DNA of 64,000 nt from the NCBI RefSeq assembly GCF_032193805.1, contig NZ_JAVBIK010000001.1:3121001-3185000 (forward strand), written 5' to 3'. Positions 1-64,000 of this stretch are shown one piece after another. The DNA comes from Rhodoferax potami. Lineage in GTDB: Bacteria; Pseudomonadota; Gammaproteobacteria; Burkholderiales; Burkholderiaceae_C. Numbering within the stretch: position 1 is the stretch's first letter; each line of letters begins with the position of its first letter. A program made the position numbers and the translations under genes. The notes under the pieces are model-generated. The model was not told where the DNA came from. It made no database searches and saw only the letters and a program-made list of their open reading frames with translations.

Positions 1-1
1 G

Positions 2-574
2 GCCGAGGTGTTCGGCGTGCCGGTGGACCAGGTGAGCAGCGAGCAGCGCCGGTACGCCAAGGTCATCAACTTCGGGTTGATCTACGGCATGAGCGCCTTC
101 GGGCTGGCGCGCAACTTGGGCATCGACAACACGGCGGCCAAAAACTACATCCAGCGCTACTTTGAGCGTTACCCCGGCGTGAAAACCTACATGGAGTCCA
201 CTCGCGAGCTGGCCAAGCGCCAAGGCTATGTGGAAACGGTGTTCGGCCGCCGGCTGCAGCTTGCCGGCATCAAAAACGCCAAGGGCGCGCAGCTGGCGGG
301 GCTGGAGCGTGCGGCTATCAACGCACCGATGCAGGGCACCGCGGCAGATTTGATCAAGTTGAGCATGGTCAAAGTACAGCAGGTGCTGGATGCGCACAAT
401 AAGTCCACCAAGATGATCATGCAGGTGCATGATGAATTGGTATTCGAGGTGCCCGAAGCAGAGGTGGAATGGGTCCGCACTGAAATCCCCGCGCTGATGG
501 CCGGGGTGGCTGCACTCAAAGTGCCTTTGTTGGCGGAAGTAGGGGTTGGCCCCAATTGGGACAAGGCACATTAG
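2..574 (+). CDS. polA: DNA polymerase I, C-terminal part (partial at left edge)
   Basis: This is the last 190 residues of DNA polymerase I, which fills gaps and removes RNA primers during replication and repair. The reading frame is open to the window edge, so the start lies outside. The segment carries family A polymerase motif B (RRYAKVINFGLIYGMSAFG, the O-helix with its Lys and Tyr-Gly) and motif C (VHDELVFE, with the catalytic Asp and Glu). The protein ends at the position usual for the family, so the C-terminus is complete. The exonuclease domains are not visible because they lie upstream. Confidence 0.97.
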   Translation, partial: AEVFGVPVDQVSSEQRRYAKVINFGLIYGMSAFGLARNLGIDNTAAKNYIQRYFERYPGVKTYMESTRELAKRQGYVETVFGRRLQLAGIKNAKGAQLAGLERAAINAPMQGTAADLIKLSMVKVQQVLDAHNKSTKMIMQVHDELVFEVPEAEVEWVRTEIPALMAGVAALKVPLLAEVGVGPNWDKAH

Positions 575-669
575 TGCCGAGGATACAGATAGCGGGTATT
601 TGCTAATTTATTGTTGCAAATGTTAAATTTGCCGCGATAATTGAATTGTTTAATAAATTAGGGCGTCGT

Positions 670-2475
670 ATGGGACTCAGTGGACTGAAGATTGCAACCA
701 AGTTGTGGTCATTTATCGTGTTGATCATTGTGGCCATTTGCATGGTGGCGGTGATCGGCTTGATGCGCAGCAACTCCATCTTGAATGACGGGCGGCAAAA
801 GCAAGCGCTTGCTCAGGAATTGGTGCAGCTTGCTACTGAGTGGAATGGGCTGACCAGCACGAATTCCGCGCGCAACACCGCTATTTTGATCAGCAGCGGC
901 ACGGCGGTCGCTGACACGTTCAAGGACGTGGTGACATCGACATCGGCCGAAATCACCGAGCTGCAGAAAAAAATTGAAAGCATGGCCCAAACCGACGAGG
1001 ACAAGGCCCAGCTCAAAAAAGTAGCTGATGCCCGCAAGTTGGTTCTTTCCAGCCGGGAAAAGGCACGCGACCTCAAGAAGGCTGGCCAGGATGCAGAAGC
1101 GCTGCAGGCGATGACCAGCGAATACGAGCCGGCGCTCAAGGTGTACCTTGCCGAACAACGCCGTTTTGTCGAGCTACAAAAGCAGGAAATGGCCATGCAC
1201 CAAGCCGAGATCGTGGCCAAGCGGGCCACGAACACCACCGGCATTCTGGTGAGCCTGGCAGTGATTGTGGCGATCATTTTTGCGGGCACCACCTGGCTAG
1301 TTCGCTCCATTCGCGAACCCCTGACTATGGCCAACGAGTTGGCGGCCCGTATTGCGCAGGGTGACCTGACGCACTCGGTCCATTCCGAGCGGACCGATGA
1401 ATTCGGCCAGTTGCTGCATTCGCTGGAAGCCATGAATGTATCCCTCGGCCGGATGGTGTCCGAGATTCGCGGTGGTACCGATAGCATCGCGATTGCGAGT
1501 GCCGAAATCGCCACTGGCAACAACGACCTGGCCCAGCGCACCGAGCACACCTCCAGCAACTTGCAGGCTACGGCCTCTAGCATGGACGGTTTGACCCAAA
1601 TCGTGCAGCAGAGCACCGACAACGCCCGCCAAGCGAGTGCCCTGGCAGCCAGCGCATCGACCGTGGCGCAGCGCGGCAGCGAAGTGGTGACCCAAGTGGT
1701 CAGCACCATGCAGGAAATTGACGCCAGCAGCAAGAAGATCGCCGACATCATCAGCGTGATTGACGGCATTGCCTTCCAGACCAACATCCTGGCGCTGAAC
1801 GCAGCGGTGGAGGCCGCCCGCGCTGGTGAACAGGGTCGCGGCTTTGCGGTGGTGGCGTCTGAAGTGCGTTCGCTGGCCGGTCGCAGTGCAGAGGCTGCGA
1901 AAGAGATCAAGGCCCTGATCGGAACCTCGGTGGACAAAGTCGAGTCGGGTACCCAATTGGTGACCGATGCAGGCTCCACGATGGAGGAAATCATGCAATC
2001 AGTGCGCCGCGTGGCGGATGTGATTGGTGAAATTACGTCGGCCGCCAACGAGCAAAGCACCGGCATTGCAGGCGTTAACTCTGCCATCGGCAATCTCGAC
2101 CAGATGACGCAGCAAAACGCGGCATTGGTCGAGGAAAGTGCGGCCGCCGCCGAAAGCCTGCGCGAACAAGCAGACCGCATGAAACAGGCTGTGGCCGTAT
2201 TTAAGGTTACAGGCAGCATGTCGGGCCCTTCGTTGGCACCGGTACCGGTGCGCTCCGGAAAACCCAGCACCGCTTTCAAAGGGCCTGAGCGCCGCACCGG
2301 CGATGCTGCCGGCCCTCAAGCCCGCTCCACAGCATCAGCAAACACCAGCCCGCGCAAGCCCGCACCTGCACCGAAACCGGCTGCTGCCCCGATGCCAAGC
2401 TTGCAAAAACCTGTCGTGACTGCCTCAAACCGCCCCACACCCGCAGGTGGAGACGACGATTGGGAAACGTTCTAA
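670..2475 (+). CDS. methyl-accepting chemotaxis protein with CheR-tether tail
   Basis: A transmembrane chemoreceptor of about 601 residues. It has TM1 near residues 13-33, a periplasmic helical ligand region of about 150 residues (4HB type), TM2 near 190-211, then HAMP and the cytoplasmic signalling domain. The hairpin tip is clear near residues 370-400 ([20 protein letters not shown]). A Pro/Ala-rich linker follows, and the protein ends in DWETF, which matches the C-terminal pentapeptide that tethers CheR and CheB in high-abundance receptors. The ATG at 670 follows a weak GGGCG. An in-frame TTG at 646 is the alternative start. No che genes are next to it and the ligand cannot be told. Confidence 0.93.
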
Positions 2476-2574
2476 TAGTGGGCTGCCCTGATTTCCTGTA
2501 GTCTGCTTGTTGCGTCGCAAGGGTAGGTAATTGCCTACACTTGCACTTGCGCTTCAAAAACTATGGAGACACCC

Positions 2575-3483
2575 ATGCTGGAAAATTTAAAGAACGAATT
2601 GGACTCTTTGCGCCCCGGTCGCACCACCGAAGCGGGCGCCACACGCCGCACCGCCATCATGGCGGCTCTCGGTGTCGGTTACGCGGCCACGGCGATGCCC
2701 ATCATGGCGCAAACCGCAATCAGCACACCTGCCGACGGACTTGTTACCGGTTCCGAGATTTACGACGTGGCGGGAGAGAGCGTTCCTTTCTACTACGCCG
2801 CACCGGCCGACAAGACCGACTTGCCCATCGTGTTGGTGGTGCAGGAAATCTTTGGTGTGCATGAATACATTGCCGATACTTGCCGCCGTTTTGCCAAAGC
2901 GGGCTACTTGGCCATCGCTCCAGATTTGTATGCCCGCCAAGGCGATGCGTCGCAATACACCGACATCGGCAAATTGCTGGCCGAAGTAGTTTCCAAAGTG
3001 CCGGACGAGCAAGTCATGGCTGATTTGGATGGCGCGCTAGCATGGGCTGCTGACAACGGTGGCAACACCAAAAAAGTGGCGGTTACCGGTTTCTGCTGGG
3101 GCGGTCGCATCACTTGGTTGTACGCAGCGCACAACAAGGACGTCAAGGCCGGTGTGGCCTGGTACGGTCGCTTGGTGGGTACTCCTTCCGAGTTGACTCC
3201 CAAGAATCCGATTGACCTCGCCGAGAGCCTGAATGCACCTGTTTTGGGCCTGTATGGCGCCAAAGACACGGGCATTCCTGTCACGACAGTCAATGACATG
3301 AAAAAGGCTTTGGCTGCTGCGGGCAAAAAGGGCAACATAGCTGCCAAGGGTTCGCAGTTTGTGGTGTATCCCGAAGCCGGGCACGCCTTCCACGCGGACT
3401 ACCGTCCGAGCTACCGTGCCAAAGAAGCTGCTGATGGCTTCAAGCGCACATTGGCCTGGTTCAAGGCAAAGGGCGTTGTTTGA
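2575..3483 (+). CDS. dienelactone hydrolase family protein
   Basis: An alpha/beta-hydrolase of about 302 residues. The nucleophile elbow is GFCWGG, with Cys in place of Ser as in dienelactone hydrolases. The acid is probably the Asp of YGAKD, and the His lies in AGHAFHADYRPSY. The N-terminus has an Arg-Arg pair followed by a hydrophobic stretch ending near AMPIMAQT, so export, possibly by Tat, is plausible. The ATG at 2575 is chosen because GGAG sits 6 bases upstream; an ATG at 2563 is in frame but overlaps that site. There is no aromatic-degradation operon around it, so the substrate is unknown. Confidence 0.85.
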   Translation: MLENLKNELDSLRPGRTTEAGATRRTAIMAALGVGYAATAMPIMAQTAISTPADGLVTGSEIYDVAGESVPFYYAAPADKTDLPIVLVVQEIFGVHEYIADTCRRFAKAGYLAIAPDLYARQGDASQYTDIGKLLAEVVSKVPDEQVMADLDGALAWAADNGGNTKKVAVTGFCWGGRITWLYAAHNKDVKAGVAWYGRLVGTPSELTPKNPIDLAESLNAPVLGLYGAKDTGIPVTTVNDMKKALAAAGKKGNIAAKGSQFVVYPEAGHAFHADYRPSYRAKEAADGFKRTLAWFKAKGVV

Positions 3484-4304
3484 TTCTTCTGGCAATAGTG
3501 GCCGGCACATTGGTGGCCGGCATAGGGAGTGTGTGGTTGGCAGCGGCACTGAGCTTCGGTGCACTGGCCCGTTATACCCAGCATATGTTGAGTCTGGCGG
3601 CAGGGGCCTTGTTGGCCACTGCCTTCATGCATTTGCTCCCTGAAGCGTTCGAGAGCCAGGCCGGTGCCCATGACCTGTTCATGGTGCTTCTCATCGGTCT
3701 GGTTTTTTTCTTTCTCCTGGACAAAGCGGAGCTCTGGCACCACGGCCACGAGCATCACCATGGTCCTGCGGCGCATAGCCATGAGGCCCATCACGACCAC
3801 GATCATGGTCACCACGCACACCACCACGGCCACAGCCATGGGGCGGACAAACCGGTCGGCAGTTGGGCCATTCTCACCGGCGACAGCGTGCATTGTTTTG
3901 GGGATGGGGTGCTGATCGCGTCTGCCTTTGTGGCGGATTTGCGCTTGGGTGCCATCGCTGCCTTGGCGGTGCTGGCCCATGAGGTGCCCCACCACATGGG
4001 GGACCTGATGGTGCTGCGCAATGGCTCTACCAACAAGCAGGCTGCGCTGATCAAGGTCACTTTGGCGGGTGCGGTGACCGCGTTGGGCGGCATCGTCGGC
4101 TATTGGCTGGTCGACCAGCTGCAGGACTATTTGCCTTACTTTTTGGCGGTGGCGTCCAGCAGCTTCATTTATGTGGCGCTGGCGGACCTGATTCCCCAGT
4201 TGCAAAAGCGCTTAAGCGCACGCGAAACGGCTGCGCAAATTGCCTGGCTGGGTGTGGGTATCGGTCTGGTGGCTTTGGTCAGCAGCCTAGGGCACGGGCA
4301 CTGA
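3480..4304 (+). CDS. ZIP family divalent metal transporter
   Basis: An inner-membrane metal transporter of 274 residues with about eight hydrophobic segments. The variable loop after TM3 is extremely His-rich (about residues 82-120), as in zinc/iron ZIP proteins. TM4 carries DSVHCFGDG and TM5 carries HEVPHHMGD, which match the metal-binding signatures of the family. The start appears to be a TTG overlapping the stop of the hydrolase gene by four bases, so the two are probably translationally coupled. Zinc is the likeliest substrate but iron or manganese cannot be excluded. Confidence 0.88.
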   Translation: MILLAIVAGTLVAGIGSVWLAAALSFGALARYTQHMLSLAAGALLATAFMHLLPEAFESQAGAHDLFMVLLIGLVFFFLLDKAELWHHGHEHHHGPAAHSHEAHHDHDHGHHAHHHGHSHGADKPVGSWAILTGDSVHCFGDGVLIASAFVADLRLGAIAALAVLAHEVPHHMGDLMVLRNGSTNKQAALIKVTLAGAVTALGGIVGYWLVDQLQDYLPYFLAVASSSFIYVALADLIPQLQKRLSARETAAQIAWLGVGIGLVALVSSLGHGH

Positions 4305-4318
4305 GCGCGTCGGCCTGT

Positions 4319-4717
4319 ATGGAGCCGCAAACCACCTTCGAGATGGAGTTTGCGGACTCCGAGATCCGTCAAACCATCTGGCAGGGTGATGATCTACATG
4401 TAGTGTTTTCCGCGGTGGCAGCGACCCGCCATGCGCCCGGTGACGCTTCGATCAGCGGCTTTTTGCAGGGCGTAGAGTTGGTGTTGCGCCAGTGCACGCC
4501 TGTGCCCACCGCAGCCTTGTTCGGTCGCGTGCGGAGTGGGGCGTTGCGCCTGGAAGGGCAGCCTTCCATCCTCAGAATTCCCGTCCCATCCACGTGGGAT
4601 CAGCCACTCGCTTTGGAACTGGAGCCCGCACAGAATGGCTTTCTGGTGCTACAGGCGCAGGGCATGGAGTGCCGCTTGCAGGCGGGTGGCGTTTTCCGTG
4701 AATCCTTGTTTTGCTGA
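4319..4717 (+). CDS. uncharacterised small protein
   Basis: I do not recognise this protein of 132 residues. It starts 14 bases after the ZIP gene and so is probably in the same operon. It has no signal peptide or membrane segment, is mostly short strands by appearance, and has a few scattered Cys residues, including one at the very C-terminus (ESLFC). The frame is open further upstream inside the ZIP gene, but the ATG at 4319 is the first start after that gene's stop. Composition is like its neighbours. Confidence 0.6.
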   Translation: MEPQTTFEMEFADSEIRQTIWQGDDLHVVFSAVAATRHAPGDASISGFLQGVELVLRQCTPVPTAALFGRVRSGALRLEGQPSILRIPVPSTWDQPLALELEPAQNGFLVLQAQGMECRLQAGGVFRESLFC

Positions 4718-4746
4718 GCCTCAAACCCTCTCTGTCATCATAGTTT

Positions 4747-4762
4747 AATCAAACGTTTGATT
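4747..4762. promoter_or_regulatory. palindromic operator for the TetR-type regulator
   Basis: A perfect 16-base palindrome, AATCAAACGTTTGATT, lies 22 bases before the start codon of the TetR-family gene. A possible -10 element (TAGAAT) is at 4771-4776, so a bound repressor would block the promoter. TetR-family genes usually repress their own operon through such a site. That this regulator binds here is an inference from position and symmetry. Confidence 0.7.
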
Positions 4763-4784
4763 TATATGCTTAGAATCGGCACCT

Positions 4785-5510
4785 ATGTCGATTCCTTTGC
4801 CTGAGACTATTTTTCCCAAGCCCACCCGCAGCGACGGGGTCGAGGCGCGCAACCGCCTGTTGGATGCTGCGTTGCAACTGTTTGCGGAGCAGGGTTTTGC
4901 CAAGACCTCCATCCGCGAAATTGCCCTGGCTGCGCAGGCCAATGTGGCGTCCATCAGCTACTACTTCGGTGACAAGGCGGGTCTGTACCGTGCCGTGTTT
5001 TCCGACCCACGCACCAATCCGCCTTTGCCTCCCGAAGCCTTAGAGGGCACCGATGTGTCGCTGGAGCAAGCGATCCGCGGCTTGTTGTCCAGCTTTTTGG
5101 AGCCGCTCAAGCAGGGCCATGTCACCCAGCAGCAGTACATGAAGCTCTGCTTTCGCGAAATGCTGGAGCCCACGGGCGCATGGCAGCAAGAGATTGACAC
5201 CAATATTGCCCCCGCCCATATGGCCCTGACCCGCGGGCTCTGCCGCCATGTCGGGCTCGCTGAAGCGGATGACGATATCCATAGGCTTGCCTTCACCATC
5301 AGTGGCCTGGGCGTCATGCTCCATGTAGGCAATGACCTGTACACCCAGATCCGCCCCGGCCTGGTCAATACGCCGCTGGCGCTGGATGCCTATCTGGACC
5401 GTCTGGTGTCCTATGCCCTGGTGCTGGTGGACGCAGAAGCGCTGCGACGCCGCGCCAAAGCTCCGGCTCCCGCCCATTCCCCTGAATTCATCTCACTTCA
5501 AGCCCCATGA
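4785..5510 (+). CDS. TetR/AcrR family transcriptional regulator (CerR-like C-terminus)
   Basis: A 241-residue repressor. The N-terminal helix-turn-helix is typical (ALQLFAEQGFAKTSIREIA followed by ASISYYFGDKAGLYRAV). The C-terminal domain resembles the CerR/DUF1956 group, which often governs efflux systems. It is the first gene of an efflux operon: its stop overlaps the start of the outer-membrane factor by four bases (ATGA). A 16-base palindrome just upstream suggests that it represses itself and the pump. The inducer is unknown. Confidence 0.9.
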   Translation: MSIPLPETIFPKPTRSDGVEARNRLLDAALQLFAEQGFAKTSIREIALAAQANVASISYYFGDKAGLYRAVFSDPRTNPPLPPEALEGTDVSLEQAIRGLLSSFLEPLKQGHVTQQQYMKLCFREMLEPTGAWQQEIDTNIAPAHMALTRGLCRHVGLAEADDDIHRLAFTISGLGVMLHVGNDLYTQIRPGLVNTPLALDAYLDRLVSYALVLVDAEALRRRAKAPAPAHSPEFISLQAP

Positions 5511-6946
5511 ACCCCATGCATTTACGAACCTTCACTGCCGTATCAGTGGCATTGGCACTCAGCGGATGTGCCATCGTCATGCCGCCCGCCAAAGTCGATG
5601 CTGCTCCTGCCTTGCAATGGCAGGCTCCTTTGCCCCACCAAGGGACCGTAGGCTCGCTGGCCCAGTGGTGGCAGAAGCAGGGCGACCCGCTGTTGGTGGA
5701 ACTGATCGATGCCGCACAAGCCGTCAGCCCCAATGTGGCCCAGGCACTGGCGAGGGTGGAGTCCGCCCGCGCGCAGCGCACCACCGCCAACGCCGCTTTG
5801 CTGCCCAAGCTGGATGCGAGCGTCAGCGCCAGCCGTGGCGTGAGCCAGCCCGATGTGCCGGTGGCCACCACCCAATCGGTAGGTCTGCAAGCCAGCTGGG
5901 AGCTCGACCTGGTGGGCGCCAACCGCGCCGTCAGCAATGCGGCAGACGCGCAGTTTCAGGGTACGCAGGCCCAGTGGCACGACGCCCGTGTGTCAGTAGC
6001 AGCCGAAGTGGCTACCACTTATTACAGCTACGCCACGTGCACCCAATTGCTGGGTGTGGCGCGCAAAGACGCAGCCTCCCGCCAGGAAACCGCGCGCCTG
6101 ACCGAGCTCAATGCCAAAGCTGGGTTTGCCGCGCTCTCGGTGGCCGCACTGGCCCGCGCCAGCGCAGCCGATGGCAGCAGCCGCGTGACGCAACAACAGG
6201 CTGCATGCGACCTGGATGTCAAAGCTTTGGTAGCCCTGACCGGCCTGCCTGAGCAGGAGTTGCGAAAAAAACTGGCTGCAGCTCCCTTGAATAGTGCGCA
6301 AGCTGCTCCTGTTTCCATAGCAAGTGTGCCCGCGCAAACCCTGACCCAACGCCCTGATGTGTTTGCCGCCGAGCGTGATGTCATCGTCGCCAGCGCTCAG
6401 GTCGGCAGTGCCAAAGCCCAGCGCTACCCGCGCCTGACCCTGAGCGGTTCGGTGGGTGCGCTGCGTGTCAGCAGCATGGGGCGCGAGACGAATCTGGATA
6501 CCTGGTCCTTCGGCCCCTTGGCGGTGACGCTGCCACTGTTTGACGGCGGCCAGCGCAAGGCTAATGTGGTGTCTGCCGAAGCGGCCTATGCGCAAAGCGT
6601 GTCAGCCTACCGCGGCAAGGTGCGCCAGGCCGTGCGCGAGGTGGAAGAGGCACTGGTCAACCTGCAAAGCACCGATGCCCGCAAGCAGGATGCCGCTGTG
6701 GCCACTGCCGGCTACGCCGAGTCGCTCGCAGCCACCCAGGCCCGCTACGGCCAGGGCTTGGCCAGCTTGGTGGAGCTGGAAGATGCACGCCGCAATGCTC
6801 TGGCCGCCGAGTCTGCCCAGCTCTCGCTGGGACTGGAACGTAACCGCGCATGGGTGTCGCTCTACCGCGCTTTGGGCGGCGGCTTCGAGCCGGACCGCTT
6901 GAACGCGGACGCCACCTCAAGCGCCGCCGATCAGCCACGCCTCTAA
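5507..6946 (+). CDS. RND efflux outer-membrane factor, NodT/TolC-like lipoprotein
   Basis: The outer-membrane channel of the tripartite pump, 479 residues. The N-terminus is a lipoprotein signal with lipobox LALSGC, so it should be acylated and anchored in the outer membrane. Two OEP repeats are visible, with the conserved TLPLFDGGQRKANV-type segment near residue 345. A dispersed repeat (6265-6323) is embedded in frame near residues 253-273, in the Ala/Pro-rich stretch, and contributes that short linker. Position between regulator and adaptor supports the role. Confidence 0.92.
   Translation: MNPMHLRTFTAVSVALALSGCAIVMPPAKVDAAPALQWQAPLPHQGTVGSLAQWWQKQGDPLLVELIDAAQAVSPNVAQALARVESARAQRTTANAALLPKLDASVSASRGVSQPDVPVATTQSVGLQASWELDLVGANRAVSNAADAQFQGTQAQWHDARVSVAAEVATTYYSYATCTQLLGVARKDAASRQETARLTELNAKAGFAALSVAALARASAADGSSRVTQQQAACDLDVKALVALTGLPEQELRKKLAAAPLNSAQAAPVSIASVPAQTLTQRPDVFAAERDVIVASAQVGSAKAQRYPRLTLSGSVGALRVSSMGRETNLDTWSFGPLAVTLPLFDGGQRKANVVSAEAAYAQSVSAYRGKVRQAVREVEEALVNLQSTDARKQDAAVATAGYAESLAATQARYGQGLASLVELEDARRNALAAESAQLSLGLERNRAWVSLYRALGGGFEPDRLNADATSSAADQPRL
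6265..6323 (+). repeat. dispersed short repeat, copy 1 (inside the nodT-like gene)
   Basis: About 59 bases, with an A-rich left end, a GGCTGCAGC block, the core GTGCGCAAGCTGCT and a right end CCATAGCAA. It shares this layout with copies at 8172, 19309, 30281 and 41791. This copy lies in frame inside a coding sequence and encodes part of an Ala/Pro-rich linker. Confidence 0.6.
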
Positions 6947-7028
6947 CTCCCTCACAAGTCGCGCACAACTCCCGCATACCTCCCGCTTACCCCCGATTTT
7001 TTGTTGTCACCTCTTTGAGAGCAAAGCC

Positions 7029-8222
7029 ATGAACCAATTTCACTTCAAACCCCTAACCCTGGGTCTCTTGACCGCCAGTGTGCTAACTCTTGCCGGCCTC
7101 GGCCTGTTTGCCAGCCGCACCCAGGCGGCCGATGCTCCCAAGGCCGCTGCTGCGCCCAAAGCTGCGCTGACCGTGTCTACCGTGCAGGCCAAGAGCAGCC
7201 AGCTGCCCGTCAAGCTGTCGGCCAACGGCGGTGTCGCCGCCTGGCAGGAAGCCAGTGTGGGCTCAGAGGCCAGCGGCCTGCGTGTGGCTGAGCTGCATGC
7301 GGGTGTGGGCGACAGCGTGAAGCGCGGCCAGGTGCTGGCGACCTTTGCCTCTGAAAGCGTGCAGGCCGATGTAGCGCTGGCGCGTGCCAGCCTCAACGAA
7401 GCGCAAGCCAACGCCGCCGAAGCGCTGGCCAATGGTGACCGCGCGCGTGCCGTGCAGGGCACCGGCGCCGTCAGCGCCCAGCAGATCAACCAATACCTCA
7501 CGCAAGAGGCCACCGCCAAAGCGCGTGTGGCGTCTGCCCAGGCGCAGCTGGACGCACAGCTGCTGCGCCTGAAGCAAACCCAATTGCTCGCGCCCGACAG
7601 CGGCATCATCTCTGCCCGCAGCGCCAGTGTGGGGTCAGTAGTGGGTGCTGGCACCGAGATGTTCAAACTCATCCGCCAAGGGCGGCTGGAGTGGCGGGGT
7701 GAAGTGACCTCGGCGGAGTTTGCCCGCATCAAGCCCGGCATGACGGTGCTGGTCACCTCGCCGGGTGGTGTGCAGGCCAAGGGCAAGGTGCGCATGCTGG
7801 CGCCCACCGTGGATGCTGCCACCCGCAACGGTCTGGTGTACGTGGACTTGTTGGCTGCGTCGACGGCCGGCCAGTCGCTGGGTGGTGCATTCAAGCCCGG
7901 CATGTATGCCCGTGGCGAGTTCGAGCTGGGCAGTACCGGCGCATTGACGGTGCCGCAAGCCGCAGTCGTCGTGCGCGACGGTTTCAGCTACGTCTACCGC
8001 GTGGGCAGCGACAACCGGGTGAGCCAACTCAAGGTGCAGACCGGCCGCGTGGTGGGTGAGCAGATCGAAATCCAAAGTGGCGTGAAGCCGGAAGACAAGC
8101 TGGTAGCGAGCGGTGGCAGTTTCCTGAGTGAAGGAGACACCGTGAAGGTGGTGGACGCTGCAGATTCCAAGCCAAAATCGGCTGTAGCCCCGGTAGCACC
8201 TGCGCAAGCAGCTACGAAATAA
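7029..8222 (+). CDS. RND efflux periplasmic adaptor (membrane fusion protein)
   Basis: The HlyD/AcrA-type adaptor of the pump, 397 residues, with a signal peptide or N-terminal anchor (LLTASVLTLAGLGLFASRTQA). Order of domains: lipoyl half (GSEASGLRVAELHAGVGDSV), alpha-helical hairpin rich in Ala, second lipoyl half (LLAPDSGIISARSASVGSVV), beta-barrel and membrane-proximal domain. It starts 82 bases after the outer-membrane gene. The last 17 residues (KPKSAVAPVAPAQAATK) and the stop codon come from a dispersed repeat, so the C-terminal tail looks acquired. Confidence 0.92.
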   Translation: MNQFHFKPLTLGLLTASVLTLAGLGLFASRTQAADAPKAAAAPKAALTVSTVQAKSSQLPVKLSANGGVAAWQEASVGSEASGLRVAELHAGVGDSVKRGQVLATFASESVQADVALARASLNEAQANAAEALANGDRARAVQGTGAVSAQQINQYLTQEATAKARVASAQAQLDAQLLRLKQTQLLAPDSGIISARSASVGSVVGAGTEMFKLIRQGRLEWRGEVTSAEFARIKPGMTVLVTSPGGVQAKGKVRMLAPTVDAATRNGLVYVDLLAASTAGQSLGGAFKPGMYARGEFELGSTGALTVPQAAVVVRDGFSYVYRVGSDNRVSQLKVQTGRVVGEQIEIQSGVKPEDKLVASGGSFLSEGDTVKVVDAADSKPKSAVAPVAPAQAATK

Positions 8223-8223
8223 G
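8172..8223 (+). repeat. dispersed short repeat, copy 2 (3' end of the adaptor gene)
   Basis: Contains CAAAATCGGCTGTAGC, then TGCGCAAGCAGCTACGAAAT. It matches the other copies in order of blocks and supplies the stop codon of the adaptor gene just ahead of the AAGGAG ribosome binding site of the pump gene. Confidence 0.6.
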
Positions 8224-8234
8224 GAGCAAAACCG

Positions 8235-11200
8235 ATGAATGTCTCCTCGTGGTCGATCAAAAACCCCATACCGGCGGTCATGCTCTTTGTGATGCTGACC
8301 TTCGCCGGCATGCTGGCGTTCAACAGCATGAAGGTGCAGCAGTTCCCTGACTTGGAGCTGCCCAACATCACCATCTCGGCCAGTCTGCCCGGTGCAGCGC
8401 CGGCCCAGTTGGAAACCGAAGTGGCCCGCAAGCTGGAGAACGCGATTGCGTCTATCCAGGGCCTGAAAAACATCTACACCAAGGTGCAGGACGGTGGCGT
8501 GTCCATCACCGCCGAGTTCCGCCTAGAGAAGCCCACCCAAGAGGCGCTGGACGAAGTCCGCAGCGCCGTGCAGGGCGTGCGCAGCGAGTTGCCCAGTGAC
8601 GTGCGCGACCCGGTGATCAACAAGGTGAACCTCTCGGGCGCGCCGATTCTGGCGCTCACCATCCGCTCTGAAAAGATGGATGACGAAGCCTTGAGCTGGT
8701 TTGTGGACAACACGGTTTCGCGCCGCCTGCTGGGGGTGAAGGGTGTGGGCTCGGTGGTACGCGTGGGCGGGGTAACCCGTGAAGTCGAAGTGGCCCTCGA
8801 CCCCATGAAACTGCAAAGCCTAGGCGCTACCGCTGCCGACATTTCGCGTCAGCTCAAACAGGTGCAAACCGAGAGCGCAGGTGGCCGCGCCGACCTGGGT
8901 GGCAGCGAGCAGCCGATGCGCACACTGGCCACTGTCAAGACCGCCGAAGAGCTGGCCAATCTGGAGCTGACACTGTCCAATGGCCAACGTGTGCGCCTCG
9001 ACCAAGTAGCCACTGTCAAAGACACGATTGCCGAGCCCCGCGCAGCCGCGCTGCTTAACGGTGTGCCAGTGGTGGGCTTTGAGATCACCCGCAGCAAAGG
9101 TGCCAGCGAGGTGGAAGTCGGCGCTGCAGTGAATGCCGCGCTCGAAGAGCTCAAAGCCCAGCACCCTGATATTGAACTCACCTACGCGTTTGACTTTGTG
9201 AAGCCGGTGGCCGAAGAGTTTGATGCCTCCATGACCATGCTGTACGAAGGCGCGGTGTTGGCAGTGATTGTGGTGTGGCTGTTCCTGCGCAACTGGCGCG
9301 CGACCTTTGTGTCGGCCGTGGCTTTGCCCTTGTCGGTAATTCCGGCCTTTATCGGCATGGCTTACTTAGGCTTCTCCATCAACACCGTGACGCTGCTGGC
9401 GCTGTCGCTGGTGATTGGTGTGCTGGTGGACGATGCGATTGTGGAAGTCGAAAACATTGAGCGTCACCTGCACATGGGCAAGACGCCCTACCAGGCGGCC
9501 ATGGAAGCGGCCGACGAAATCGGCCTGGCCGTGGTGGCTACGACCTTCACCCTGATTGCGGTGTTTCTGCCGACCGCGTTCATGAGCGGTATTCCCGGCA
9601 AGTTCTTCAAGCAGTTCGGCTGGACGGCCGCACTCGCGGTGTTTGCCTCGCTCGTGGTTGCCCGGGTGCTCACCCCCATGATGGCTGCCTACATCATGAA
9701 GCGTAGCCCACGCGAACACAAAGACCCGTTCTGGATGGGCGCCTATATGCGCGCCAGCCGTTGGGCCCTGAACCATCGCTGGATCACCATGGGTGCAGCC
9801 GCAGCCTTTTTTGTGGGCTCCATCATGCTGATCCCGCTGCTTCCCACCGGCTTTATTCCGCCGGATGACAACTCGCAGACGCAGGTCTACATCGAACTGC
9901 CCCCGGGCTCGACCTTGAAGCAAACCCGCGATGCGGCGGAGCATGCCCGCCAGTTGCTGGGCAAGGTCGACCACATCCAGAGCATCTACACCACCATCGG
10001 TGGCGGTGCGGCGGGCTCTGATCCGTTTGCGCCCGCAGGTACTACTGAAGTTCGCAAGGCCACCCTCACGGTGTTGTTGACCGAGCGCGGCCAGCGCCCG
10101 CGCAAGCAGGGCATTGAAAACGCCATCCGCGCGGCGATGTCCGAAGTGCCCGGCATCCGCAGCAAGGTGGGCTTGGGCGGCAGTGGCGAGAAATACCAGC
10201 TGGTGCTGACCGGCGAAGACCCTCTGGCCCTGGCCAGTGCCGCCGCCGCGGTGGAGCGTGACCTGCGCACCATCCCCGGCTTGGGCAGCATCACCTCCAG
10301 CGCGAGTTTGATCCGCTCCGAAATTGCGGTGCGCCCGGACTTTGCCAAAGCGGCTGACCTGGGTGTGACCAGTGCCGCCATTGGAGAGACCCTGCGCATT
10401 GCGACGGTGGGTGACTACGACACGTCGCTGGCCAAGCTCAACCTAAGCCAGCGGCAGGTGCCGATTGTGGTGAAGCTCGACGACTCCGCGCGCCAGGACC
10501 TGGAGTTGCTGGGCCGCCTATCGGTGCCCGGCGTCAAAGGCCCTGTCATGCTCAGCCAAGTGGCGACGCTCGAAGTGGCCGGCGGTCCGGCCGTGATCGA
10601 CCGCCTGAACCGCTCGCGCAACATCACCTTTGAAGTGGAGCTCTCTGGCGCGCCACTGGGCGATGTGACCGATGCTGTGCAAAAACTGCCCTCAATCACC
10701 AACCTGCCGCCGGGTGTGAAGCAACTCGCGCTGGGCGATGCCGAAGTCATGGGCGAGCTGTTTGCCAGCTTCGGCCTAGCCATGCTGACCGGGGTGCTGT
10801 GCATTTACATCGTGTTGGTGCTGTTGTTCAAGGACTTCTTGCAGCCTTTCACCATTCTGGCGGCGCTACCGCTGTCCTTGGGTGGCGCGTTTGTGGGCTT
10901 GCTGGTGGTGAACCAGAGTTTCTCCATGCCGTCCCTTATCGGGCTCATCATGCTGATGGGGATTGCGACCAAAAACTCGATTCTGTTGGTGGAGTACGCG
11001 ATCCTGGCGCGCCGTGGCAGCGATGGCAGCGATGGCAGTGATGGTCACCCCGTGGCCGCACCCATGAGCCGGTTTGACGCGCTCATTGATGCTTGCCACA
11101 AGCGCGCTCGTCCGATTGTGATGACCACTATTGCGATGGGTGCGGGCATGGTGCCACTGGCCGTGGGCTGGGGCGCTGCAGACAGCAGCTTCCGCAGCCC

Positions 11201-11366
11201 GATGGCGGTGGCCGTGATCGGCGGGCTGATCACCTCCACGGTGCTCAGCTTGTTGGTGATTCCCTCGGTGTTCACGGTGGTGGACGATCTGGAGCACCTG
11301 TTGGGCCGCTTGAAGCGCTGGGTGTTTCGCGAGAAGCCGGCTGCGGAGGTCTTGCCCTTACAATAG
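8235..11366 (+). CDS. RND efflux permease, HAE1/AcrB type
   Basis: The inner-membrane proton-driven pump, 1043 residues, the usual length for HAE1 transporters. It has twelve predicted membrane segments in two halves with large periplasmic loops. The TM4 Asp-Asp pair used in proton relay is in VLVDDAIVEVEN. An AAGGAG site precedes the start 12 bases after the adaptor stop. The cytoplasmic loop before TM11 contains three Gly-Ser-Asp units encoded by a 9-base tandem repeat (11016-11042), unusual for the family. Substrates are unknown. Confidence 0.95.
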   Translation: MNVSSWSIKNPIPAVMLFVMLTFAGMLAFNSMKVQQFPDLELPNITISASLPGAAPAQLETEVARKLENAIASIQGLKNIYTKVQDGGVSITAEFRLEKPTQEALDEVRSAVQGVRSELPSDVRDPVINKVNLSGAPILALTIRSEKMDDEALSWFVDNTVSRRLLGVKGVGSVVRVGGVTREVEVALDPMKLQSLGATAADISRQLKQVQTESAGGRADLGGSEQPMRTLATVKTAEELANLELTLSNGQRVRLDQVATVKDTIAEPRAAALLNGVPVVGFEITRSKGASEVEVGAAVNAALEELKAQHPDIELTYAFDFVKPVAEEFDASMTMLYEGAVLAVIVVWLFLRNWRATFVSAVALPLSVIPAFIGMAYLGFSINTVTLLALSLVIGVLVDDAIVEVENIERHLHMGKTPYQAAMEAADEIGLAVVATTFTLIAVFLPTAFMSGIPGKFFKQFGWTAALAVFASLVVARVLTPMMAAYIMKRSPREHKDPFWMGAYMRASRWALNHRWITMGAAAAFFVGSIMLIPLLPTGFIPPDDNSQTQVYIELPPGSTLKQTRDAAEHARQLLGKVDHIQSIYTTIGGGAAGSDPFAPAGTTEVRKATLTVLLTERGQRPRKQGIENAIRAAMSEVPGIRSKVGLGGSGEKYQLVLTGEDPLALASAAAAVERDLRTIPGLGSITSSASLIRSEIAVRPDFAKAADLGVTSAAIGETLRIATVGDYDTSLAKLNLSQRQVPIVVKLDDSARQDLELLGRLSVPGVKGPVMLSQVATLEVAGGPAVIDRLNRSRNITFEVELSGAPLGDVTDAVQKLPSITNLPPGVKQLALGDAEVMGELFASFGLAMLTGVLCIYIVLVLLFKDFLQPFTILAALPLSLGGAFVGLLVVNQSFSMPSLIGLIMLMGIATKNSILLVEYAILARRGSDGSDGSDGHPVAAPMSRFDALIDACHKRARPIVMTTIAMGAGMVPLAVGWGAADSSFRSPMAVAVIGGLITSTVLSLLVIPSVFTVVDDLEHLLGRLKRWVFREKPAAEVLPLQ
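11016..11042 (+). repeat. 9-base tandem repeat in the RND pump gene
   Basis: Three adjacent in-frame units, GGCAGCGAT twice and GGCAGTGAT once, encode GSDGSDGSD in the cytoplasmic loop between the last membrane segments. Gain or loss of units would keep the frame. Confidence 0.85.
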
Positions 11367-11377
11367 ACGCTCTGTCA

Positions 11378-11517
11378 TTGGGGAGTAGCCTCTCTTGCAC
11401 CGCAAGAGGCTTGCGTCAACACACTGGGTCCGCAGACCCTGGCGCCAGCAGTTCAGTCTTGGCAAGACCTTTGACCACCGCACATCCGCCTTGGCCGGTG
11501 ATGTGCCGTGGTCATTT
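11378..11517 (+). ncRNA. yybP-ykoY manganese riboswitch leader
   Basis: The leader of the Mn exporter gene carries the conserved yybP-ykoY boxes: TTGGGGAGTAGCC at 11378-11390, GCGTCAACACA near 11412, a central GGGTCC/GGACCC-like helix, TGGCGCC, and GGCAAGACCTTTGACC at 11461-11476. This class binds Mn2+ and commonly precedes MneA/MntP exporters. A long hairpin follows, with arms 11472-11486 and 11500-11514 and one mismatch; its left arm overlaps the last conserved box and it is followed by ATTTGTCTTTT. That is a plausible switching terminator or platform. Exact ends are approximate. Confidence 0.85.
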
Positions 11518-11546
11518 GTCTTTTACCGGCCTTGGAATTTGCGCTC

Positions 11547-12125
11547 ATGGAATCCCTTCTCGTCTCTACCGGTGTGGTCGCTCTGGCCGAAATCGGTGAC
11601 AAAACCCAACTCCTTGCTTTCATCCTCGCGGCCCGCTTCAAAAAGCCATTGCCCATCGTGCTGGGCATTCTGGCCGCCACTATCGTCAACCACGGACTTG
11701 CTGGCGCCTTGGGCGCCTGGATCACTTCCGCCATCAGCCCAGAGGTGCTTCGCTGGGTGCTTGGTGCATCCTTCCTGGGCATGGCGATCTGGACGCTGAT
11801 TCCCGACAAGATTGAAGACGAAGAAACCCATGTTGCAGGCCGCTTCGGGGTGTTCGGCGCGACGCTGATCACTTTCTTTTTGGCAGAGATGGGCGACAAG
11901 ACCCAGATTGCGACTGTGGCCATGGCCGCCCACTACGCGGCGCCGGTGATGGTGGTGATCGGAACCACTCTGGGCATGTTGATTGCTGATGTGCCGGCGG
12001 TGTTTGCCGGCGACAAGCTCGCCAACAAGATCCCGATGAAGCTGGTGCACTCGATTGCTGCGGCCATCTTCGCGGTGCTGGGCGTGGCGACTTTACTGGG
12101 CGCGGGTTCCAGCTTCGGGTTTTAA
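11547..12125 (+). CDS. mneA: GDT1/UPF0016 family manganese exporter
   Basis: A membrane protein of 192 residues with six predicted helices in two repeats. Each repeat carries the family signature: ALAEIGDKTQL in the first and LAEMGDKTQI in the second. Homologues include bacterial MneA (Mn2+ efflux) and eukaryotic TMEM165/GDT1. The Mn2+ riboswitch leader directly upstream strongly supports manganese as substrate. The ATG at 11547 is the first methionine after the leader; the frame is open further upstream but only through riboswitch sequence. Confidence 0.9.
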   Translation: MESLLVSTGVVALAEIGDKTQLLAFILAARFKKPLPIVLGILAATIVNHGLAGALGAWITSAISPEVLRWVLGASFLGMAIWTLIPDKIEDEETHVAGRFGVFGATLITFFLAEMGDKTQIATVAMAAHYAAPVMVVIGTTLGMLIADVPAVFAGDKLANKIPMKLVHSIAAAIFAVLGVATLLGAGSSFGF

Positions 12126-12142
12126 AGCCCGAGGGCGCCGGG

Positions 12143-14315
12143 TTACCCGGCGTCTTCTTCTGGATTGGGTTGGGGCGCGGTCAAGGGCAAGGTGATGGTG
12201 ACGGTCGTACCTTGCCCGACCGTCGACTGCACCTCGAGGCTGCCGCCCAGGGTGGCTTTCACCAAGTTCTCCACGATTGACATACCCAGTCCCGTGCCCC
12301 CTTGGCCAATGCGGGTGCTGAAAAACGGCTGGAACATTTTTTCCAACGTCTCCGGCGGAATGCCGCGACCGTTGTCGCTGATTTGCAGGGTCACCGTGGT
12401 GCCGCCCGGCGTTGCCTTGATGTGCACTTCGCCATGTTCCATGCCATCAAAGGCGTGCAAATAGGCGTTGTTGATCAGGTTGATGATGACCTGCCCGATG
12501 GGGCCGGGGTAGCTCTCCATCTCGATGCCGTCCGGGGCATCCAGATGCACCTCGTGGCTATGGCGCTTCAGGCTGGGCGCCAAAGTGGCCAGCACTTCTT
12601 GCAGGCCCTGGCGCAAATCGAAGCTGCGGCGTTGCTCGCTGGCTTGGTCGGCGGCCACTTGGCGGAAGTTTTTCAACAAGGCCACGGCGCGCTCCAGGTT
12701 GCGCAACAGCAAAGTATTGCCGTCCTTGACGCCCGCCACGAAGGCGGTGAGCTCCGAGCGCCGCAAATTGCCAGCAGTCAGTTGCGCATCAAACTGCACC
12801 GCCTGCGCCATGAGCGTGCTGGCTGTCATCATGCTGTTACCCATGGGGGTGGCCATCTCGTGCGACACGCTGGCGATCAAGGTGCCCAGGGTGGCACGCG
12901 CCTCGCTGCGGGCCAGCGCCTCTTGCATCTGGGCCTCGAGTGAGGCGTTCAGGGCATGGATCCGGATTTCGGCTTCTTTCTGCTGGGTGACTTCCAGGTT
13001 GATGCCTGCCACTTTGGTGACCACTCCGTCGGCATTTCGCTCGACCACGTGCGCCAGCGCTTGCACCCACATCCATTGCCCGTTTTTCTGCCGCATCCGG
13101 TACTCATACTCGAAGCGATCGCCCTGCACCGCGTTCAACGTTGCAAACCGGGTAGCTATCAACGGCCTGTCGTCCGGATGGACCATCGTGTGCCAAGTGT
13201 CCAATACGTTGTCGCCCAACTCTTCGCGGCTGTAGCCGCTCACCACATGCCAGCGATCACTCACGCTCAGGTAGCGGCGGGCTAAGTCGTATTCCCAGAT
13301 CGCCACACCGGTGCTCTCCACCACCTCTTTGAGGCGGGATTGTTCGGCCAGCAACTCATCGCGCAGCAGCTTTTCTTGCTCGGTGGCTTCCTCGGTTTGT
13401 CGCCGGCTTTGTTGGCTGCGGGCAAGCAAGAAGGTAAGCAGCGCGGTCAGCACCAACCCCACCACCAAGGCCAGTGTTTCGCGGTGCAGCGGGCCGGCGG
13501 CTTTTTCATCCACGGGGTGGATCAACACCTGCCAGTTTCTGCCGCCAAAGTTCAGCTCCAGCAGGTGATCGGCCCTCTCGGGGCGTAGGCCGTCTTCATC
13601 ATGCCCTGCGCGATGTTCAGGGTCACTCAGGCCGGAGTACACCTGAAGGTTGCGGTCTTCCTCGCTGCGTTCGGTGATCAGCAGTTCGGAGGCTGCGGAC
13701 TTGGCTTGGAAGGTGGCGTGCCAGGCTGAGCTCAGTGGTGTCGATCAATGCATTGATAAAGCCGATGTGGCGGTTGGTACCCGCCACACCCGGTACCCGC
13801 TCGTACACAGGGACCGTCAGTGCAACGCCAGTCCGGGCGGTTTCCGGTAAAGCAAAAGGGCCGGTCGCGATCGGCGTGCCCACAATACGGGCGTCTTTTT
13901 GTGCCTCTTCCAGTTGCCCAGCAGCCCGCCCGGTCCAGCCCGAGCGATTGGGCGGAAAAATGTAGCCCCCATTGCTGGTGAACCGCTCCCACTGCAGTGA
14001 AGCAATTGACGAGTGAATCCCCTGCAGCCTTCGGGCGTAGGCTTCAAACTGGAGGCCGGTCATGCCGGGCATCATTTCTGCGAGCAGCGCTGTACCGCGC
14101 ACCGCCTCCAAGGTTGCCGTGGCGTCCCGGTCCAGGGCCGCCACCACGGTTTCGGCGAGAGCATTGCGCCGCTCGAAGCTTCGCAGCAGATCCGCCTCGC
14201 GGAGGTAGTCATACACCGTAGCGGTCATCAACAGGCCTGCCGATGCCAAGGCCACACACATGACCACATCGGTGGCCATGCGCTGTGCGGGAAGGCTGAG
14301 TTTGAGCAGGCTCAT
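12143..14315 (-). pseudogene. CHASE-PAS sensor histidine kinase, split by a frameshift
   Basis: Two overlapping minus-strand frames together make one kinase of about 720 residues. The first (14315 down to about 13725) has TM1 and most of a CHASE ligand domain. The second (about 13723 down to 12143) completes CHASE, adds TM2, a PAS/PAC domain, the HisKA H-box (LIASVSHEMATPMGNSM) and an HATPase with N-box (INLINNAYLHAF), DNGRGIP and GTGLGMSIV. The frames join at 13724-13725: removing one base of the GG pair gives a smooth ELS-WHATFQAKSAASELL. The histidine and ATP motifs are intact, so sequencing error or a recent mutation is likely. No response regulator is adjacent. Confidence 0.85.
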
Positions 14316-14338
14316 GGCGGCTCAGTGTAAGCCGTGGT

Positions 14339-15208
14339 TCAGCCTTGCGCTACCGGGAAGTCCGGCCGGTTGCACCACTCGCTCCAGCTGCCAGCAAACA
14401 AGGCACTGCCCGGCAGACCGGCAATTTCCATGGCGAGGATGTTGGGCACTGCACTCACACCGCTACCGCAATGGTGCACCACATGCTCCGGCTGGCGCTG
14501 GCCCAGCAGAGCCTCGAACTCGGCTCGGAGCACGGCTGCCGGCTTGAAGAAACCATCGGCGCCCAGGTTATTGCTGAACACCCGATTCAAGGCGCCCGGA
14601 ATGTGGCCGGCCACCGGATCAATCGGCTCCACTTCACCGCGGAAGCGGGGCGCTCCGCGGGCATCCAGCACCTGTTGGGTGGGCTTGCCCAGGTTGGCCA
14701 GCACGTGGTCGCTGCTGCGCAAAGCCACCAGCGCATCGGCGACCGCAAAGGTGCTTGGTGCGCGCGCCGGCTCTTCACCGCTGGCCACTGCACCGCCTGC
14801 GGCCTGCCATGCCTGAAAACCCCCGTCCAACACCGCCACATTGGCGTGGCCCAGCCACTTGAGCATCCACCACAGGCGGCCACAGTAGTTGGCACCTTGG
14901 CGGTCGTACACCACCACTTGGTCGGTGTTATTCAGCCCCACGCTACCCAGCCACTGGGCAAACGTTTCGCGTGCAGGCAGCGGGTGCCGCCCGCCCGACT
15001 GGGCGCCGGTAACCGCCGGGTCTCCCTTGGCGCTCAAGTTGTTGTCCAGATGGGCGTAGAGCGCGCCTGCAATATGACTCTCGGCATATTGAGCCGGGCC
15101 TTGTGCAGGCTGCATAAGGTCGCAGCTGCAGTCAAACACGACCGCAGGCGTGGCGCTGGCTTGAAGGGCTTGGAGTTGGGCGACGGAAATCAGGGTGGTG
15201 TAGGGCAT
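14339..15208 (-). CDS. sseA: sulfurtransferase, two-domain rhodanese/mercaptopyruvate type
   Basis: A 289-residue tandem rhodanese. The N-terminal domain is the inactive one and the C-terminal domain holds the active loop CGSGVSAVP with the persulfide-forming Cys; this loop type favours 3-mercaptopyruvate over thiosulfate. The conserved VVYDRQGANYCGRLWWML segment lies in the first domain. The ATG at 15208 (MPYTTLISV) fits the family start; the frame is open 20 codons further up without homology. It converges with nothing and lies just after the kinase gene on the same strand. Confidence 0.88.
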   Translation of the reverse strand: MPYTTLISVAQLQALQASATPAVVFDCSCDLMQPAQGPAQYAESHIAGALYAHLDNNLSAKGDPAVTGAQSGGRHPLPARETFAQWLGSVGLNNTDQVVVYDRQGANYCGRLWWMLKWLGHANVAVLDGGFQAWQAAGGAVASGEEPARAPSTFAVADALVALRSSDHVLANLGKPTQQVLDARGAPRFRGEVEPIDPVAGHIPGALNRVFSNNLGADGFFKPAAVLRAEFEALLGQRQPEHVVHHCGSGVSAVPNILAMEIAGLPGSALFAGSWSEWCNRPDFPVAQG

Positions 15209-15343
15209 GGTGTGGGGATTATCTATTTGCAGGTGTTGCACAGTAAGGGCTAGCAACTGGTTGCGCAAGTGAATCTCGCATGTCGCCTGACAGCGAAAAC
15301 TTCGGCATAAAGTCAGCGATTCAACCTATTCACTTTTACCGCT

Positions 15344-15748
15344 ATGCGCGCACTTCGGCAACTACTCGTCAGCTGCATGACTGGGCTCTCCATCATGGCA
15401 TTTGCAAACCATGTGCTCGCGGACGAATCAGCGAAGTCAGTATGGCCCTCCACCGTTGTAAGGCTTGAGGACTTACGCCCACTCACGGATTTGAAAATGC
15501 GGGTTCCCGGAGTGGTGACAAAAGGCAGTGTGACGGGGCCGGCCATTCTCCGCGTGCACATAAGCGCGGAAGGGACCGTGCTCAGAACCGTACTAATGGA
15601 GTCTTGTGGCAACACTGATTTGGATGAGGCGTCATTGCACGCCATGCGTGTTATGCGATTCAGCCCTTACACCGTTGATGGTGTGCCGGTTGATGTAACG
15701 CTCGCTGTTCCGATGCACATTCCGAAACGGTTGGGCAGGTCGCATTAA
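15344..15748 (+). CDS. small secreted protein with TonB C-terminal domain
   Basis: A 134-residue protein with a signal peptide (cleavage near NHVLA-DES) and then a single TonB C-terminal-like domain (ILRVHISAEGTVLRTVL, LDEASLHAMRVMRFSPY). It lacks the N-terminal membrane anchor and Pro-rich spacer of true TonB, so it is unlikely to transduce energy by itself. Similar stand-alone domains are found in many betaproteobacteria and their function is not established. It is a lone gene between convergent and divergent neighbours, and its GC is a little lower than theirs. Confidence 0.75.
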   Translation: MRALRQLLVSCMTGLSIMAFANHVLADESAKSVWPSTVVRLEDLRPLTDLKMRVPGVVTKGSVTGPAILRVHISAEGTVLRTVLMESCGNTDLDEASLHAMRVMRFSPYTVDGVPVDVTLAVPMHIPKRLGRSH

Positions 15749-15771
15749 TCAAATGGCGTAGCCGCCCACAG

Positions 15772-16659
15772 TCAGTGCTCCTCAGCCGGCGTATGCGGCA
15801 GCAAGCGGGTGCGCAGCACGGTCGCCAGCACGCCGCTGGCAACGATGATGGTAATGCCTATCCAGCCGATCATCGGGATCTGGTCGCCGAACAAGGCCAG
15901 GCTGAACACCGCGCCGAAGACGATGCCCGAATACTGCATGCTGGCTACCACTAGGGTGGCGCCTTTGCGGTAGGCGCGGGTCATGCACCATTGGCCCATA
16001 GACGCCAGCACGCCAATGGGAATGACCCACGCGGCGTCCCGCCAATCCACCTCGCTCCACGGGGTGAAACCCGTGAAGGCGATGCCCACAGCGCCTACTA
16101 TTGCGCTGCCCACTGAAAAATAAAACACGGTGCGCTCTTCCGGTTCGCCGGCCTTGCCCAGAGCTGTTACTTGCATATAGGCCAAGGCCGCGCCCAGGCC
16201 GGAGAGCAGCCCGATCAGCCCGGCAAACAGCTGGTTCTGGTCGATGGTGGGGCGCAGGGTCATGACCACGCCCACAAAGCCCATGAGCACCGTGCCTAGA
16301 AGCGCGCCTTGGGGTTGCTCTTTGCCGTAGAGCAGGGCGCCGCCCACTACAAAGGCTGCCACCCAGACACCGCTCATATAGTTCAGCGTCATGGCAGTAG
16401 CCAGCGGCAGGTGGGCAATGGCGTAGAACCAGCTGCCCAGCGAAACCACGCCGATGGTGCTGCGCCACACGTGCATCATGGGCACCGGGGTGCGCAGGGT
16501 GGAGCCGCTGGCCCGCACCACAATGCCCATGAACACTATGCTCACCAGACCGCGGTAGAACACAAGCTCAAAAGTGCCAAAGCTGTTGGACGCGTACTTG
16601 ATGCCCACCGCCATCAGCGCGAACCAGAACGAGGCCAAGACCATCCAGAGAGCTTGCAT
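15772..16659 (-). CDS. EamA/DMT superfamily transporter
   Basis: An inner-membrane protein of 295 residues with ten predicted helices in two EamA repeats (for example MNYMSGVWVAAFVVGGALLY and SMQYSGIVFGAVFSLALFGD). Family members export amino acids, nucleotides or other metabolites; nothing here identifies the substrate. The ATG at 16659 is preferred over a TTG four codons earlier. Confidence 0.85.
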   Translation of the reverse strand: MQALWMVLASFWFALMAVGIKYASNSFGTFELVFYRGLVSIVFMGIVVRASGSTLRTPVPMMHVWRSTIGVVSLGSWFYAIAHLPLATAMTLNYMSGVWVAAFVVGGALLYGKEQPQGALLGTVLMGFVGVVMTLRPTIDQNQLFAGLIGLLSGLGAALAYMQVTALGKAGEPEERTVFYFSVGSAIVGAVGIAFTGFTPWSEVDWRDAAWVIPIGVLASMGQWCMTRAYRKGATLVVASMQYSGIVFGAVFSLALFGDQIPMIGWIGITIIVASGVLATVLRTRLLPHTPAEEH

Positions 16660-16675
16660 AGAAATTAGCAATAAA

Positions 16676-16735
16676 AAGCCATCAGCCCCCGTATTTATTG
16701 GGCTGATGGCTATGGTTTTGATAGTGATTTAAACC
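16676..16735 (-). terminator. inverted repeat between the EamA and Rieske genes
   Basis: Perfect 12-base arms (AGCCATCAGCCC and GGGCTGATGGCT) separated by 11 bases, at about 16677-16711. Read on the minus strand, the stem is followed by TTTTTATT, so it can act as a terminator for the Rieske oxygenase gene. The right flank carries CTATCAAAACCATAG on the minus strand, which resembles the end of the dispersed repeat family, so the element may be a variant of it. Confidence 0.65.
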
Positions 16736-16737
16736 GG

Positions 16738-17910
16738 TCAGGCGCCGATCGCGCTACCTAGCTTGCGCCGGTACCACTCGTGGAAGTGTTGCATGCCGTC
16801 TTCCATGGGGCTTTGGTAGGGGCCGACTTCGTTGTCGCCACGGTCAAACAAGGCGCGGCGGCCGGCGTCCATGCGTTCACCTATCTCGTCGTCTTCGATG
16901 CAGGTTTCCATGTAAGCGGCCTGCTGAGCCTCCACGAATTCGCGCTCAAAGGCGGCAATCTCTTCGGGGTAGTAGAACTCCACCATGTTCATGGTCTTGT
17001 TCACGCCCATCGGGAACAGGGTGGACACGGTCAGCACATGTGGGTACCACTCCACCATGATGTGGGGGTAGTAGGTGAGCCAGATGGCGCCGTATTGCGG
17101 GGGCACATTGTTGCGGTAGCCCAGCAGGGCCTTGTGCCAGCGCTCGTAGGTGGGGCTGCCGGCCTTGCCAAGGCGGTTGGCCACGCCCACGGTTTGCACC
17201 GAGTAGTTGTCCTTGAATTCCCAGCGCAGGTCGTCGCAGGTCACAAACTGGCCCAGCCCGGGGTGGAAGGGACCTACGTGGTAGTCCTCCAGGTACACCT
17301 CGATAAAGGTCTTCCAGTTGTAGTTGCACTCGTGCATTTCCACCTTGTCGAGCACATAGCCCTCAAAGCTCAGGTCGGCACGCGGGCCCATGTTCGCGAG
17401 TTGGGCGGCCACATCCACACCGCCTTGGGCGCGGTGGTCTTCAAACAGCAGGCCGTTCCACTCTTGCAACGGGTAGTTGTTGAGGTTCAAGCAGGGGTCG
17501 TGGGCGAAGTGGGGCGCACCGATCAGCGTACCGCTTTGGCTGCCGTTCTGGCCAGCGTGGGCGCCGCTGTAGGTCCAGCGATGCAGCGGGCACACAATGT
17601 TGCCGCTTTGCACTTGGTTGCCGCTATGGGTGAGCGAGCCACGGCCCTTGAGCATGATGGCCTGGCGGTGGCGGCAGACGTTGGAGATGAGTTCAATGCC
17701 ACCGGCATTGCGCACGAGTGCCCGGCCTTCTTTTTCTTGGGGCAGGGCGTAGTAGTCCCCGACGTTGGGGACGCTCAAAGAGTGCCCCACATAACGGGGC
17801 CCTTGCTGAAAGATACTTTGCATTTCAAGCGCATAAAGCGCCGGGTCAAAGTAGCTTGAAACTGGTAGTTGGCTGTTCGCCTGCTGCAGTTGAAGACTTA
17901 AATCAGACAT
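16738..17910 (-). CDS. Rieske aromatic ring-hydroxylating dioxygenase-type alpha subunit
   Basis: A 390-residue oxygenase. The Rieske [2Fe-2S] ligands are in NVCRHRQA and CPLHRWTYS (C-x-H and C-x2-H). The mononuclear iron site is indicated by EDYHVGPFHPG (D-x2-H-x4-H). No beta subunit, ferredoxin or reductase gene is adjacent. It is divergent from xseB-ispA-dxs; the possible link to isoprenoid chemistry is inference from position only. The substrate is unknown. Confidence 0.88.
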   Translation of the reverse strand: MSDLSLQLQQANSQLPVSSYFDPALYALEMQSIFQQGPRYVGHSLSVPNVGDYYALPQEKEGRALVRNAGGIELISNVCRHRQAIMLKGRGSLTHSGNQVQSGNIVCPLHRWTYSGAHAGQNGSQSGTLIGAPHFAHDPCLNLNNYPLQEWNGLLFEDHRAQGGVDVAAQLANMGPRADLSFEGYVLDKVEMHECNYNWKTFIEVYLEDYHVGPFHPGLGQFVTCDDLRWEFKDNYSVQTVGVANRLGKAGSPTYERWHKALLGYRNNVPPQYGAIWLTYYPHIMVEWYPHVLTVSTLFPMGVNKTMNMVEFYYPEEIAAFEREFVEAQQAAYMETCIEDDEIGERMDAGRRALFDRGDNEVGPYQSPMEDGMQHFHEWYRRKLGSAIGA

Positions 17911-18108
17911 GGGTGACCTGACCTAAAGACTCCCCACAGGGGGATGCACCATAGTGCGCGGTGAATGGGAGCCGGCCAGCCCAGATGCGGGTGGCCGGAA
18001 GCGGGAGGGGCGATTGTACCCATCCTGCGCGCTAGGCGGCTGTCTCTAGTTCCGTTGGTGGCAGTCTGATGCGCCTAAAATTGCACTTTGATTACAAGTA
18101 CCTCTTTC

Positions 18109-18360
18109 ATGCCCAAGGCCAGTACCCCCTCTCACGAAGCCCTGAAGCTGCCCCTCCCGGATACCTACGAAGCGTCCATGTTGGAGCTCGAAGCCTTGGT
18201 CGGCCGGCTCGAGTCCGGCGACCTGCCTTTGGACCAATTGCTCACCAGCTACCAGCGCGGTGCCGCGCTGCTACAGCACTGCCGTGACAAGTTGCAAGCC
18301 GTTGAGGAGCAAATCAAGGTGCTCGACGACGGGGTCTTGAAGCCCTGGAAGCCGCAATGA
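18109..18360 (+). CDS. xseB: exodeoxyribonuclease VII small subunit
   Basis: An 83-residue helical protein matching Xse[21 protein letters not shown] and the [16 protein letters not shown] helix. It binds XseA to form exonuclease VII, which degrades single-stranded DNA. The ATG at 18109 is chosen over an upstream TTG at 18088. Its stop overlaps the ispA start (ATGA), a usual arrangement with ispA and dxs. Confidence 0.93.
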
Positions 18361-19304
18361 GCGCAGAGGCCAAACCTTTGAACGCTTTTGACCTAGACCT
18401 GTGGATGCGCGAGCGTCTGGACCGCGTGGAGCGCGCGCTGGACACCTGGATCACCGCAGAAGTGCCCCAAGGCGAAGACCACGGCGCGCCGGCCGCGCTG
18501 GTCGACGCCATGCGCTACGCGGTACTCGATGGTGGCAAGCGCTTGCGCCCGCTGCTGGTTCTGGCCGCCCACGAAGCTGTAGCGCCACTGGGGCACGAGT
18601 GTGATGCGGGTGCCTTGCGGGCTGCCTGCGCGGTCGAGCTGATCCACGCTTATTCGTTAGTACACGACGACATGCCCTGCATGGACAACGACGTGTTGCG
18701 CCGCGGCAAGCCCACGGTACATATCCAGTTTGGTGAAGCCAGTGCCCTTTTGGCCGGCGACGCCTTGCAGGCCTTGGCCTTTGAGTTTTTGACTCCGCAA
18801 GACGGATCGGTGCCCTGTGTGGTGCAGGCCCGTTTGTGCGGTTTGCTGGCCCGCGCGGCTGGCAGTGCAGGTATGGCAGGCGGGCAGGCGATCGATCTGG
18901 CGAGTGTGGGTTTGCCCCTCACCGAAAGCCAGCTGCGAGAAATGCATCAGCTCAAAACCGGTGCCTTGCTGCAAGGCAGTGTGGTGATGGGTGCGCAATG
19001 CGCGCAACCCCCGGCGAATGTGCTGGCCGCACTGGAGGCCTATGGTGCCGCCATCGGCTTGGCGTTCCAGGTGGTCGATGACATTCTGGACGTAACGGCT
19101 GACTCGGCCACCCTGGGTAAAACTGCGGGCAAAGACGCAGACAACGACAAGCCCACCTATGTCTCCCTGATGGGGCTGGAAGCCAGCCGTAACTACGCCC
19201 GCTCCCTCCACGAGCAAGCGCTGCAGGCGCTGCAAACCAGTGGTTTGCACAACACCGCAGCGTTGCAGGCCTTGGCCGGCATGGTGGTGGACCGGGCTTA
19301 TTAA
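18357..19304 (+). CDS. ispA: farnesyl diphosphate synthase (polyprenyl synthetase)
   Basis: A 315-residue cytoplasmic prenyltransferase that condenses IPP with DMAPP and GPP to give farnesyl diphosphate. The first Asp-rich motif is [12 protein letters not shown] and the second is [19 protein letters not shown] near residue 60 binds IPP. It overlaps xseB by four bases and is followed, after a 63-base gap made almost entirely of a dispersed repeat, by dxs, the entry enzyme of the same pathway. Confidence 0.95.
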
Positions 19305-19308
19305 ATAT

Positions 19309-19367
19309 GTAAAAAATGCCTCTGGCGCTCATGGAGTGTGCGCAAGTAGCTACTAAAAGAATAGCAA
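19309..19367 (+). repeat. dispersed short repeat, copy 3 (ispA-dxs gap)
   Basis: Fills the gap between ispA and dxs: AAAAAATGCC, CTCTGGCGCTC, then GTGCGCAAGTAGCTACTAAA and AGAATAGCAA directly before the dxs ATG. It would place the repeat in the dxs leader and could influence its translation. Confidence 0.65.
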
Positions 19368-21262
19368 ATGTCACCTGATAATCTCTCTGCAGCGCCCCTG
19401 TTGGCTACGATCAACGACCCCGCTGCCATGCGCCGTTTGCAGCGCCCGCAGCTGCAAGCCCTGGCCGACGAGCTGCGCCAGTTTCTGCTGCACAGCGTGG
19501 CCGGTACCGGTGGGCACTTGAGCTCTAACCTCGGCACTGTGGAGCTCACCGTCGCCTTGCACTATGTGTTCAACACGCCGAATGACCGGATCGTGTGGGA
19601 TGTGGGCCACCAGACCTATCCGCACAAAATCTTGACCGGCCGGCGCGACCGGATGCAGAGCCTGCGCCAGTTCGGCGGGCTCTCGGGTTTCCCGCGCCGG
19701 GAAGAGAGTGAATACGACACCTTCGGTACCGCCCACTCCAGCACCTCGATTTCTGCGGCGCTGGGCATGGCACTTGCCTCCCGCATCAAGGGCGAAGACC
19801 GCTACTCGGTCGCGGTGATCGGCGATGGCGCCATGACGGCTGGCATGGCGTTTGAGGCCATGAACAATGCAGGCGTTGAAGACTGCCGCCTGCTCGTGAT
19901 CTTGAACGACAACGACATGAGCATCAGCCCGCCGGTGGGCGCGCTCAATCGCTACCTGGCCCAGCTGATGAGCGGCCAGTTTTATGCAGCCGCCAAAAAT
20001 GTGGGCAAGAGCGTGCTCAAGGGCGCGCCCCCCTTGTTTGAACTGGCCAAACGGCTGGAAGAACACGCCAAGGGCATGGTGGTGCCGGCGACCTTGTTTG
20101 AGAAATTCGGGTTCAACTACATCGGCCCGATCGATGGGCACGACCTCGACTCCCTGATCCCGACGCTGGAAAACATCAAGCACCTCAAGGGGCCCCAATT
20201 CCTGCACGTGGTGACCAAAAAGGGCCAGGGCTACAAGTTGGCCGAGGCCGATCCGGTCGCCTATCACGGCCCTGGCAAGTTTGATCCTGCGGTGGGGCTG
20301 GTCAAGCCCGCCACACCGGGCAAAACCACCTTCACACAGGTTTTCGGCCAGTGGCTGTGCGATACCGCGGCGGCCGACGAGCGTTTGGTCGGCATTACCC
20401 CCGCCATGCGCGAAGGCTCTGGCATGGTCGAGTTTGAAAAGCGCTTTCCTGCGCGCTATTTCGATGTCGGCATTGCGGAGCAGCACGCGGTGACCTTTGC
20501 CGGCGGGCTGGCAACCGAAGGGCTCAAGCCGGTGGTGGCGATTTACTCCACCTTTTTGCAGCGCGCTTATGACCAGCTGATCCACGACGTGGCCCTGCAA
20601 AATCTGCCGGTGGTGTTTGCACTGGACCGCGCTGGCCTGGTGGGTGCCGATGGGGCAACCCACGCCGGCGCGTATGACATTCCGTTTTGCGCTGCGTTCC
20701 CAACATGAGCATTGCCTGCCCGGCCGACGAAAACGAGTGCCGGCAGCTGCTCAGCACCGCGTTTGCCCAAAATCACCCGGTAGCCGTGCGCTACCCGCGC
20801 GGCAGTGGTGCCGGTGTGCAGGTGTCGCCGTCTTTGGAAGGCTTGCCTTTCGGCAAAGGTGAAATCCGCAAGCAGGGCAGCGAGATCGCGATTCTGGCCT
20901 TCGGCACCTTGCTCCACCCGGCCCTGGCGGCCGCAGAGGCGCTGGGCTTGACGGTGGTCAACATGCGCTGGGCCAAGCCCCTGGATGTTGATTTGTTGCT
21001 GCAAATCGCAGCCACCCACAGTGCGCTGGTCACGGTGGAAGAGGGCGCCACTATGGGGGGCGCAGGCTCTGCCGTGATGGAAGCTCTGCACGCCGCCGGT
21101 GTGACCCTGCCAGTGCTGCAACTGGGCTTGGCCGATGAGTTCATTGAGCACGGCGACCCCGCGCATTTGTTGCGTTTGCAGGGCTTGGATGCGGCTGGTA
21201 TTCAGGCGTCTATCCGCCAGCGTTTTGGTCCTTTGCTGACCCATTTGGTGGGTATCGTGTAA
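19368..21262 (+). pseudogene. dxs: 1-deoxy-D-xylulose-5-phosphate synthase, interrupted by a 1-base deletion
   Basis: DXS joins pyruvate and glyceraldehyde 3-phosphate using TPP and opens the MEP isoprenoid pathway. Residues up to about 442 are in one frame: [12 protein letters not shown] start, [21 protein letters not shown] motif, and [13 protein letters not shown]. The rest ([16 protein letters not shown] onward, with the transketolase C-terminal domain) is in the +1 frame. The break is at a T run at 20685-20688: one more T would read [14 protein letters not shown], exactly the family sequence. The combined length of about 630 residues is normal. Because dxs is normally essential, an error in the sequence is likelier than a real loss. 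Confidence 0.9.
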
Positions 21263-21466
21263 GTTGGCTGTCATCTCCGCGCACGAAGGTCTTCGCCAGG
21301 CTTGCAAGAAGCTGAAGACCCCGTGTGCCGAGGGCACTTGCCGAGGGAAAACCCCCACGATTGACGGCACCCGCCTTCCTACAATCGCGCTTGACTATCA
21401 GAGTCCTTGAGGGGCGACTCTATTGCCCCCCAAGCTGGTTACAACACAATTACCGGAGTAAAGCGA

Positions 21467-22546
21467 ATGGATCGTCGTTCAATTATCAAAAACGCAGGCA
21501 TCGCCGGCGTCTTGGCTGCAGGTGCAGCCCCCGCAGTGCATGCGCAGGCCGCCATCCGTTGGCGCCTCGCTTCCAGCTTCCCCAAGGCGCTGGACACTAT
21601 TTTTGGCGCAGCAGATGTGTTCGCCAAGAAAGTGGGCGAAATGTCGGGCGGCAAGTTCACCATCACCACCCACGCTGGCGGCGAGTTGATGCCCGCATTC
21701 GGCGTGGTAGACGGTGTGCAGAACGGCACCGTGGAAATGGCCCACACCGCTCCTTACTACTTCTTCGGCAAGGACGAGACCTTTGCCTTGGGTTGCGCGA
21801 TTCCTTTCGGCCTGAACAGCCGTCAAATGACCGCTTGGATGTACGAAGGCAACGGCGGCAAGCTGATGCGCGAGTTCTACGCCAAGTACAACATCGTCAA
21901 CTTCCCTGGCGGCAACACCGGCGCGCAAATGGGCGGCTGGTACCGCAAAGAAATCAAGTCTGCGGCAGACATCAAAGGCTTGAAGTTCCGCGTGGGCGGC
22001 TTCGCCGGTAAAGTGATTGAACGCATGGGCGGTGTGCCACAAAACATCCCTGGCGGCGAAATCTACACCGCGCTGGAAAAAGGCACGATTGACGCGGCAG
22101 AGTGGGTCGGTCCTTACGATGACCAGAAGCTGGGCTTCGGTAAAGTGGCTCCGTTCTACTACTACCCCGGCTGGTGGGAAGGCGGTCCCCAGTTGGACTT
22201 CTTCATTAACGACAAAGCCTTTGCCGCTCTGTCGCCTGAAAACAAGGCCATCGTTGAAGCAGCTGCATCCTACGCGCACGTGGAAATGCAAGCCAAGTAC
22301 GACGCCCGCAACCCCAAGGCTCTGAAAGAGCTGGTGGGTGCCAAAGTCAAGGTCATGCCTTTCCCGAAAGATGTGTTGGACTTGGCGTTCAAAGAGTCCA
22401 TGGCTCTGTACGCTGAAATCAGCGCCAAGAACCCCAACTGGAAAAAGGTCTACGACGACTACGCAGCCTTCCGCAAGGACCAGAACCTGTGGTTCCGCTT
22501 CACTGAAGCGCGTTTCGACAGCTTCATGCAGGCACAAAAGCTGTAA
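21467..22546 (+). CDS. dctP: TRAP transporter substrate-binding protein (DctP family)
   Basis: A periplasmic solute receptor of 359 residues. The signal begins MDRRSIIKNAG, a likely Tat-type twin-Arg signal, ending near AVHAQAA. The mature part is a DctP fold with the conserved GLKFRVGGFAGKVIERMG segment, whose Arg normally pairs with a carboxylate ligand, and GTIDAAEWVGPYDD. The ATG at 21467 follows CGGAGTAAAG. A strong terminator follows. The matching membrane subunits are about 5 kb away on the opposite strand. The ligand is probably an organic acid. Confidence 0.92.
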   Translation: MDRRSIIKNAGIAGVLAAGAAPAVHAQAAIRWRLASSFPKALDTIFGAADVFAKKVGEMSGGKFTITTHAGGELMPAFGVVDGVQNGTVEMAHTAPYYFFGKDETFALGCAIPFGLNSRQMTAWMYEGNGGKLMREFYAKYNIVNFPGGNTGAQMGGWYRKEIKSAADIKGLKFRVGGFAGKVIERMGGVPQNIPGGEIYTALEKGTIDAAEWVGPYDDQKLGFGKVAPFYYYPGWWEGGPQLDFFINDKAFAALSPENKAIVEAAASYAHVEMQAKYDARNPKALKELVGAKVKVMPFPKDVLDLAFKESMALYAEISAKNPNWKKVYDDYAAFRKDQNLWFRFTEARFDSFMQAQKL

Positions 22547-22570
22547 TCCAGCTCGCGTTTAACCCGCTCC

Positions 22571-22599
22571 AAAAGCCCCGCTCTGCGGGGCTTTTTTTA
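22571..22599 (+). terminator. rho-independent terminator after dctP
   Basis: GC-rich stem AGCCCCGC-TCT-GCGGGGCT followed by seven T residues, 25 bases after the dctP stop. Confidence 0.93.
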
Positions 22600-22777
22600 T
22601 AGTTCCACCAAATACGTTAATGGGCAGGAGACGGAGTGACGAAAGTCACAACCGTCGGACCAAGAAGCGTCTATCTGCGACTTTCTGTTTGGTCGGTCAG
22701 ATGTGATGAACTGTCACGGGCATCAGCTGCTGTTGAGCCCAGTGTCGGCAAAGGGGCGCCTCAACGTAGAATGCCTG

Positions 22778-22835
22778 TCGGGTGTCACAGCGTCATGCTG
22801 GAGGGCAGGTACAGCGAAGGTCGGGCCGCCTCGCG
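22778..22835 (+). promoter_or_regulatory. candidate nhaA-I-type cation riboswitch before the antiporter gene
   Basis: The stretch from the dctP terminator to the antiporter start is about 250 bases without a gene. Its last part carries TCGGGTGTCACAG, a CAGC-GTCAT-GCTG hairpin (22788-22800), GGCAGG at 22804-22809 and CGGGCCGCC at 22822-22830. From memory these blocks and their order resemble the nhaA-I motif (a Li+/Na+-responsive class found before sodium:proton antiporters). The identity of the next gene supports this. I could not run a covariance search, so the class assignment is tentative. Confidence 0.5.
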
Positions 22836-22850
22836 ATTCAATCACGCCCC

Positions 22851-24110
22851 ATGAATTCGCCTACTACTATTCAAATCATTGGCGCCACCCTGTTTGGTCT
22901 GGCTGTCCTCCACACTTTTTCTACCAAGTTTTTTGAGCATCTGGCGCATACGCAGCCACGTCATGCAGGAATCTGGCATTTGCTGGGAGAGGTGGAGGTC
23001 GTATTCGGTTTCTGGGCTTTGGTGCTGGTCCTGTTTATGTTCAGCATCAACGGCAAGTTGGAGGCTACGGCTTACCTCGAGTCCAGAAACTTCACTGAAC
23101 CGATGTTTGTATTCGCCATTATGGTGATCGCAGGTACCAAACCCATCCTCCAGTTTGCAGATGGTTTGGTGCGAACCGTTGCTCGTTTTATGCCGCTTCA
23201 ACGAGGCATGGCACTGTACTTCCTAGTCCTTGCCCTGGTCCCCGTGCTAGGATCATTCATCACAGAGCCTGCAGCGATGACTTTGGCGGCGCTCATTTTG
23301 CGGGATACGCTGTTCTCGCGGGAGACTTCTAATACGCTTAAGTACGGCACTATCGGCGTTCTTTTCGTGAACATTTCCATCGGGGGCACATTAACCCCGT
23401 TTGCGGCTCCCCCCGTTTTGATGGTGGCGGCCAAGTGGAACTGGGACATGTGGTTCATGATCTCCACATTTGGTTGGAAGGCCGCAATAGCTGTGGTCTT
23501 CAATGCAGGCGTCGCCATGCTGATATTCCGCGAACAATTGGGTCATATGGCAGCCAAGCCATCCGTTAAGCCTGTTGCTGTCCCATTTTCTGTGGTGATG
23601 GTTCACCTGTGCTTTTTGGTACTGGTTGTTGTGTTTGCACACCATCCCGTGCTGTTTATGGGTCTATTCTTATTTTTCATGGGATTTACCACGGCCTATC
23701 AGCGCCACCAGAACCCTCTGATCTTGCGTGAGGCTTTGTTGGTTGCATTCTTTCTTGCCGGGTTGGTCGTGTTGGGCGGCCTGCAGCAATGGTGGCTGGA
23801 GCCTGTATTGATGCGCATGGACGCAAACGCGGTATTCTTCGGCGCCACCGCACTCACAGCAATTACAGACAATGCGGCGCTGACGTATTTGGGTTCGCTG
23901 GTAGAGGGATTGAGTCTGGAGTTCAAAACGGCACTGGTGGCAGGTGCTGTCACTGGTGGTGGACTGACATTGATTGCCAATGCCCCCAACCCGGCTGGTG
24001 CTGCAATTCTCAAGGAAAAGTTTGCTGACAATGCCATTCACCCACTTGGACTACTGGTAGGTGCGCTACCCCCTACTTTGGTTGCAGTAATGGCATTTAA
24101 ATTTCTGTGA
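22851..24110 (+). CDS. putative Na+/H+ antiporter
   Basis: A polytopic inner-membrane protein of 419 residues with about eleven hydrophobic segments. It resembles the putative Na+/H+ antiporter family PF07399, with conserved SFITEPAAMTLAALILRD, GGTLTPFAAPPVLMVAAKW and ALTAITDNAALTYLGSLV; the acidic residues in these membrane segments are the likely ion sites. The ATG at 22851 follows a riboswitch-like leader. GC is lower than in the flanking TRAP and dxs genes. It heads a block of ion-related genes. Confidence 0.8.
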   Translation: MNSPTTIQIIGATLFGLAVLHTFSTKFFEHLAHTQPRHAGIWHLLGEVEVVFGFWALVLVLFMFSINGKLEATAYLESRNFTEPMFVFAIMVIAGTKPILQFADGLVRTVARFMPLQRGMALYFLVLALVPVLGSFITEPAAMTLAALILRDTLFSRETSNTLKYGTIGVLFVNISIGGTLTPFAAPPVLMVAAKWNWDMWFMISTFGWKAAIAVVFNAGVAMLIFREQLGHMAAKPSVKPVAVPFSVVMVHLCFLVLVVVFAHHPVLFMGLFLFFMGFTTAYQRHQNPLILREALLVAFFLAGLVVLGGLQQWWLEPVLMRMDANAVFFGATALTAITDNAALTYLGSLVEGLSLEFKTALVAGAVTGGGLTLIANAPNPAGAAILKEKFADNAIHPLGLLVGALPPTLVAVMAFKFL

Positions 24111-24156
24111 ATGAGGCCAGCTCGGAGGACGTCGAAGCAGTTTCGGCGTCTTGCCG

Positions 24157-24645
24157 CTATAGGTGAGCTAGCGGGATGTTACCGGCCCCTTCATCCGCTG
24201 CCAGCACCTCCACCAGTTTCTCTAAGTCCCGGTTGAGGCTCTCCAGGGTTGCCTCATCTAACTGTCGCAGTGCATCAGGCAATACACCCTCAAAGGGTCC
24301 AGGCATTTTTTTAAGTGCCTTTTTTCCCTCTGGTGTTACGCGTAATTCAACGACACGTTTGTCTTCCGCTGACTTCGTTAGCGTGATCAGCTCTTTTTTG
24401 AGCAAGACCTTTATCAAGTTACTTGCGGTGGATTGGTGAATGTCCATCTGGGTGGCAATTTCACCAACGCCCAGTCCGGGGCTCCTCTGCACAAGGCTCA
24501 GTGCCCAAATTTGGGCACCGCCTAGGCCAGTGTCTTTTTCCACTTGCCTAAAGTGGGCTCTGACAGCATTGAACACCACTCGGAACTGCCTTAACGCACG
24601 CGCGGCGTCGTCTGAGTGCTCCATGGAGGGTTGAGATTTTTTCAT
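24157..24645 (-). CDS. MarR family transcriptional regulator
   Basis: A 162-residue winged-helix regulator with VGEIATQMDIHQSTASNLIK as recognition helix and SAEDKRVVELRVTPEG as the wing. It is encoded after the DapB-like gene on the same strand with about 57 bases between. Paired ATACATTTGT boxes in front of the DapB-like and ClC genes are candidate targets. Several ATGs are possible; 24645 (MKKSQPS) is chosen and 24624 is the main alternative. Confidence 0.85.
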   Translation of the reverse strand: MKKSQPSMEHSDDAARALRQFRVVFNAVRAHFRQVEKDTGLGGAQIWALSLVQRSPGLGVGEIATQMDIHQSTASNLIKVLLKKELITLTKSAEDKRVVELRVTPEGKKALKKMPGPFEGVLPDALRQLDEATLESLNRDLEKLVEVLAADEGAGNIPLAHL

Positions 24646-24702
24646 CAGCACACACAAAACGAAGGGCCCCCAATGATACGGTGGCACGTTCCGACGTGGC
24701 AG

Positions 24703-25455
24703 CTAACGGGCGTATCCCTCCAGGATTTGGGCTCTCACTCGCTTCATTAACAAATCTTCAAATGTGTAGAAACCGTTGGAGCAACCTCTAAGCTCATTAA
24801 GAGCAAAAGCAGCGCCGGTACCAAATGCCTCGCGCTTAATGGAGTCGTGAATCAGTCGCACAGTCTGATAGGGGAATCCAAAAATCACCTCGTGGTGCCC
24901 CACGATACCGCCCAAGCGCATGGAAGTGATTTTTTCCCCACCAACGTCAAGACTTTCAGCGATTTTTTTTGCAGTACCTGAGACTTCTGGCTTTTCTCGA
25001 AAGTGTTGCTCCAAGATCTCTACGTCAGCAAACGGTGCTATCTCTCTTAACAGGCGTGCTGCCATGATCAAGAAGTTGATACCAACAGTGATGTTGGGCG
25101 AACACAGCACCTTGGCATGTTGTCCTAGAGTTCGAATATCGGCAAGTTGAGCATCGTCGTACGAGGAAATCGCCGTCACTAAAGTCAGCCCTCTGCGCCG
25201 TATCTCGTCAGCGTAGACTGCTGCCGAAGTAGCATTTGAGAAATCCACCAGCGCATCCACCGGATGCAGATCCAGCCATGTGGAAAGATGATCTTTTGAC
25301 AGCGCGGTCACTGGAACACTGCGGTCGCCCAACGCCACTGTAGTCGGGTTCCCACTGCGCGTGGCAATCCATTGCAATTCATAGCGAGTGTCTTCGCTTA
25401 GCACTTGAGCCACTGCGCTGCCAGCCTTGCCGTATCCAATTAAGCCAACTCTCAT
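24703..25455 (-). CDS. DapB-like NAD(P)-dependent oxidoreductase
   Basis: A 250-residue protein with an N-terminal Rossmann motif (VGLIGYGKAGSAVA) and a C-terminal domain like that of dihydrodipicolinate reductase: SPNITVGINFLIMAARLL and EQHFREKPEVSGTAKK. In the family signature the first catalytic His and the Lys are kept, but the second His is Phe here. The AAGGAG site before the ATG at 25455 is good. The setting, beside ion transport genes and a MarR regulator and with no lysine genes, argues against a housekeeping DapB. The true substrate is unknown. Confidence 0.75.
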   Translation of the reverse strand: MRVGLIGYGKAGSAVAQVLSEDTRYELQWIATRSGNPTTVALGDRSVPVTALSKDHLSTWLDLHPVDALVDFSNATSAAVYADEIRRRGLTLVTAISSYDDAQLADIRTLGQHAKVLCSPNITVGINFLIMAARLLREIAPFADVEILEQHFREKPEVSGTAKKIAESLDVGGEKITSMRLGGIVGHHEVIFGFPYQTVRLIHDSIKREAFGTGAAFALNELRGCSNGFYTFEDLLMKRVRAQILEGYAR

Positions 25456-25482
25456 ACAGGTCTCCTTCCTGGTTGTTGCATT

Positions 25483-25530
25483 AAATACATTTGTGCAAAT
25501 ATAACAAATACATTTGTACCAATGTATAAT
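25483..25530. promoter_or_regulatory. paired MarR-type operator boxes between divergent genes
   Basis: Two related palindromic boxes. Box 1 has ATTTG-TG-CAAAT at 25489-25500, preceded by ATAC. Box 2 at 25508-25527 is ATACATTTGTACCAATGTAT, nearly perfect dyad symmetry. A TATAAT -10 element (25525-25530) overlaps box 2 and would drive the ClC gene. The boxes sit between the divergent DapB-like and ClC genes, so one regulator, probably the neighbouring MarR protein, could control both. Confidence 0.7.
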
Positions 25531-25545
25531 TGCCCCAGTGATCAC

Positions 25546-26878
25546 ATGGATGACCCCCCAATGCGGCAGCACCCTCACATTTACTCTTCTTTCAAAAATG
25601 AACTGTACGATGCCCACCTGTGGAGAGGACGTGCGCTTTTTATCTCATTCGCAGCGTTAGCTGGACTCACCGTAGTCTGCTTTACGTGGCTCACTGAACA
25701 CGCGCTTGCAATATTCTTCAAAGCGCAGAGTGGCTTCTGGTGGGCGCCGCTGGTTTGGACCCCACTGTGCGCCGCAGCTATCGTTTGGATCACAAGGCGC
25801 TATTTCCCGGGTGCAGCTGGCTCGGGTATTCCGCAGGTTATGGCTGCCCAAGACCCGGAAGTCTCCGGCAGCACTCGCGGCCTTTTTGTTTCATTGAGAC
25901 TCGCCTTAGCCAAAATGGTGCTTACCGCGTGGGGCCTCCTGGCGGGTTTGTCTCTTGGCCGCGAAGGCCCCTCAGTACAAATAGCCGCGGGCGTCATGCA
26001 TAGCGTTCGTCGTTGGCTGCCAAAGCGTTCGCAGATCAGCGAACATAGCCTTCTTGTTGCGGGAGGAGCAGCTGGCATTGCCGCCGCATTCAACACTCCT
26101 TTGGGTGGAGTGATGTTTGCCATTGAAGAGTTGACACGTAAACCTGAGCATCGCAACCACGGACTGACCATTGCAGCGATCGTGCTAGCCGGGTTGATGG
26201 GGATATCGGCCTACGGTAACGGCAGTTACTTTGGTGTCATCAGAATCGATGGGTTCGGCTGGAGCGCGTTGCTGCCAGGCGTTATGGTGTCGCTGGCATG
26301 TGGTCTTCTTGGGGGCTTGTTTGCGCGCTTGCTCGTAGTGTCCTTCAGCCGGCAATTCCCTGGACTGGTTCACCATGCAGCGTAAGGCGCGGCCAGTGGC
26401 TTTTGCAGCGGCGTGTGGGTTTAGTGTTGCCGTGATTGGTGTGGTGACGGCAGGGGATACCTTTGGCAGTGGATACGCGCATACCAAAGCTGCTTTAGAA
26501 AATAGTGGCGACACAAACGCTCTATATGTGCTTCTGAAGTTTGTCACGACTTGGCTCACCGCATGGGCGGGTGTTCCCGGTGGTATTTTTGCGCCATCGT
26601 TGGCCATTGGAGGTGCCCTTGGAGGTGACTTCGCGCAATGGACTTCGTATGCCAACCCACCCACCCTCATTGCCTTGGGAATGGCTGCTTTTTTGGCTGC
26701 TGTGACCCAAGCGCCTCTCACTGCGTTCATCATCGTTATGGAAATGGTGGATGGTCATGCGCTGGTGCTGAGCCTGATGGCCAGTGCCCTTTTTGCCAGT
26801 GCTGTGTCGCGCTTGATTAGTGCCCCTTTGTATGCATCGTTGGCAGAGCTACAACTCACACGCCTGCCTAAAGCCTGA
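25546..26878 (+). pseudogene. ClC family chloride channel/transporter, interrupted by a frameshift
   Basis: Two overlapping frames make one ClC protein of about 443 residues. The first half has GSGIPQVMAA and GREGPSVQIAAG, the second anion-site motif with the gating Glu. The second half has GVPGGIFAPSLAIGGALGG (the GxFxP motif). The break is near 26373-26376: deleting one C from CACCATG joins GLVH to MQRKARPVAF. There is no CBS domain, as in bacterial H+/Cl- antiporters. Start could be 25546 or 25561; either gives a very short leader after the -10 element at 25525. Confidence 0.85.
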
Positions 26879-26886
26879 GGTTCTCC

Positions 26887-27432
26887 ATGGTCCGAAAAAT
26901 CCTTGCTGTCGTGGACGCCAGACCGGTTTCCCAATCCGCCATTGACCAAGCCATTGAAATGGCTCAAGCCCATCGTGCCGACATTTTTTTCTTCGGGGTG
27001 CTACCCCACTACGACTACCCAGCCGTGGACTTGCTTCCGGTGGCCAACTTTCCGGAAGAAACCCTGCAAGCGAAGTCCGCCATAGAAACCTCACGCTTAT
27101 TAGCCGCGGCAAGTGCATGGGCCGAGAGATGTGGCGTCCATAGCCACCGTGCGACTTCAGTGGCGGGCGATATTGCTCATGCAGTAGCAGATGCAGCTGA
27201 GAAACGGCATTGCGACTTAATTGTGGTGGGCAATGAGGACAACAATGCCGTGCTGCGCTTGCTTAATGGCAACATAGTCCCCGGACTCATTTCGAAGTCC
27301 ACTGTGCCAGTGCTGGTTTGTAAGGATCGCCCTTTGCGCACGACACATGCCAGCTCTCTGCGCCGCTTTTCCAATGGTCGCCCACCCGCTCGTGAGACGG
27401 GTACGCGCGACTATGACGAGCCCAATGATTGA
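26887..27432 (+). CDS. universal stress protein (UspA family)
   Basis: A 181-residue protein with one Usp domain, starting MVRKILAVVDARPVSQSAIDQA. The nucleotide-binding signature is recognisable but loose: VVGNEDNN followed by GNIVPGLISKSTVPVLV. A polar, Arg-rich tail of about 35 residues follows the domain. It begins 8 bases after the ClC gene and is almost surely co-transcribed with it, suggesting an adapter or sensor role in ion or envelope stress. Confidence 0.85.
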   Translation: MVRKILAVVDARPVSQSAIDQAIEMAQAHRADIFFFGVLPHYDYPAVDLLPVANFPEETLQAKSAIETSRLLAAASAWAERCGVHSHRATSVAGDIAHAVADAAEKRHCDLIVVGNEDNNAVLRLLNGNIVPGLISKSTVPVLVCKDRPLRTTHASSLRRFSNGRPPARETGTRDYDEPND

Positions 27433-27594
27433 ACGCGACAGCCCCTGAAGACAGGTGTGCCCAAGTCGTTTTGTCTGTGCCGCTATGGGTCCCATTGCGT
27501 GGGTTGAGCCGGAGCCAAGCAGCTTCTAACTGCGAGGTTTCTTGGTAGGGGAAACTCCACGGGTGCGACTTAGTAATACTGGCTTCGCGCCCAT

Positions 27595-27630
27595 AAAAAA
27601 GGCCGGAGCAGCGTGCGCTGCTCCGGCCTT
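27595..27630 (-). terminator. terminator for the dctQM transcript
   Basis: Twelve-base GC-rich arms (GGCCGGAGCAGC and GCTGCTCCGGCC) at 27601-27628. On the minus strand the stem is followed by TTTTTTAT, 25 bases after the dctM stop. The remainder of the 220-base gap after the stress protein gene shows nothing recognisable. Confidence 0.92.
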
Positions 27631-27652
27631 GGAGTCTGTGTTTCAGGGCGCG

Positions 27653-29473
27653 TTACGGCTTCTTCGCAGCGTCCTTGGCAGCATCCTCGAGTGCTTTCAT
27701 CGGATCTTCTTCCGCAGCCGCATCAGCAGCAGGTGCTGCCGGTGCATCCTTGGCACCGGTGTCCATGCCGGCCAATGGGTCTGCTGCCTCTTCCGCTTTC
27801 GGGGCATCGAGCTGTTCCATGATCTGGTCAGCGCTCAGTGACTCGGCTTTCTCGATACCACCGGTAACCAAGGTCGGGAATGCAATCACTGCCACCACCA
27901 TGATCAACTGCAAGATGATGAAGGCGATCGAGCCTTTGTAGATCTCGATGGTTTTGACCGAGGGAATCAGCTTGCCGGTGACCCGGTCTTTGTAGTCGAA
28001 CTTGGCGGCGACGCTGCGCAAGTAGAACAACGCAAAGCCGAACGGTGGCGTGAGGAACGAGGTCTGCAGGTTCATCGCGATGATCACACCAAACCAGATC
28101 ATGGCCTGGTCAGGTGTCATGCCGGGCACCAAGCCGGGCAAGATCTTCTCGGCCACAGGTGCCAGCAAGGGGATCACGATGAAGGCGATTTCAAAGAAGT
28201 CGATGAAACAGCCCAAGATGAACACCAGAATGTTCACCACCACCAGGAAGCCCCAAGCGCCGCCTGGAATCTTGTCAAACAAGTGCTCGACCCAGATGTG
28301 ACCGTCGGCTGCGTTGAAGGTGAAGCTGAAAACGGTCGAGCCGATCAAAATGAACAACACGAACGATGCGAGCTTGGCGGTGTTTTCCAGCGCTTGCTTC
28401 AACAGCGGGGTGTCGAGGCGCTTCTTGCCGAAAGCCAGAATCAATGCGCCCAACGCACCCATCGCGCCACCCTCTGTCGGAGTAGCAACGCCCAAGAAGA
28501 TCGTGCCCAGCACCAAGAAGATCAGGATCAGCGGTGGCATCAACACAAAGGTGACCTGCTCTGCCAGTTTGGACAACAGGCCCAACTTGCTAACACGGTT
28601 GATGATGGCCAATGCCAAGCCGGTCAAAGAAGCCAAGGTCAACGACAGGATGACGATTTCATCGCCGGCAGAAGGGGTTGCACGCTCGAGCCACTTGGTC
28701 AGCAGGCCGTCATGCACTTGCGCCCATGCGTAACCCACACCCGCACACACCAGCACCAGGGCCAGCAAAGACTTGTGGCCGGAGGCGCCGTTGTCTTCTT
28801 TGTACAGCAGGGCCTCAGGAGGCAATGCGGGTACCATGGCCGGCTTGAAGATCGCCACGGCAACAATGAAGGAAATGTACAAGCCCACCAGCAGCAAACC
28901 GGGAATCAAAGCGCCGGAGTACATGTCGCCCACCGAGCGGCCCAACTGGTCGGCCAGCACGATCAACACCAGTGACGGTGGAATCGCTTGGGCCAAAGTG
29001 CCCGAGGCGGTGATGGTACCGGTCGCAATCGTGCGGCTGTAGCCGTAGCGCAGCATCACGGGCAAAGAAATCAAGCCCATGGAAATCACAGCAGCAGCCA
29101 CCACACCGGTGGTAGCAGCCAACAAGGCGCCCACCAGAATCACGGCAATCGCCACGCCACCGCGCACGGGGCCGAACACCTGGCCTACGGTTTCCAGCAG
29201 GTCTTCTGCCATGCCGGAGCGTTCCAGAATAATCCCCATGAAGGTGAAAAACGGAATCGCCAGCAAGGTGTCGTTCTGCATGATGCCGAAGATACGCAGC
29301 GGCAAGGCCTGGAACAAGGCGGCCGGGAAAATGCCGGCCTCAATACCCACAAAGCCCAGTGCCAAGCCGGTAGCGGCCAGGCCGAAGGCCACAGGAAAGC
29401 CGGTCAACAGAACGATGAACAGCGTGATAAACATCAGGGGCACAAACTGTTGTGCCAAGAGCGTGGTTTGCAT
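27653..29473 (-). CDS. dctM: TRAP transporter large permease subunit (DctM family)
   Basis: The sodium-coupled transport subunit of a TRAP system, 606 residues with about thirteen membrane segments. Family features include the N-terminal FVPLMFITLFIVLLTGFPVA, GALLAATTGVVAAAVISMGL and a late LQTSFLTPPFGFALFYLR. The last 70 or so residues form an acidic, Ala-rich tail (for example DAPAAPAADAAAEEDPMKAL) that most DctM proteins lack; this makes the protein longer than the usual 430-450, together with loop insertions. It directly follows dctQ. Confidence 0.92.
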   Translation of the reverse strand: MQTTLLAQQFVPLMFITLFIVLLTGFPVAFGLAATGLALGFVGIEAGIFPAALFQALPLRIFGIMQNDTLLAIPFFTFMGIILERSGMAEDLLETVGQVFGPVRGGVAIAVILVGALLAATTGVVAAAVISMGLISLPVMLRYGYSRTIATGTITASGTLAQAIPPSLVLIVLADQLGRSVGDMYSGALIPGLLLVGLYISFIVAVAIFKPAMVPALPPEALLYKEDNGASGHKSLLALVLVCAGVGYAWAQVHDGLLTKWLERATPSAGDEIVILSLTLASLTGLALAIINRVSKLGLLSKLAEQVTFVLMPPLILIFLVLGTIFLGVATPTEGGAMGALGALILAFGKKRLDTPLLKQALENTAKLASFVLFILIGSTVFSFTFNAADGHIWVEHLFDKIPGGAWGFLVVVNILVFILGCFIDFFEIAFIVIPLLAPVAEKILPGLVPGMTPDQAMIWFGVIIAMNLQTSFLTPPFGFALFYLRSVAAKFDYKDRVTGKLIPSVKTIEIYKGSIAFIILQLIMVVAVIAFPTLVTGGIEKAESLSADQIMEQLDAPKAEEAADPLAGMDTGAKDAPAAPAADAAAEEDPMKALEDAAKDAAKKP

Positions 29474-30076
29474 TTATTTGTCTCCAGCCAACAGCTTGGC
29501 GGTTTGGGCTTCGAGCTCTTCGAGCTTCTTCTGGTCGTCAGATTTGGAGTCTTCGCTGCTCAAGACATCGGGGCCGTTGCCGGTGAGGAAGGCGAGACGC
29601 TTGATCAGTTCCGACACACCCTGCAGCATCAGCAGCGCAAAGCCCAGCGGAATCAACACATAGGCGGGCCAGCGGATCAGACCACCGGCGTTTTGCGACA
29701 TTTCACCGCTCGCCAAGGCTTGCATAAAAAACGGCCAGCCGAGCGAGATGCTGATGGCGCAGAAGGGGAACAGAACCAACAGGATGCCGCCCACATCGAC
29801 CCAGTTGCGGGTGCGGTCACTCAGTTTGGTGGAGATGAAGTCGATACGGACATGCGAGTTCTTCAACAAGCCATAGCCTGCGCCCAACATGAACACAGCA
29901 GCAAACAGGTACCACTGGATTTCCAGCAAACCGTTGGAGCTGACGTTGAAGAACTTGCGGACCAGCGCATTGCCAGCGCTGATCAAGGTTGTGGCCAGAA
30001 TCAGCCACATGGTGAGTTTGCCGACCCAGGTGCTGACCATATCGATCAGCCTGGACAGTGAGAGCAGGGGTGCCAT
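29474..30076 (-). CDS. dctQ: TRAP transporter small permease subunit (DctQ family)
   Basis: A four-helix inner-membrane protein of 200 residues, the small TRAP subunit. NALVRKFFNVSSNGLLEIQWYL and SHVRIDFISTKLSDRTRNWV match the family core. The ATG at 30076 is preceded by GGAGAC; the longer frame upstream lacks homology. The stop is adjacent to the dctM start. A Lys/Glu-rich C-terminal helix of about 30 residues is predicted in the cytoplasm. Confidence 0.9.
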   Translation of the reverse strand: MAPLLSLSRLIDMVSTWVGKLTMWLILATTLISAGNALVRKFFNVSSNGLLEIQWYLFAAVFMLGAGYGLLKNSHVRIDFISTKLSDRTRNWVDVGGILLVLFPFCAISISLGWPFFMQALASGEMSQNAGGLIRWPAYVLIPLGFALLMLQGVSELIKRLAFLTGNGPDVLSSEDSKSDDQKKLEELEAQTAKLLAGDK

Positions 30077-30280
30077 GGTGTCTCCGTTTGTAGTTATCCC
30101 AATGCCGTGCGCGGGCAAGCACAGGCGCGTATCAAGAACCTACGGAGTCTAAGCCTTACCCCCCCTTTTGCGGCTGAACAAACCCTGACAGACAGGCTAG
30201 GGGTAAACGATGGGGTCGCAGTGCTGGCCAGGCACTGGATGGGGCTGGCGGAGCGCTTGTGCCAGCGCCGTCTTTTTTAA

Positions 30281-30336
30281 TCAAAAGCAGCTGTAGCTCC
30301 CGAAAATCATGCGCGGGTAGCTATAAAAAATGTAGC
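30281..30336 (+). repeat. dispersed short repeat, copy 4 (end of crcB)
   Basis: TCAAAAGCAGCTGTAGCTCC, then ATGCGCGGGTAGCTATAAAA and TGTAGC. It lies downstream of and inside the 3' end of crcB on the opposite strand, encoding its last residues (about TATFFIATRA) and stop. The rest of the 190-base gap before dctQ shows no gene. Confidence 0.6.
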
Positions 30337-30705
30337 GGTACGGAGGCCGGCCAGTGTCAAGGCCAAAGAGCCCAGCAGGTGAATCGCAGCTGTGCCCAAG
30401 GCGAGCAGGTAGCGCTGTTGGCCGAGCATGGCCACCACCTCTGCAGAGAAGCTGGAGAAGGTGGTGAGTGCCCCCAAAAAACCGGTGACGAGCGCCAGGC
30501 GCCAGGCCGGGTCCAGCTGTGGCATGGCTTGAAAGACGGCCACACAGATGCCGATCAAATACCCGCCGATCAGGTTGGCAGCCAGGGTGCCCCAAGGCAG
30601 CACTGTGCCCGCCGTGGCAACCGGGTTCAGCCAAAGGCCCAGTTGCCAGCGCGCCAGCGCACCGGTGCATGCACCCAGACAGATAGCGACTACCGACAAC
30701 ATCAT
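30307..30705 (-). CDS. crcB: fluoride ion channel CrcB/Fluc
   Basis: A 132-residue, four-helix membrane protein that exports fluoride as an antiparallel dimer. Family motifs are clear: LGACTGALARWQL, NLIGGYLIGI and GFLGALTTFSSFS (with the Phe box and the Thr-rich turn). Its start overlaps the stop of the ComEA-like gene by four bases. I see no fluoride riboswitch upstream. The last ten residues derive from a dispersed repeat. Confidence 0.92.
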   Translation of the reverse strand: MMLSVVAICLGACTGALARWQLGLWLNPVATAGTVLPWGTLAANLIGGYLIGICVAVFQAMPQLDPAWRLALVTGFLGALTTFSSFSAEVVAMLGQQRYLLALGTAAIHLLGSLALTLAGLRTATFFIATRA

Positions 30706-31010
30706 TTCTCTGGCGCAGTAAAAGCGGCGCCGTTGACCGTCAGCCCTTGGCTGGACAGTTTGGTCGCAGTTGGCGGCTTGATACCTTTGACCCGTGCCAT
30801 GAAGTCGCCCCAGTCTTGAAAGGCGCCGCTCTCACGGGCTTTCAAAATGCGGGCGGTGCTGCTGGGGCCGAGGCCGCGCAGGCCATCGAGTTGGGCCTCG
30901 GTGGCTTGGTTCAGTTCCAGTGCGTGGGCTGCGGTCATCCCCATCAGCAACACGGCCAAAAAGCTGAGCGCTCCGCGCTGGAAGCGGGAGCGTGTGGGCA
31001 AGTGGCTCAT
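30702..31010 (-). CDS. small secreted helix-hairpin-helix protein (ComEA-like)
   Basis: A 102-residue protein with a signal peptide (ALSFLAVLLMGMTAAHA) and a double HhH DNA-binding domain (LELNQATEAQLDGLRGLGPS and FQDWGDFMARVKGIKPPTA). Such proteins resemble ComEA, which binds incoming DNA in the periplasm during transformation. The ATG at 31010 fits the signal peptide. It overlaps crcB and follows hldD closely, so it is probably part of that operon. A role in DNA uptake is inference. Confidence 0.82.
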   Translation of the reverse strand: MSHLPTRSRFQRGALSFLAVLLMGMTAAHALELNQATEAQLDGLRGLGPSSTARILKARESGAFQDWGDFMARVKGIKPPTATKLSSQGLTVNGAAFTAPEK

Positions 31011-31030
31011 CGGCAGCTCCAGTGCGGGTA

Positions 31031-32053
31031 TCAGGCTTTGCGGCTGGCGAGCCAGTCCACATACCGGCTCACGCCGGTTTGCACATCGGCGAAGGTGTGG
31101 TCGCAGCCGGTCGCGCGCAGGGCGGTCAGGTCGGCCTGGGTGTAGCACTGGTATTTGCCGCGTAGCGCATCCGGGAAGGGCACGTATTCCACCAGCCCTT
31201 GCTGGGCGATGTCATCCAAAGGCAATGCGGATTCGCCGCGCAGGCGTCGCATGGCGTTGACCACCGAGCTGGCTACGTCGTTGAACGGTTGTGCGCGGCC
31301 GGAGCCGAGGTTGAAGATACCGCTTTGGGCCGGATGGTCGAAGAACCAGAGGTTGACCGCCACCACATCGTCAATGAACACAAAGTCGCGCATCTGGCCG
31401 CCTTGCGGGTAGCCACCGTATTCGCCGAAGAGCTTGACCTTGCCTTCCGCGTTGAACTGGTTGAATTGGTGGAAGGCCACACTGGCCATGCGGCCCTTGT
31501 GCTGCTCGCGTGGGCCGTAGACGTTGAAATAACGGAAACCCACGACTTGGTGGGTGCGGCCGGCTTTGGTGCGCTCAAAATTCGCGCCACACTCGCGGCG
31601 CATGCGCTGGTCGAACAGCAGCTTGGAGTAGCCATACACATTGAGCGGCGCCTCAAAGGCGGGGTCTTCGCGGAAGGTGTCGGAGCCGCCATAAGTGGCG
31701 GCACTTGATGCATACAACAGCCGGGCGCCACGCTTCTGGCAGGCTTGGAACAGGTGCCAAGACAGCGTGTAGTTGTTGGCCATCATGTACTTGCCGTCTT
31801 GTTCCATGGTGTCGCTGCAGGCGCCTTCATGGAACACCGCTTCGACCTGGCCGTAGTGACCGGAAGCGAACTCGTCGTAGAAGGTGTCCATATCGACATA
31901 GTCAGCGATCTTGAGGTCGACTAGATTGCGGAATTTGTCGCCTTGCTTGAGGTCGTCGACCGCAATGATGTCGGTCATGCCGCGGGCATTGAGACCGGCA
32001 ATGATGTTGCTGCCAATGAAACCGGCCGCGCCGGTGACCACGATGCGTGTCAT
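31031..32053 (-). CDS. hldD: ADP-L-glycero-D-manno-heptose 6-epimerase
   Basis: A 340-residue extended SDR that converts ADP-D-glycero- to ADP-L-glycero-manno-heptose for the LPS inner core. The NAD(P) motif is [21 protein letters not shown] and the [10 protein letters not shown] catalytic Tyr-x3-Lys are present, and the [10 protein letters not shown] block follows. It overlaps hldE1 by four bases and is thus coupled to the preceding enzyme of the same pathway. Confidence 0.96.
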
Positions 32054-32979
32054 ACAAAAAGCTCCTCATAAGACACCGTTGCGGTGCCGAATTTACCCAC
32101 CACAATGCCGCCCGCCCGGTTGGCAAGGGGCACGGCGTCCCGCAAGCGCATGCCTGCGCCCACCAAGGTGGCCATGGTGGCGATCACGGTATCGCCTGCG
32201 CCGGTGACATCAAACACTTCCCGCGCTTGGGCGCTGACATGCAGATGGCCGTCGGCATCAAACAGGGTCATGCCTTCTTCGCTGCGGGTGAGTAACACGG
32301 CATCGAGTTGCAGTTGCTGGCGCAAGGCGTGCACTTTGGTGTGCAGCTCGTCTTCGGTGGCCCACGCGCCGATCACTTGTTGCAACTCCGCGCGGTTGGG
32401 AGTTATCACCGTTGCCTGCTGGTAGCGCGAATAGTCGCTGCCCTTGGGGTCGATAAAAATCGGCTTGCCTGCCGCACGGGCACCGGCAATCATGTCGCTC
32501 ACGTGGGCGAGGCCGCCCTTGCCGTAGTCGGAGAACAAAATCGCATCGTGTTCTGCCAACAGCCGGGTGAAGGTCGCGGTCTGGGTCGCAAGGACTTCGT
32601 TTTTCGGGGTGTTTTCAAAATCGAGCCGGATCAGTTGTTGCTGGCGCCCGATGACCCGCAGCTTGACCGTGGTCTTGAGGTCGGAGTCCCGCCCGAAGTG
32701 GGTGCGGATACCGGTTTTGGCGACCAAGGCCTCCAACTTGTGGCTGGCTTCGTCATTGCCCACAACGGTCAACAGCGAGGCCTGTGCGCCTAGGGTGGCG
32801 GCATTGAAAGCCACGTTGGCGGCACCGCCACAGCGCTCTTCTTCATGGGTGATGCGCACCACGGGTACCGGAGCCTCGGGGGAAATACGATCCACGGCGC
32901 CGTACCAATAGCGGTCCAGCATCACATCGCCAACGACCAGCACGCGGGAGGCGGAGAGTTTGTTTTTTGTCATGCTCAT
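32050..32979 (-). CDS. hldE1: D-glycero-beta-D-manno-heptose-7-phosphate kinase
   Basis: A PfkB-family kinase of 309 residues that makes heptose 1,7-bisphosphate for the LPS core. Visible features are [13 protein letters not shown], the glycine-rich [11 protein letters not shown], and the C-terminal [14 protein letters not shown] anion hole with its catalytic Asp. Only the kinase half of the E. coli fusion HldE is present, so the adenylyltransferase (HldC-type) must be elsewhere. Start 32979 is chosen; 32973 is two codons downstream. Confidence 0.94.
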
Positions 32980-32983
32980 AGGG

Positions 32984-34141
32984 TTAAAGCTCTTCGACCC
33001 GCCGTGCCGGGTAGCTGTCCCAAGCTTGGCAGCCCGGGCATTGCCAGAAGTGCACCTTGGCTTCGAAGCCGCAGGCGGCACAGCGGTAGCGGGTCAGGGG
33101 TTTGACGGCGTGGTCTAGCGCCCGTTGCACCTGGGGGTGAAAGGCTTCGCGCTCCAGTTTTTCACCAGCAATCCATTTGGTGGCGGCGACCAGTGAGGGC
33201 TCTTTTTCGAGGTGGCGTGCATACCAGTCGCGTGCGGTGGGGGTGAGTTCGCTGCTGCTAGCTTCCAGGGTCACGATGGCGTCCAGCACATCGAGCGATG
33301 GCACGTCTAAGTAAGTGTTTTTGAGCAGTGCCAACGTGGCTTCGCCTTCGCCGGCTGCCAAAGCGCTTTGCGCCAGCAGTGGTGCAATCAAAGGGATGGC
33401 CGAGGGAGCTGCGTACAAAGCTTCTGTGAGCGTTTTGCAAGCCTTGGTAGCTTGGCCTGCGCGTGTCCACAGCGCTGCCAAATCCATCCGCGGGCGGGGA
33501 ACCTGCGGGGCACTCGCAATGGCTTGCTCGAGCAGTGCGCGGGCGGATGACTCGTCGCCTTGGGCGAGCAGTGTGGCCGCCTGTTCGCACAGGTAGTGCG
33601 CCAAGCGACCGGTGAAGCTGCCTTGGCCGGACGCTTCGAGCTTGCGTGCAATGCCGGCGGCGTGTTCCCAGTCGCGCGAGCGTTCGTAATTGGCCAAGAG
33701 CGCCAAGCGGGCTTGCGCCTCAAAACGGGTGCCTTCGAGTTTGAGCAGGGCTTCTTCCGCGCGATCCAGCAGGCCGGCTTTCAGGTAGTCCAGCGCCAGG
33801 GCGTGTTGGGCGCGATGCTGGTCGTCCTGGCTCAAGTCGCCACGGGACAGCAGGTGCTGGTGCACACGCACCGCACGCTCATACTCTCCCCGCCGGCGAA
33901 ATAAGTTGCCCAGCGCGAAGTGCAGTTCCGAGGTGTCGGGGTCGCTTTGGACCGCCTCAATGAAGGCGTCAATCGCCTGGTCTTGCTGCTCGTTGAGCAG
34001 GAAGTTCAAGCCCTTGAAATAGGCTTTGGGGGCTTGCCGGTTTTCGATGCGCAATTGGCGCAAGTCCAAACGGGAAGCGAGCCAGCCCAGCACGAAGGCA
34101 ATAAGCAGGCCGATCAGCAGTAGCGAAATATCAAAGTCCAT
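32984..34141 (-). CDS. lapB: lipopolysaccharide assembly protein B
   Basis: A 385-residue protein with one N-terminal membrane anchor (LLLIGLLIAFVLGWLASRL), a series of TPR repeats over most of its length, and a C-terminal rubredoxin-type metal knuckle (YRCAACGF and WQCPGCQAWDSYP). In E. coli LapB links LPS synthesis to export and regulates LpxC turnover. It overlaps lapA by 11 bases and precedes hldE1, giving a compact LPS operon. Confidence 0.95.
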   Translation of the reverse strand: MDFDISLLLIGLLIAFVLGWLASRLDLRQLRIENRQAPKAYFKGLNFLLNEQQDQAIDAFIEAVQSDPDTSELHFALGNLFRRRGEYERAVRVHQHLLSRGDLSQDDQHRAQHALALDYLKAGLLDRAEEALLKLEGTRFEAQARLALLANYERSRDWEHAAGIARKLEASGQGSFTGRLAHYLCEQAATLLAQGDESSARALLEQAIASAPQVPRPRMDLAALWTRAGQATKACKTLTEALYAAPSAIPLIAPLLAQSALAAGEGEATLALLKNTYLDVPSLDVLDAIVTLEASSSELTPTARDWYARHLEKEPSLVAATKWIAGEKLEREAFHPQVQRALDHAVKPLTRYRCAACGFEAKVHFWQCPGCQAWDSYPARRVEEL

Positions 34142-34445
34142 GCGGGGGCACTAAAGGCAGTGCATTGGATTCGGCGGCAAGCGTGGCGCGTGCGGAGTCT
34201 GCATCAGAGCGGGCCCGGCGGGCCGCTTTGCGGTGCCGCCACCAGCGGGGCACCATGCCCAAGACACCGATCAACAAACCGGCTGCAAAGGCACACAGCA
34301 CGACTAACACCATGGGCGCTGTCCATCGCGTACCGAAGAAAAAATACACGGTCACATCGCCTTGGTTATTCAGGGCGAAAGCGAACAGGGTAAAAAAAAT
34401 GGCCGCTTTAAGTAGCCACTTAAAGAGCCATGCGATCTGTTTCAT
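34131..34445 (-). CDS. lapA: lipopolysaccharide assembly protein A (DUF1049)
   Basis: A 104-residue membrane protein with two helices (AAIFFTLFAFALNNQGDV and APMVLVVLCAFAAGLLIGVL) and a basic, Ala/Arg-rich cytoplasmic tail. The length and position before lapB identify it as LapA. It lies 28 bases after ihfB. Confidence 0.92.
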   Translation of the reverse strand: MKQIAWLFKWLLKAAIFFTLFAFALNNQGDVTVYFFFGTRWTAPMVLVVLCAFAAGLLIGVLGMVPRWWRHRKAARRARSDADSARATLAAESNALPLVPPHGL

Positions 34446-34473
34446 TGATCTCCTCGTTGTCGAGGGATTCTAC

Positions 34474-34785
34474 TCAGGGTTTTGCCTTGGATTCCAGCTC
34501 TGCAGTACGGGTATCCACCGCTTCGCGAAGCGCCTTGCCCGGCTTGAAGTGAGGGACTCGTTTTTCAGGAATGGCAACGCTCTCGCCACTGCGCGGATTG
34601 CGGCCCATGCGGGGCGGGCGGCGGTTGATGGAGAAGCTGCCAAATCCGCGGATTTCGATGCGGTGACCTCGAACCAATGCGTCGTTCATCGCATCCAGAA
34701 TAGCCTTGACGGCGAATTCAGCATCGCGGTGCGTCAATTGCCGGAAGCGGTCGGCCAGTTCTTCAACAAGGTCGGAGCGGGTCAT
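34474..34785 (-). CDS. ihfB: integration host factor beta subunit
   Basis: A 103-residue DNA-bending protein. It starts [14 protein letters not shown] and has the HU/IHF signature ([25 protein letters not shown]) with the DNA-intercalating Pro region. It pairs with IhfA to shape DNA in transcription, recombination and replication. It follows rpsA after an intrinsic terminator, as in most proteobacteria. Confidence 0.96.
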
Positions 34786-34810
34786 AGCGGTTTACACAGA
34801 ATATACGAAG

Positions 34811-34844
34811 AAAAAACGACCGGTGCAGTGAAGCAACCGGTCGT
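34811..34844 (-). terminator. terminator after rpsA
   Basis: Nine-base arms ACGACCGGT and ACCGGTCGT with an 11-base loop. On the minus strand the stem is followed by TTTTTTCTTC, between rpsA and ihfB. Confidence 0.92.
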
Positions 34845-34867
34845 TCAATCAGGTCAGCAACAACAGA

Positions 34868-36544
34868 TTAGTTGTTGTTGTCCAGCTTGGCACGCAACAA
34901 AGCGCCCAGGCTGGTGGTACCAGCGGAGCCGGTGTTCTGGTTCAGGGATTGCATGGCTTCGTTCTGGTCAGCCATGTCCTTGGCCTTGATGGACAACTGG
35001 ATGTTGCGGGTCTTGCGATCCACGTTCACCACCACAGCAGTCACTTCGTCGCCTTCTTTCAGCACGTTGCGAGCGTCTTCAACGCGGTCGCGGCTGATTT
35101 CGGAAGCGCGCAGGTAGCCCAGGATGTCGTCGCCCAGATCGATTTCAGCGCCCTTGGCGTCCACGGTCTTGACCTTACCGGTAACGGTCTGGCCCTTGTC
35201 GTTCACGGACACGAAAGTGGTGAAAGGATCGGAATCCAACTGCTTGATACCCAAGGAGATGCGCTCGCGGTCCACGTCCACGGCCAACACGATGGCTTCA
35301 ACTTCTTGGCCCTTCTTGAATTCGCGCACGGCGGTTTCGCCGGATTCGTTCCAAGACAGGTCAGACAGGTGCACCAGGCCGTCGATACCGGCAGCCAGAC
35401 CCACGAACACGCCGAAGTCGGTGATGGACTTGATCGGGCCCTTCACGCGGTCGCCGCGCTTGGTGTTCTGAGCAAATTCTTGCCATGGGTTGGCCTTGCA
35501 CTGCTTCATGCCCAAGGAGATGCGACGCTTGTCTTCGTCGATTTCCAGAACCATGACTTCGACTTCGTCACCCAGGGCAACGATCTTCGAAGGAGCAACG
35601 TTCTTGTTGGTCCAGTCCATTTCGGACACGTGCACCAAACCTTCGATACCGGGTTCGAGTTCCACAAACGCGCCGTAGTCGGCGATGTTGGTGATCTTGC
35701 CGAACATGCGGGTACCTTGGGGGTAGCGGCGGTTGACACCCATCCATGGGTCGTCGCCCATTTGCTTCAGACCCAGAGACACGCGGTTCTTTTCGGTGTC
35801 GAACTTCAGGATCTTGGCAGTGATTTCCTGACCGGCTGTCACCACTTCGGATGGGTGACGGACGCGGCGCCATGCCATGTCAGTGATGTGCAACAGGCCG
35901 TCGATACCGCCCAGGTCCACGAACGCACCGTATTCGGTGATGTTCTTGACCACGCCTTGCACCACAGAACCTTCTTTGAGGGTGTGCATCAGCTTGGCGC
36001 GCTCTTCGCCCATGGAAGCTTCCACCACAGCGCGGCGGCTTAGCACCACGTTGTTGCGCTTGCGGTCCAGCTTGATAACCTTGAATTCCAAAGTCTTGTT
36101 TTCGTACGGAGACAGGTCCTTGGTAGGACGTGTGTCGACCAAGGAACCGGGCAAGAATGCGCGGATGCCGTTGACCAGAACGGTCAGGCCGCCCTTGACC
36201 TTGCCGGAAGTGGTACCGGTCACGAATTCGCCGGATTCCAGGGCCTTTTCCAGGCTCATCCAGGAAGCCAGGCGCTTGGCCTTGTCACGGGACAGGATGG
36301 TGTCGCCGTAGCCGTTTTCGACGGAGTCGATAGCCACAGACACGAAGTCGCCCACTTGGACTTCGATTTCGCCCTTGTCGCTCTTGAATTCTTCGATTGG
36401 CACGTAGGCTTCAGACTTGAGGCCGGCGTTGACAACGACGAAGCTGTGCTCGATGCGGACGACTTCAGCGGTGATCACTTCACCGGTGCGCATTTCCGAG
36501 CGTTGTAGCGATTCTTCAAATAGGGCTGCGAAAGATTCAGACAT
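34868..36544 (-). CDS. rpsA: 30S ribosomal protein S1
   Basis: A 558-residue RNA-binding protein with six S1 domains, starting [18 protein letters not shown]. It brings mRNAs to the 30S subunit and helps unfold their leaders. Repeats such as [20 protein letters not shown] and [20 protein letters not shown] are clear. The ATG at 36544 fits the family; a frame six codons longer does not. It follows the aroA-cmk fusion, as is typical (cmk-rpsA-ihfB). Confidence 0.97.
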
Positions 36545-36660
36545 GTGTTTTGCGGTTTGCACCGCGGGGTTAAGTTGTTGAACCCCGTCGCTCTTGGTGT
36601 GAACCGGTGCGCTGGCGCGCGATGAAAGCGATGGGGGCCAGTTTGCTTTTCAGGCCGGGG

Positions 36661-38658
36661 CTAGAAAGGCTGTTTGCTCTGCCACCAGTCCAGCACGGTT
36701 TGAACAGACGTATCGACTGTCAATTCCGAGTTATCAAGCAACAAGGCATCTTGTGCCGGCTTCAAAGGGGCGACGGTGCGGGAGGAGTCCCGTGCGTCGC
36801 GAGCCTCTAGGTCGGCGCGAAGACTGTCGAGTGTAGCGGGAATCCCCTTTGAAATCAACTGTTTAAGCCTGCGCTCCGCACGGCATGCGGCGCTGGCGGT
36901 GAGGTAGACCTTCAAAGCGGCTTCCGGGAAAATCACGGTGCCCATGTCACGGCCATCTGCCACCAAGCCAGGTAGCTGCCGGAAATTGCGCTGCAAGTCA
37001 ATGAGTGCCGACCGTACCGCTGGGAACGCGGAGACCTTGGAGGCGTTCATGCCGGCTTCTTCGGTGCGGATCAGCTCGCTGACGTCTTCGTTGCCGAGCC
37101 AGATATGGCTGCCTTCGAAATGAATGGGTAATGTGTTGAGCAGAGCCACAATGGCGGCTTCGTTGGCGATGTCCAGGGGGATACCCGCGCGGGTGGCGGC
37201 CAACCCAGTGATTCGGTAGAGGGAGCCGGAGTCCAAAAAGTGGTAACCCAGCTTCTCAGCCAGTACCGCAGCTAAGGTGCCTTTGCCGGATGCGGTGGGG
37301 CCGTCGACACAAATCACCGGAATGGAGGATGTGGCGGACGACGCGACCGAGAACAGGGTTTCAAAATAATCAGGGAAGGTCTTGGCGACGCATTTCGGGT
37401 CTTCAATGCGCAGCTGCACACGGGCTGGATTGAATGCTGCCAGTGAAAAACACATGGCGACGCGGTGGTCGTCATAGGTGTGGATGCTGGCGGGTTTCCA
37501 GCCTTGCAAGCTCGCAGGTGGGGTGACTTGAATAAAGTCGGCACCTTCGACGACGCTGGCGCCGAGCTTGCGTAGCTCGGTAGCCATGGCGGCGATGCGG
37601 TCGGTCTCTTTGACACGCCAGCTGGCAATGTTGCGCAGGGTGGTGGTGCCGTCGGCATAGAGCGCCATTACCGCGAGGGTCATGGCCGCATCGGGAATGT
37701 GGTTGCAGTCCAGGTCGATGGCTTTCAGGGGCCAGGCGCCGCGTTGGATATGCAGCCAATTCGGGCCGCTGTCGATTTTTGCGCCCATGGCTTGGGCGGC
37801 TTCCATGAAGCGGATATCGCCCTGGATGGAGTCCGCTCCGACGCCTTGCACCTTGATGCCATTTTGGCCGTCAGCCGCCGTGGATATTGCGCCTAGTGCT
37901 ATGAAATAGCTAGCGCTAGAGGCGTCTGCTTCGACATGGATGTCTCCGGGCGAGCGCAGCTTGGCGCCTGCAGGAATGGTGAAGCGCTGCCATTCGTCAG
38001 GTTGGACCTGCACGCCAAAGCGCGCCAGCAGGTTCAAGGTGATCTCGATATAGGGGCGGGAAATCAGCTCGCCCACCACCTCAATCACGATGTCTTTGGT
38101 GGCCACCAAGGGGAGGGCCATCAAGAGGGCGGTCAAAAACTGGCTGGACACATCACCGCGCACCTTGATAGGTGCATCAAGCTTCAGTGCAGGCTTACCC
38201 AGCTTGAGCGGTGGGAAACCATCATTGCCCAGATAGTCAATAGCGCAGCCCAGTTGGCGCAGTGCATCCACCAGATCGCCAATGGGCCGCTCGTGCATGC
38301 GCGGCACACCGCTGAGTTCAAAGTCGCCGGCGACCACTGCCAGAGCAGCGGTCAATGGCCGCATGGCGGTACCGGCATTGCCCAAAAACAGTTTGGCGGA
38401 GCCATTGGGCAGCTTACCTGCCAGTCCGGTGATGCGCACTGTGGTGCCCGACTCTTCCACTAGGCACCCGAGGGTGCGCAAGGCGATCAGCATCACGCGG
38501 GTGTCGTCCGAGTCCAGCAGGTCGTGAATCGTGGTGGTGCCCTCGCTCATGGCGGCGAGCAGCAGCACGCGATTGGAGATACTTTTCGAGCCGGGGAGGG
38601 TGACCGCGCCGGCGGCATGGACCAAGGGGGGCAGGTCGAGGAAAACGGTAGAGAACAT
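36661..38658 (-). CDS. aroA-cmk: fused EPSP synthase / cytidylate kinase
   Basis: A 665-residue fusion. Residues 1 to about 435 are AroA, which adds PEP to shikimate 3-phosphate: [35 protein letters not shown] and [14 protein letters not shown] are its motifs. After a short Ser/Ala linker, residues from about 443 are cytidylate kinase, which phosphorylates CMP/dCMP, with the P-loop [13 protein letters not shown] and the [15 protein letters not shown] motif. The two genes are usually adjacent but separate. The ATG overlaps the tyrA stop by one base. Confidence 0.95.
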
Positions 38659-39534
38659 TATTTGTTGAGCTTGGTGGCCATGGTCCAGTTGGCGCGTGTG
38701 TGGCTGGCTTGTTCAATCAGCCCCTCGAGTGCATCGGCATTACCGCTGGAAATCATCAGCTCCATGGCCTGGAGTGTGCGTTGGAAGATTTTGCTTTGTT
38801 CGAGCAACTCTTCGCGGTTGGAGATCATGATGTCGCGCCAGATTTTGGGATCGCTGGCCGCAATGCGGGTGAAGTCGCGAAAGCCGGGTCCGGCCAAGGA
38901 TAAATAGTCTTTGCCCTGCGGCTGTCCTTGGATGCCGTTCATCAAGGCAAACGCAATCAGGTGGGGCAGGTGGCTCACGGCGGCGAACGCGGCGTCGTGC
39001 TGTTCGGGGGACATCTTCAAAACCCTGCACCCCAGTGCAGACCAGACATCGACCGCCTTTTGTAGTTGCGTGGTCAATGTGCGTTCGATGGGGGTCAGAA
39101 TGATTTGCTTGCCGGCGTACAGGTCGGGGTCGGCATGCTCCACACCGGAGAGCTCTTTGCCGGCAATCGGGTGGGCCTGGCACAAACGAGCCGATGTGCT
39201 CGCGCAAGCCTCGGCGGCCGGCATCGATCACATCTCGTTTTGTGGAACCCACATCCATGATCAGCATGTTGGGGGTGACTAGGTGCTTGATGGCCTTGAA
39301 GGTCGACTCAGTCGCCGATACGGGGACCGCAATCAGCACAATGTCGGCACCGGACACGGCCAGCAGAGCCGAGGGCGCTTCGATGTCGATCACGCCCAAC
39401 TGGCGCGCACGTTCGGTGGTGGAGGGGGATTTGCTGTAGCCCACCACGCGTTTGACGAGTCCGGCCCGCTTCAACGCCAGGGCGAACGAGCCGCCCATCA
39501 AACCGCAACCAATCAGACCGAGTTGTTCAAACAT
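38658..39534 (-). pseudogene. tyrA: prephenate dehydrogenase, interrupted by a 1-base insertion
   Basis: TyrA oxidises prephenate to 4-hydroxyphenylpyruvate for tyrosine. The first frame (from 39534) has the NAD motif LIGCGLMGGSFALAL and DVGSTKRDVIDA. The second frame resumes at HPIAGKELSGVEHADPDL and runs to the normal end. The break is in the G run at 39173-39175 (CCC on the coding strand): dropping one base gives FVPGHPIAGKE, the conserved family sequence. The joined length is about 292 residues. As part of an intact aromatic operon, an error in the sequence seems more likely than real loss. Confidence 0.88.
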
Positions 39535-39555
39535 AAATGGTGTCCTGCAGTCGAC

Positions 39556-40638
39556 TCAGTCTGCCAAGGGGTAGGTGCCCAGCACCTTGTAAAAAGCGCA
39601 AAGTCCGGCAAGGTCTTTCAGCGCAGCCGTCACATGCGGCTGCGATGGGTGACCCTGCAAATCAATGTAGAAGTAATACTCCCACTGGCCGCTGCGGGCC
39701 GGACGAGACTCGAACCGGGTCATGGACACACCATGCTGCTTGAGCGGCACCAACATGTCGTGCACTGCGCCCGGCTTGTTGGGTACCGAAACTACCAAGC
39801 TGGTGCAGTCTTTGCCGGAGGCCTGCGGCGCGGGCAACACGCTGGGCAGGCACACCACCACAAAGCGCGTGCGGTTGAATGCTTCGTCTTGGATAGCGTG
39901 TGCTGCGGTGTGCAGGCCGAATTCGGAGCCTGCCCGTTCACTCGCGATGCCCGCCCAAGCGGGGTTGGTGGCAGCCAGGCGTGCGCCCTCGGCATTGCTC
40001 GACACCGCGCGGCGTTCCGCATGGGGCAAGTGGGTGCTGAGCCACTGCTGGCATTGGGCTAAGGCTTGCGGGTGCGCGAGCACCACTTCAATACCCTCCA
40101 GCGAGGCAGTGGTACGCAGCAGGTGGTGGCGCACTAGCAGGCTGATTTCGCCTACGATGTGCAGCGGCGAGTTCAGCAGCAGATCCAGCGAGCGGGTCAC
40201 GACGCCTTCGGTGCTGTTTTCCACCGGCACCACGCCAAACTCGGCAGAACCTGCGGTGGCGGCGTGAAACACCTCGTCAAAATTAGCGCAGGGTACGTGG
40301 GTAATGCTGGAGCCAAAAAAGCGCAAGGCGGCTTCTTCACTGAACGTGCCTTTGGGGCCCAAGTAGGCCACGCGCTGCGGTGCTTCCAGCGCCCGGCAGG
40401 CCGACATGATTTCACGCCAGATCACCGCGACGCTGCTGTTCTTGAGCGCGCCGTCGTTGGCGGATTGCAGGGTCTGAATGACCTGGGCTTCGCGCTCAGG
40501 GCGGAACACCGCAGAGCCTTCCACCTTTTTGACTTCGCCCACCTCGTTGGCCAAGGCCGCACGGCGGTTCAGCAGGGTGAGGAGTTCGATGTCCAGGGCG
40601 TCGATCAAGACGCGGAGTTCGGGGAGTGTTCGTGCCAT
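39556..40638 (-). CDS. pheA: bifunctional chorismate mutase / prephenate dehydratase
   Basis: A 360-residue enzyme of phenylalanine synthesis. The N-terminal 90 residues are an AroQ chorismate mutase (LRVLIDALDIELLTLLNRRA). The prephenate dehydratase domain follows (VAYLGPKGTFSEEAALRFFG, with NSTEGVVTRSLDLL), and then an ACT domain (NKPGAVHDMLVPLKQHGVSM, ESRPARSGQWEYYFYID) that senses phenylalanine. It sits between serC and tyrA with gaps of 8 and 21 bases. Confidence 0.96.
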   Translation of the reverse strand: MARTLPELRVLIDALDIELLTLLNRRAALANEVGEVKKVEGSAVFRPEREAQVIQTLQSANDGALKNSSVAVIWREIMSACRALEAPQRVAYLGPKGTFSEEAALRFFGSSITHVPCANFDEVFHAATAGSAEFGVVPVENSTEGVVTRSLDLLLNSPLHIVGEISLLVRHHLLRTTASLEGIEVVLAHPQALAQCQQWLSTHLPHAERRAVSSNAEGARLAATNPAWAGIASERAGSEFGLHTAAHAIQDEAFNRTRFVVVCLPSVLPAPQASGKDCTSLVVSVPNKPGAVHDMLVPLKQHGVSMTRFESRPARSGQWEYYFYIDLQGHPSQPHVTAALKDLAGLCAFYKVLGTYPLAD

Positions 40639-40646
40639 GGTGCGCC

Positions 40647-41771
40647 TCAGCCGTGGGTGCGTTCAAACTCTTGCATGTACTGGACGAGTGCCTGCACACC
40701 CTCGAGCGGAATCGCGTTGTAAATGCTGGCACGCATGCCACCGACCGACTTGTGCCCCTTGAGTTGCAAAAGGCCGGCCTCTTTGGCGCCTGCCAGGAAG
40801 GCATCGTTCAGGCTCTCGTTGCGCAAAAAGAAGGGCACGTTCATGCGGGACCGCGCATTACGCGCCACGCCGTTCATGTAGAAGCCGGTCGCGTCAATCG
40901 CGCCGTACAGCAATTCGGCTTTGGCGATGTTGCGGGCTTCCATGGCGGCCACGCCCCCTTGGCGCTTGAGCCATTTAAATACCAATCCGGCGATGTAGAT
41001 CGAATAGGTGGGCGGGGTGTTGTACATCGAGCCGTTGTCCGCCACGGTTTTGTAGTCAAACGCGCTGGGGCAGATCGACAAGGCATGGCCCAGCAGGTCT
41101 TCGCGCACCACCACCAGGGTGAGGCCGGCGGGACCGAGGTTCTTTTGGGCTCCCCCAAACGCCAGACCCACGCGGCTCCAGTCCACCGGACGCGATGCGA
41201 CATGGGAAGAGAAGTCAATCACCAGTTCGGCTTGGGAGCCGAGTGCCTTCAGATCGGGCAGGCTCTGGAATTCGATGCCGTGGATGGTTTCGTTGCTGCA
41301 GATGTGCACATAGCTGGCGTTATCCCGCAACTCCCAGCTTGCGGCAGGAGGGATGGCGGTAAAACCATCTGCCTTGCTGCTGGCCGCGATGTGGTTGCTG
41401 CAGTACTTGCCGGATTCCTTGAATGATTTTTCGCTCCAACTGCCGGTTAACACAAAGTCGGCAGCGCCTTGGCCATTGCCGGCGCGCAGCCCGCTCAAAT
41501 TCAGCGGCACGATCGCGTTTTCGGCCAATCCACCACCTTGCATGAACAGGATCTTGAAGTTGGCCGGCACCGCCAACAACTCGCGCAGATCCGCTTCAGC
41601 AGCTTCGTAAATGCTCTGGAACTCTTTGCCGCGGTGGCTCATTTCCATGACGCCCATGCCGCTCAAACGGCCTTGGCTATCGGGCCAATTCAGCATTTCG
41701 GCGGCGGCTTGTTCCAGCACTTCAGCCGGCATGGCGGCCGGTCCGGCCGAAAAGTTGTAAGGGCGTTGCAT
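40647..41771 (-). CDS. serC: phosphoserine aminotransferase
   Basis: A 374-residue PLP enzyme of serine and pyridoxal phosphate synthesis. It begins [15 protein letters not shown] and has the PLP lysine in [20 protein letters not shown]. The ATG at 41771 matches the family start. It heads the serC-pheA-tyrA-aroA/cmk-rpsA series that is conserved in this group of bacteria. Confidence 0.96.
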
Positions 41772-41790
41772 CAGTGGCTTATCAATCAAA

Positions 41791-41842
41791 TCGTGCTCTA
41801 GCGCTTATAGAACGTGCGTAGGTAGCTATCAAAATGATAGTT
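41791..41842 (+). repeat. dispersed short repeat, copy 5 (gyrA-serC gap)
   Basis: CGTGCTCTAGCGCTTATAG, then CGTGCGTAGGTAGCTATCAA and ATGATAG. It fills most of the 69-base gap between serC and gyrA and touches the gyrA stop codon. The CTATC-AAAAT-GATAG palindrome at its right end could form a small hairpin. Confidence 0.65.
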
Positions 41843-44507
41843 ACTCGGCGGCGGGTGCGTCTCCGTCTGTACCGTCAGCTGCATCTTCCGCGCCCTCTGC
41901 TACGTCAGGAGCATCCGATGGGTTGGCGTCGTTTTCCACGATGCGTTGCAGGCCGCTCAGTTTGGAGCCTTCGTCCAGTCCAATCAGGGTCACGCCCTGG
42001 GTCGCACGACCCATTTCGCGGATCTCGCTGACCCGGGTGCGCACCAGCACGCCCTTGTCCGTAATCAGCATGATTTCGTCGTCGGCGTGTACCAACGTTG
42101 CCGCTACGACCTTACCGTTGCGCTCGGACTGCTGAATCGCAATCATGCCCTTGGTGCCGCGGCCGTGACGGGTGTATTCGGTGATGTTGGTGCGCTTGCC
42201 GTAGCCGTTTTCGGTGGCAGTCAACACACTTTGCTGCTCGTCTTCAGCGACGAGCATGGCGATCACGCTTTGGCCGTCGTCGAGCATCATGCCGCGCACA
42301 CCGCGGGCGTTACGACCCATGGGGCGCACATCGTTTTCGTCAAAGCGCACGGCCTTGCCGCCGTCGCTGAACAACATCACATCGTGCTTGCCGTCGGTCA
42401 GCGCGGCGCCGATCAGGAAGTCGCCTTCATCCAGGTCCACGGCGATGATGCCGGCCTTGCGCGGGTTGCTGAATTCGTCCAGCGCCGTCTTCTTGACTGT
42501 GCCCATGCGGGTGGACATGAACACATATTGGTCGGCCGGGAAGGTGCGTTTCTCGCCGGTGAGTGCCAGCACAACTGTGATTTTTTCGCCTTCTTGCAAG
42601 GGGAACATGTTCACGATAGGGCGGCCGCGCGAACCGCGCGAGCCCTGTGGCACTTCCCAGACTTTGAGCCAATACAAGCGGCCGCGGTTCGAGAAGCACA
42701 GGATGTAGTCGTGCGTGTTAGCCACGAAGAGCTGGTCCACCCAGTCGTCTTCTTTGGTGGCGGTGGCCTGCTTGCCGCGGCCGCCACGCTTCTGGGCGCG
42801 GTATTCGTGCAGGGGCTGGCTCTTGATGTAGCCGCTGTGGCTCATCGTGACCACCATGTCGGTGGGCGTGATCAGATCTTCGGTAGACAGGTCGAACGAA
42901 GAGTGCTCGACCAGGCTGCGGCGCGCGCCGATCTTTGTCTGGCCGAATTCCTGTTTCACATGACCCAGCTCTTCACCGATGATCACTGCCACACGGGCTG
43001 GCTTGGCCAGGATGTCCAGCAGGTCTTCGATCTCTGCCATCACGTCTTTGTACTCTGCGACGATCTTGTCTTGCTCCAGCCCGGTCAGGCGTTGCAGGCG
43101 CATTTGCAGAATTTCTTGCGCTTGCGTTTCAGATAGGCGGTATAGGCCGTCGTTGCCCATGCCAAATTCTTTTTCCAGGCCTTCGGGGCGGTAGTCATCC
43201 GCATTCACCACGCCACCGTCGGCACGGGTGCGCGTCAACATTTCGCGCACCAGCTTGCTGTCCCATGGACGGTTCATCAGCTCCAGTTTCGCCACCGGTG
43301 GGGTGGGCGATTCACGGATGATGCGGATGAAGTCGTCGATGTTGGCCAGCGCCACCGCCAAGCCTTCTAGCACGTGGCCACGCTCGCGGGCCTTGCGCAG
43401 ATTGAAGACAGTGCGGCGGGTCACCACTTCACGGCGGTGATCCAGGAAGACTTCAATCAAGTCTTTGAGGTTGCACAGCTTTGGCTGGCCATTGACTAGC
43501 GCGACCATGTTGATGCCGAAGGTGTCTTGCAGCTGGGTTTGCTTGTACAGATTGTTGAGCACCACTTCAGGCACTTCGCCGCGCTTGAGTTCGATGACCA
43601 AGCGCATGCCGGACTTGTCGGACTCGTCTTGGATGTGGCTGATGCCCTCGATCTTCTTCTCGTGCACCAGTTCTGCCATGCGCTCTTGCAAGGTCTTTTT
43701 GTTGACCTGGTAGGGCAGCTCGTCCACGATGATGGCTTGACGCTGGCCTTTGTCGATGTCTTCGAAGTGGCAACGTGCGCGCATAACCACACGGCCGCGG
43801 CCCGTGCGATAACCGTCTTTCACACCTTGAATGCCGTAAATGATGCCGGCGGTCGGGAAGTCAGGTGCCGGAATGATGTCCATCAGCTCGTCAATGGAGG
43901 CTTCCGGGTTCTTCAGCAGGTGCAGGCACGCGTCCACCACCTCGTTCAGGTTGTGCGGAGGGATGTTGGTGGCCATACCCACCGCAATACCGCCCGAGCC
44001 GTTGACTAGCAGGTTGGGGATGCGGGTGGGCATCACCAGTGGTTCTGATTCGGAGCCGTCGTAGTTAGGGCCGAAGTCGACTGTTTCTTTATCCAGATCG
44101 GCCAGCAACTCGTGGGCGATTTTCGCCAAACGGATTTCGGTGTATCGCATGGCCGCCGCACTGTCGCCGTCCACGGAGCCGAAGTTACCTTGGCCATCCA
44201 CCAGCATGTGGCGCATCGAAAAGTCTTGCGCCATGCGAACGATGGTGTCGTACACCGATTGGTCGCCGTGCGGGTGGTACTTACCGATGACGTCGCCCAC
44301 AATACGTGCCGACTTCTTGTAGGCACGGTTCCAATCGTTGTTGAGCTCATGCATCGCATAGAGCACACGGCGGTGCACGGGCTTTAAGCCGTCCCGTGCA
44401 TCGGGCAGTGCCCGACCCACGATCACGCTCATGGCGTAGTCGAGGTAGCTGCGGCGCATTTCCTCTTCAAGACTGATGGGCAGTGTTTCTTTGGCGAACT
44501 GGGTCAT
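41841..44507 (-). CDS. gyrA: DNA gyrase subunit A
   Basis: The breakage-reunion subunit of gyrase, 888 residues. The catalytic Tyr lies in [17 protein letters not shown], and the GyrA box is QKRGGRGK (with the six-bladed C-terminal domain after it). The C-terminus is an acidic Asp/Ala tail. The quinolone-determining region reads [17 protein letters not shown], so the position equal to E. coli Ser83 is Gln, while Asp87 is kept. The ATG at 44507 is the family start. Confidence 0.97.
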
Positions 44508-44744
44508 GGTTGGTATCTGTCTATCAATGTCGAGGACAACCTTGGATTCTACGGCCGCACGGGTGTAGCACGATTGCAACAGCTTCCGTCAACGTTTGTG
44601 AATACCGGAACTAGTTGGCAAGAGCATTTATCTGGTTCCCCACGGTATGGCACAATCAGACCAACGTCTTCGGCGCTAAAGGCCTTGGGGCGTCACCAAT
44701 CAATCGCAGCTCGCTGCAGTTACTGCCTATATAAGGAAGGTTCT

Positions 44745-45395
44745 ATGAAACAATTGAATAAAGTTGCAGCCCTGATCGCTACCGCTGTGTTGGCTTCCGC
44801 CGCTGGCGCACAAGAAATTCACAACTGGCGTAGCGCCGCTGGCGACGTTTGGAAGAACGTTGACGGCCAGTGCTGGCGAGATGCCAGCTGGACTCCAGCA
44901 ACCGCTGCAGCTGGTTGCGACGGTGCAATCGTTGCTCCAGCTCCTGTTGCAGCACCTGCACCCGCAGCAGCTCCCGCTCCCGTTGCCGCTCCTGCACCCG
45001 CAGCAGCTCCTGCACCCGCAGCAGCTCCAGTCGCCGCTGCAAGCAAAGTTACCTACGCTGCAGACGCATTCTTTGACTTCGACAAATCTGTGTTGAAGGC
45101 TGAAGGCAAGGCTAAGCTGGACGACCTCGTGTCTAAAGTCAAGGCTATCAACTTGGAAGTCATCATTGCTGTGGGTCACACTGACGCTACCGGCGCTGAC
45201 GGCTACAACCAAAAGTTGTCTGTTGCGCGTTCTGAAGCTGTGAAGGCTTACTTGGTGTCCAAGGGCATCGAAAAGAACCGTGTTTACACAGAAGGCAAGG
45301 GCGAGAAGCAACCTGTTGCTGACAACAAGACCAAAGAAGGCCGTTCCAAGAACCGCCGCGTGGAAATCGAAGTGGTTGGCACTCGCGCACAATAA
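44745..45395 (+). CDS. OmpA family outer-membrane protein with Ala-Pro spacer
   Basis: A 216-residue protein with signal peptide (ending near ASAAGAQE), a short N-terminal domain with two Cys, a long Ala-Pro-Val repeat spacer near residues 62-100, and a C-terminal OmpA domain that binds peptidoglycan (FFDFDKSVLKAEGKAKLDDL, GHTDATGADGYNQKLSVARS, NRRVEIEV). There is no eight-stranded barrel, so it is more like a tethering protein. The AAGGAAGG site precedes the ATG. The 237 bases before it, back to gyrA, hold its promoter region but no gene. Confidence 0.92.
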   Translation: MKQLNKVAALIATAVLASAAGAQEIHNWRSAAGDVWKNVDGQCWRDASWTPATAAAGCDGAIVAPAPVAAPAPAAAPAPVAAPAPAAAPAPAAAPVAAASKVTYAADAFFDFDKSVLKAEGKAKLDDLVSKVKAINLEVIIAVGHTDATGADGYNQKLSVARSEAVKAYLVSKGIEKNRVYTEGKGEKQPVADNKTKEGRSKNRRVEIEVVGTRAQ

Positions 45396-45416
45396 TCAGT
45401 TCTTCTGAACGATTAG

Positions 45417-45443
45417 AAAAAACCCGCTCCGGCGGGTTTTTTC
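45417..45443 (+). terminator. terminator after the OmpA-like gene
   Basis: Stem CCCGC-TCCG-GCGGG flanked by A and T runs (AAAAAA before, TTTTTT after), so it can work in both directions. Confidence 0.92.
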
Positions 45444-45464
45444 TTGCCCCTACATAATCACGCC

Positions 45465-46178
45465 ATGACATCCACTATCAACGCCGACCCCGCCGAACTG
45501 GCTAAATTTTCAGAGCTCGCCCATCGTTGGTGGGATTTGGAGAGCGAGTTCAAGCCGCTCCATCAAATCAATCCCCTGCGTTTGGGGTGGATCCAGAGTT
45601 TTGTGCCCTTGGCGAACAATCGCCTGGTAGACATTGGTTGTGGCGGTGGAATACTGGCTGATGCTGCTGCCCGTCAAGGTGCTGAAGTGTTGGGCATCGA
45701 CCTGTCGACCAAAGCCCTGCGTGTCGCTCAGCTCCATGCGATGGAAGCTGAAACTACCGGGGTGACTTACCGCGAGGTCAGCGCAGAAACGCTCGCCATC
45801 GAAGCTCCTGCGGCATTTGATGTTGTGACCTGTATGGAAATGTTGGAGCACGTGCCTGACCCGGCCTCGGTAGTGATGTCGTGCGCACAGATGGTCAAAC
45901 CGGGTGGGTGGGTATTCTTCTCGACCTTGAACCGTAATCCTATGTCGTTCATTCAGGCGATTGTGGGGGCTGAGTATGTACTCAAGCTTCTGCCAAAAGG
46001 AACCCACGAGTACGCCAAAATGATTCGCCCTAGCGAGCTGGCGCACTTTTGCCAGGCAGCCGGTTTGGACCTAAAAGCCACCAAGGGTCTTGGGTATAAC
46101 CCCATCACCGGCAAATATTCATTGAATAACAGCACGCAGGTCAACTATTTGTTCGCTACTCAAAGGCCCTTCGAATGA
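45465..46178 (+). CDS. ubiG: ubiquinone biosynthesis O-methyltransferase
   Basis: A 237-residue SAM-dependent methyltransferase that acts twice in ubiquinone synthesis. The start is typical (FSELAHRWWDLESEFKPLHQINPLR), motif I is VDIGCGGGILADAAARQG, and TCMEMLEHVPDP and GYNPITGKYSLN complete the UbiG signature. It overlaps gph by four bases (ATGA), as often seen in proteobacteria. Confidence 0.96.
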   Translation: MTSTINADPAELAKFSELAHRWWDLESEFKPLHQINPLRLGWIQSFVPLANNRLVDIGCGGGILADAAARQGAEVLGIDLSTKALRVAQLHAMEAETTGVTYREVSAETLAIEAPAAFDVVTCMEMLEHVPDPASVVMSCAQMVKPGGWVFFSTLNRNPMSFIQAIVGAEYVLKLLPKGTHEYAKMIRPSELAHFCQAAGLDLKATKGLGYNPITGKYSLNNSTQVNYLFATQRPFE

Positions 46179-46855
46179 TCTTGAGTACATCGCGCGGCAA
46201 CATCAAGGCAGTTCTCTTTGACTTGGATGGGACGCTCATCGACAGCGCTCCGGATTTGGGTGCCGCAGCTGACAAGATGCGCACGGATCGTGGCCTTGCA
46301 TCGTTGCCTGATGAGGCCTATCGCCCCATGGCGGGTGCCGGTGCCCGTGGCATGCTGCAAGTAGCATTTGGCATGACGCCGGAAGCGCCTGATTTTGCGG
46401 AAATGCGTGAGGAGTTTTTCCAAAACTACGAGAAAAGCATGACTGCGCGCACCTATGTGTTCGCCGAGGTTCAGGCATTGCTTGAGCAAATCAGTGCTGC
46501 TGGGTGCTTGTGGGGTGTGGTGACCAACAAGTCCAAGCGATTTACCGAGCCACTCGTCGCCCAGTTGCCTTTGTTCTCCGCCGCTTCAGTGGTGATCAGT
46601 GGGGACACTACACCGCATGCCAAACCGCACCCTGAGCCATTGTTAGAAGCTGCCCGGCGCCTTGGGCTAACTCCTGCTGATTGCATTTATGTAGGCGATG
46701 ATGAGCGCGACATCCAAGCTGCCCGCGCGGCTGGAATGTTCTCTGTTGCTGCATGCTATGGCTATTTGGGAGCTCAGGCCGACACAGGCAAATGGGGCGC
46801 AGACTTTGAAATTAAATCACCCCTAGAGCTCTTGAAATCTCTCACAACCGCCTAA
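46175..46855 (+). CDS. gph: phosphoglycolate phosphatase (HAD family)
   Basis: A 226-residue HAD hydrolase with motif I VLFDLDGTLIDSAPDL, motif II VVTNKSKRF and motif IV IYVGDDERDIQAARAAGM. It removes phosphate from 2-phosphoglycolate formed in DNA repair and photorespiration-like reactions. Coupling to ubiG is usual; a role as an N-acetylmuramate-phosphate phosphatase (MupP) has been shown for close relatives in the same position and is an alternative. Confidence 0.9.
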   Translation: MILSTSRGNIKAVLFDLDGTLIDSAPDLGAAADKMRTDRGLASLPDEAYRPMAGAGARGMLQVAFGMTPEAPDFAEMREEFFQNYEKSMTARTYVFAEVQALLEQISAAGCLWGVVTNKSKRFTEPLVAQLPLFSAASVVISGDTTPHAKPHPEPLLEAARRLGLTPADCIYVGDDERDIQAARAAGMFSVAACYGYLGAQADTGKWGADFEIKSPLELLKSLTTA

Positions 46856-46867
46856 AATAGATGTTGA

Positions 46868-47244
46868 GGGGCTGCACTGGTTTCGACACGGGTTCGGACG
46901 CGCAGCAGGGCATGTCGAGCTGAGTGCGCTCGTAAAACAGACTCAAACAAACTAACTGCAAACGACGAACGTTTCGCACTCGCCGCTTAATTGCGCGTGA
47001 GGCTCACAACAGCAAGCCGATAGGCTGGGCAAGGGTGGCGCAAGCTGTCCAGGCTGTGGGCTAATTTCATTCGGCTGGACTCGCCTTGGGTAACTTAGGG
47101 CAGGTCAAGACAATAGGTTACTGGCGTCTTGCATAGCGTGCCACTGCGCGATGTAAGGTGCGAGATTCAAATCAGATGGCTACACATGTAGAACTGTTCG
47201 AAGAAGGCTTGTGGACGGGGGTTCAAATCCCCCCAGCTCCACCA
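46868..47244 (+). ncRNA. ssrA: transfer-messenger RNA
   Basis: A one-piece tmRNA of 377 bases. The 5' end GGGGCTGCACTGGTTTCGAC and the 3' end GTTCAAATCCCCCCAGCTCC-ACCA form the tRNA-like half. The tag reading frame runs from 46958 to 46990 and encodes ANDERFALAA followed by TAA. It rescues stalled ribosomes and tags their products for proteolysis. The 3' end of ssrA is a frequent island integration site, and accessory genes begin just after it. Confidence 0.97.
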
Positions 47245-47255
47245 TCACCTCTGAC

Positions 47256-47292
47256 AAAGGCCGCTAGCTAGAGATAGTTAGTGGCCTTTTTC
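47256..47292 (+). terminator. terminator after ssrA
   Basis: Arms AAAGGCC and GGCCTTT with further CTA/TAG pairing inside, followed by TTTTTC. The next 235 bases up to the regulator gene are AT-rich and hold no gene that I can see; they presumably carry the promoter of the polysaccharide locus. Confidence 0.85.
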
Positions 47293-47527
47293 TTTGGGAA
47301 ATCAAGCACTTACAGTGCAGCGTAGTACAAAGCGCTCTATTTGCGGAGCCCTGCCAAGATATTTTTATGGCGAGTCGAATTGAGTAGACTAGTTTTGACT
47401 AGAATGTTCAACTTAGAACAAAGATTTATTCGATGGCGCGAGTGTTGTCAGCGCGCATTGTGTTGGTAAATATTTTCGCGCGTAAAATTTATCAGAACCT
47501 CAGAGCGTTGTACAGTTCGTCAGTTTC

Positions 47528-47902
47528 ATGATTAGCCGCCAAGCCAAACTGCAGGAAGACACCTATTTTAGAGTGTTACATTTGCTTCAAGATAATCCTG
47601 ACATCACGCAGCGCGAACTAGCGAAGACTGTGGGAATAAGTGTTGGTGGGCTTAATTACTGTCTAAAAGCGCTCGTCGAGAAAGGCTTGGTGAAAATGAA
47701 AAGTTTCACCAATTCAAAGAATAAGTTTGGATATATTTATGTGCTCACTCCAAATGGTATAGCAGAAAAAGCTGCCATAACTCAGCGGTTCTTGCTGCGA
47801 AAGATGGATGAACATGAAGCGTTGAAGGCTGAAATTGAAGCTTTGAAATCTGAGTTTGAGAAATTAGATGGGTTGGGGGCAAAGAGCAATGAAATCAAAT
47901 AA
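47528..47902 (+). CDS. EPS-associated MarR family transcriptional regulator
   Basis: A 124-residue winged-helix protein. DNPDITQRELAKTVGISVGG is the helix-turn-helix, GYIYVLTPNGIAEKA the wing, and a charged coiled coil (EHEALKAEIEALKSEFEKL) ends it. It matches the small MarR-type regulators found at the start of exopolysaccharide and O-antigen loci. GC is clearly below that of the genes before ssrA. The 240 bases after it hold no convincing gene. Confidence 0.85.
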   Translation: MISRQAKLQEDTYFRVLHLLQDNPDITQRELAKTVGISVGGLNYCLKALVEKGLVKMKSFTNSKNKFGYIYVLTPNGIAEKAAITQRFLLRKMDEHEALKAEIEALKSEFEKLDGLGAKSNEIK

Positions 47903-48142
47903 CTTGGCATTAACAGTATCTTTAATTTCATTTGGTGGTTTGCACTTTTGTTTTTCGTCGCTTTCTTTTGTCGGCCTCTGGAGATTTTTTTTGTGCTTGG
48001 TCGAAAAAAGAAGATTTCTTCAAAAATATACTTTGCTGCTTGTAGGTTTCGACATCATCCGCCTCAAAATTGTCCAGTGGCAGCCGAGCTACTTTTGTGA
48101 TGAGGGGAATATAACTGCGTTTGAGGATGCTCACTGCAGTAA

Positions 48143-49147
48143 ATGAACATGGCAATTGTAAAGCTAAGCTCAGGTAGAAGCTTCCAAACATCCGGTGAAT
48201 CGAGCATTCTTGATTCGGCCTTCCTAAGCCAAATTGCTCTCCCATACAGCTGTAAAACAGGTCGATGCAGTGCTTGCAAATGCAGGGTGGTAGCTGGGCA
48301 GACAAAAGCATTGATCGCAGAGATCGGTTTGTCTGAGATAGAGAAGTCTAAGGGTTGGATTCTGAGTTGTGTCCGGATTGCCACAACAGATATAGACCTT
48401 GAGGTAGAAGACTTTGGGGATGCTATCGTCCCTGAAGCTAGAACGCTGGCATGTCGTATTAATAGTTTGGACAAGCTCGCGCCCGATGTGATCAAAGTGG
48501 TTCTTCGTCTACCCCCAAAGGGGGGTGTTGATTTTCTTCCTGGTCAATATATAAATATTATTGGTCCTGGCGGCATACGTCGCAGCTACTCTATAGCCAA
48601 CGCACCAAGGGTTGACAATTTGTTGGAAATACATATTCGAGCAGTGGCTGGCGGGGTCATGAGTCAGTATTGGTTCAATCAAGCTGCAGTAAACGATTTG
48701 CTACGCCTCCATGGTCCGCAGGGTACTTTCTTTCTCCGAAACATCGCGAAGCGTGATTTAATTTTTTTGGCTACTGGAACTGGAATAGCTCCAGTCAAGG
48801 CAATGCTTGAAGCCTTGCCAAGCTTTAAAGTGGATCAACACCCTCAATCGATTACGGTAATATGGGGTGCTCGTCATGAGCATGATTTGTACTTTGATGT
48901 TGAAGCTTTGCCAAACATTAAAAAGTACATACCGGTTTTGTCTCGGGCTGCAGCCGCATGGCAAGGTGAACGGGGATATGTACAGGACGCGCTACTACGT
49001 CACATGTCCGATTTGCGCAATGGCATCGTCTATGCGTGCGGGTCTGACGCCATGATTGATTGCGCAAAATCCACCTTAACGGCAGCGGGTTTACCTAGCC
49101 AGTATTTTTACTCTGACGCATTTGTGTGTTCAAGCACTCTTGCCTAA
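48143..49147 (+). CDS. ascD: CDP-6-deoxy-delta-3,4-glucoseen reductase (E3)
   Basis: A 334-residue iron-sulfur flavoprotein. The N-terminal plant-type ferredoxin has Cys ligands in SCKTGRCSACKC plus a later SC; the C-terminal part is a ferredoxin-NADP reductase with FAD motif RRSYSIANAP and NAD(P) motif ATGTGIAPVKAML. It passes electrons from NADH to the dehydratase RfbH/E1 to remove the 3-hydroxyl of the sugar. It stands directly before rfbF, G and H, which make its substrate. ddhD and rfbI are alternative names. Confidence 0.92.
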   Translation: MNMAIVKLSSGRSFQTSGESSILDSAFLSQIALPYSCKTGRCSACKCRVVAGQTKALIAEIGLSEIEKSKGWILSCVRIATTDIDLEVEDFGDAIVPEARTLACRINSLDKLAPDVIKVVLRLPPKGGVDFLPGQYINIIGPGGIRRSYSIANAPRVDNLLEIHIRAVAGGVMSQYWFNQAAVNDLLRLHGPQGTFFLRNIAKRDLIFLATGTGIAPVKAMLEALPSFKVDQHPQSITVIWGARHEHDLYFDVEALPNIKKYIPVLSRAAAAWQGERGYVQDALLRHMSDLRNGIVYACGSDAMIDCAKSTLTAAGLPSQYFYSDAFVCSSTLA

Positions 49148-49163
49148 TGAAAAAGGAGAGCAC

Positions 49164-49937
49164 GTGAAAGCAGTCATTTTTGCAGGCGGTCTTGGCACAC
49201 GTCTTAGTGAAGAGACATCAACTCGTCCAAAGCCGATGGTTGAAATTGGTGGTAGACCCATCCTATGGCACATTATGAAGATGTATTCATATTATGGGGT
49301 GAATGAATTCATCATTTGTTGTGGCTATAAGGGGTATTTGATTAAAGAATACTTTGCAAATTATTTCCTTCATATGTCGGATATCACATTCGATATGAGG
49401 GCAAACCAAATGGAAGTTCATCAAAAGCGCGCGGAGCATTGGAAGGTCACCTTAGTCGACACGGGCGACAACACAATGACCGGTGGACGACTCCGCCGGG
49501 TCTCGGAATACGTGAAAGATGAAGAAGCATTCTGCCTTACCTATGGCGATGGAGTGGGGGACAACGACATCGGTGCTGCCATCGCCTTTCATCTAAGCCA
49601 CGGCAAGGCAGCCACACTCACTGCGACCTACCCACCGGGGCGTTTTGGCGCACTTGATATCCAAAATGGGCAAGTAAAAAGCTTTAAAGAAAAGCCCCGC
49701 GGCGATGGGGCGTTCATCAATGGCGGATTTTTTGTTTTGAGTCCCAAAGTGCTTTCTTATCTCAAAGACGACGACACCATTTGGGAGCAGGAGCCATTGA
49801 TGCAACTAGCCCAAAACGGGGAGCTTATGGCGCATCCACACTACGGCTTTTGGCAACCCATGGATACCTTGCACGACAAGAACACGCTTGAGAAACTTTG
49901 GGCAGGTGGAGTGGCTCCATGGAAAAAATGGGAGTGA
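49164..49937 (+). CDS. rfbF: glucose-1-phosphate cytidylyltransferase
   Basis: A 257-residue nucleotidyltransferase that makes CDP-glucose, the first step to 3,6-dideoxyhexoses. It has the start motif AVIFAGGLGTRLSEETSTRPKPMVEIG (shown here in full once, with Lys and Arg for CTP binding) and LTYGDGVGDND. The start is a GTG at 49164, six bases after AAAGGAG, 16 bases after the previous stop. Length equals that of enterobacterial RfbF. Confidence 0.95.
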   Translation: MKAVIFAGGLGTRLSEETSTRPKPMVEIGGRPILWHIMKMYSYYGVNEFIICCGYKGYLIKEYFANYFLHMSDITFDMRANQMEVHQKRAEHWKVTLVDTGDNTMTGGRLRRVSEYVKDEEAFCLTYGDGVGDNDIGAAIAFHLSHGKAATLTATYPPGRFGALDIQNGQVKSFKEKPRGDGAFINGGFFVLSPKVLSYLKDDDTIWEQEPLMQLAQNGELMAHPHYGFWQPMDTLHDKNTLEKLWAGGVAPWKKWE

Positions 49938-49942
49938 GCTAC

Positions 49943-51004
49943 ATGATCGACAAATCCAACCAAGACTTTTGGCGTGGCAAGCGTGTGCTCTTGACCGGTC
50001 ATACCGGCTTCAAAGGTAGCTGGTTGAGTTTGTGGCTGCAATCTTTAGGCGCCACGCTGCGTGGAATCGCTCTGCAGCCGCCCACTGAGCCTGCCTTATT
50101 TACAGTCGCCCGTGTCGCAGAGGGCATGGAGCATCGGATCACAGACATCCGAGACTTTGCCGCTGTGAAGGCTCAAATGGACGAGTTTCAACCACAAATC
50201 GTTATTCACATGGCGGCGCAACCACTGGTGAGGTTGTCTTACAGTGAACCTGTCGAAACATATTCAACTAACGTTATGGGCACGGTTCATGTTCTTGAGG
50301 CAGCTCGTCATGTAGGTTCGGTAAAGGCAATAGTCAACATTACCACCGACAAGTGCTATGAAAACCGCGAGTGGGTTTGGGGCTATCGTGAAGATGAGTC
50401 CATGGGAGGTCACGATCCGTACTCCAGTAGCAAGGGCTGCGTTGAGTTGGTTAGTTCGGCCTACCGCAAATCTTTTCTGCAAGATGCTGGCATTGCGATG
50501 GCCACTGCCCGCGCGGGGAATGTGATCGGTGGCGGCGATTGGGCGCTCGATCGACTTGTTCCCGACATACTGCGTGCTCTGGAAAAACGTGTGCCGGTGC
50601 ACATCCGAAATCCGCATGCTATTCGACCATGGCAGCATGTGCTGGAGCCATTGTCGGGCTACCTTCTATTGGCAGAGCGTTTGTTTTTGCATGGTCAACT
50701 TGATGCAGAAGGCTGGAACTTTGGCCCGCGTGACGAGGATGCACGCCCGGTACAATGGATCGTTGATAACTTTTGCGAACACTGGGGCGATGGTGCATCT
50801 TGGACCTTGCAGCCTGGCGAGCATCCTCATGAGGCCAGCTTTTTGAAGCTGGATATTTCTAAGGCACGACAGCGTCTTCAGTGGTCACCCCGCTGGTCGT
50901 TGGATGTAGCTTTAAAACACATTACGGAATGGCATAGAGCCTGGATAAAAGGCGATGACATGCGCGCCATTTGCCTGAATCAAATCAACCAATATGGATC
51001 TTGA
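49943..51004 (+). CDS. rfbG: CDP-glucose 4,6-dehydratase
   Basis: A 353-residue extended SDR that converts CDP-glucose to CDP-4-keto-6-deoxyglucose. The NAD motif is [15 protein letters not shown], and the catalytic region is [13 protein letters not shown] with [11 protein letters not shown] (Tyr-x3-Lys). The ATG at 49943 follows GGGAG and lies six bases after the rfbF stop. Order F-G-H is as in Salmonella and Yersinia. Confidence 0.95.
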
Positions 51005-51006
51005 CC

Positions 51007-52359
51007 ATGAATTCAACAACAATCAACTTTCAACCGCAACTTGATAAGCTCCGGAGCCAGATTGGTGATCTGGTTCAGCAATACGCCGACATTGCGTATG
51101 CTCCAAAGCCATTCATTCCCGGTCAGACTACTGTGCCTGTTTCTGGCAAAGTGGTTGGTGCAAAAGAGCTTCAACTGATGGTAGACGCATCGCTCGACGG
51201 CTGGCTAACCACTGGCCGATTCAACGCGATGTTCGAACAGCGCTTAGCCCAATTTTTGGGTGTCAAGTACTTGATTACCGTGAATTCAGGTTCGTCGGCC
51301 AACTTGGTTGCCTTCTCTGCGCTCACAAGCCCGAAGCTGGGTGATCGTGCTATCAAGCAAGGGGACGAAATAATCGGCGTTGCCGCTGGTTTCCCAACAA
51401 CTGTTAACCCGATTCTGCAGTTTGGCGCCGTTCCGGTATTCGTGGATGTGGATCTGGCTACGCACAATATCGATGCGTCAAAGATCGAGGCCGCCATTAC
51501 TCCGAAGACAAAGGCGATCATGTTGGCCCACAGTTTGGGTAACCCGTTCAATTTGGATGTGGTCAAGGCACTCTGCGAGAAGCATAACTTGTGGCTGGTT
51601 GAGGATTGCTGTGACGCGCTGGGTGCGACATATAACGGGCAACTGGTGGGCACCTTTGGCGATATTGCGACCCTGAGTTTCTACCCTGCCCACCATATTA
51701 CGATGGGCGAAGGGGGGGCGGTTTTTACCAACAACGCAGAACTCAAGCTCATTGCTGAATCGTTCCGCGACTGGGGGCGCGATTGCTACTGCCCCCCTGG
51801 GAAAGACAACACTTGCGACAAGCGTTTCTGTTGGACGAAAAAAGAGCTGGGCGGCGACCTGCCTGACGGTTACGACCACAAGTACACATACAGCCACCTA
51901 GGCTATAACCTCAAAATAACTGACATGCAGGCCGCTTGTGCATTGGCGCAGATGGATCGTCTGGAGGAATTCATTGCCAAGCGCCGCGCCAACTTCGCTT
52001 ACCTGAAGGCCAAGCTGTCCAATGTTGAGCAGTTTTTGCACTTGCCAGAAGCCACGCCGAATAGCGAACCCTCGTGGTTTGGCTTCCCGCTAATCGTCAA
52101 GGACACGGCTGGCGTGAAGCGCGCCGACCTGATTAACTTCCTGGAAGAGAACAAGATCGGAACGCGCCTACTGTTTGCTGGTAACCTGACCAAGCAGCCT
52201 TATATGGTCGGCCGCAACTACCGTGTGAGCGGCGAGCTAACCAACACCGATGTCGTAATGAACCAGACCTTTTGGCTGGGCACTTTTCCAGCGCTTGGTC
52301 AAGAGCAGTTGGACTACATAGTGGGCAAACTGGAAGAGTTCTTTGGAGTCAATTTCTGA
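51007..52359 (+). CDS. rfbH: CDP-4-keto-6-deoxyglucose 3-dehydrase (E1)
   Basis: A 450-residue PMP-dependent, iron-sulfur enzyme that removes the C3 hydroxyl of CDP-4-keto-6-deoxyglucose with help from E3. The aminotransferase lysine is replaced by His in [14 protein letters not shown], the hallmark of RfbH/E1, and the Cys-rich segment [18 protein letters not shown] supplies iron-sulfur ligands. It starts three bases after rfbG. Its stop overlaps the next start (TGATG), so the transketolase gene is translationally coupled to it. Confidence 0.95.
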
Positions 52360-53207
52360 TGACCACCCTCGCGACCGGACGTGCGAACACGGGAGCCCAC
52401 CAGAGGTTTGCCCCGGCCCGAATGCGCCGCACCGTGCTTGAGATGGCTTACGCCGGCTCGACTGTGCACATCGGCTGTGCGTTCTCGATCATCGAGCTGA
52501 TGACGGTCCTGTACCGAGGTCACCTCCGCTATCCGGGCAACAATCCGCGCGCCGACGGTCGTGATTTCTTGGTCCTCAGCAAGGGGCACGGCGTGATGGC
52601 GCAGTACGCATGCATGCGTGAGCTCGGATGGTTGAATGACTCTCACGTCCAAGGCTACTTCAAGGACGGCAGCGACCTCAAGGGACTATCTGACTCCCGG
52701 GTGCCGGGACTCGAGGTTACCTCTGGATCGTTGGGCCACGGTTTCTCTGTTGGTGTTGGCATCGCGATGGGCCTCCAGCTCAAAGGCACTGACCAGAAAG
52801 TCTATGCCATCGTCGGCGATGGCGAACTCAACGAGGGCCCGATCTGGGAAGGCGCGCTAGTGGCAGCGCACCACCGGATGGACAATCTCATGTTGATTGT
52901 CGACAAAAATGGCTTCCAGGCCATGGGCACGACGGATGACGTTCTAGCGCTCGGTGACCTTTCGGCGAAGTTTGCGAGCTTTGGCTTTGAGACGCTGGAG
53001 GTAGACGGTCACGACGAGGCGTCGGTGGATGCCGCGATTCGCCAGCTGTGGGCAACTGGCGCAGGTAAACCGAAAGCGCTTGTTGCTCGCACGGTCAAAG
53101 GCAAGGGTGTGCCCTTCATGGAATCGGACAACCGCTGGCACTACACGCGCTTGAACGCGCAGACCTTTGCTAAGGCGGTCGAAGCGCTCGGCCTTGAGGA
53201 GTATTGA
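52359..53207 (+). CDS. transketolase-like enzyme, N-terminal (TPP-binding) subunit
   Basis: A 282-residue protein equal to the N-terminal third of transketolase. STVHIGCAFSIIELM, LSKGHGVMAQYA, GSLGHGFSVGVGIAMG and the TPP motif GDGELNEGPIWEGALVAAHH with a final DKN are all present. The C-terminal domains are in the next gene, as in split bacterial transketolases. It sits right after rfbH with a one-base overlap, which ties it to CDP-dideoxyhexose formation and not to the pentose phosphate pathway. GC rises sharply at this gene. Confidence 0.9.
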   Translation: MTTLATGRANTGAHQRFAPARMRRTVLEMAYAGSTVHIGCAFSIIELMTVLYRGHLRYPGNNPRADGRDFLVLSKGHGVMAQYACMRELGWLNDSHVQGYFKDGSDLKGLSDSRVPGLEVTSGSLGHGFSVGVGIAMGLQLKGTDQKVYAIVGDGELNEGPIWEGALVAAHHRMDNLMLIVDKNGFQAMGTTDDVLALGDLSAKFASFGFETLEVDGHDEASVDAAIRQLWATGAGKPKALVARTVKGKGVPFMESDNRWHYTRLNAQTFAKAVEALGLEEY

Positions 53208-53208
53208 C

Positions 53209-54123
53209 GTGAGAGAGGCCTTTTCTAATGCGCTGGTGCGACTTGCGCTGGCGGACCCCAAGGTTCTTTTGCTTACAGGCGACCACGGCTACTCCCTCTT
53301 CGACGAATTTCGCAGGCGTTGCCCGGACCAGTACATCAACGCCGGTATCGCCGAACAAAATATGGTCGGCATGGCAGCCGGGCTGGCTCGTGTAGGTTTC
53401 CGTCCCTTTGTGTACGGACTGGCCGCCTTCGTGCCTATCCGCACTGTCGAGCAGATCAAACTTGACATCGCGCATGATGGCCTTCCTGTTGTGCTCCTAG
53501 GGGATGGTGCGGGGTTCGTTTATAGCCATCTGGGTACCAGCCACCAATCGACAGAAGACATTGCCTGCACACGTGCGATTCCCGGGCTGGAAGTGCTTTC
53601 GCCGGCCGACCGCTTCGAGATGACGGCGAGCATGGACTATGCCTATGCAACTAATGGCCCAGTTTACCTACGCATGGGCAAGTCCGACCGCGGTGATGTT
53701 CACGCCGGTCCGATCGACACGCTGACGTCGGGCCGTCTACTAAAGGTCCGCGCCGGCCGCGCTGACCGGCCTGGCCTGATCGCGACCGGTTCGATGGTGC
53801 GTACCGCCGCGGACGTTGCTGCGGCGCATGACCTTTCGGTCTGGAGCGCCCCGTCCCTGAAGCCGCTGTCTGCGGATGACGTCGTCGCTGCAGCACTTGC
53901 CGGCTCTGGCTTGGTAACGCTCGAGGAGCACTCAGTGTTGGGTGGACTCGGCGCCGCGGTGACCGAAATCACAAGTGAGCGTCAGCCCGTGCGTGTCCTG
54001 CGCATCGGCGTACCGGACCGGTTTTCGGAGCATTGCGGTACACACGCCTACCTGCTCCAGGAGCATGGTCTTGACCGGATCGCTGTCGAGAGGAGGATCG
54101 ATGAGTTCGTCACGTCCCTCTGA
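53209..54123 (+). CDS. transketolase-like enzyme, C-terminal (pyrimidine-binding) subunit
   Basis: A 304-residue partner holding the transketolase Pyr and C domains. Features include INAGIAEQNMVGMAAGLARV (with the Glu that activates TPP), FVYGLAAFVPIRTVEQIK, TSHQSTEDIACTRAIPG and a C-terminal VTLEEHSVLGGLGAAV. The start is a GTG at 53209, one base after the previous stop, preceded by GAGGAG. The next gene starts inside its 3' end. Together with the previous subunit it should transfer a two-carbon ketol group. Confidence 0.9.
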   Translation: MREAFSNALVRLALADPKVLLLTGDHGYSLFDEFRRRCPDQYINAGIAEQNMVGMAAGLARVGFRPFVYGLAAFVPIRTVEQIKLDIAHDGLPVVLLGDGAGFVYSHLGTSHQSTEDIACTRAIPGLEVLSPADRFEMTASMDYAYATNGPVYLRMGKSDRGDVHAGPIDTLTSGRLLKVRAGRADRPGLIATGSMVRTAADVAAAHDLSVWSAPSLKPLSADDVVAAALAGSGLVTLEEHSVLGGLGAAVTEITSERQPVRVLRIGVPDRFSEHCGTHAYLLQEHGLDRIAVERRIDEFVTSL

Positions 54124-55111
54124 GCCGATTAGCCTGCGCGGACGCCGAATTTTCGTGACGGGCGGGACCGGCTTCGTCGGACGGTGCCTGCTGGACTACT
54201 TTCAGGATTCGGCAACCCGTTGGGGTACCGACTTCGAGGTCGTCGTCCTGAGCCGCTCGCCGCAGGCCTTCCTCGACCGGCATCCGCTCTATGCAGGCCG
54301 AGCCTGGCTGCGGTTCGCGACAGGCAGCCTGGACCACCTGCCGGCGCCAGAAGCGGGCCGTTTCACCGACGTGCTGCACGCTGCGGCGGACACCCATTCC
54401 GCGCCCGCGCCGTTGGAGTGGCTAGATCAGCTGGTCCAAGGCACTCGCCGCGTATTGGACTTTGCGGTCGCGGCGGGCGCGGAGCGGTTCCTTCTGGTTA
54501 GTTCCGGAGCTGCCTACGGTCCGGTGCCCGACGGCGTAGCCCGGTTTCGGGAAGATGCGCAATTTGCGCCCGTCACGTCGGACTCGAGGTCCGTGTACGG
54601 GCAAGGAAAGCGTCTAGCTGAACATCTATGCGCGCTTTATATGCAGCAGCACGGATTGGCCTGCGTGGTCGCCCGCTGCTTCGCGCTAATTAGCGAACAC
54701 ATGCCGCTAGATGGTCCATACGCTGCGGGGAACTTCGTGCGGGACGCACTCGCGGGCCACGATATCGAGATACTGGGCGATGGCAGTAGCGTGCGCACTT
54801 ACCTTTATGGCCGCGATGCAGCGCACTGGCTGGTTAGCCTCATGTGTCGAGGCGAGCCCGGCCAGATTTACAACGTCGGCGCCGATGCGGCGGTGAGCAT
54901 CCTTGAACTGGCGCACGCAGTCGCAGCGCAGGCGTCGCCACCGCTAAAGGTGCGGGTGCTGAGGCAGGGCACACCTAGTCCCCGAGCGGTATATGTCCCC
55001 GACATCGAGAAGGCGGGGCGGCTCGGCTTGCGCGTCGACACTTCCCTAGCCGAGGCCATCGTCGCGACGATGCGCGCGCTGACAGACTTCGCTTCGCCTC
55101 CGGCTGCCTGA
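54101..55111 (+). CDS. NAD-dependent epimerase/dehydratase (extended SDR)
   Basis: A 336-residue sugar nucleotide SDR. NAD motif FVTGGTGFVGRCLLDYF, then LLVSSGAAYG and the active YGQGKRLAE (Tyr-x3-Lys). GEPGQIYNVGADAAVSILEL is the usual substrate-binding end. A strong GAGAGGAGGATCG site precedes the ATG at 54101, which overlaps the transketolase gene by 23 bases. Its job is probably reduction or epimerisation of the keto sugar produced by the preceding enzymes; which one cannot be told. Confidence 0.85.
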   Translation: MSSSRPSEPISLRGRRIFVTGGTGFVGRCLLDYFQDSATRWGTDFEVVVLSRSPQAFLDRHPLYAGRAWLRFATGSLDHLPAPEAGRFTDVLHAAADTHSAPAPLEWLDQLVQGTRRVLDFAVAAGAERFLLVSSGAAYGPVPDGVARFREDAQFAPVTSDSRSVYGQGKRLAEHLCALYMQQHGLACVVARCFALISEHMPLDGPYAAGNFVRDALAGHDIEILGDGSSVRTYLYGRDAAHWLVSLMCRGEPGQIYNVGADAAVSILELAHAVAAQASPPLKVRVLRQGTPSPRAVYVPDIEKAGRLGLRVDTSLAEAIVATMRALTDFASPPAA

Positions 55112-55142
55112 GTCCCCGTTCGATATTCCTCCGCGCCGCCAG

Positions 55143-56135
55143 ATGCTGCTCACAATTGCTATTCCCACTTACAACCGCGCTGAGAGGCTGCGTTCCACGT
55201 TGCTTTCCTTCGTTTCTCAGATCGATCAAGAACTTCTGACGGAGGTAGAGATCGTAGTCTCCGACAACTGCAGCACTGACTCCACTCCACAGGTTTGCGC
55301 AGATGTCGCTGAGGCTGTACCTGCCCTGCGTTTGCGCTACTTCCGCAACGCCGCGAACCTCGGCTTTGACGGCAACGTAAACGCGCTGTTCGGTCATGCC
55401 CAGGGGCAATACGTCTGGACGTTCTCGGACGACGACCAGCCGTCGCCTAAGGCGCTCACCCATGTTCTGGACTTGTTGCGCCAGCGCGAGATCAGATTTG
55501 CCTATGTCAACTACCAGGTAAGCATCGAGGGGCAGAGTCTCCCGTCGCGCTTCGGTGCTGGCGAGGACCGCTGGCTATCTTCACGTGACCTACTCAAGAC
55601 CATCCGCTTCTCCAACAGCCTTATCAGCGCCAGCCTCTTCTCGCGACAGGCCTGGCTGGACGCCGATCCGGGGCGTTACGTGGGGTCGCTGTGGATCCAC
55701 TTCTTCATGGCTCGCGAAGTCCTGCAGGTTGGAGAAGCCCTGATCGTGGGCCAGCCGATGTTCACGATGGTGCAGAGCGGCCTTGAGCAGTCGCGCGCAG
55801 AGAAGCGACGCGAAGGTAGTGACCAGATCGAGTTCTACATGCAGGCGCACCTCAAGTTCGTCGAGTACGCCCATGAGCTGCCGCGCTTCAGCTTCGATCG
55901 CGAGACCAGCGTGCTGGCCCAGTCGCTCGGCGAGCGTGAGGACCTTCATCAGGTCGTCAATTTCAAGCTGACAGCTCAGGGGTATTCGCCGCGGCAGCTG
56001 GTGAAGATTTGGGGACGCCTGCACCAATACCGGCGGTTTACACTGCGCTTTTGGTGCGTGACGACTCCACTGCTGTTTGTTCCGAATGTGGCTATCCGTG
56101 CACTGCGGGCTGTATCGCGGGCGTTGCGCTCATGA
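55143..56135 (+). CDS. glycosyltransferase family 2
   Basis: A 330-residue GT-A enzyme for polysaccharide repeat assembly at the cytoplasmic face. The N-terminus LTIAIPTYNRAERLRSTLLS and SDNCSTDSTPQ bind the nucleotide sugar; the metal motif lies in TFSDDDQPS. The C-terminal 40 residues end in a hydrophobic, Arg-flanked helix. The donor and acceptor are unknown. It overlaps the next gene by four bases. Confidence 0.88.
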   Translation: MLLTIAIPTYNRAERLRSTLLSFVSQIDQELLTEVEIVVSDNCSTDSTPQVCADVAEAVPALRLRYFRNAANLGFDGNVNALFGHAQGQYVWTFSDDDQPSPKALTHVLDLLRQREIRFAYVNYQVSIEGQSLPSRFGAGEDRWLSSRDLLKTIRFSNSLISASLFSRQAWLDADPGRYVGSLWIHFFMAREVLQVGEALIVGQPMFTMVQSGLEQSRAEKRREGSDQIEFYMQAHLKFVEYAHELPRFSFDRETSVLAQSLGEREDLHQVVNFKLTAQGYSPRQLVKIWGRLHQYRRFTLRFWCVTTPLLFVPNVAIRALRAVSRALRS

Positions 56136-57410
56136 AAGCTATCGGCGCGCTCGGTTTCATGCTGCGAGGCGGCTCGGCCGGTGCGAAGTTTCTATTTGTC
56201 CTATATCTGGCTGGCAAGGCCAGCAGCGAGCTACTGGGCCAGGTGGCTATTCTTATGACGGTCGCCACCGTTTTCGCGCAATTGGCCGGGCTCGAGATCA
56301 ACCAAGTCGTCGGCCGGCAGCTGCACGCGCTCTCCGCCGACGCCCGCCTGCTGCTGCTACGTCGGCAGGCTCAGGCTGCATTGATTGCCTATGTGGTGCT
56401 AGCCCCCGCAACCATGCTGCTGTACACCGATCTACTAGCCACACACTGGTATAGCGCCTGCGGCATCCTGGTGCTGGAGCACTTCATCATCGAGGTCTAT
56501 CGGTTCAATGTTCTGATGCTGCGCCCGTTGTATGCGTCTAGCATACTTTTCGTTAAGAACGTTGCTTGGGTGCTGCTCTTCGTCGCACTCGTCGAATCTA
56601 GCCTCGCCACGCCGTCTTTGTCACTGGTACTGCATTGCTGGTTAGGTGTACTGGCTGTTACTGCTGCGCCGTTGCTACTGACCCGTCATGCGTGGGTCAC
56701 GCTCAAGGAACTGTTCACCGCATCGACTTGGCCTGCGCAATCGGGAGCCCTCGTTTGGCAGGCGCGCGTTTTCATCGTCTCCGCGGTCGCAGTGGCTGGA
56801 GTCGGCGCAATCGATAAGCTGCTAATTGGAAGCAAGTTCTTGGCGGCTGAGCTGGGTGTCTACTTCTTCTTCGCCACCTGCGCCTCAATCATCTCGCTTA
56901 TCGTCTCCTTCAGTATTGGCGCCACCGTGGGGCCTCAGTGCATCAAGATCTATTCCACACAAGGGCGAGATGCATACCTCCCGCACTTGCGCCGCCTCAA
57001 GCGCTTGTACTGGATAACCGCTATCGGCACTATGGCGGTAATAGTGCTGCCGGCGGACTTTCTACTAACGCATTTCGGGAAAGCGGCCTATCTCCGTCAC
57101 ATCGAAATCCTGTATCTGCTGACTCCCAGCGCCGCGTTGGTGGTGCTGTGCGAGCCTTACAAGATAAATGCATACCTCGAACGCCAGGATCTAGTGCTCG
57201 TCAGCCGGCAATCTCTTTCACTTGCTGTGCGTCACTCTGTGCGTCGCGTTATTCGCGGTCAAGCGGGATATCGTTTGGATCTCGGCTGGTGTCCTGATGT
57301 CCTCAGTGCTGGTCTATTTGTATTTCGTGCTTGGTATCGGTAATCGTGTATTCGACCACTTCCGCTCGTCTTACTCTGATGCAAAAGCCTTCCACAATAG
57401 CCAGCCATGA
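56132..57410 (+). pseudogene. wzx: O-antigen flippase (Wzx-like), frameshifted near its end
   Basis: A polytopic protein of about 425 residues with ten or more membrane helices, in the place expected for the flippase that moves lipid-linked repeat units across the inner membrane. One frame runs from ATG 56132 but its last 45 residues turn basic and soluble. The next frame instead gives a good membrane helix pair (LLCVTLCVALFAV, VLMSSVLVYLYFVLGIG) and ends at 57410 with an ATGA overlap to the next gene. The break is near 57205: dropping one C of AGCCGGC joins VS-GNLFHLLC. So the upstream frame's stop at 57343 is artefactual. Sequence identity to known Wzx is not obvious; an exporter of the MATE-like polysaccharide family is the call. 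Confidence 0.75.
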
Positions 57411-58624
57411 ATAAGCTATTGTCTTTTCGTTTTCAGAACACTGCACTAGCACTTCTTTTGCTTTGGCTAGTCGCGTCTGCTTTTTACTATACAGAGCAAT
57501 TGTTCTCGCCTAATTTTTACATGGGATATGATGAAGGAACATTGCACAAGGTCATAAAGTACTTTGCTTGCTTGTCGCTAAGTGTTTATTTCTGCTTTGC
57601 CGCTCGTGCTTGGGGTGTACTTTTTTTCTGTACTTTACTGCTTCTCCTTGCTGCGTTCTTTGTGATCGACAGTGGGGGTTTAGAGGTTACTGCTGTGTCT
57701 TTTCTGGTCACTGGTACGATGGCCCCGTTTATTTTGATTCCCAAGCTTTTTGAAAATCGTCTGTTACTGATCGGACGAATAATCGTAATATGTGGTGCGG
57801 GAGTCGGAATATTTTCAGTGATCGAGATGACATTGCTAGCGCCAATTTTCGAATCGGTTTGGGCTTCAACTGGGTCTATTCGTTCAATTTCGACCTTGTT
57901 CAATCCCAATAACCTAGGACTTTATGTAGGGGTAGCCCTAGTGCTGCTCCCAAACATGAAGATGAAAGCTATTTGGGCCTCTCTGTGTGGTGCCTTGCTA
58001 ATTTTTTCGTTGGTTGCTAGCGGTTCACGAACTGCGTGGGTGTCGCTGGTTGTCGTTCTGGTATACGCATTGATCATGAGTGCTAAGGCCCGCGCGCGTA
58101 TTTTGAATTTTGTATTGCGGGGCTTGCCTCAGCTTATATTGATCAGCGTCATATTGTTTGGCGTTTACATGATATCTTTGATGTACAGCGCACCAGTCGA
58201 GGTTGAAACTGCAAACAGAGGTGCCGATCTTTACACCGCCAGTATCCGTTGGGATAATTTTCTAAAATTTCTTGGTTCGATGGATGTCAGTTTGGTTTTT
58301 CCTGATACGGCGGGTCTTCGCACTGAATATATACAAGATAATTTTTACTTGGTTGTGCTCAACTCATTCGGTGCCGTTGGCGTACTTTTTTTTATAGCTT
58401 TTTTTGTTGTATTTTTCTCGCCATGGCGAAATACGAATTCAGATGTGTTTCCTTGGAAGCTTGTTTTTATTTTTTATATGGTCTCTGGACTGAGTGGCTC
58501 ACAGCTAAATTCTTTTCCAAACAATCAGATGTTTTTTATATCCATGGGGTCACTCTGGGCTTATCGGGTGACAATGAGGCGGTCACGAGAGCGTCACACT
58601 GCTGATGCGCCTCGCGCGGCTTAA
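57407..58624 (+). CDS. wzy: O-antigen polymerase/ligase family protein (Wzy-like)
   Basis: A 405-residue membrane protein with about eleven helices. The segment STLFNPNNLGLYVGVALVLL and SLVASGSRTAWVSLVVVL is typical of the Wzy_C/WaaL group, followed by a large periplasmic loop (about residues 255-325) and final helices. Position beside the flippase favours the O-antigen polymerase, but a ligase (WaaL) is possible. It is much more AT-rich than the genes on either side, a common trait of wzy and a sign of separate origin. Confidence 0.82.
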   Translation: MNKLLSFRFQNTALALLLLWLVASAFYYTEQLFSPNFYMGYDEGTLHKVIKYFACLSLSVYFCFAARAWGVLFFCTLLLLLAAFFVIDSGGLEVTAVSFLVTGTMAPFILIPKLFENRLLLIGRIIVICGAGVGIFSVIEMTLLAPIFESVWASTGSIRSISTLFNPNNLGLYVGVALVLLPNMKMKAIWASLCGALLIFSLVASGSRTAWVSLVVVLVYALIMSAKARARILNFVLRGLPQLILISVILFGVYMISLMYSAPVEVETANRGADLYTASIRWDNFLKFLGSMDVSLVFPDTAGLRTEYIQDNFYLVVLNSFGAVGVLFFIAFFVVFFSPWRNTNSDVFPWKLVFIFYMVSGLSGSQLNSFPNNQMFFISMGSLWAYRVTMRRSRERHTADAPRAA

Positions 58625-58660
58625 GATTAAATTTTTATCAAAAATATCAAAAAACTGAAC

Positions 58661-59647
58661 ATGATTAATAAAAATGTCCTAGTCACTGGCGCCGACGGCT
58701 TCATCGGCTCACACCTTACTGAAATGCTGGTTGCGGAAGGCCACCAGGTGAAGGCGCTGTCCCAATATAACTCCTTCAACTACTGGGGCTGGCTGGAGCA
58801 CGTGGGGTGCTTGAAGGAAATCGAGGTCCTGAGCGGTGATATCCGGGATCCGCACTACTGCAAGCACATCACCAAGGGCGTGGACGTCGTCTTCCATCTT
58901 GGCGCTTTGATTGCAATCCCTTATTCCTACGTTGCACCCGACAGTTATGTTGATACAAATATCAAAGGCACCCTTAATATCTGCCAAGCGGCAATGGAAA
59001 ATGGCGTAAAGCGTGTAATCCACACCTCGACCAGTGAGGTTTACGGCACCGCTCAATACGTCCCGATCGACGAAAAGCACCCATTGCAGCCGCAGTCGCC
59101 TTACAGTGCCTCCAAGATCGGAGCGGATGCGATGGCTATGAGTTTCTTCAACGCATTCAATCTACCAGTAACGATCGCCCGCCCGTTTAACACTTACGGT
59201 CCTCGCCAGTCGGCTCGCGCAGTGATTCCGACCATCATCACGCAGATTGCCAACGGCAAGAAGCAAATCAAGCTAGGCGACGTCTCGCCGACGCGCGACT
59301 TTAACTATGTGCTCGACACCTGTCGCGGCTTTCTCGAGCTGGCCCGCTGCGACGCGGCTATTGGCGAGACCGTCAATATCGGCTCTAATTTCGAAATCTC
59401 CGTTGGCGACACTTTGGCGCTGATTCGTGAGTTAATGGGCAGCGACGTCGAATTCCTTATCGACGAGCAGCGCATCCGCCCGGAAAAGTCCGAAGTTTTC
59501 AGACTATGGTGTGACAACACCAAGATCCACGGTATGACCGGCTTCAGGCCGCACTTCGATATCCGCGCCGGGCTGCAGGCGACTATCGATTGGTTTACCA
59601 ATCCGGACAATCTCCGGAAGTACAAGGCCGATATCTACAACGTCTGA
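58661..59647 (+). CDS. legB: UDP-N-acetylglucosamine 4,6-dehydratase, LegB-like
   Basis: A 328-residue extended SDR. NAD motif VLVTGADGFIGSHLTEML, then VFHLGALIAIPYSYVAPDSY, STSEVYGTAQYVPIDE and the active YSASKIGADAMA. The sequence pattern is that of LegB, which makes the UDP-4-keto-6-deoxy-GlcNAc intermediate on the way to bacillosamine and legionaminic acid. legC follows after nine bases. GC returns to the high level at this gene. Confidence 0.9.
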   Translation: MINKNVLVTGADGFIGSHLTEMLVAEGHQVKALSQYNSFNYWGWLEHVGCLKEIEVLSGDIRDPHYCKHITKGVDVVFHLGALIAIPYSYVAPDSYVDTNIKGTLNICQAAMENGVKRVIHTSTSEVYGTAQYVPIDEKHPLQPQSPYSASKIGADAMAMSFFNAFNLPVTIARPFNTYGPRQSARAVIPTIITQIANGKKQIKLGDVSPTRDFNYVLDTCRGFLELARCDAAIGETVNIGSNFEISVGDTLALIRELMGSDVEFLIDEQRIRPEKSEVFRLWCDNTKIHGMTGFRPHFDIRAGLQATIDWFTNPDNLRKYKADIYNV

Positions 59648-59656
59648 GGTGCGGGC

Positions 59657-60811
59657 ATGTTCGACTCTCTCATCCGATTCATTCGAGACCAGTACTGCAC
59701 CAACGAGTTCATCCCGCTACATGTGCCTTTGTTCCGAGGCCGCGAGCGTGAGCTAGTGCTTGACACCATCGATTCCACCTTCGTTTCCAGCGTTGGCACC
59801 TATGTCGACCGTTTCGAGAAGGACATGGCCGCGTTTACAGCCAGCCCGCGCGCCGTAGCGGTGGTGAACGGTACTGCCGCGTTGCATATCGCCTTGAAGC
59901 TGGCGGGCGTGGTCCCCGGCGATCTCGTAATCAGTCAAGCGTTGACCTTCGTCGCCACCTGCAACGCCATCTCCTACTGCAGTGCAGAGCCGGTATTCAT
60001 CGACGTGGATCGCCGCACTCTGGGCCTGTCCCCGGTCGCTCTGGAAACTTGGCTGACCGAGAACGCGCGCATCGATGCCGATGGCCTGTGTCGCACGAAG
60101 CTCGACGCGAAGGTCATTCGCGCCTGCGTGCCGATGCATACTTTCGGCCACCCTGCCGACCTTGACGGATTGGTCGACGTTTGCCGTCGATGGCATATAT
60201 TGTTGGTCGAGGACGCCGCCGAGTCGTTAGGCAGCTACTACAAGGGCCAGCACACAGGCACCTTCGGCCTGATTGGCACCTTGAGCTTCAACGGCAACAA
60301 GGTAATCACGACCGGCGGCGGCGGCATGGTTCTGGCGGACGAGGTCATCGGCACTCGCGCCAAGTATCTGACCACGACCGCCAAGCGGCCGCATCCCTAT
60401 GAATATGTACACGATGAGGTCGGCTACAACTATCGCCTGCCCAACCTGAATGCCGCCCTCGGCTGCGCGCAACTGGAGCAGCTGGAAGGTTTCATCGCCG
60501 CGAAGCGTATGCTGGCCGCGCATTACATTGAGTTCCTGCCCCAAGTCGGTCTGATGCCTATCGTCGAGCCCGACGACTGCCGGTCAAACTATTGGCTCAA
60601 CGGCGTGATCTGCGAAGACGCCACCCAACGCGAGGCCCTAATCGGCGCGACAAACGTCGCCGGCGTGATGACGCGCCCGATCTGGCGCCTAATGCACACG
60701 CTGCCCGCCTACTCGCAGGCTCGCCGGGGATCGCTGGTCGAGTCTGAATGGCTCGAGGCTCGCGTCGTGAATCTGCCTAGCAGCGTCCCCGCGCTGGCGC
60801 CGATCGCCTGA
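59657..60811 (+). CDS. legC: UDP-4-keto sugar aminotransferase, LegC-like
   Basis: A 384-residue PLP aminotransferase of the DegT/DnrJ/EryC1 group. The start FIPLHVPLFRGRERELVLDT and TFVSSVGTYVDRFEKDMAAF are LegC-like; LVEDAAESLGSYYKGQHTG and the PLP lysine in SFNGNKVITTGGGG follow. It adds the 4-amino group to give UDP-4-amino-4,6-dideoxy-GlcNAc. Tightly linked to legB. Confidence 0.92.
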   Translation: MFDSLIRFIRDQYCTNEFIPLHVPLFRGRERELVLDTIDSTFVSSVGTYVDRFEKDMAAFTASPRAVAVVNGTAALHIALKLAGVVPGDLVISQALTFVATCNAISYCSAEPVFIDVDRRTLGLSPVALETWLTENARIDADGLCRTKLDAKVIRACVPMHTFGHPADLDGLVDVCRRWHILLVEDAAESLGSYYKGQHTGTFGLIGTLSFNGNKVITTGGGGMVLADEVIGTRAKYLTTTAKRPHPYEYVHDEVGYNYRLPNLNAALGCAQLEQLEGFIAAKRMLAAHYIEFLPQVGLMPIVEPDDCRSNYWLNGVICEDATQREALIGATNVAGVMTRPIWRLMHTLPAYSQARRGSLVESEWLEARVVNLPSSVPALAPIA

Positions 60812-60858
60812 TTACGTCCACCCCTCCATCCCAGAACTAGAACGCAAAAAGCCCCGAT

Positions 60859-61656
60859 ATGAAGAACTTCACTGTCACCCGCAAGCAGGACCTGCTCGAG
60901 CACCGCCCGGCCATCGAGGAGCTCTTCTTTAATAGCTTCGGCCAGCGTGCGATTGGCGACATCTGGGATTGGGCTTATTTGGACAACCCGAACGGCGAGC
61001 CCGTCGTTTCGCTATCCTATGACGAGGGCCGTCTGGTGGGCCATTACGCCATCGTGCCGATGCCTTTGTCCCGTGGAGACGTTCGCAAGCAGTCGTACAT
61101 CTCGATGACCACAATGGTGGCTGAATCCCATCGGAAGTTTGGGTTGTTCACGCAGCTCGCGCAGGAAAACTACCGCATCGCGGCCGAGGGGGGCGCTAAC
61201 TTCGTGTTCGGCTTCCCTAATAGTCAGTCTATACCCGGCTTTCGCAAGCGCCTAGACTGGACTCTGCCGGAGTCAGACTATGTGGCGACCGTTGCCAAGG
61301 CCACGCTGCTGGCTGCAGCCAAGGCCGTCAATTTCGACAAGACCGGCCTGCTCGGACTGGATCTTAACGACCCCGTCATACGCGCCTGGCGCCTTTCGCG
61401 TCCCGGTGCGACCTACACCTTCGAGAAGGGTCTGGCCTTCAAGCGTCATCAGGACGCTGTCGACCTGCTTTGGTGGGAAGAGCCTGAGGCTCTCGCCTCG
61501 CTACCGGACGACGCGTCCATCAACGTGCTGGTCTCGGCGAGTTCGGGCTTGGAACCCAACCGCCAGTTTGACTATCAGTTCGGCGGCATCGGCTTGCGCT
61601 CCGCTTTCGACGCCAGCGCCATCAATCGCGAAATGGCGATCTCCGACCTGTTCTGA
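60859..61656 (+). CDS. GNAT family acyltransferase
   Basis: A 265-residue protein with an N-terminal GNAT fold: VSLSYDEGRLVGHYAIVPMP, then TMVAESHRKFGLFTQLAQEN, which is the acyl-CoA loop region, and a C-terminal half with no clear motif. In this position, between LegC and the hydrolysing epimerase, an N-acyltransferase acting on the 4-amino sugar is required (the LegH step). Known LegH proteins are often of the left-handed beta-helix type, so this would be a non-homologous replacement. That role is inference. Confidence 0.75.
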   Translation: MKNFTVTRKQDLLEHRPAIEELFFNSFGQRAIGDIWDWAYLDNPNGEPVVSLSYDEGRLVGHYAIVPMPLSRGDVRKQSYISMTTMVAESHRKFGLFTQLAQENYRIAAEGGANFVFGFPNSQSIPGFRKRLDWTLPESDYVATVAKATLLAAAKAVNFDKTGLLGLDLNDPVIRAWRLSRPGATYTFEKGLAFKRHQDAVDLLWWEEPEALASLPDDASINVLVSASSGLEPNRQFDYQFGGIGLRSAFDASAINREMAISDLF

Positions 61657-61664
61657 GCACCTGC

Positions 61665-62837
61665 ATGATCCGCATCCTAGGCATGACTTCGATCAGGTCG
61701 GATTACGATCTGATGAGCGGCGTCTATCGACGCCTTGCTCGCGACCCCGACCTGGACTTCAAACTGCTCGTCTCCGGCGCCCATCTGTCGCCAGCGTTTG
61801 GCCGTTCGGTCGAACTCATCCGTTACGACGGTTTGGAGATCCTCGCCGAGGTCGAGACCTTAATCAGCGGCGACAGCAAGAGCGCGCGGTTGAAGACGGC
61901 CGCCGGGCTGTTGACCGGCGCGCTGGAAGTGGTGCGCGGCTATCGGCCGGACATTCTGGTCTATGCCGGCGACCGCGAGGACGTGCTGATCGGCGCCACC
62001 CTCGGCGCCTTCCTCGGCATCCCTACGGTACATTTCTTCGGCGGCGACCATGCAGCCGACGGACACGTGGACAATCCCGTGCGTCATGCCACCTCCAAGC
62101 TGTCTACGGTGCATTTCGTCAGCATCGACGAACACGCCCGGCGCCTAGCTCACCTCGGGGAGGATCCGCGGCGTGTTCACGTGATTGGTAGCGTCGCGCT
62201 CGACAAGTTCGTGGCGGAACCTCACCTCGACCGCGCGACCACCCTGTCTGGCATCGGTGCCAAGCAGCATGCCATGAGCGGCGCGCCGCTGGCTGTCCTG
62301 ATCTTCCACCCGATTGATCAAGAGCGGGAGTTGGCGCCCGGCTACGTGCGCGGTGCAGTCGGCACCCTGATGGAGCGCGGCTATCACGTGCTTATCGGCG
62401 CCCCCAACGCCGATCCTGGTAATGCCACGCTGCTCGCCGCGATGCAAGACCTCGCCCTGGAGCCCGAAGTGACGCTATACGGCAACACGGCCCGGGCGTT
62501 CTTCGTGAACCTGATGCGCCACGCGGCGCTGATGGTCGGCAATTCGTCGGCCGGCCTGCTGGAGGCCGCCTCAGTCGGATTGCCCGTGATCAATCTTGGC
62601 GAACGCCAGCGCGGTCGCCTGTGTGGCCGCAACGTGGTGTTCAGCGATGGAGACACGCCGTCTTTCCGCACCGCGCTCGATCGAGTCGCGTCCGAGGAGT
62701 TCCTACTCGGGATGCAAACGCTCATAAATCCCTACGGCGATGGCCATAGCGAAGCCCGCGCTGTCGAGCTGCTGAAGCAGATCGACTTCGGCGCCTTGTT
62801 TAAGAAGACCGAGGACCCCCTGTATGTCAACCCTTGA
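61665..62837 (+). CDS. legG: UDP-N-acetyl sugar 2-epimerase (hydrolysing), NeuC/LegG-like
   Basis: A 390-residue GT-B-fold epimerase. GMTSIRSDYDLMSGVYRRL is the family start, VYAGDREDVLIGATLGAF and HFFGGDHAADGHVDNPVRHA hold catalytic residues, and LMVGNSSAGLLEAASVGLPV is the UDP site. It converts the UDP-diacylamino sugar to the free manno sugar that feeds NeuB/LegI. It overlaps the PIG-L gene by 14 bases. Confidence 0.92.
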   Translation: MIRILGMTSIRSDYDLMSGVYRRLARDPDLDFKLLVSGAHLSPAFGRSVELIRYDGLEILAEVETLISGDSKSARLKTAAGLLTGALEVVRGYRPDILVYAGDREDVLIGATLGAFLGIPTVHFFGGDHAADGHVDNPVRHATSKLSTVHFVSIDEHARRLAHLGEDPRRVHVIGSVALDKFVAEPHLDRATTLSGIGAKQHAMSGAPLAVLIFHPIDQERELAPGYVRGAVGTLMERGYHVLIGAPNADPGNATLLAAMQDLALEPEVTLYGNTARAFFVNLMRHAALMVGNSSAGLLEAASVGLPVINLGERQRGRLCGRNVVFSDGDTPSFRTALDRVASEEFLLGMQTLINPYGDGHSEARAVELLKQIDFGALFKKTEDPLYVNP

Positions 62838-63507
62838 CGCTAAAATCGTCGCCGTCGTGGCACCGCATCCAGATGACGAGACGCTGGGTTGCGGCGGCAC
62901 GCTGCTGAAGCATATCGCCCGCGGTGACGATGTACATTGGATCGTGTTCACCGGTATTTCGACCGAGCTAGGATTTACCGAGGAGCGCGTGCGCTCGCGT
63001 GACGAGGAGATCCTGCGTGTCGCTGAGTCCTACGGCTTCGCAGGCACGCACCGTCTCGGTTTTCCCACTATGCAGCTGGACCGCATCCCGAAGGCCGATC
63101 TAGTGGGTGCGCTGGGCGCGGTGGTGAAACGACTCGGCGTTCACACACTCTATGTGCCCTACCGTAACGACGCCCACAGCGACCACGCCGCGGTCTTCGA
63201 CGCCTGCGCGGCCTGCACCAAAACCTTCCGATACCCCTCCGTTCGGTCAGTGCGTGCCTACGAGACGTTGTCGGAAACAGAATACGGTGTGAAGCCGGAG
63301 GACACGGGATTCCGTCCCAACCTGTTCGTGGACGTCGCCGCCTTTATTGACCGTAAGCTAGAGATCATGTCGATTTACGCCAACGAGATGGCGCCGTTTC
63401 CCTTCCCTCGCAGCGATGTAGCGCTGCGGGCCCAAGCCCAGTTGCGAGGAACTCAGTGCGGAGCGACCGCAGCTGAGGCCTTTATGCTGCTGAAAGAGAT
63501 CGAATGA
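62824..63507 (+). CDS. PIG-L family N-deacetylase
   Basis: A 227-residue zinc-dependent deacetylase. The metal motif is APHPDDETLGCGG and a later AHSDHAAVFDAC supplies the third ligand. Family members remove N-acetyl groups from sugars. It is wedged between the epimerase and synthase genes with overlaps on both sides, so it is very likely a working part of the nonulosonic acid pathway, perhaps exposing an amine for a different acyl group. This is not a standard step of the legionaminic acid route. Confidence 0.88.
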   Translation: MSTLDAKIVAVVAPHPDDETLGCGGTLLKHIARGDDVHWIVFTGISTELGFTEERVRSRDEEILRVAESYGFAGTHRLGFPTMQLDRIPKADLVGALGAVVKRLGVHTLYVPYRNDAHSDHAAVFDACAACTKTFRYPSVRSVRAYETLSETEYGVKPEDTGFRPNLFVDVAAFIDRKLEIMSIYANEMAPFPFPRSDVALRAQAQLRGTQCGATAAEAFMLLKEIE

Positions 63508-64000
63508 AGCCTAACCATGTCTACGTGATTGCCGAGGCCGGCGTGAACCACAACGGCGACTACGAACTTGCCTGTGCGCTCGTCGACCGCGCCGCCGATG
63601 CGGGCGCCGACGCGGTGAAGTTCCAGACCTTCGAGGCTAAGAAGCTAGCGACGCGTCATGTGCCCAAGGCAGGCTATCAGCGCGAGACCACGGACGCGGC
63701 TGAGTCGCAGCTCGACATGCTGCTCAAGTTAGAGCTGCCGCGCGCTTGGCATGCGGACCTCCAGGAGCGCGCGCGTTCCCGGGGTATCCAGTTCCTGTCC
63801 ACGGCCTTCGACAGCGGGAGCCTCGATTTTCTCGAGGAACTCGACATGCCCTTCTACAAAGTGCCGTCGGGCGAGCTGACCAATGGGCCACTCCTGTGGC
63901 AGTTTGCCCGCCAGCGGAGACCGTTAGTGGTTTCCACTGGGATGGCGACGATGTCGGAGGTTGAGCAGGCCCTTGCGGTAATCGCGCACGCGTTCAACGC
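63504..64000 (+). CDS. legI: N-acetylneuraminate/legionaminate synthase, N-terminal part (partial)
   Basis: The frame opens at ATG 63504 (ATGA overlap with the deacetylase gene) and runs off the right edge after about 165 residues. It reads MKPNHVYVIAEAGVNHNGDY, then DAGADAVKFQTFEAKKLATR, GIQFLSTAFDSGSLDFLEEL, FYKVPSGELTN and VVSTGMATMSEVEQAL, the NeuB TIM barrel. NeuB-type enzymes join PEP to a 2-acylamino-mannose to make a nine-carbon acid. With LegB, LegC and LegG before it, legionaminic acid or an isomer is the likely product. Confidence 0.93.
   Translation, partial: MKPNHVYVIAEAGVNHNGDYELACALVDRAADAGADAVKFQTFEAKKLATRHVPKAGYQRETTDAAESQLDMLLKLELPRAWHADLQERARSRGIQFLSTAFDSGSLDFLEELDMPFYKVPSGELTNGPLLWQFARQRRPLVVSTGMATMSEVEQALAVIAHAFN

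Follow-up and report, generated by a model that had tools for sequence, protein, structure and literature searches.

A putative nhaA-I (Li+-I) riboswitch upstream of a PF07399 antiporter gene in Rhodoferax potami

Does the short leader in front of a cation antiporter gene of Rhodoferax potami carry an ion-sensing riboswitch, and if so, to which ion does it respond and how many genes does it serve? An initial annotation of a stretch of 64,000 nucleotides from this bacterium (the window in the following), made from the letters alone, had proposed a lithium/sodium riboswitch of the nhaA-I class at this place. The nhaA-I motif was reportedly described in a paper of 2017. The class as such is already known, and the present locus is an ordinary additional member.

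The aptamer and its antiporter gene

The following features of the locus are discussed below.

22571-22595, + strand: intrinsic-terminator-like hairpin (11 pairs, 7 of them G-C, followed by a T run)
22745-22772, + strand: sigma-70-like promoter TCGGCA-16-TAGAAT (9 of 12 positions agree; chance alone would give 1.1 such sites in the scanned region)
22780-22833, + strand: nhaA-I (Li+-I) riboswitch aptamer (Rfam RF03057, 44.6 bits, model positions 1-55 of 55)
22784-22786 with 22804-22806, + strand: lower P1, GUC with GGC (G-C, U-G, C-G), read from the sequence against the consensus structure
22787 and 22801-22803, + strand: internal loop of P1, A opposite GAG, from the same reading
22788-22791 with 22797-22800, + strand: upper P1, CAGC with GCUG, from the same reading, with which the unaided fold agrees
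22814-22834, + strand: P2, GCGA (22814-22817) with UCGC (22831-22834) and A22818 bulged, from the Rfam alignment and the fold of 55 nt
22819-22820 with 22829-22830, + strand: top of P2, GG with CC, then U22821-G22828 and the loop CGGGCC (22822-22827)
22819-22830, + strand: GGUCGGGCCGCC core; all 104 leaders kept, window included, agree in its first 11 bases
22845-22850, + strand: CGCCCC just before the start codon, where some relatives have CGACC (14 nt past the core), from which the window departs
22851-24110, + strand: Na_H_antiport_3 (PF07399) antiporter of 419 aa (637.8 bits, profile positions 1-419 of 419)

When the 64-kb window was scanned against Rfam, the leader matched RF03057 at 44.6 bits, above the curated cut-off of 37 (E 1.4e-5), which bears out the class proposed in the initial annotation. 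Three matches in the window exceeded their cut-offs, namely tmRNA, a manganese riboswitch and nhaA-I. In a permissive scan of 22500-23100 (E up to 10), nhaA-I ranked first of 15 matches and was the sole one over its cut-off; the Na+-I (DUF1646) motif, which is similar in its two-stem layout and antiporter-type genes (PMC9337991), was not among these 15, provided that the searched Rfam library includes it, as we assume. The whole genome (4,008,616 bases in 3 contigs) contained a single nhaA-I match (E 2.1e-7). The sequence elements that had been pointed out were also recovered in the order claimed: GGGTGTCAC at 22780-22788, CAGC at 22788-22791 with GCTG at 22797-22800, GGCAGG at 22804-22809 and CGGGCCGCC at 22822-22830.

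The conserved GGGUG start, the CAGG linker and the GGUCGGGCCGCC P2 loop are all intact in the window, as judged from the Rfam alignment and the comparison of cores in 104 leaders. P2 is able to form fully, and its lower three G-C pairs are standard in 88-90 of the 104 leaders. P1 can be drawn if one of its pairs is U-G and an internal loop is allowed; folding the 55 nt unaided yields P2 and the hairpin of CAGC with GCUG and leaves the lower GUC/GGC pairs unformed in that register. In comparison to other members of the class, P1 of the window is short and imperfect, and three bases of its 3' strand (GAG) are unpaired; alike are the full model with P1 and P2, the 5' GGGUG, the CAGG linker, the core, and the cation antiporter gene directly downstream. 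The folding energy is unremarkable (z 0.94; an equal or better energy is reached by 169 of 200 shuffles), so that energy alone would not reveal the aptamer; the support for the riboswitch is the covariance model and the conservation, not thermodynamic stability. On these grounds of sequence, we regard 22780-22833 as a genuine nhaA-I riboswitch, followed by the partner gene that is usual for it in Burkholderiaceae_C.

The ATG of the antiporter (22851) lies 17 nt past the aptamer end, and no terminator-like site was found between the aptamer (22833) and the gene. By eye, no Shine-Dalgarno stretch was visible before this ATG. The longest open reading frame opens with GTG 22782. This codon lies within the aptamer, and the PF07399 match already begins at residue 6 of the protein counted from ATG 22851; GTG 22782 was therefore rejected as the start. 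Besides PF07399, DUF1646 matches the protein weakly (23 bits against a cut-off of 21.4). No NCBIfam model matched it at E up to 0.001, and phmmer found no significant relative of solved structure (best E 0.41). PF07399 has been listed with the families of the Ion Transporter superfamily by HHpred (PMC10372470). The window gene thereby differs from the NhaA antiporters (PF06965), which are given as the commonest protein partner of the class in the main text of PMC9646797.

The antiporter had also been taken for the first gene of a block, and this could not be upheld: the MarR family gene that comes next (24157-24687) runs on the opposite strand, and the antiporter therefore looks like a single-gene unit, in which the riboswitch would tie one gene to the signal.

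Ligand, mechanism and alternative readings

According to the main text of PMC9646797, nhaA-I is a Li+-activated class that was tested experimentally with reporters and in-line probing and named Li+-I. RNAs of the class bind Li+ with a KD of about 30 mM, Na+ acts on them at about tenfold higher concentration and is preferred in rare variants alone, and the authors speculate that most members work by ribosome access (PMC9646797). Of the lithium/sodium signal suggested initially, lithium therefore stands as the published ligand of the class, whereas sodium does not, given the roughly tenfold higher concentration needed and the rarity of Na+-preferring variants.

The reading that we prefer, with a probability of roughly 0.85, is that the RNA in the window acts as a Li+-I (nhaA-I) riboswitch to switch on translation of the PF07399 cation/H+ antiporter. 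We infer Li+ binding by this RNA, its gate and the export of Li+ by the antiporter. The first G of the aptamer, give or take one or two bases, would be the transcription start. At low Li+, the fold of P2 and its loop would not be held, and the region before the start codon would be paired with segments of the aptamer. Toxic (millimolar) Li+ would stabilise the aptamer and free the start region, so that the antiporter would be made, which would then pump Li+ out of the cell.

The antiporter belongs to a Pfam family distinct from NhaA proper, and no PF06965 (NhaA) match was found in the genome of R. potami at E up to 0.001. The genome has three PF07399 genes, and only the copy at 22851-24110 has a riboswitch; upstream of the two others (loci L091 and L115) nothing in Rfam was found at E up to 0.1. 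With the switch before a single PF07399 copy and no PF06965 match, this is a clean case in which to ask whether that copy exports lithium.

A different ion would be sensed if the RNA had the nhaA-I fold but were of the Na+-II type, which senses Na+. The antiporter would then serve sodium or pH balance, not lithium defence; we consider this unlikely. Na+-sensing nhaA-I variants exist (PMC9646797), and the weak second match of the antiporter is to DUF1646, the family that gave its name to the Na+-I class (PMC9337991). However, the published Na+ variants with terminators were found only in Deltaproteobacteria, and the tested one has a C where most nhaA-I RNAs have a U (main text of PMC9646797). 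The window shares the overall fold of the Na+-II RNAs, but it lacks a terminator-like site in 22833-22851, and the nearest named relatives of its gene, among the best 80 of 267, are Betaproteobacteria (Rhodoferax). Its core has the common bases, an argument that holds if the published C-for-U site (position 54 of the D. propionicus RNA) is one of them.

A decayed aptamer that no longer switches, with the gene driven by its promoter alone, appears very unlikely to us. It would fit the score of the window, which falls in the lower part of the family score list, the lower P1 of three pairs, one of them U-G, that is absent in the unaided fold, and the downstream block described below, which departs from CGACC. 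In addition, among the five genomes listed for the genus, nhaA-I was found in R. potami only and in none of the other four. Against decay, the core, invariant among the leaders, is intact in the window together with the GGGUG start and the CAGG linker. Furthermore, the nearest named relative of the antiporter (92% identity, among the best 80 of 267 PF07399 relatives), from Rhodoferax sp. TH121, is preceded by the same core despite a different P1.

A chance resemblance with no RNA function, which the unremarkable folding energy might suggest, is hardly credible in view of the E values (1.4e-5 over 64 kb against all of Rfam, 2.1e-7 genome-wide) and of a site that is intergenic, on the correct strand and immediately followed by a cation antiporter gene, an arrangement shared by 38 of 47 matches in the family sample.

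Promoter and downstream block in related leaders

The terminator-like hairpin stands between the upstream DctP gene (21407-22546) and the riboswitch, and the -10-like hexamer TAGAAT (22767-22772) of the candidate promoter lies 7 nt upstream of the aptamer's first G. In ordinary promoter geometry, a transcript starts shortly downstream of the -10 hexamer, which would here be at the first bases of the aptamer. In 97 of 101 leaders, a TANNNT hexamer has its first base 17-11 nt ahead of GGGTG, compared with a mean of 5.8 and at most 13 in shuffles; the base of this count is the leaders with GGGTG and sufficient sequence, 15 of which carry GGGTG twice. Because the position of the -10 hexamer is fixed across leaders, the mRNA probably has its 5' end at the first G of the aptamer, to within one or two bases. 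This promoter feature lies outside the Rfam model.

A second recurring element was found downstream of the aptamer. The leaders compared were 96 family matches and 11 others, of which 104 were kept, window included; L203, L211 and L259, all below the cut-off, were dropped for lack of aptamer context, and the likewise sub-cut-off L077, L202, L209, L210 and L258 were retained. In the dropped L203, a C replaces the U in the core. CGACC stands exactly 14 nt past the GGUCGGGCCGCC core in 25 of the 104 leaders (mean 0.2, maximum 3 in 1000 shuffles, a significance overstated by the relatedness of the leaders) and in 19 of 91 after thinning. In the 91 thinned leaders, columns 14-18 past the core carry 0.44, 0.58, 0.10, 0.50 and 0.58 bits with the consensus CGACC, and the flanking columns 6-13 and 19-35 at most 0.29 bits. 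The middle base of the block is thus poorly conserved, and exact CGACC is absent from 79 of the 104 leaders. The block is the exact complement of GGUCG in the core. Between the two, GCGG occurs at offset 2 in 62 of the 96 family leaders; P2 forms without the last G of this word, which completes a CCGC-CNC-GCGG hairpin.

The pairing of CGACC with GGUCG is a plausible gate over the translation start in these relatives, as far as their sequences and predicted folds suggest. The register has a mean probability of 0.114 in 101 leaders in comparison to 0.009 in shuffles, and a probability above 0.5 in 9 of these leaders (shuffles: 9 of 1212) and in 9 of the 25 with exact CGACC. Nine leaders were folded individually, the window and eight picked by hand, seven of the latter with CGACC. 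The pairing is contained in the minimum-energy fold of L023, L076 and L254 and comes within 0.1 kcal/mol of it in L072; it is not the best fold in L062, L018, L005, L252 or the window. The case for the GGUCG-CGACC pairing consists of complementarity and position, as an invariant core cannot covary.

A role of the block in initiation is kept as a possible rival reading to the gate, in view of the counts by distance of the start codon: among 38 confirmed PF07399 loci, offset-14 CGACC was found in 5 of the 12 that have their ATG at offset 19-21, in 5 of the 24 with a more distant ATG and in 0 of the 2 with a nearer one. These 10 of 38 compare with 15 of 66 among the remaining leaders. In the 25 nt before the start, CGACC occurs in 12 of the 38 HMM-confirmed PF07399 leaders with the switch versus 0 of 31 scored PF07399 leaders without it. 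In 7 of these 31, core-like patterns (up to 3 mismatches) were seen, taken as GC-rich background and left out of the counts. A loose peptide pattern also takes at least four leaders (L022, L024, L025 and L066) for which there is no PF07399 match, and the counts rest on the 38 confirmed loci. In five nhaA-I leaders outside this pattern (L064, L073, L237, L242 and L246), the core is followed by GCGCAC or GCGCAA, and offset 14 does not carry CGACC; this subgroup may have a different expression platform.

The window itself gives no support to a GGUCG gate in the predicted folds. With its block CGCCC, the pairing to GGUCG is broken in the middle and has a predicted probability of about zero, and the pairing of the block to the core (0.035) is below the shuffled mean (0.086). 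In its minimum-energy fold, P2 is kept and GGGC (22803-22806) pairs with GCCC (22846-22849), an anti-P1 arrangement from one prediction. Blocks of the GCCC type are weakly above chance in the leaders (12 of 104 against 4.2; 9 of 104 at a control offset).

Two other partners of the block were considered. Pairing with the 5' GGGUG, which CGCCC would allow, was set aside for the family, since the base counts of the block fit GGUCG better (base 2 is G in 67 of 96; base 3 is A in 41 and C in 23), and is kept as a candidate for the window. Pairing with the CAGGU linker was likewise set aside, as the few CAGGA leaders, compared by eye, showed no matching change in the block.

Taken together, Li+-I switches of Beta- and related proteobacteria might share a built-in gate outside the Rfam model, made up of an mRNA that starts with the aptamer and a CGACC at GGUCGGGCCGCC+14 that folds onto GGUCG; we offer this tentatively, at somewhat less than even odds. 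CGACC would then break P2 and cover the start region until Li+ holds P2, the CCGC-CNC-GCGG hairpin would sit between the core and CGACC, and a minority including the window would use a CGCCC or UGCCC block pairing with other G residues of the aptamer. The recurring block and the fixed promoter would give a concrete, testable account of an ion-sensing RNA coupled to translation. Neither a downstream block nor a promoter at the aptamer start is mentioned in the text consulted from PMC9646797 and PMC9337991; we make no claim that these are unpublished.

Distribution among relatives and neighbouring features

Among 200 genomes of the same family, nhaA-I was found in 47 (46 over the cut-off) and PF07399 in 67 (66 over the cut-off). 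Directly downstream of 38 of the 47 nhaA-I matches, on the same strand, lies PF07399, whose match starts at a distance of 33-114 nt; at 114 nt, a sub-cut-off PF07399 piece stands behind a sub-cut-off aptamer. The view that this antiporter family is an uncommon partner of the class did not hold, and pfam07399 is in fact listed among the NhaA proteins in the main text of PMC9646797. In an enlarged family sample of 399 genomes, 93 had nhaA-I (92 over the cut-off). The switch is rarer beyond the family, with 7 of 369 genomes of the class (3 of them from the family) and 16 of 398 of the phylum (7 of them from the family); the large genome searches used stricter filters, and weak matches may be missed.

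For 23 of the 80 named PF07399 relatives (the best 80 of 267), the aptamer core lies no more than 170 nt upstream. The search had matched 24, of which L179 was rejected (2 mismatches, no GGGTG) and counted as lacking the switch. In a tree of these relatives and the window protein, the switch is present in 24 of 42 members of one main half and in 0 of 39 of the other. It requires 9 changes on the tree, compared with a mean of 20.9 for shuffled labels, and the well-supported branches force at least 3, so the switch was gained or lost more than once.

Of the 81 PF07399 rows in the family (fragments included), 43 have no nhaA-I, and a hidden different switch was considered for these. When 40 upstream stretches were compared with all of Rfam, nothing at E up to 0.1 was found other than one sub-cut-off nhaA-I match (L098, 27.1 bits), and the idea was dropped. 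The 40 stretches stand for 41 of the 43 rows, as L116 serves both pieces of one split gene, and L117 comprises only 261 bases; two rows were omitted, one a sub-cut-off piece and the other the 3' part of a split gene that carries the switch before its 5' part. The nhaA-I-like leader L098 (G022:C6:142771-143540, positions 514-564) precedes a PF07399 gene and has its core changed to GGTAGGGGCGCC; it may be either decaying or a variant of changed specificity.

Further observations concern other parts of the window. Beyond the MarR family gene, a DapB-like protein (24703-25617, - strand) scores 92 against the NCBIfam dapB cut-off of 122 and is perhaps a related dehydrogenase and not the enzyme of the lysine pathway. 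A gene for a CLC chloride channel lies in two overlapping frames on the + strand (25522-26385, Voltage_CLC positions 2-186; 26375-26878, positions 197-346), which reflects either a frame change or a sequencing error. The manganese (yybP-ykoY) riboswitch (11368-11540, + strand, 92.7 bits) directly precedes an open reading frame with ATG 11547 (inside the frame 11508-12125), the product of which we take to resemble the UPF0016/Gdt1 family, a usual partner of this riboswitch. The tmRNA gene lies at 46868-47244 (+ strand, 186.5 bits).
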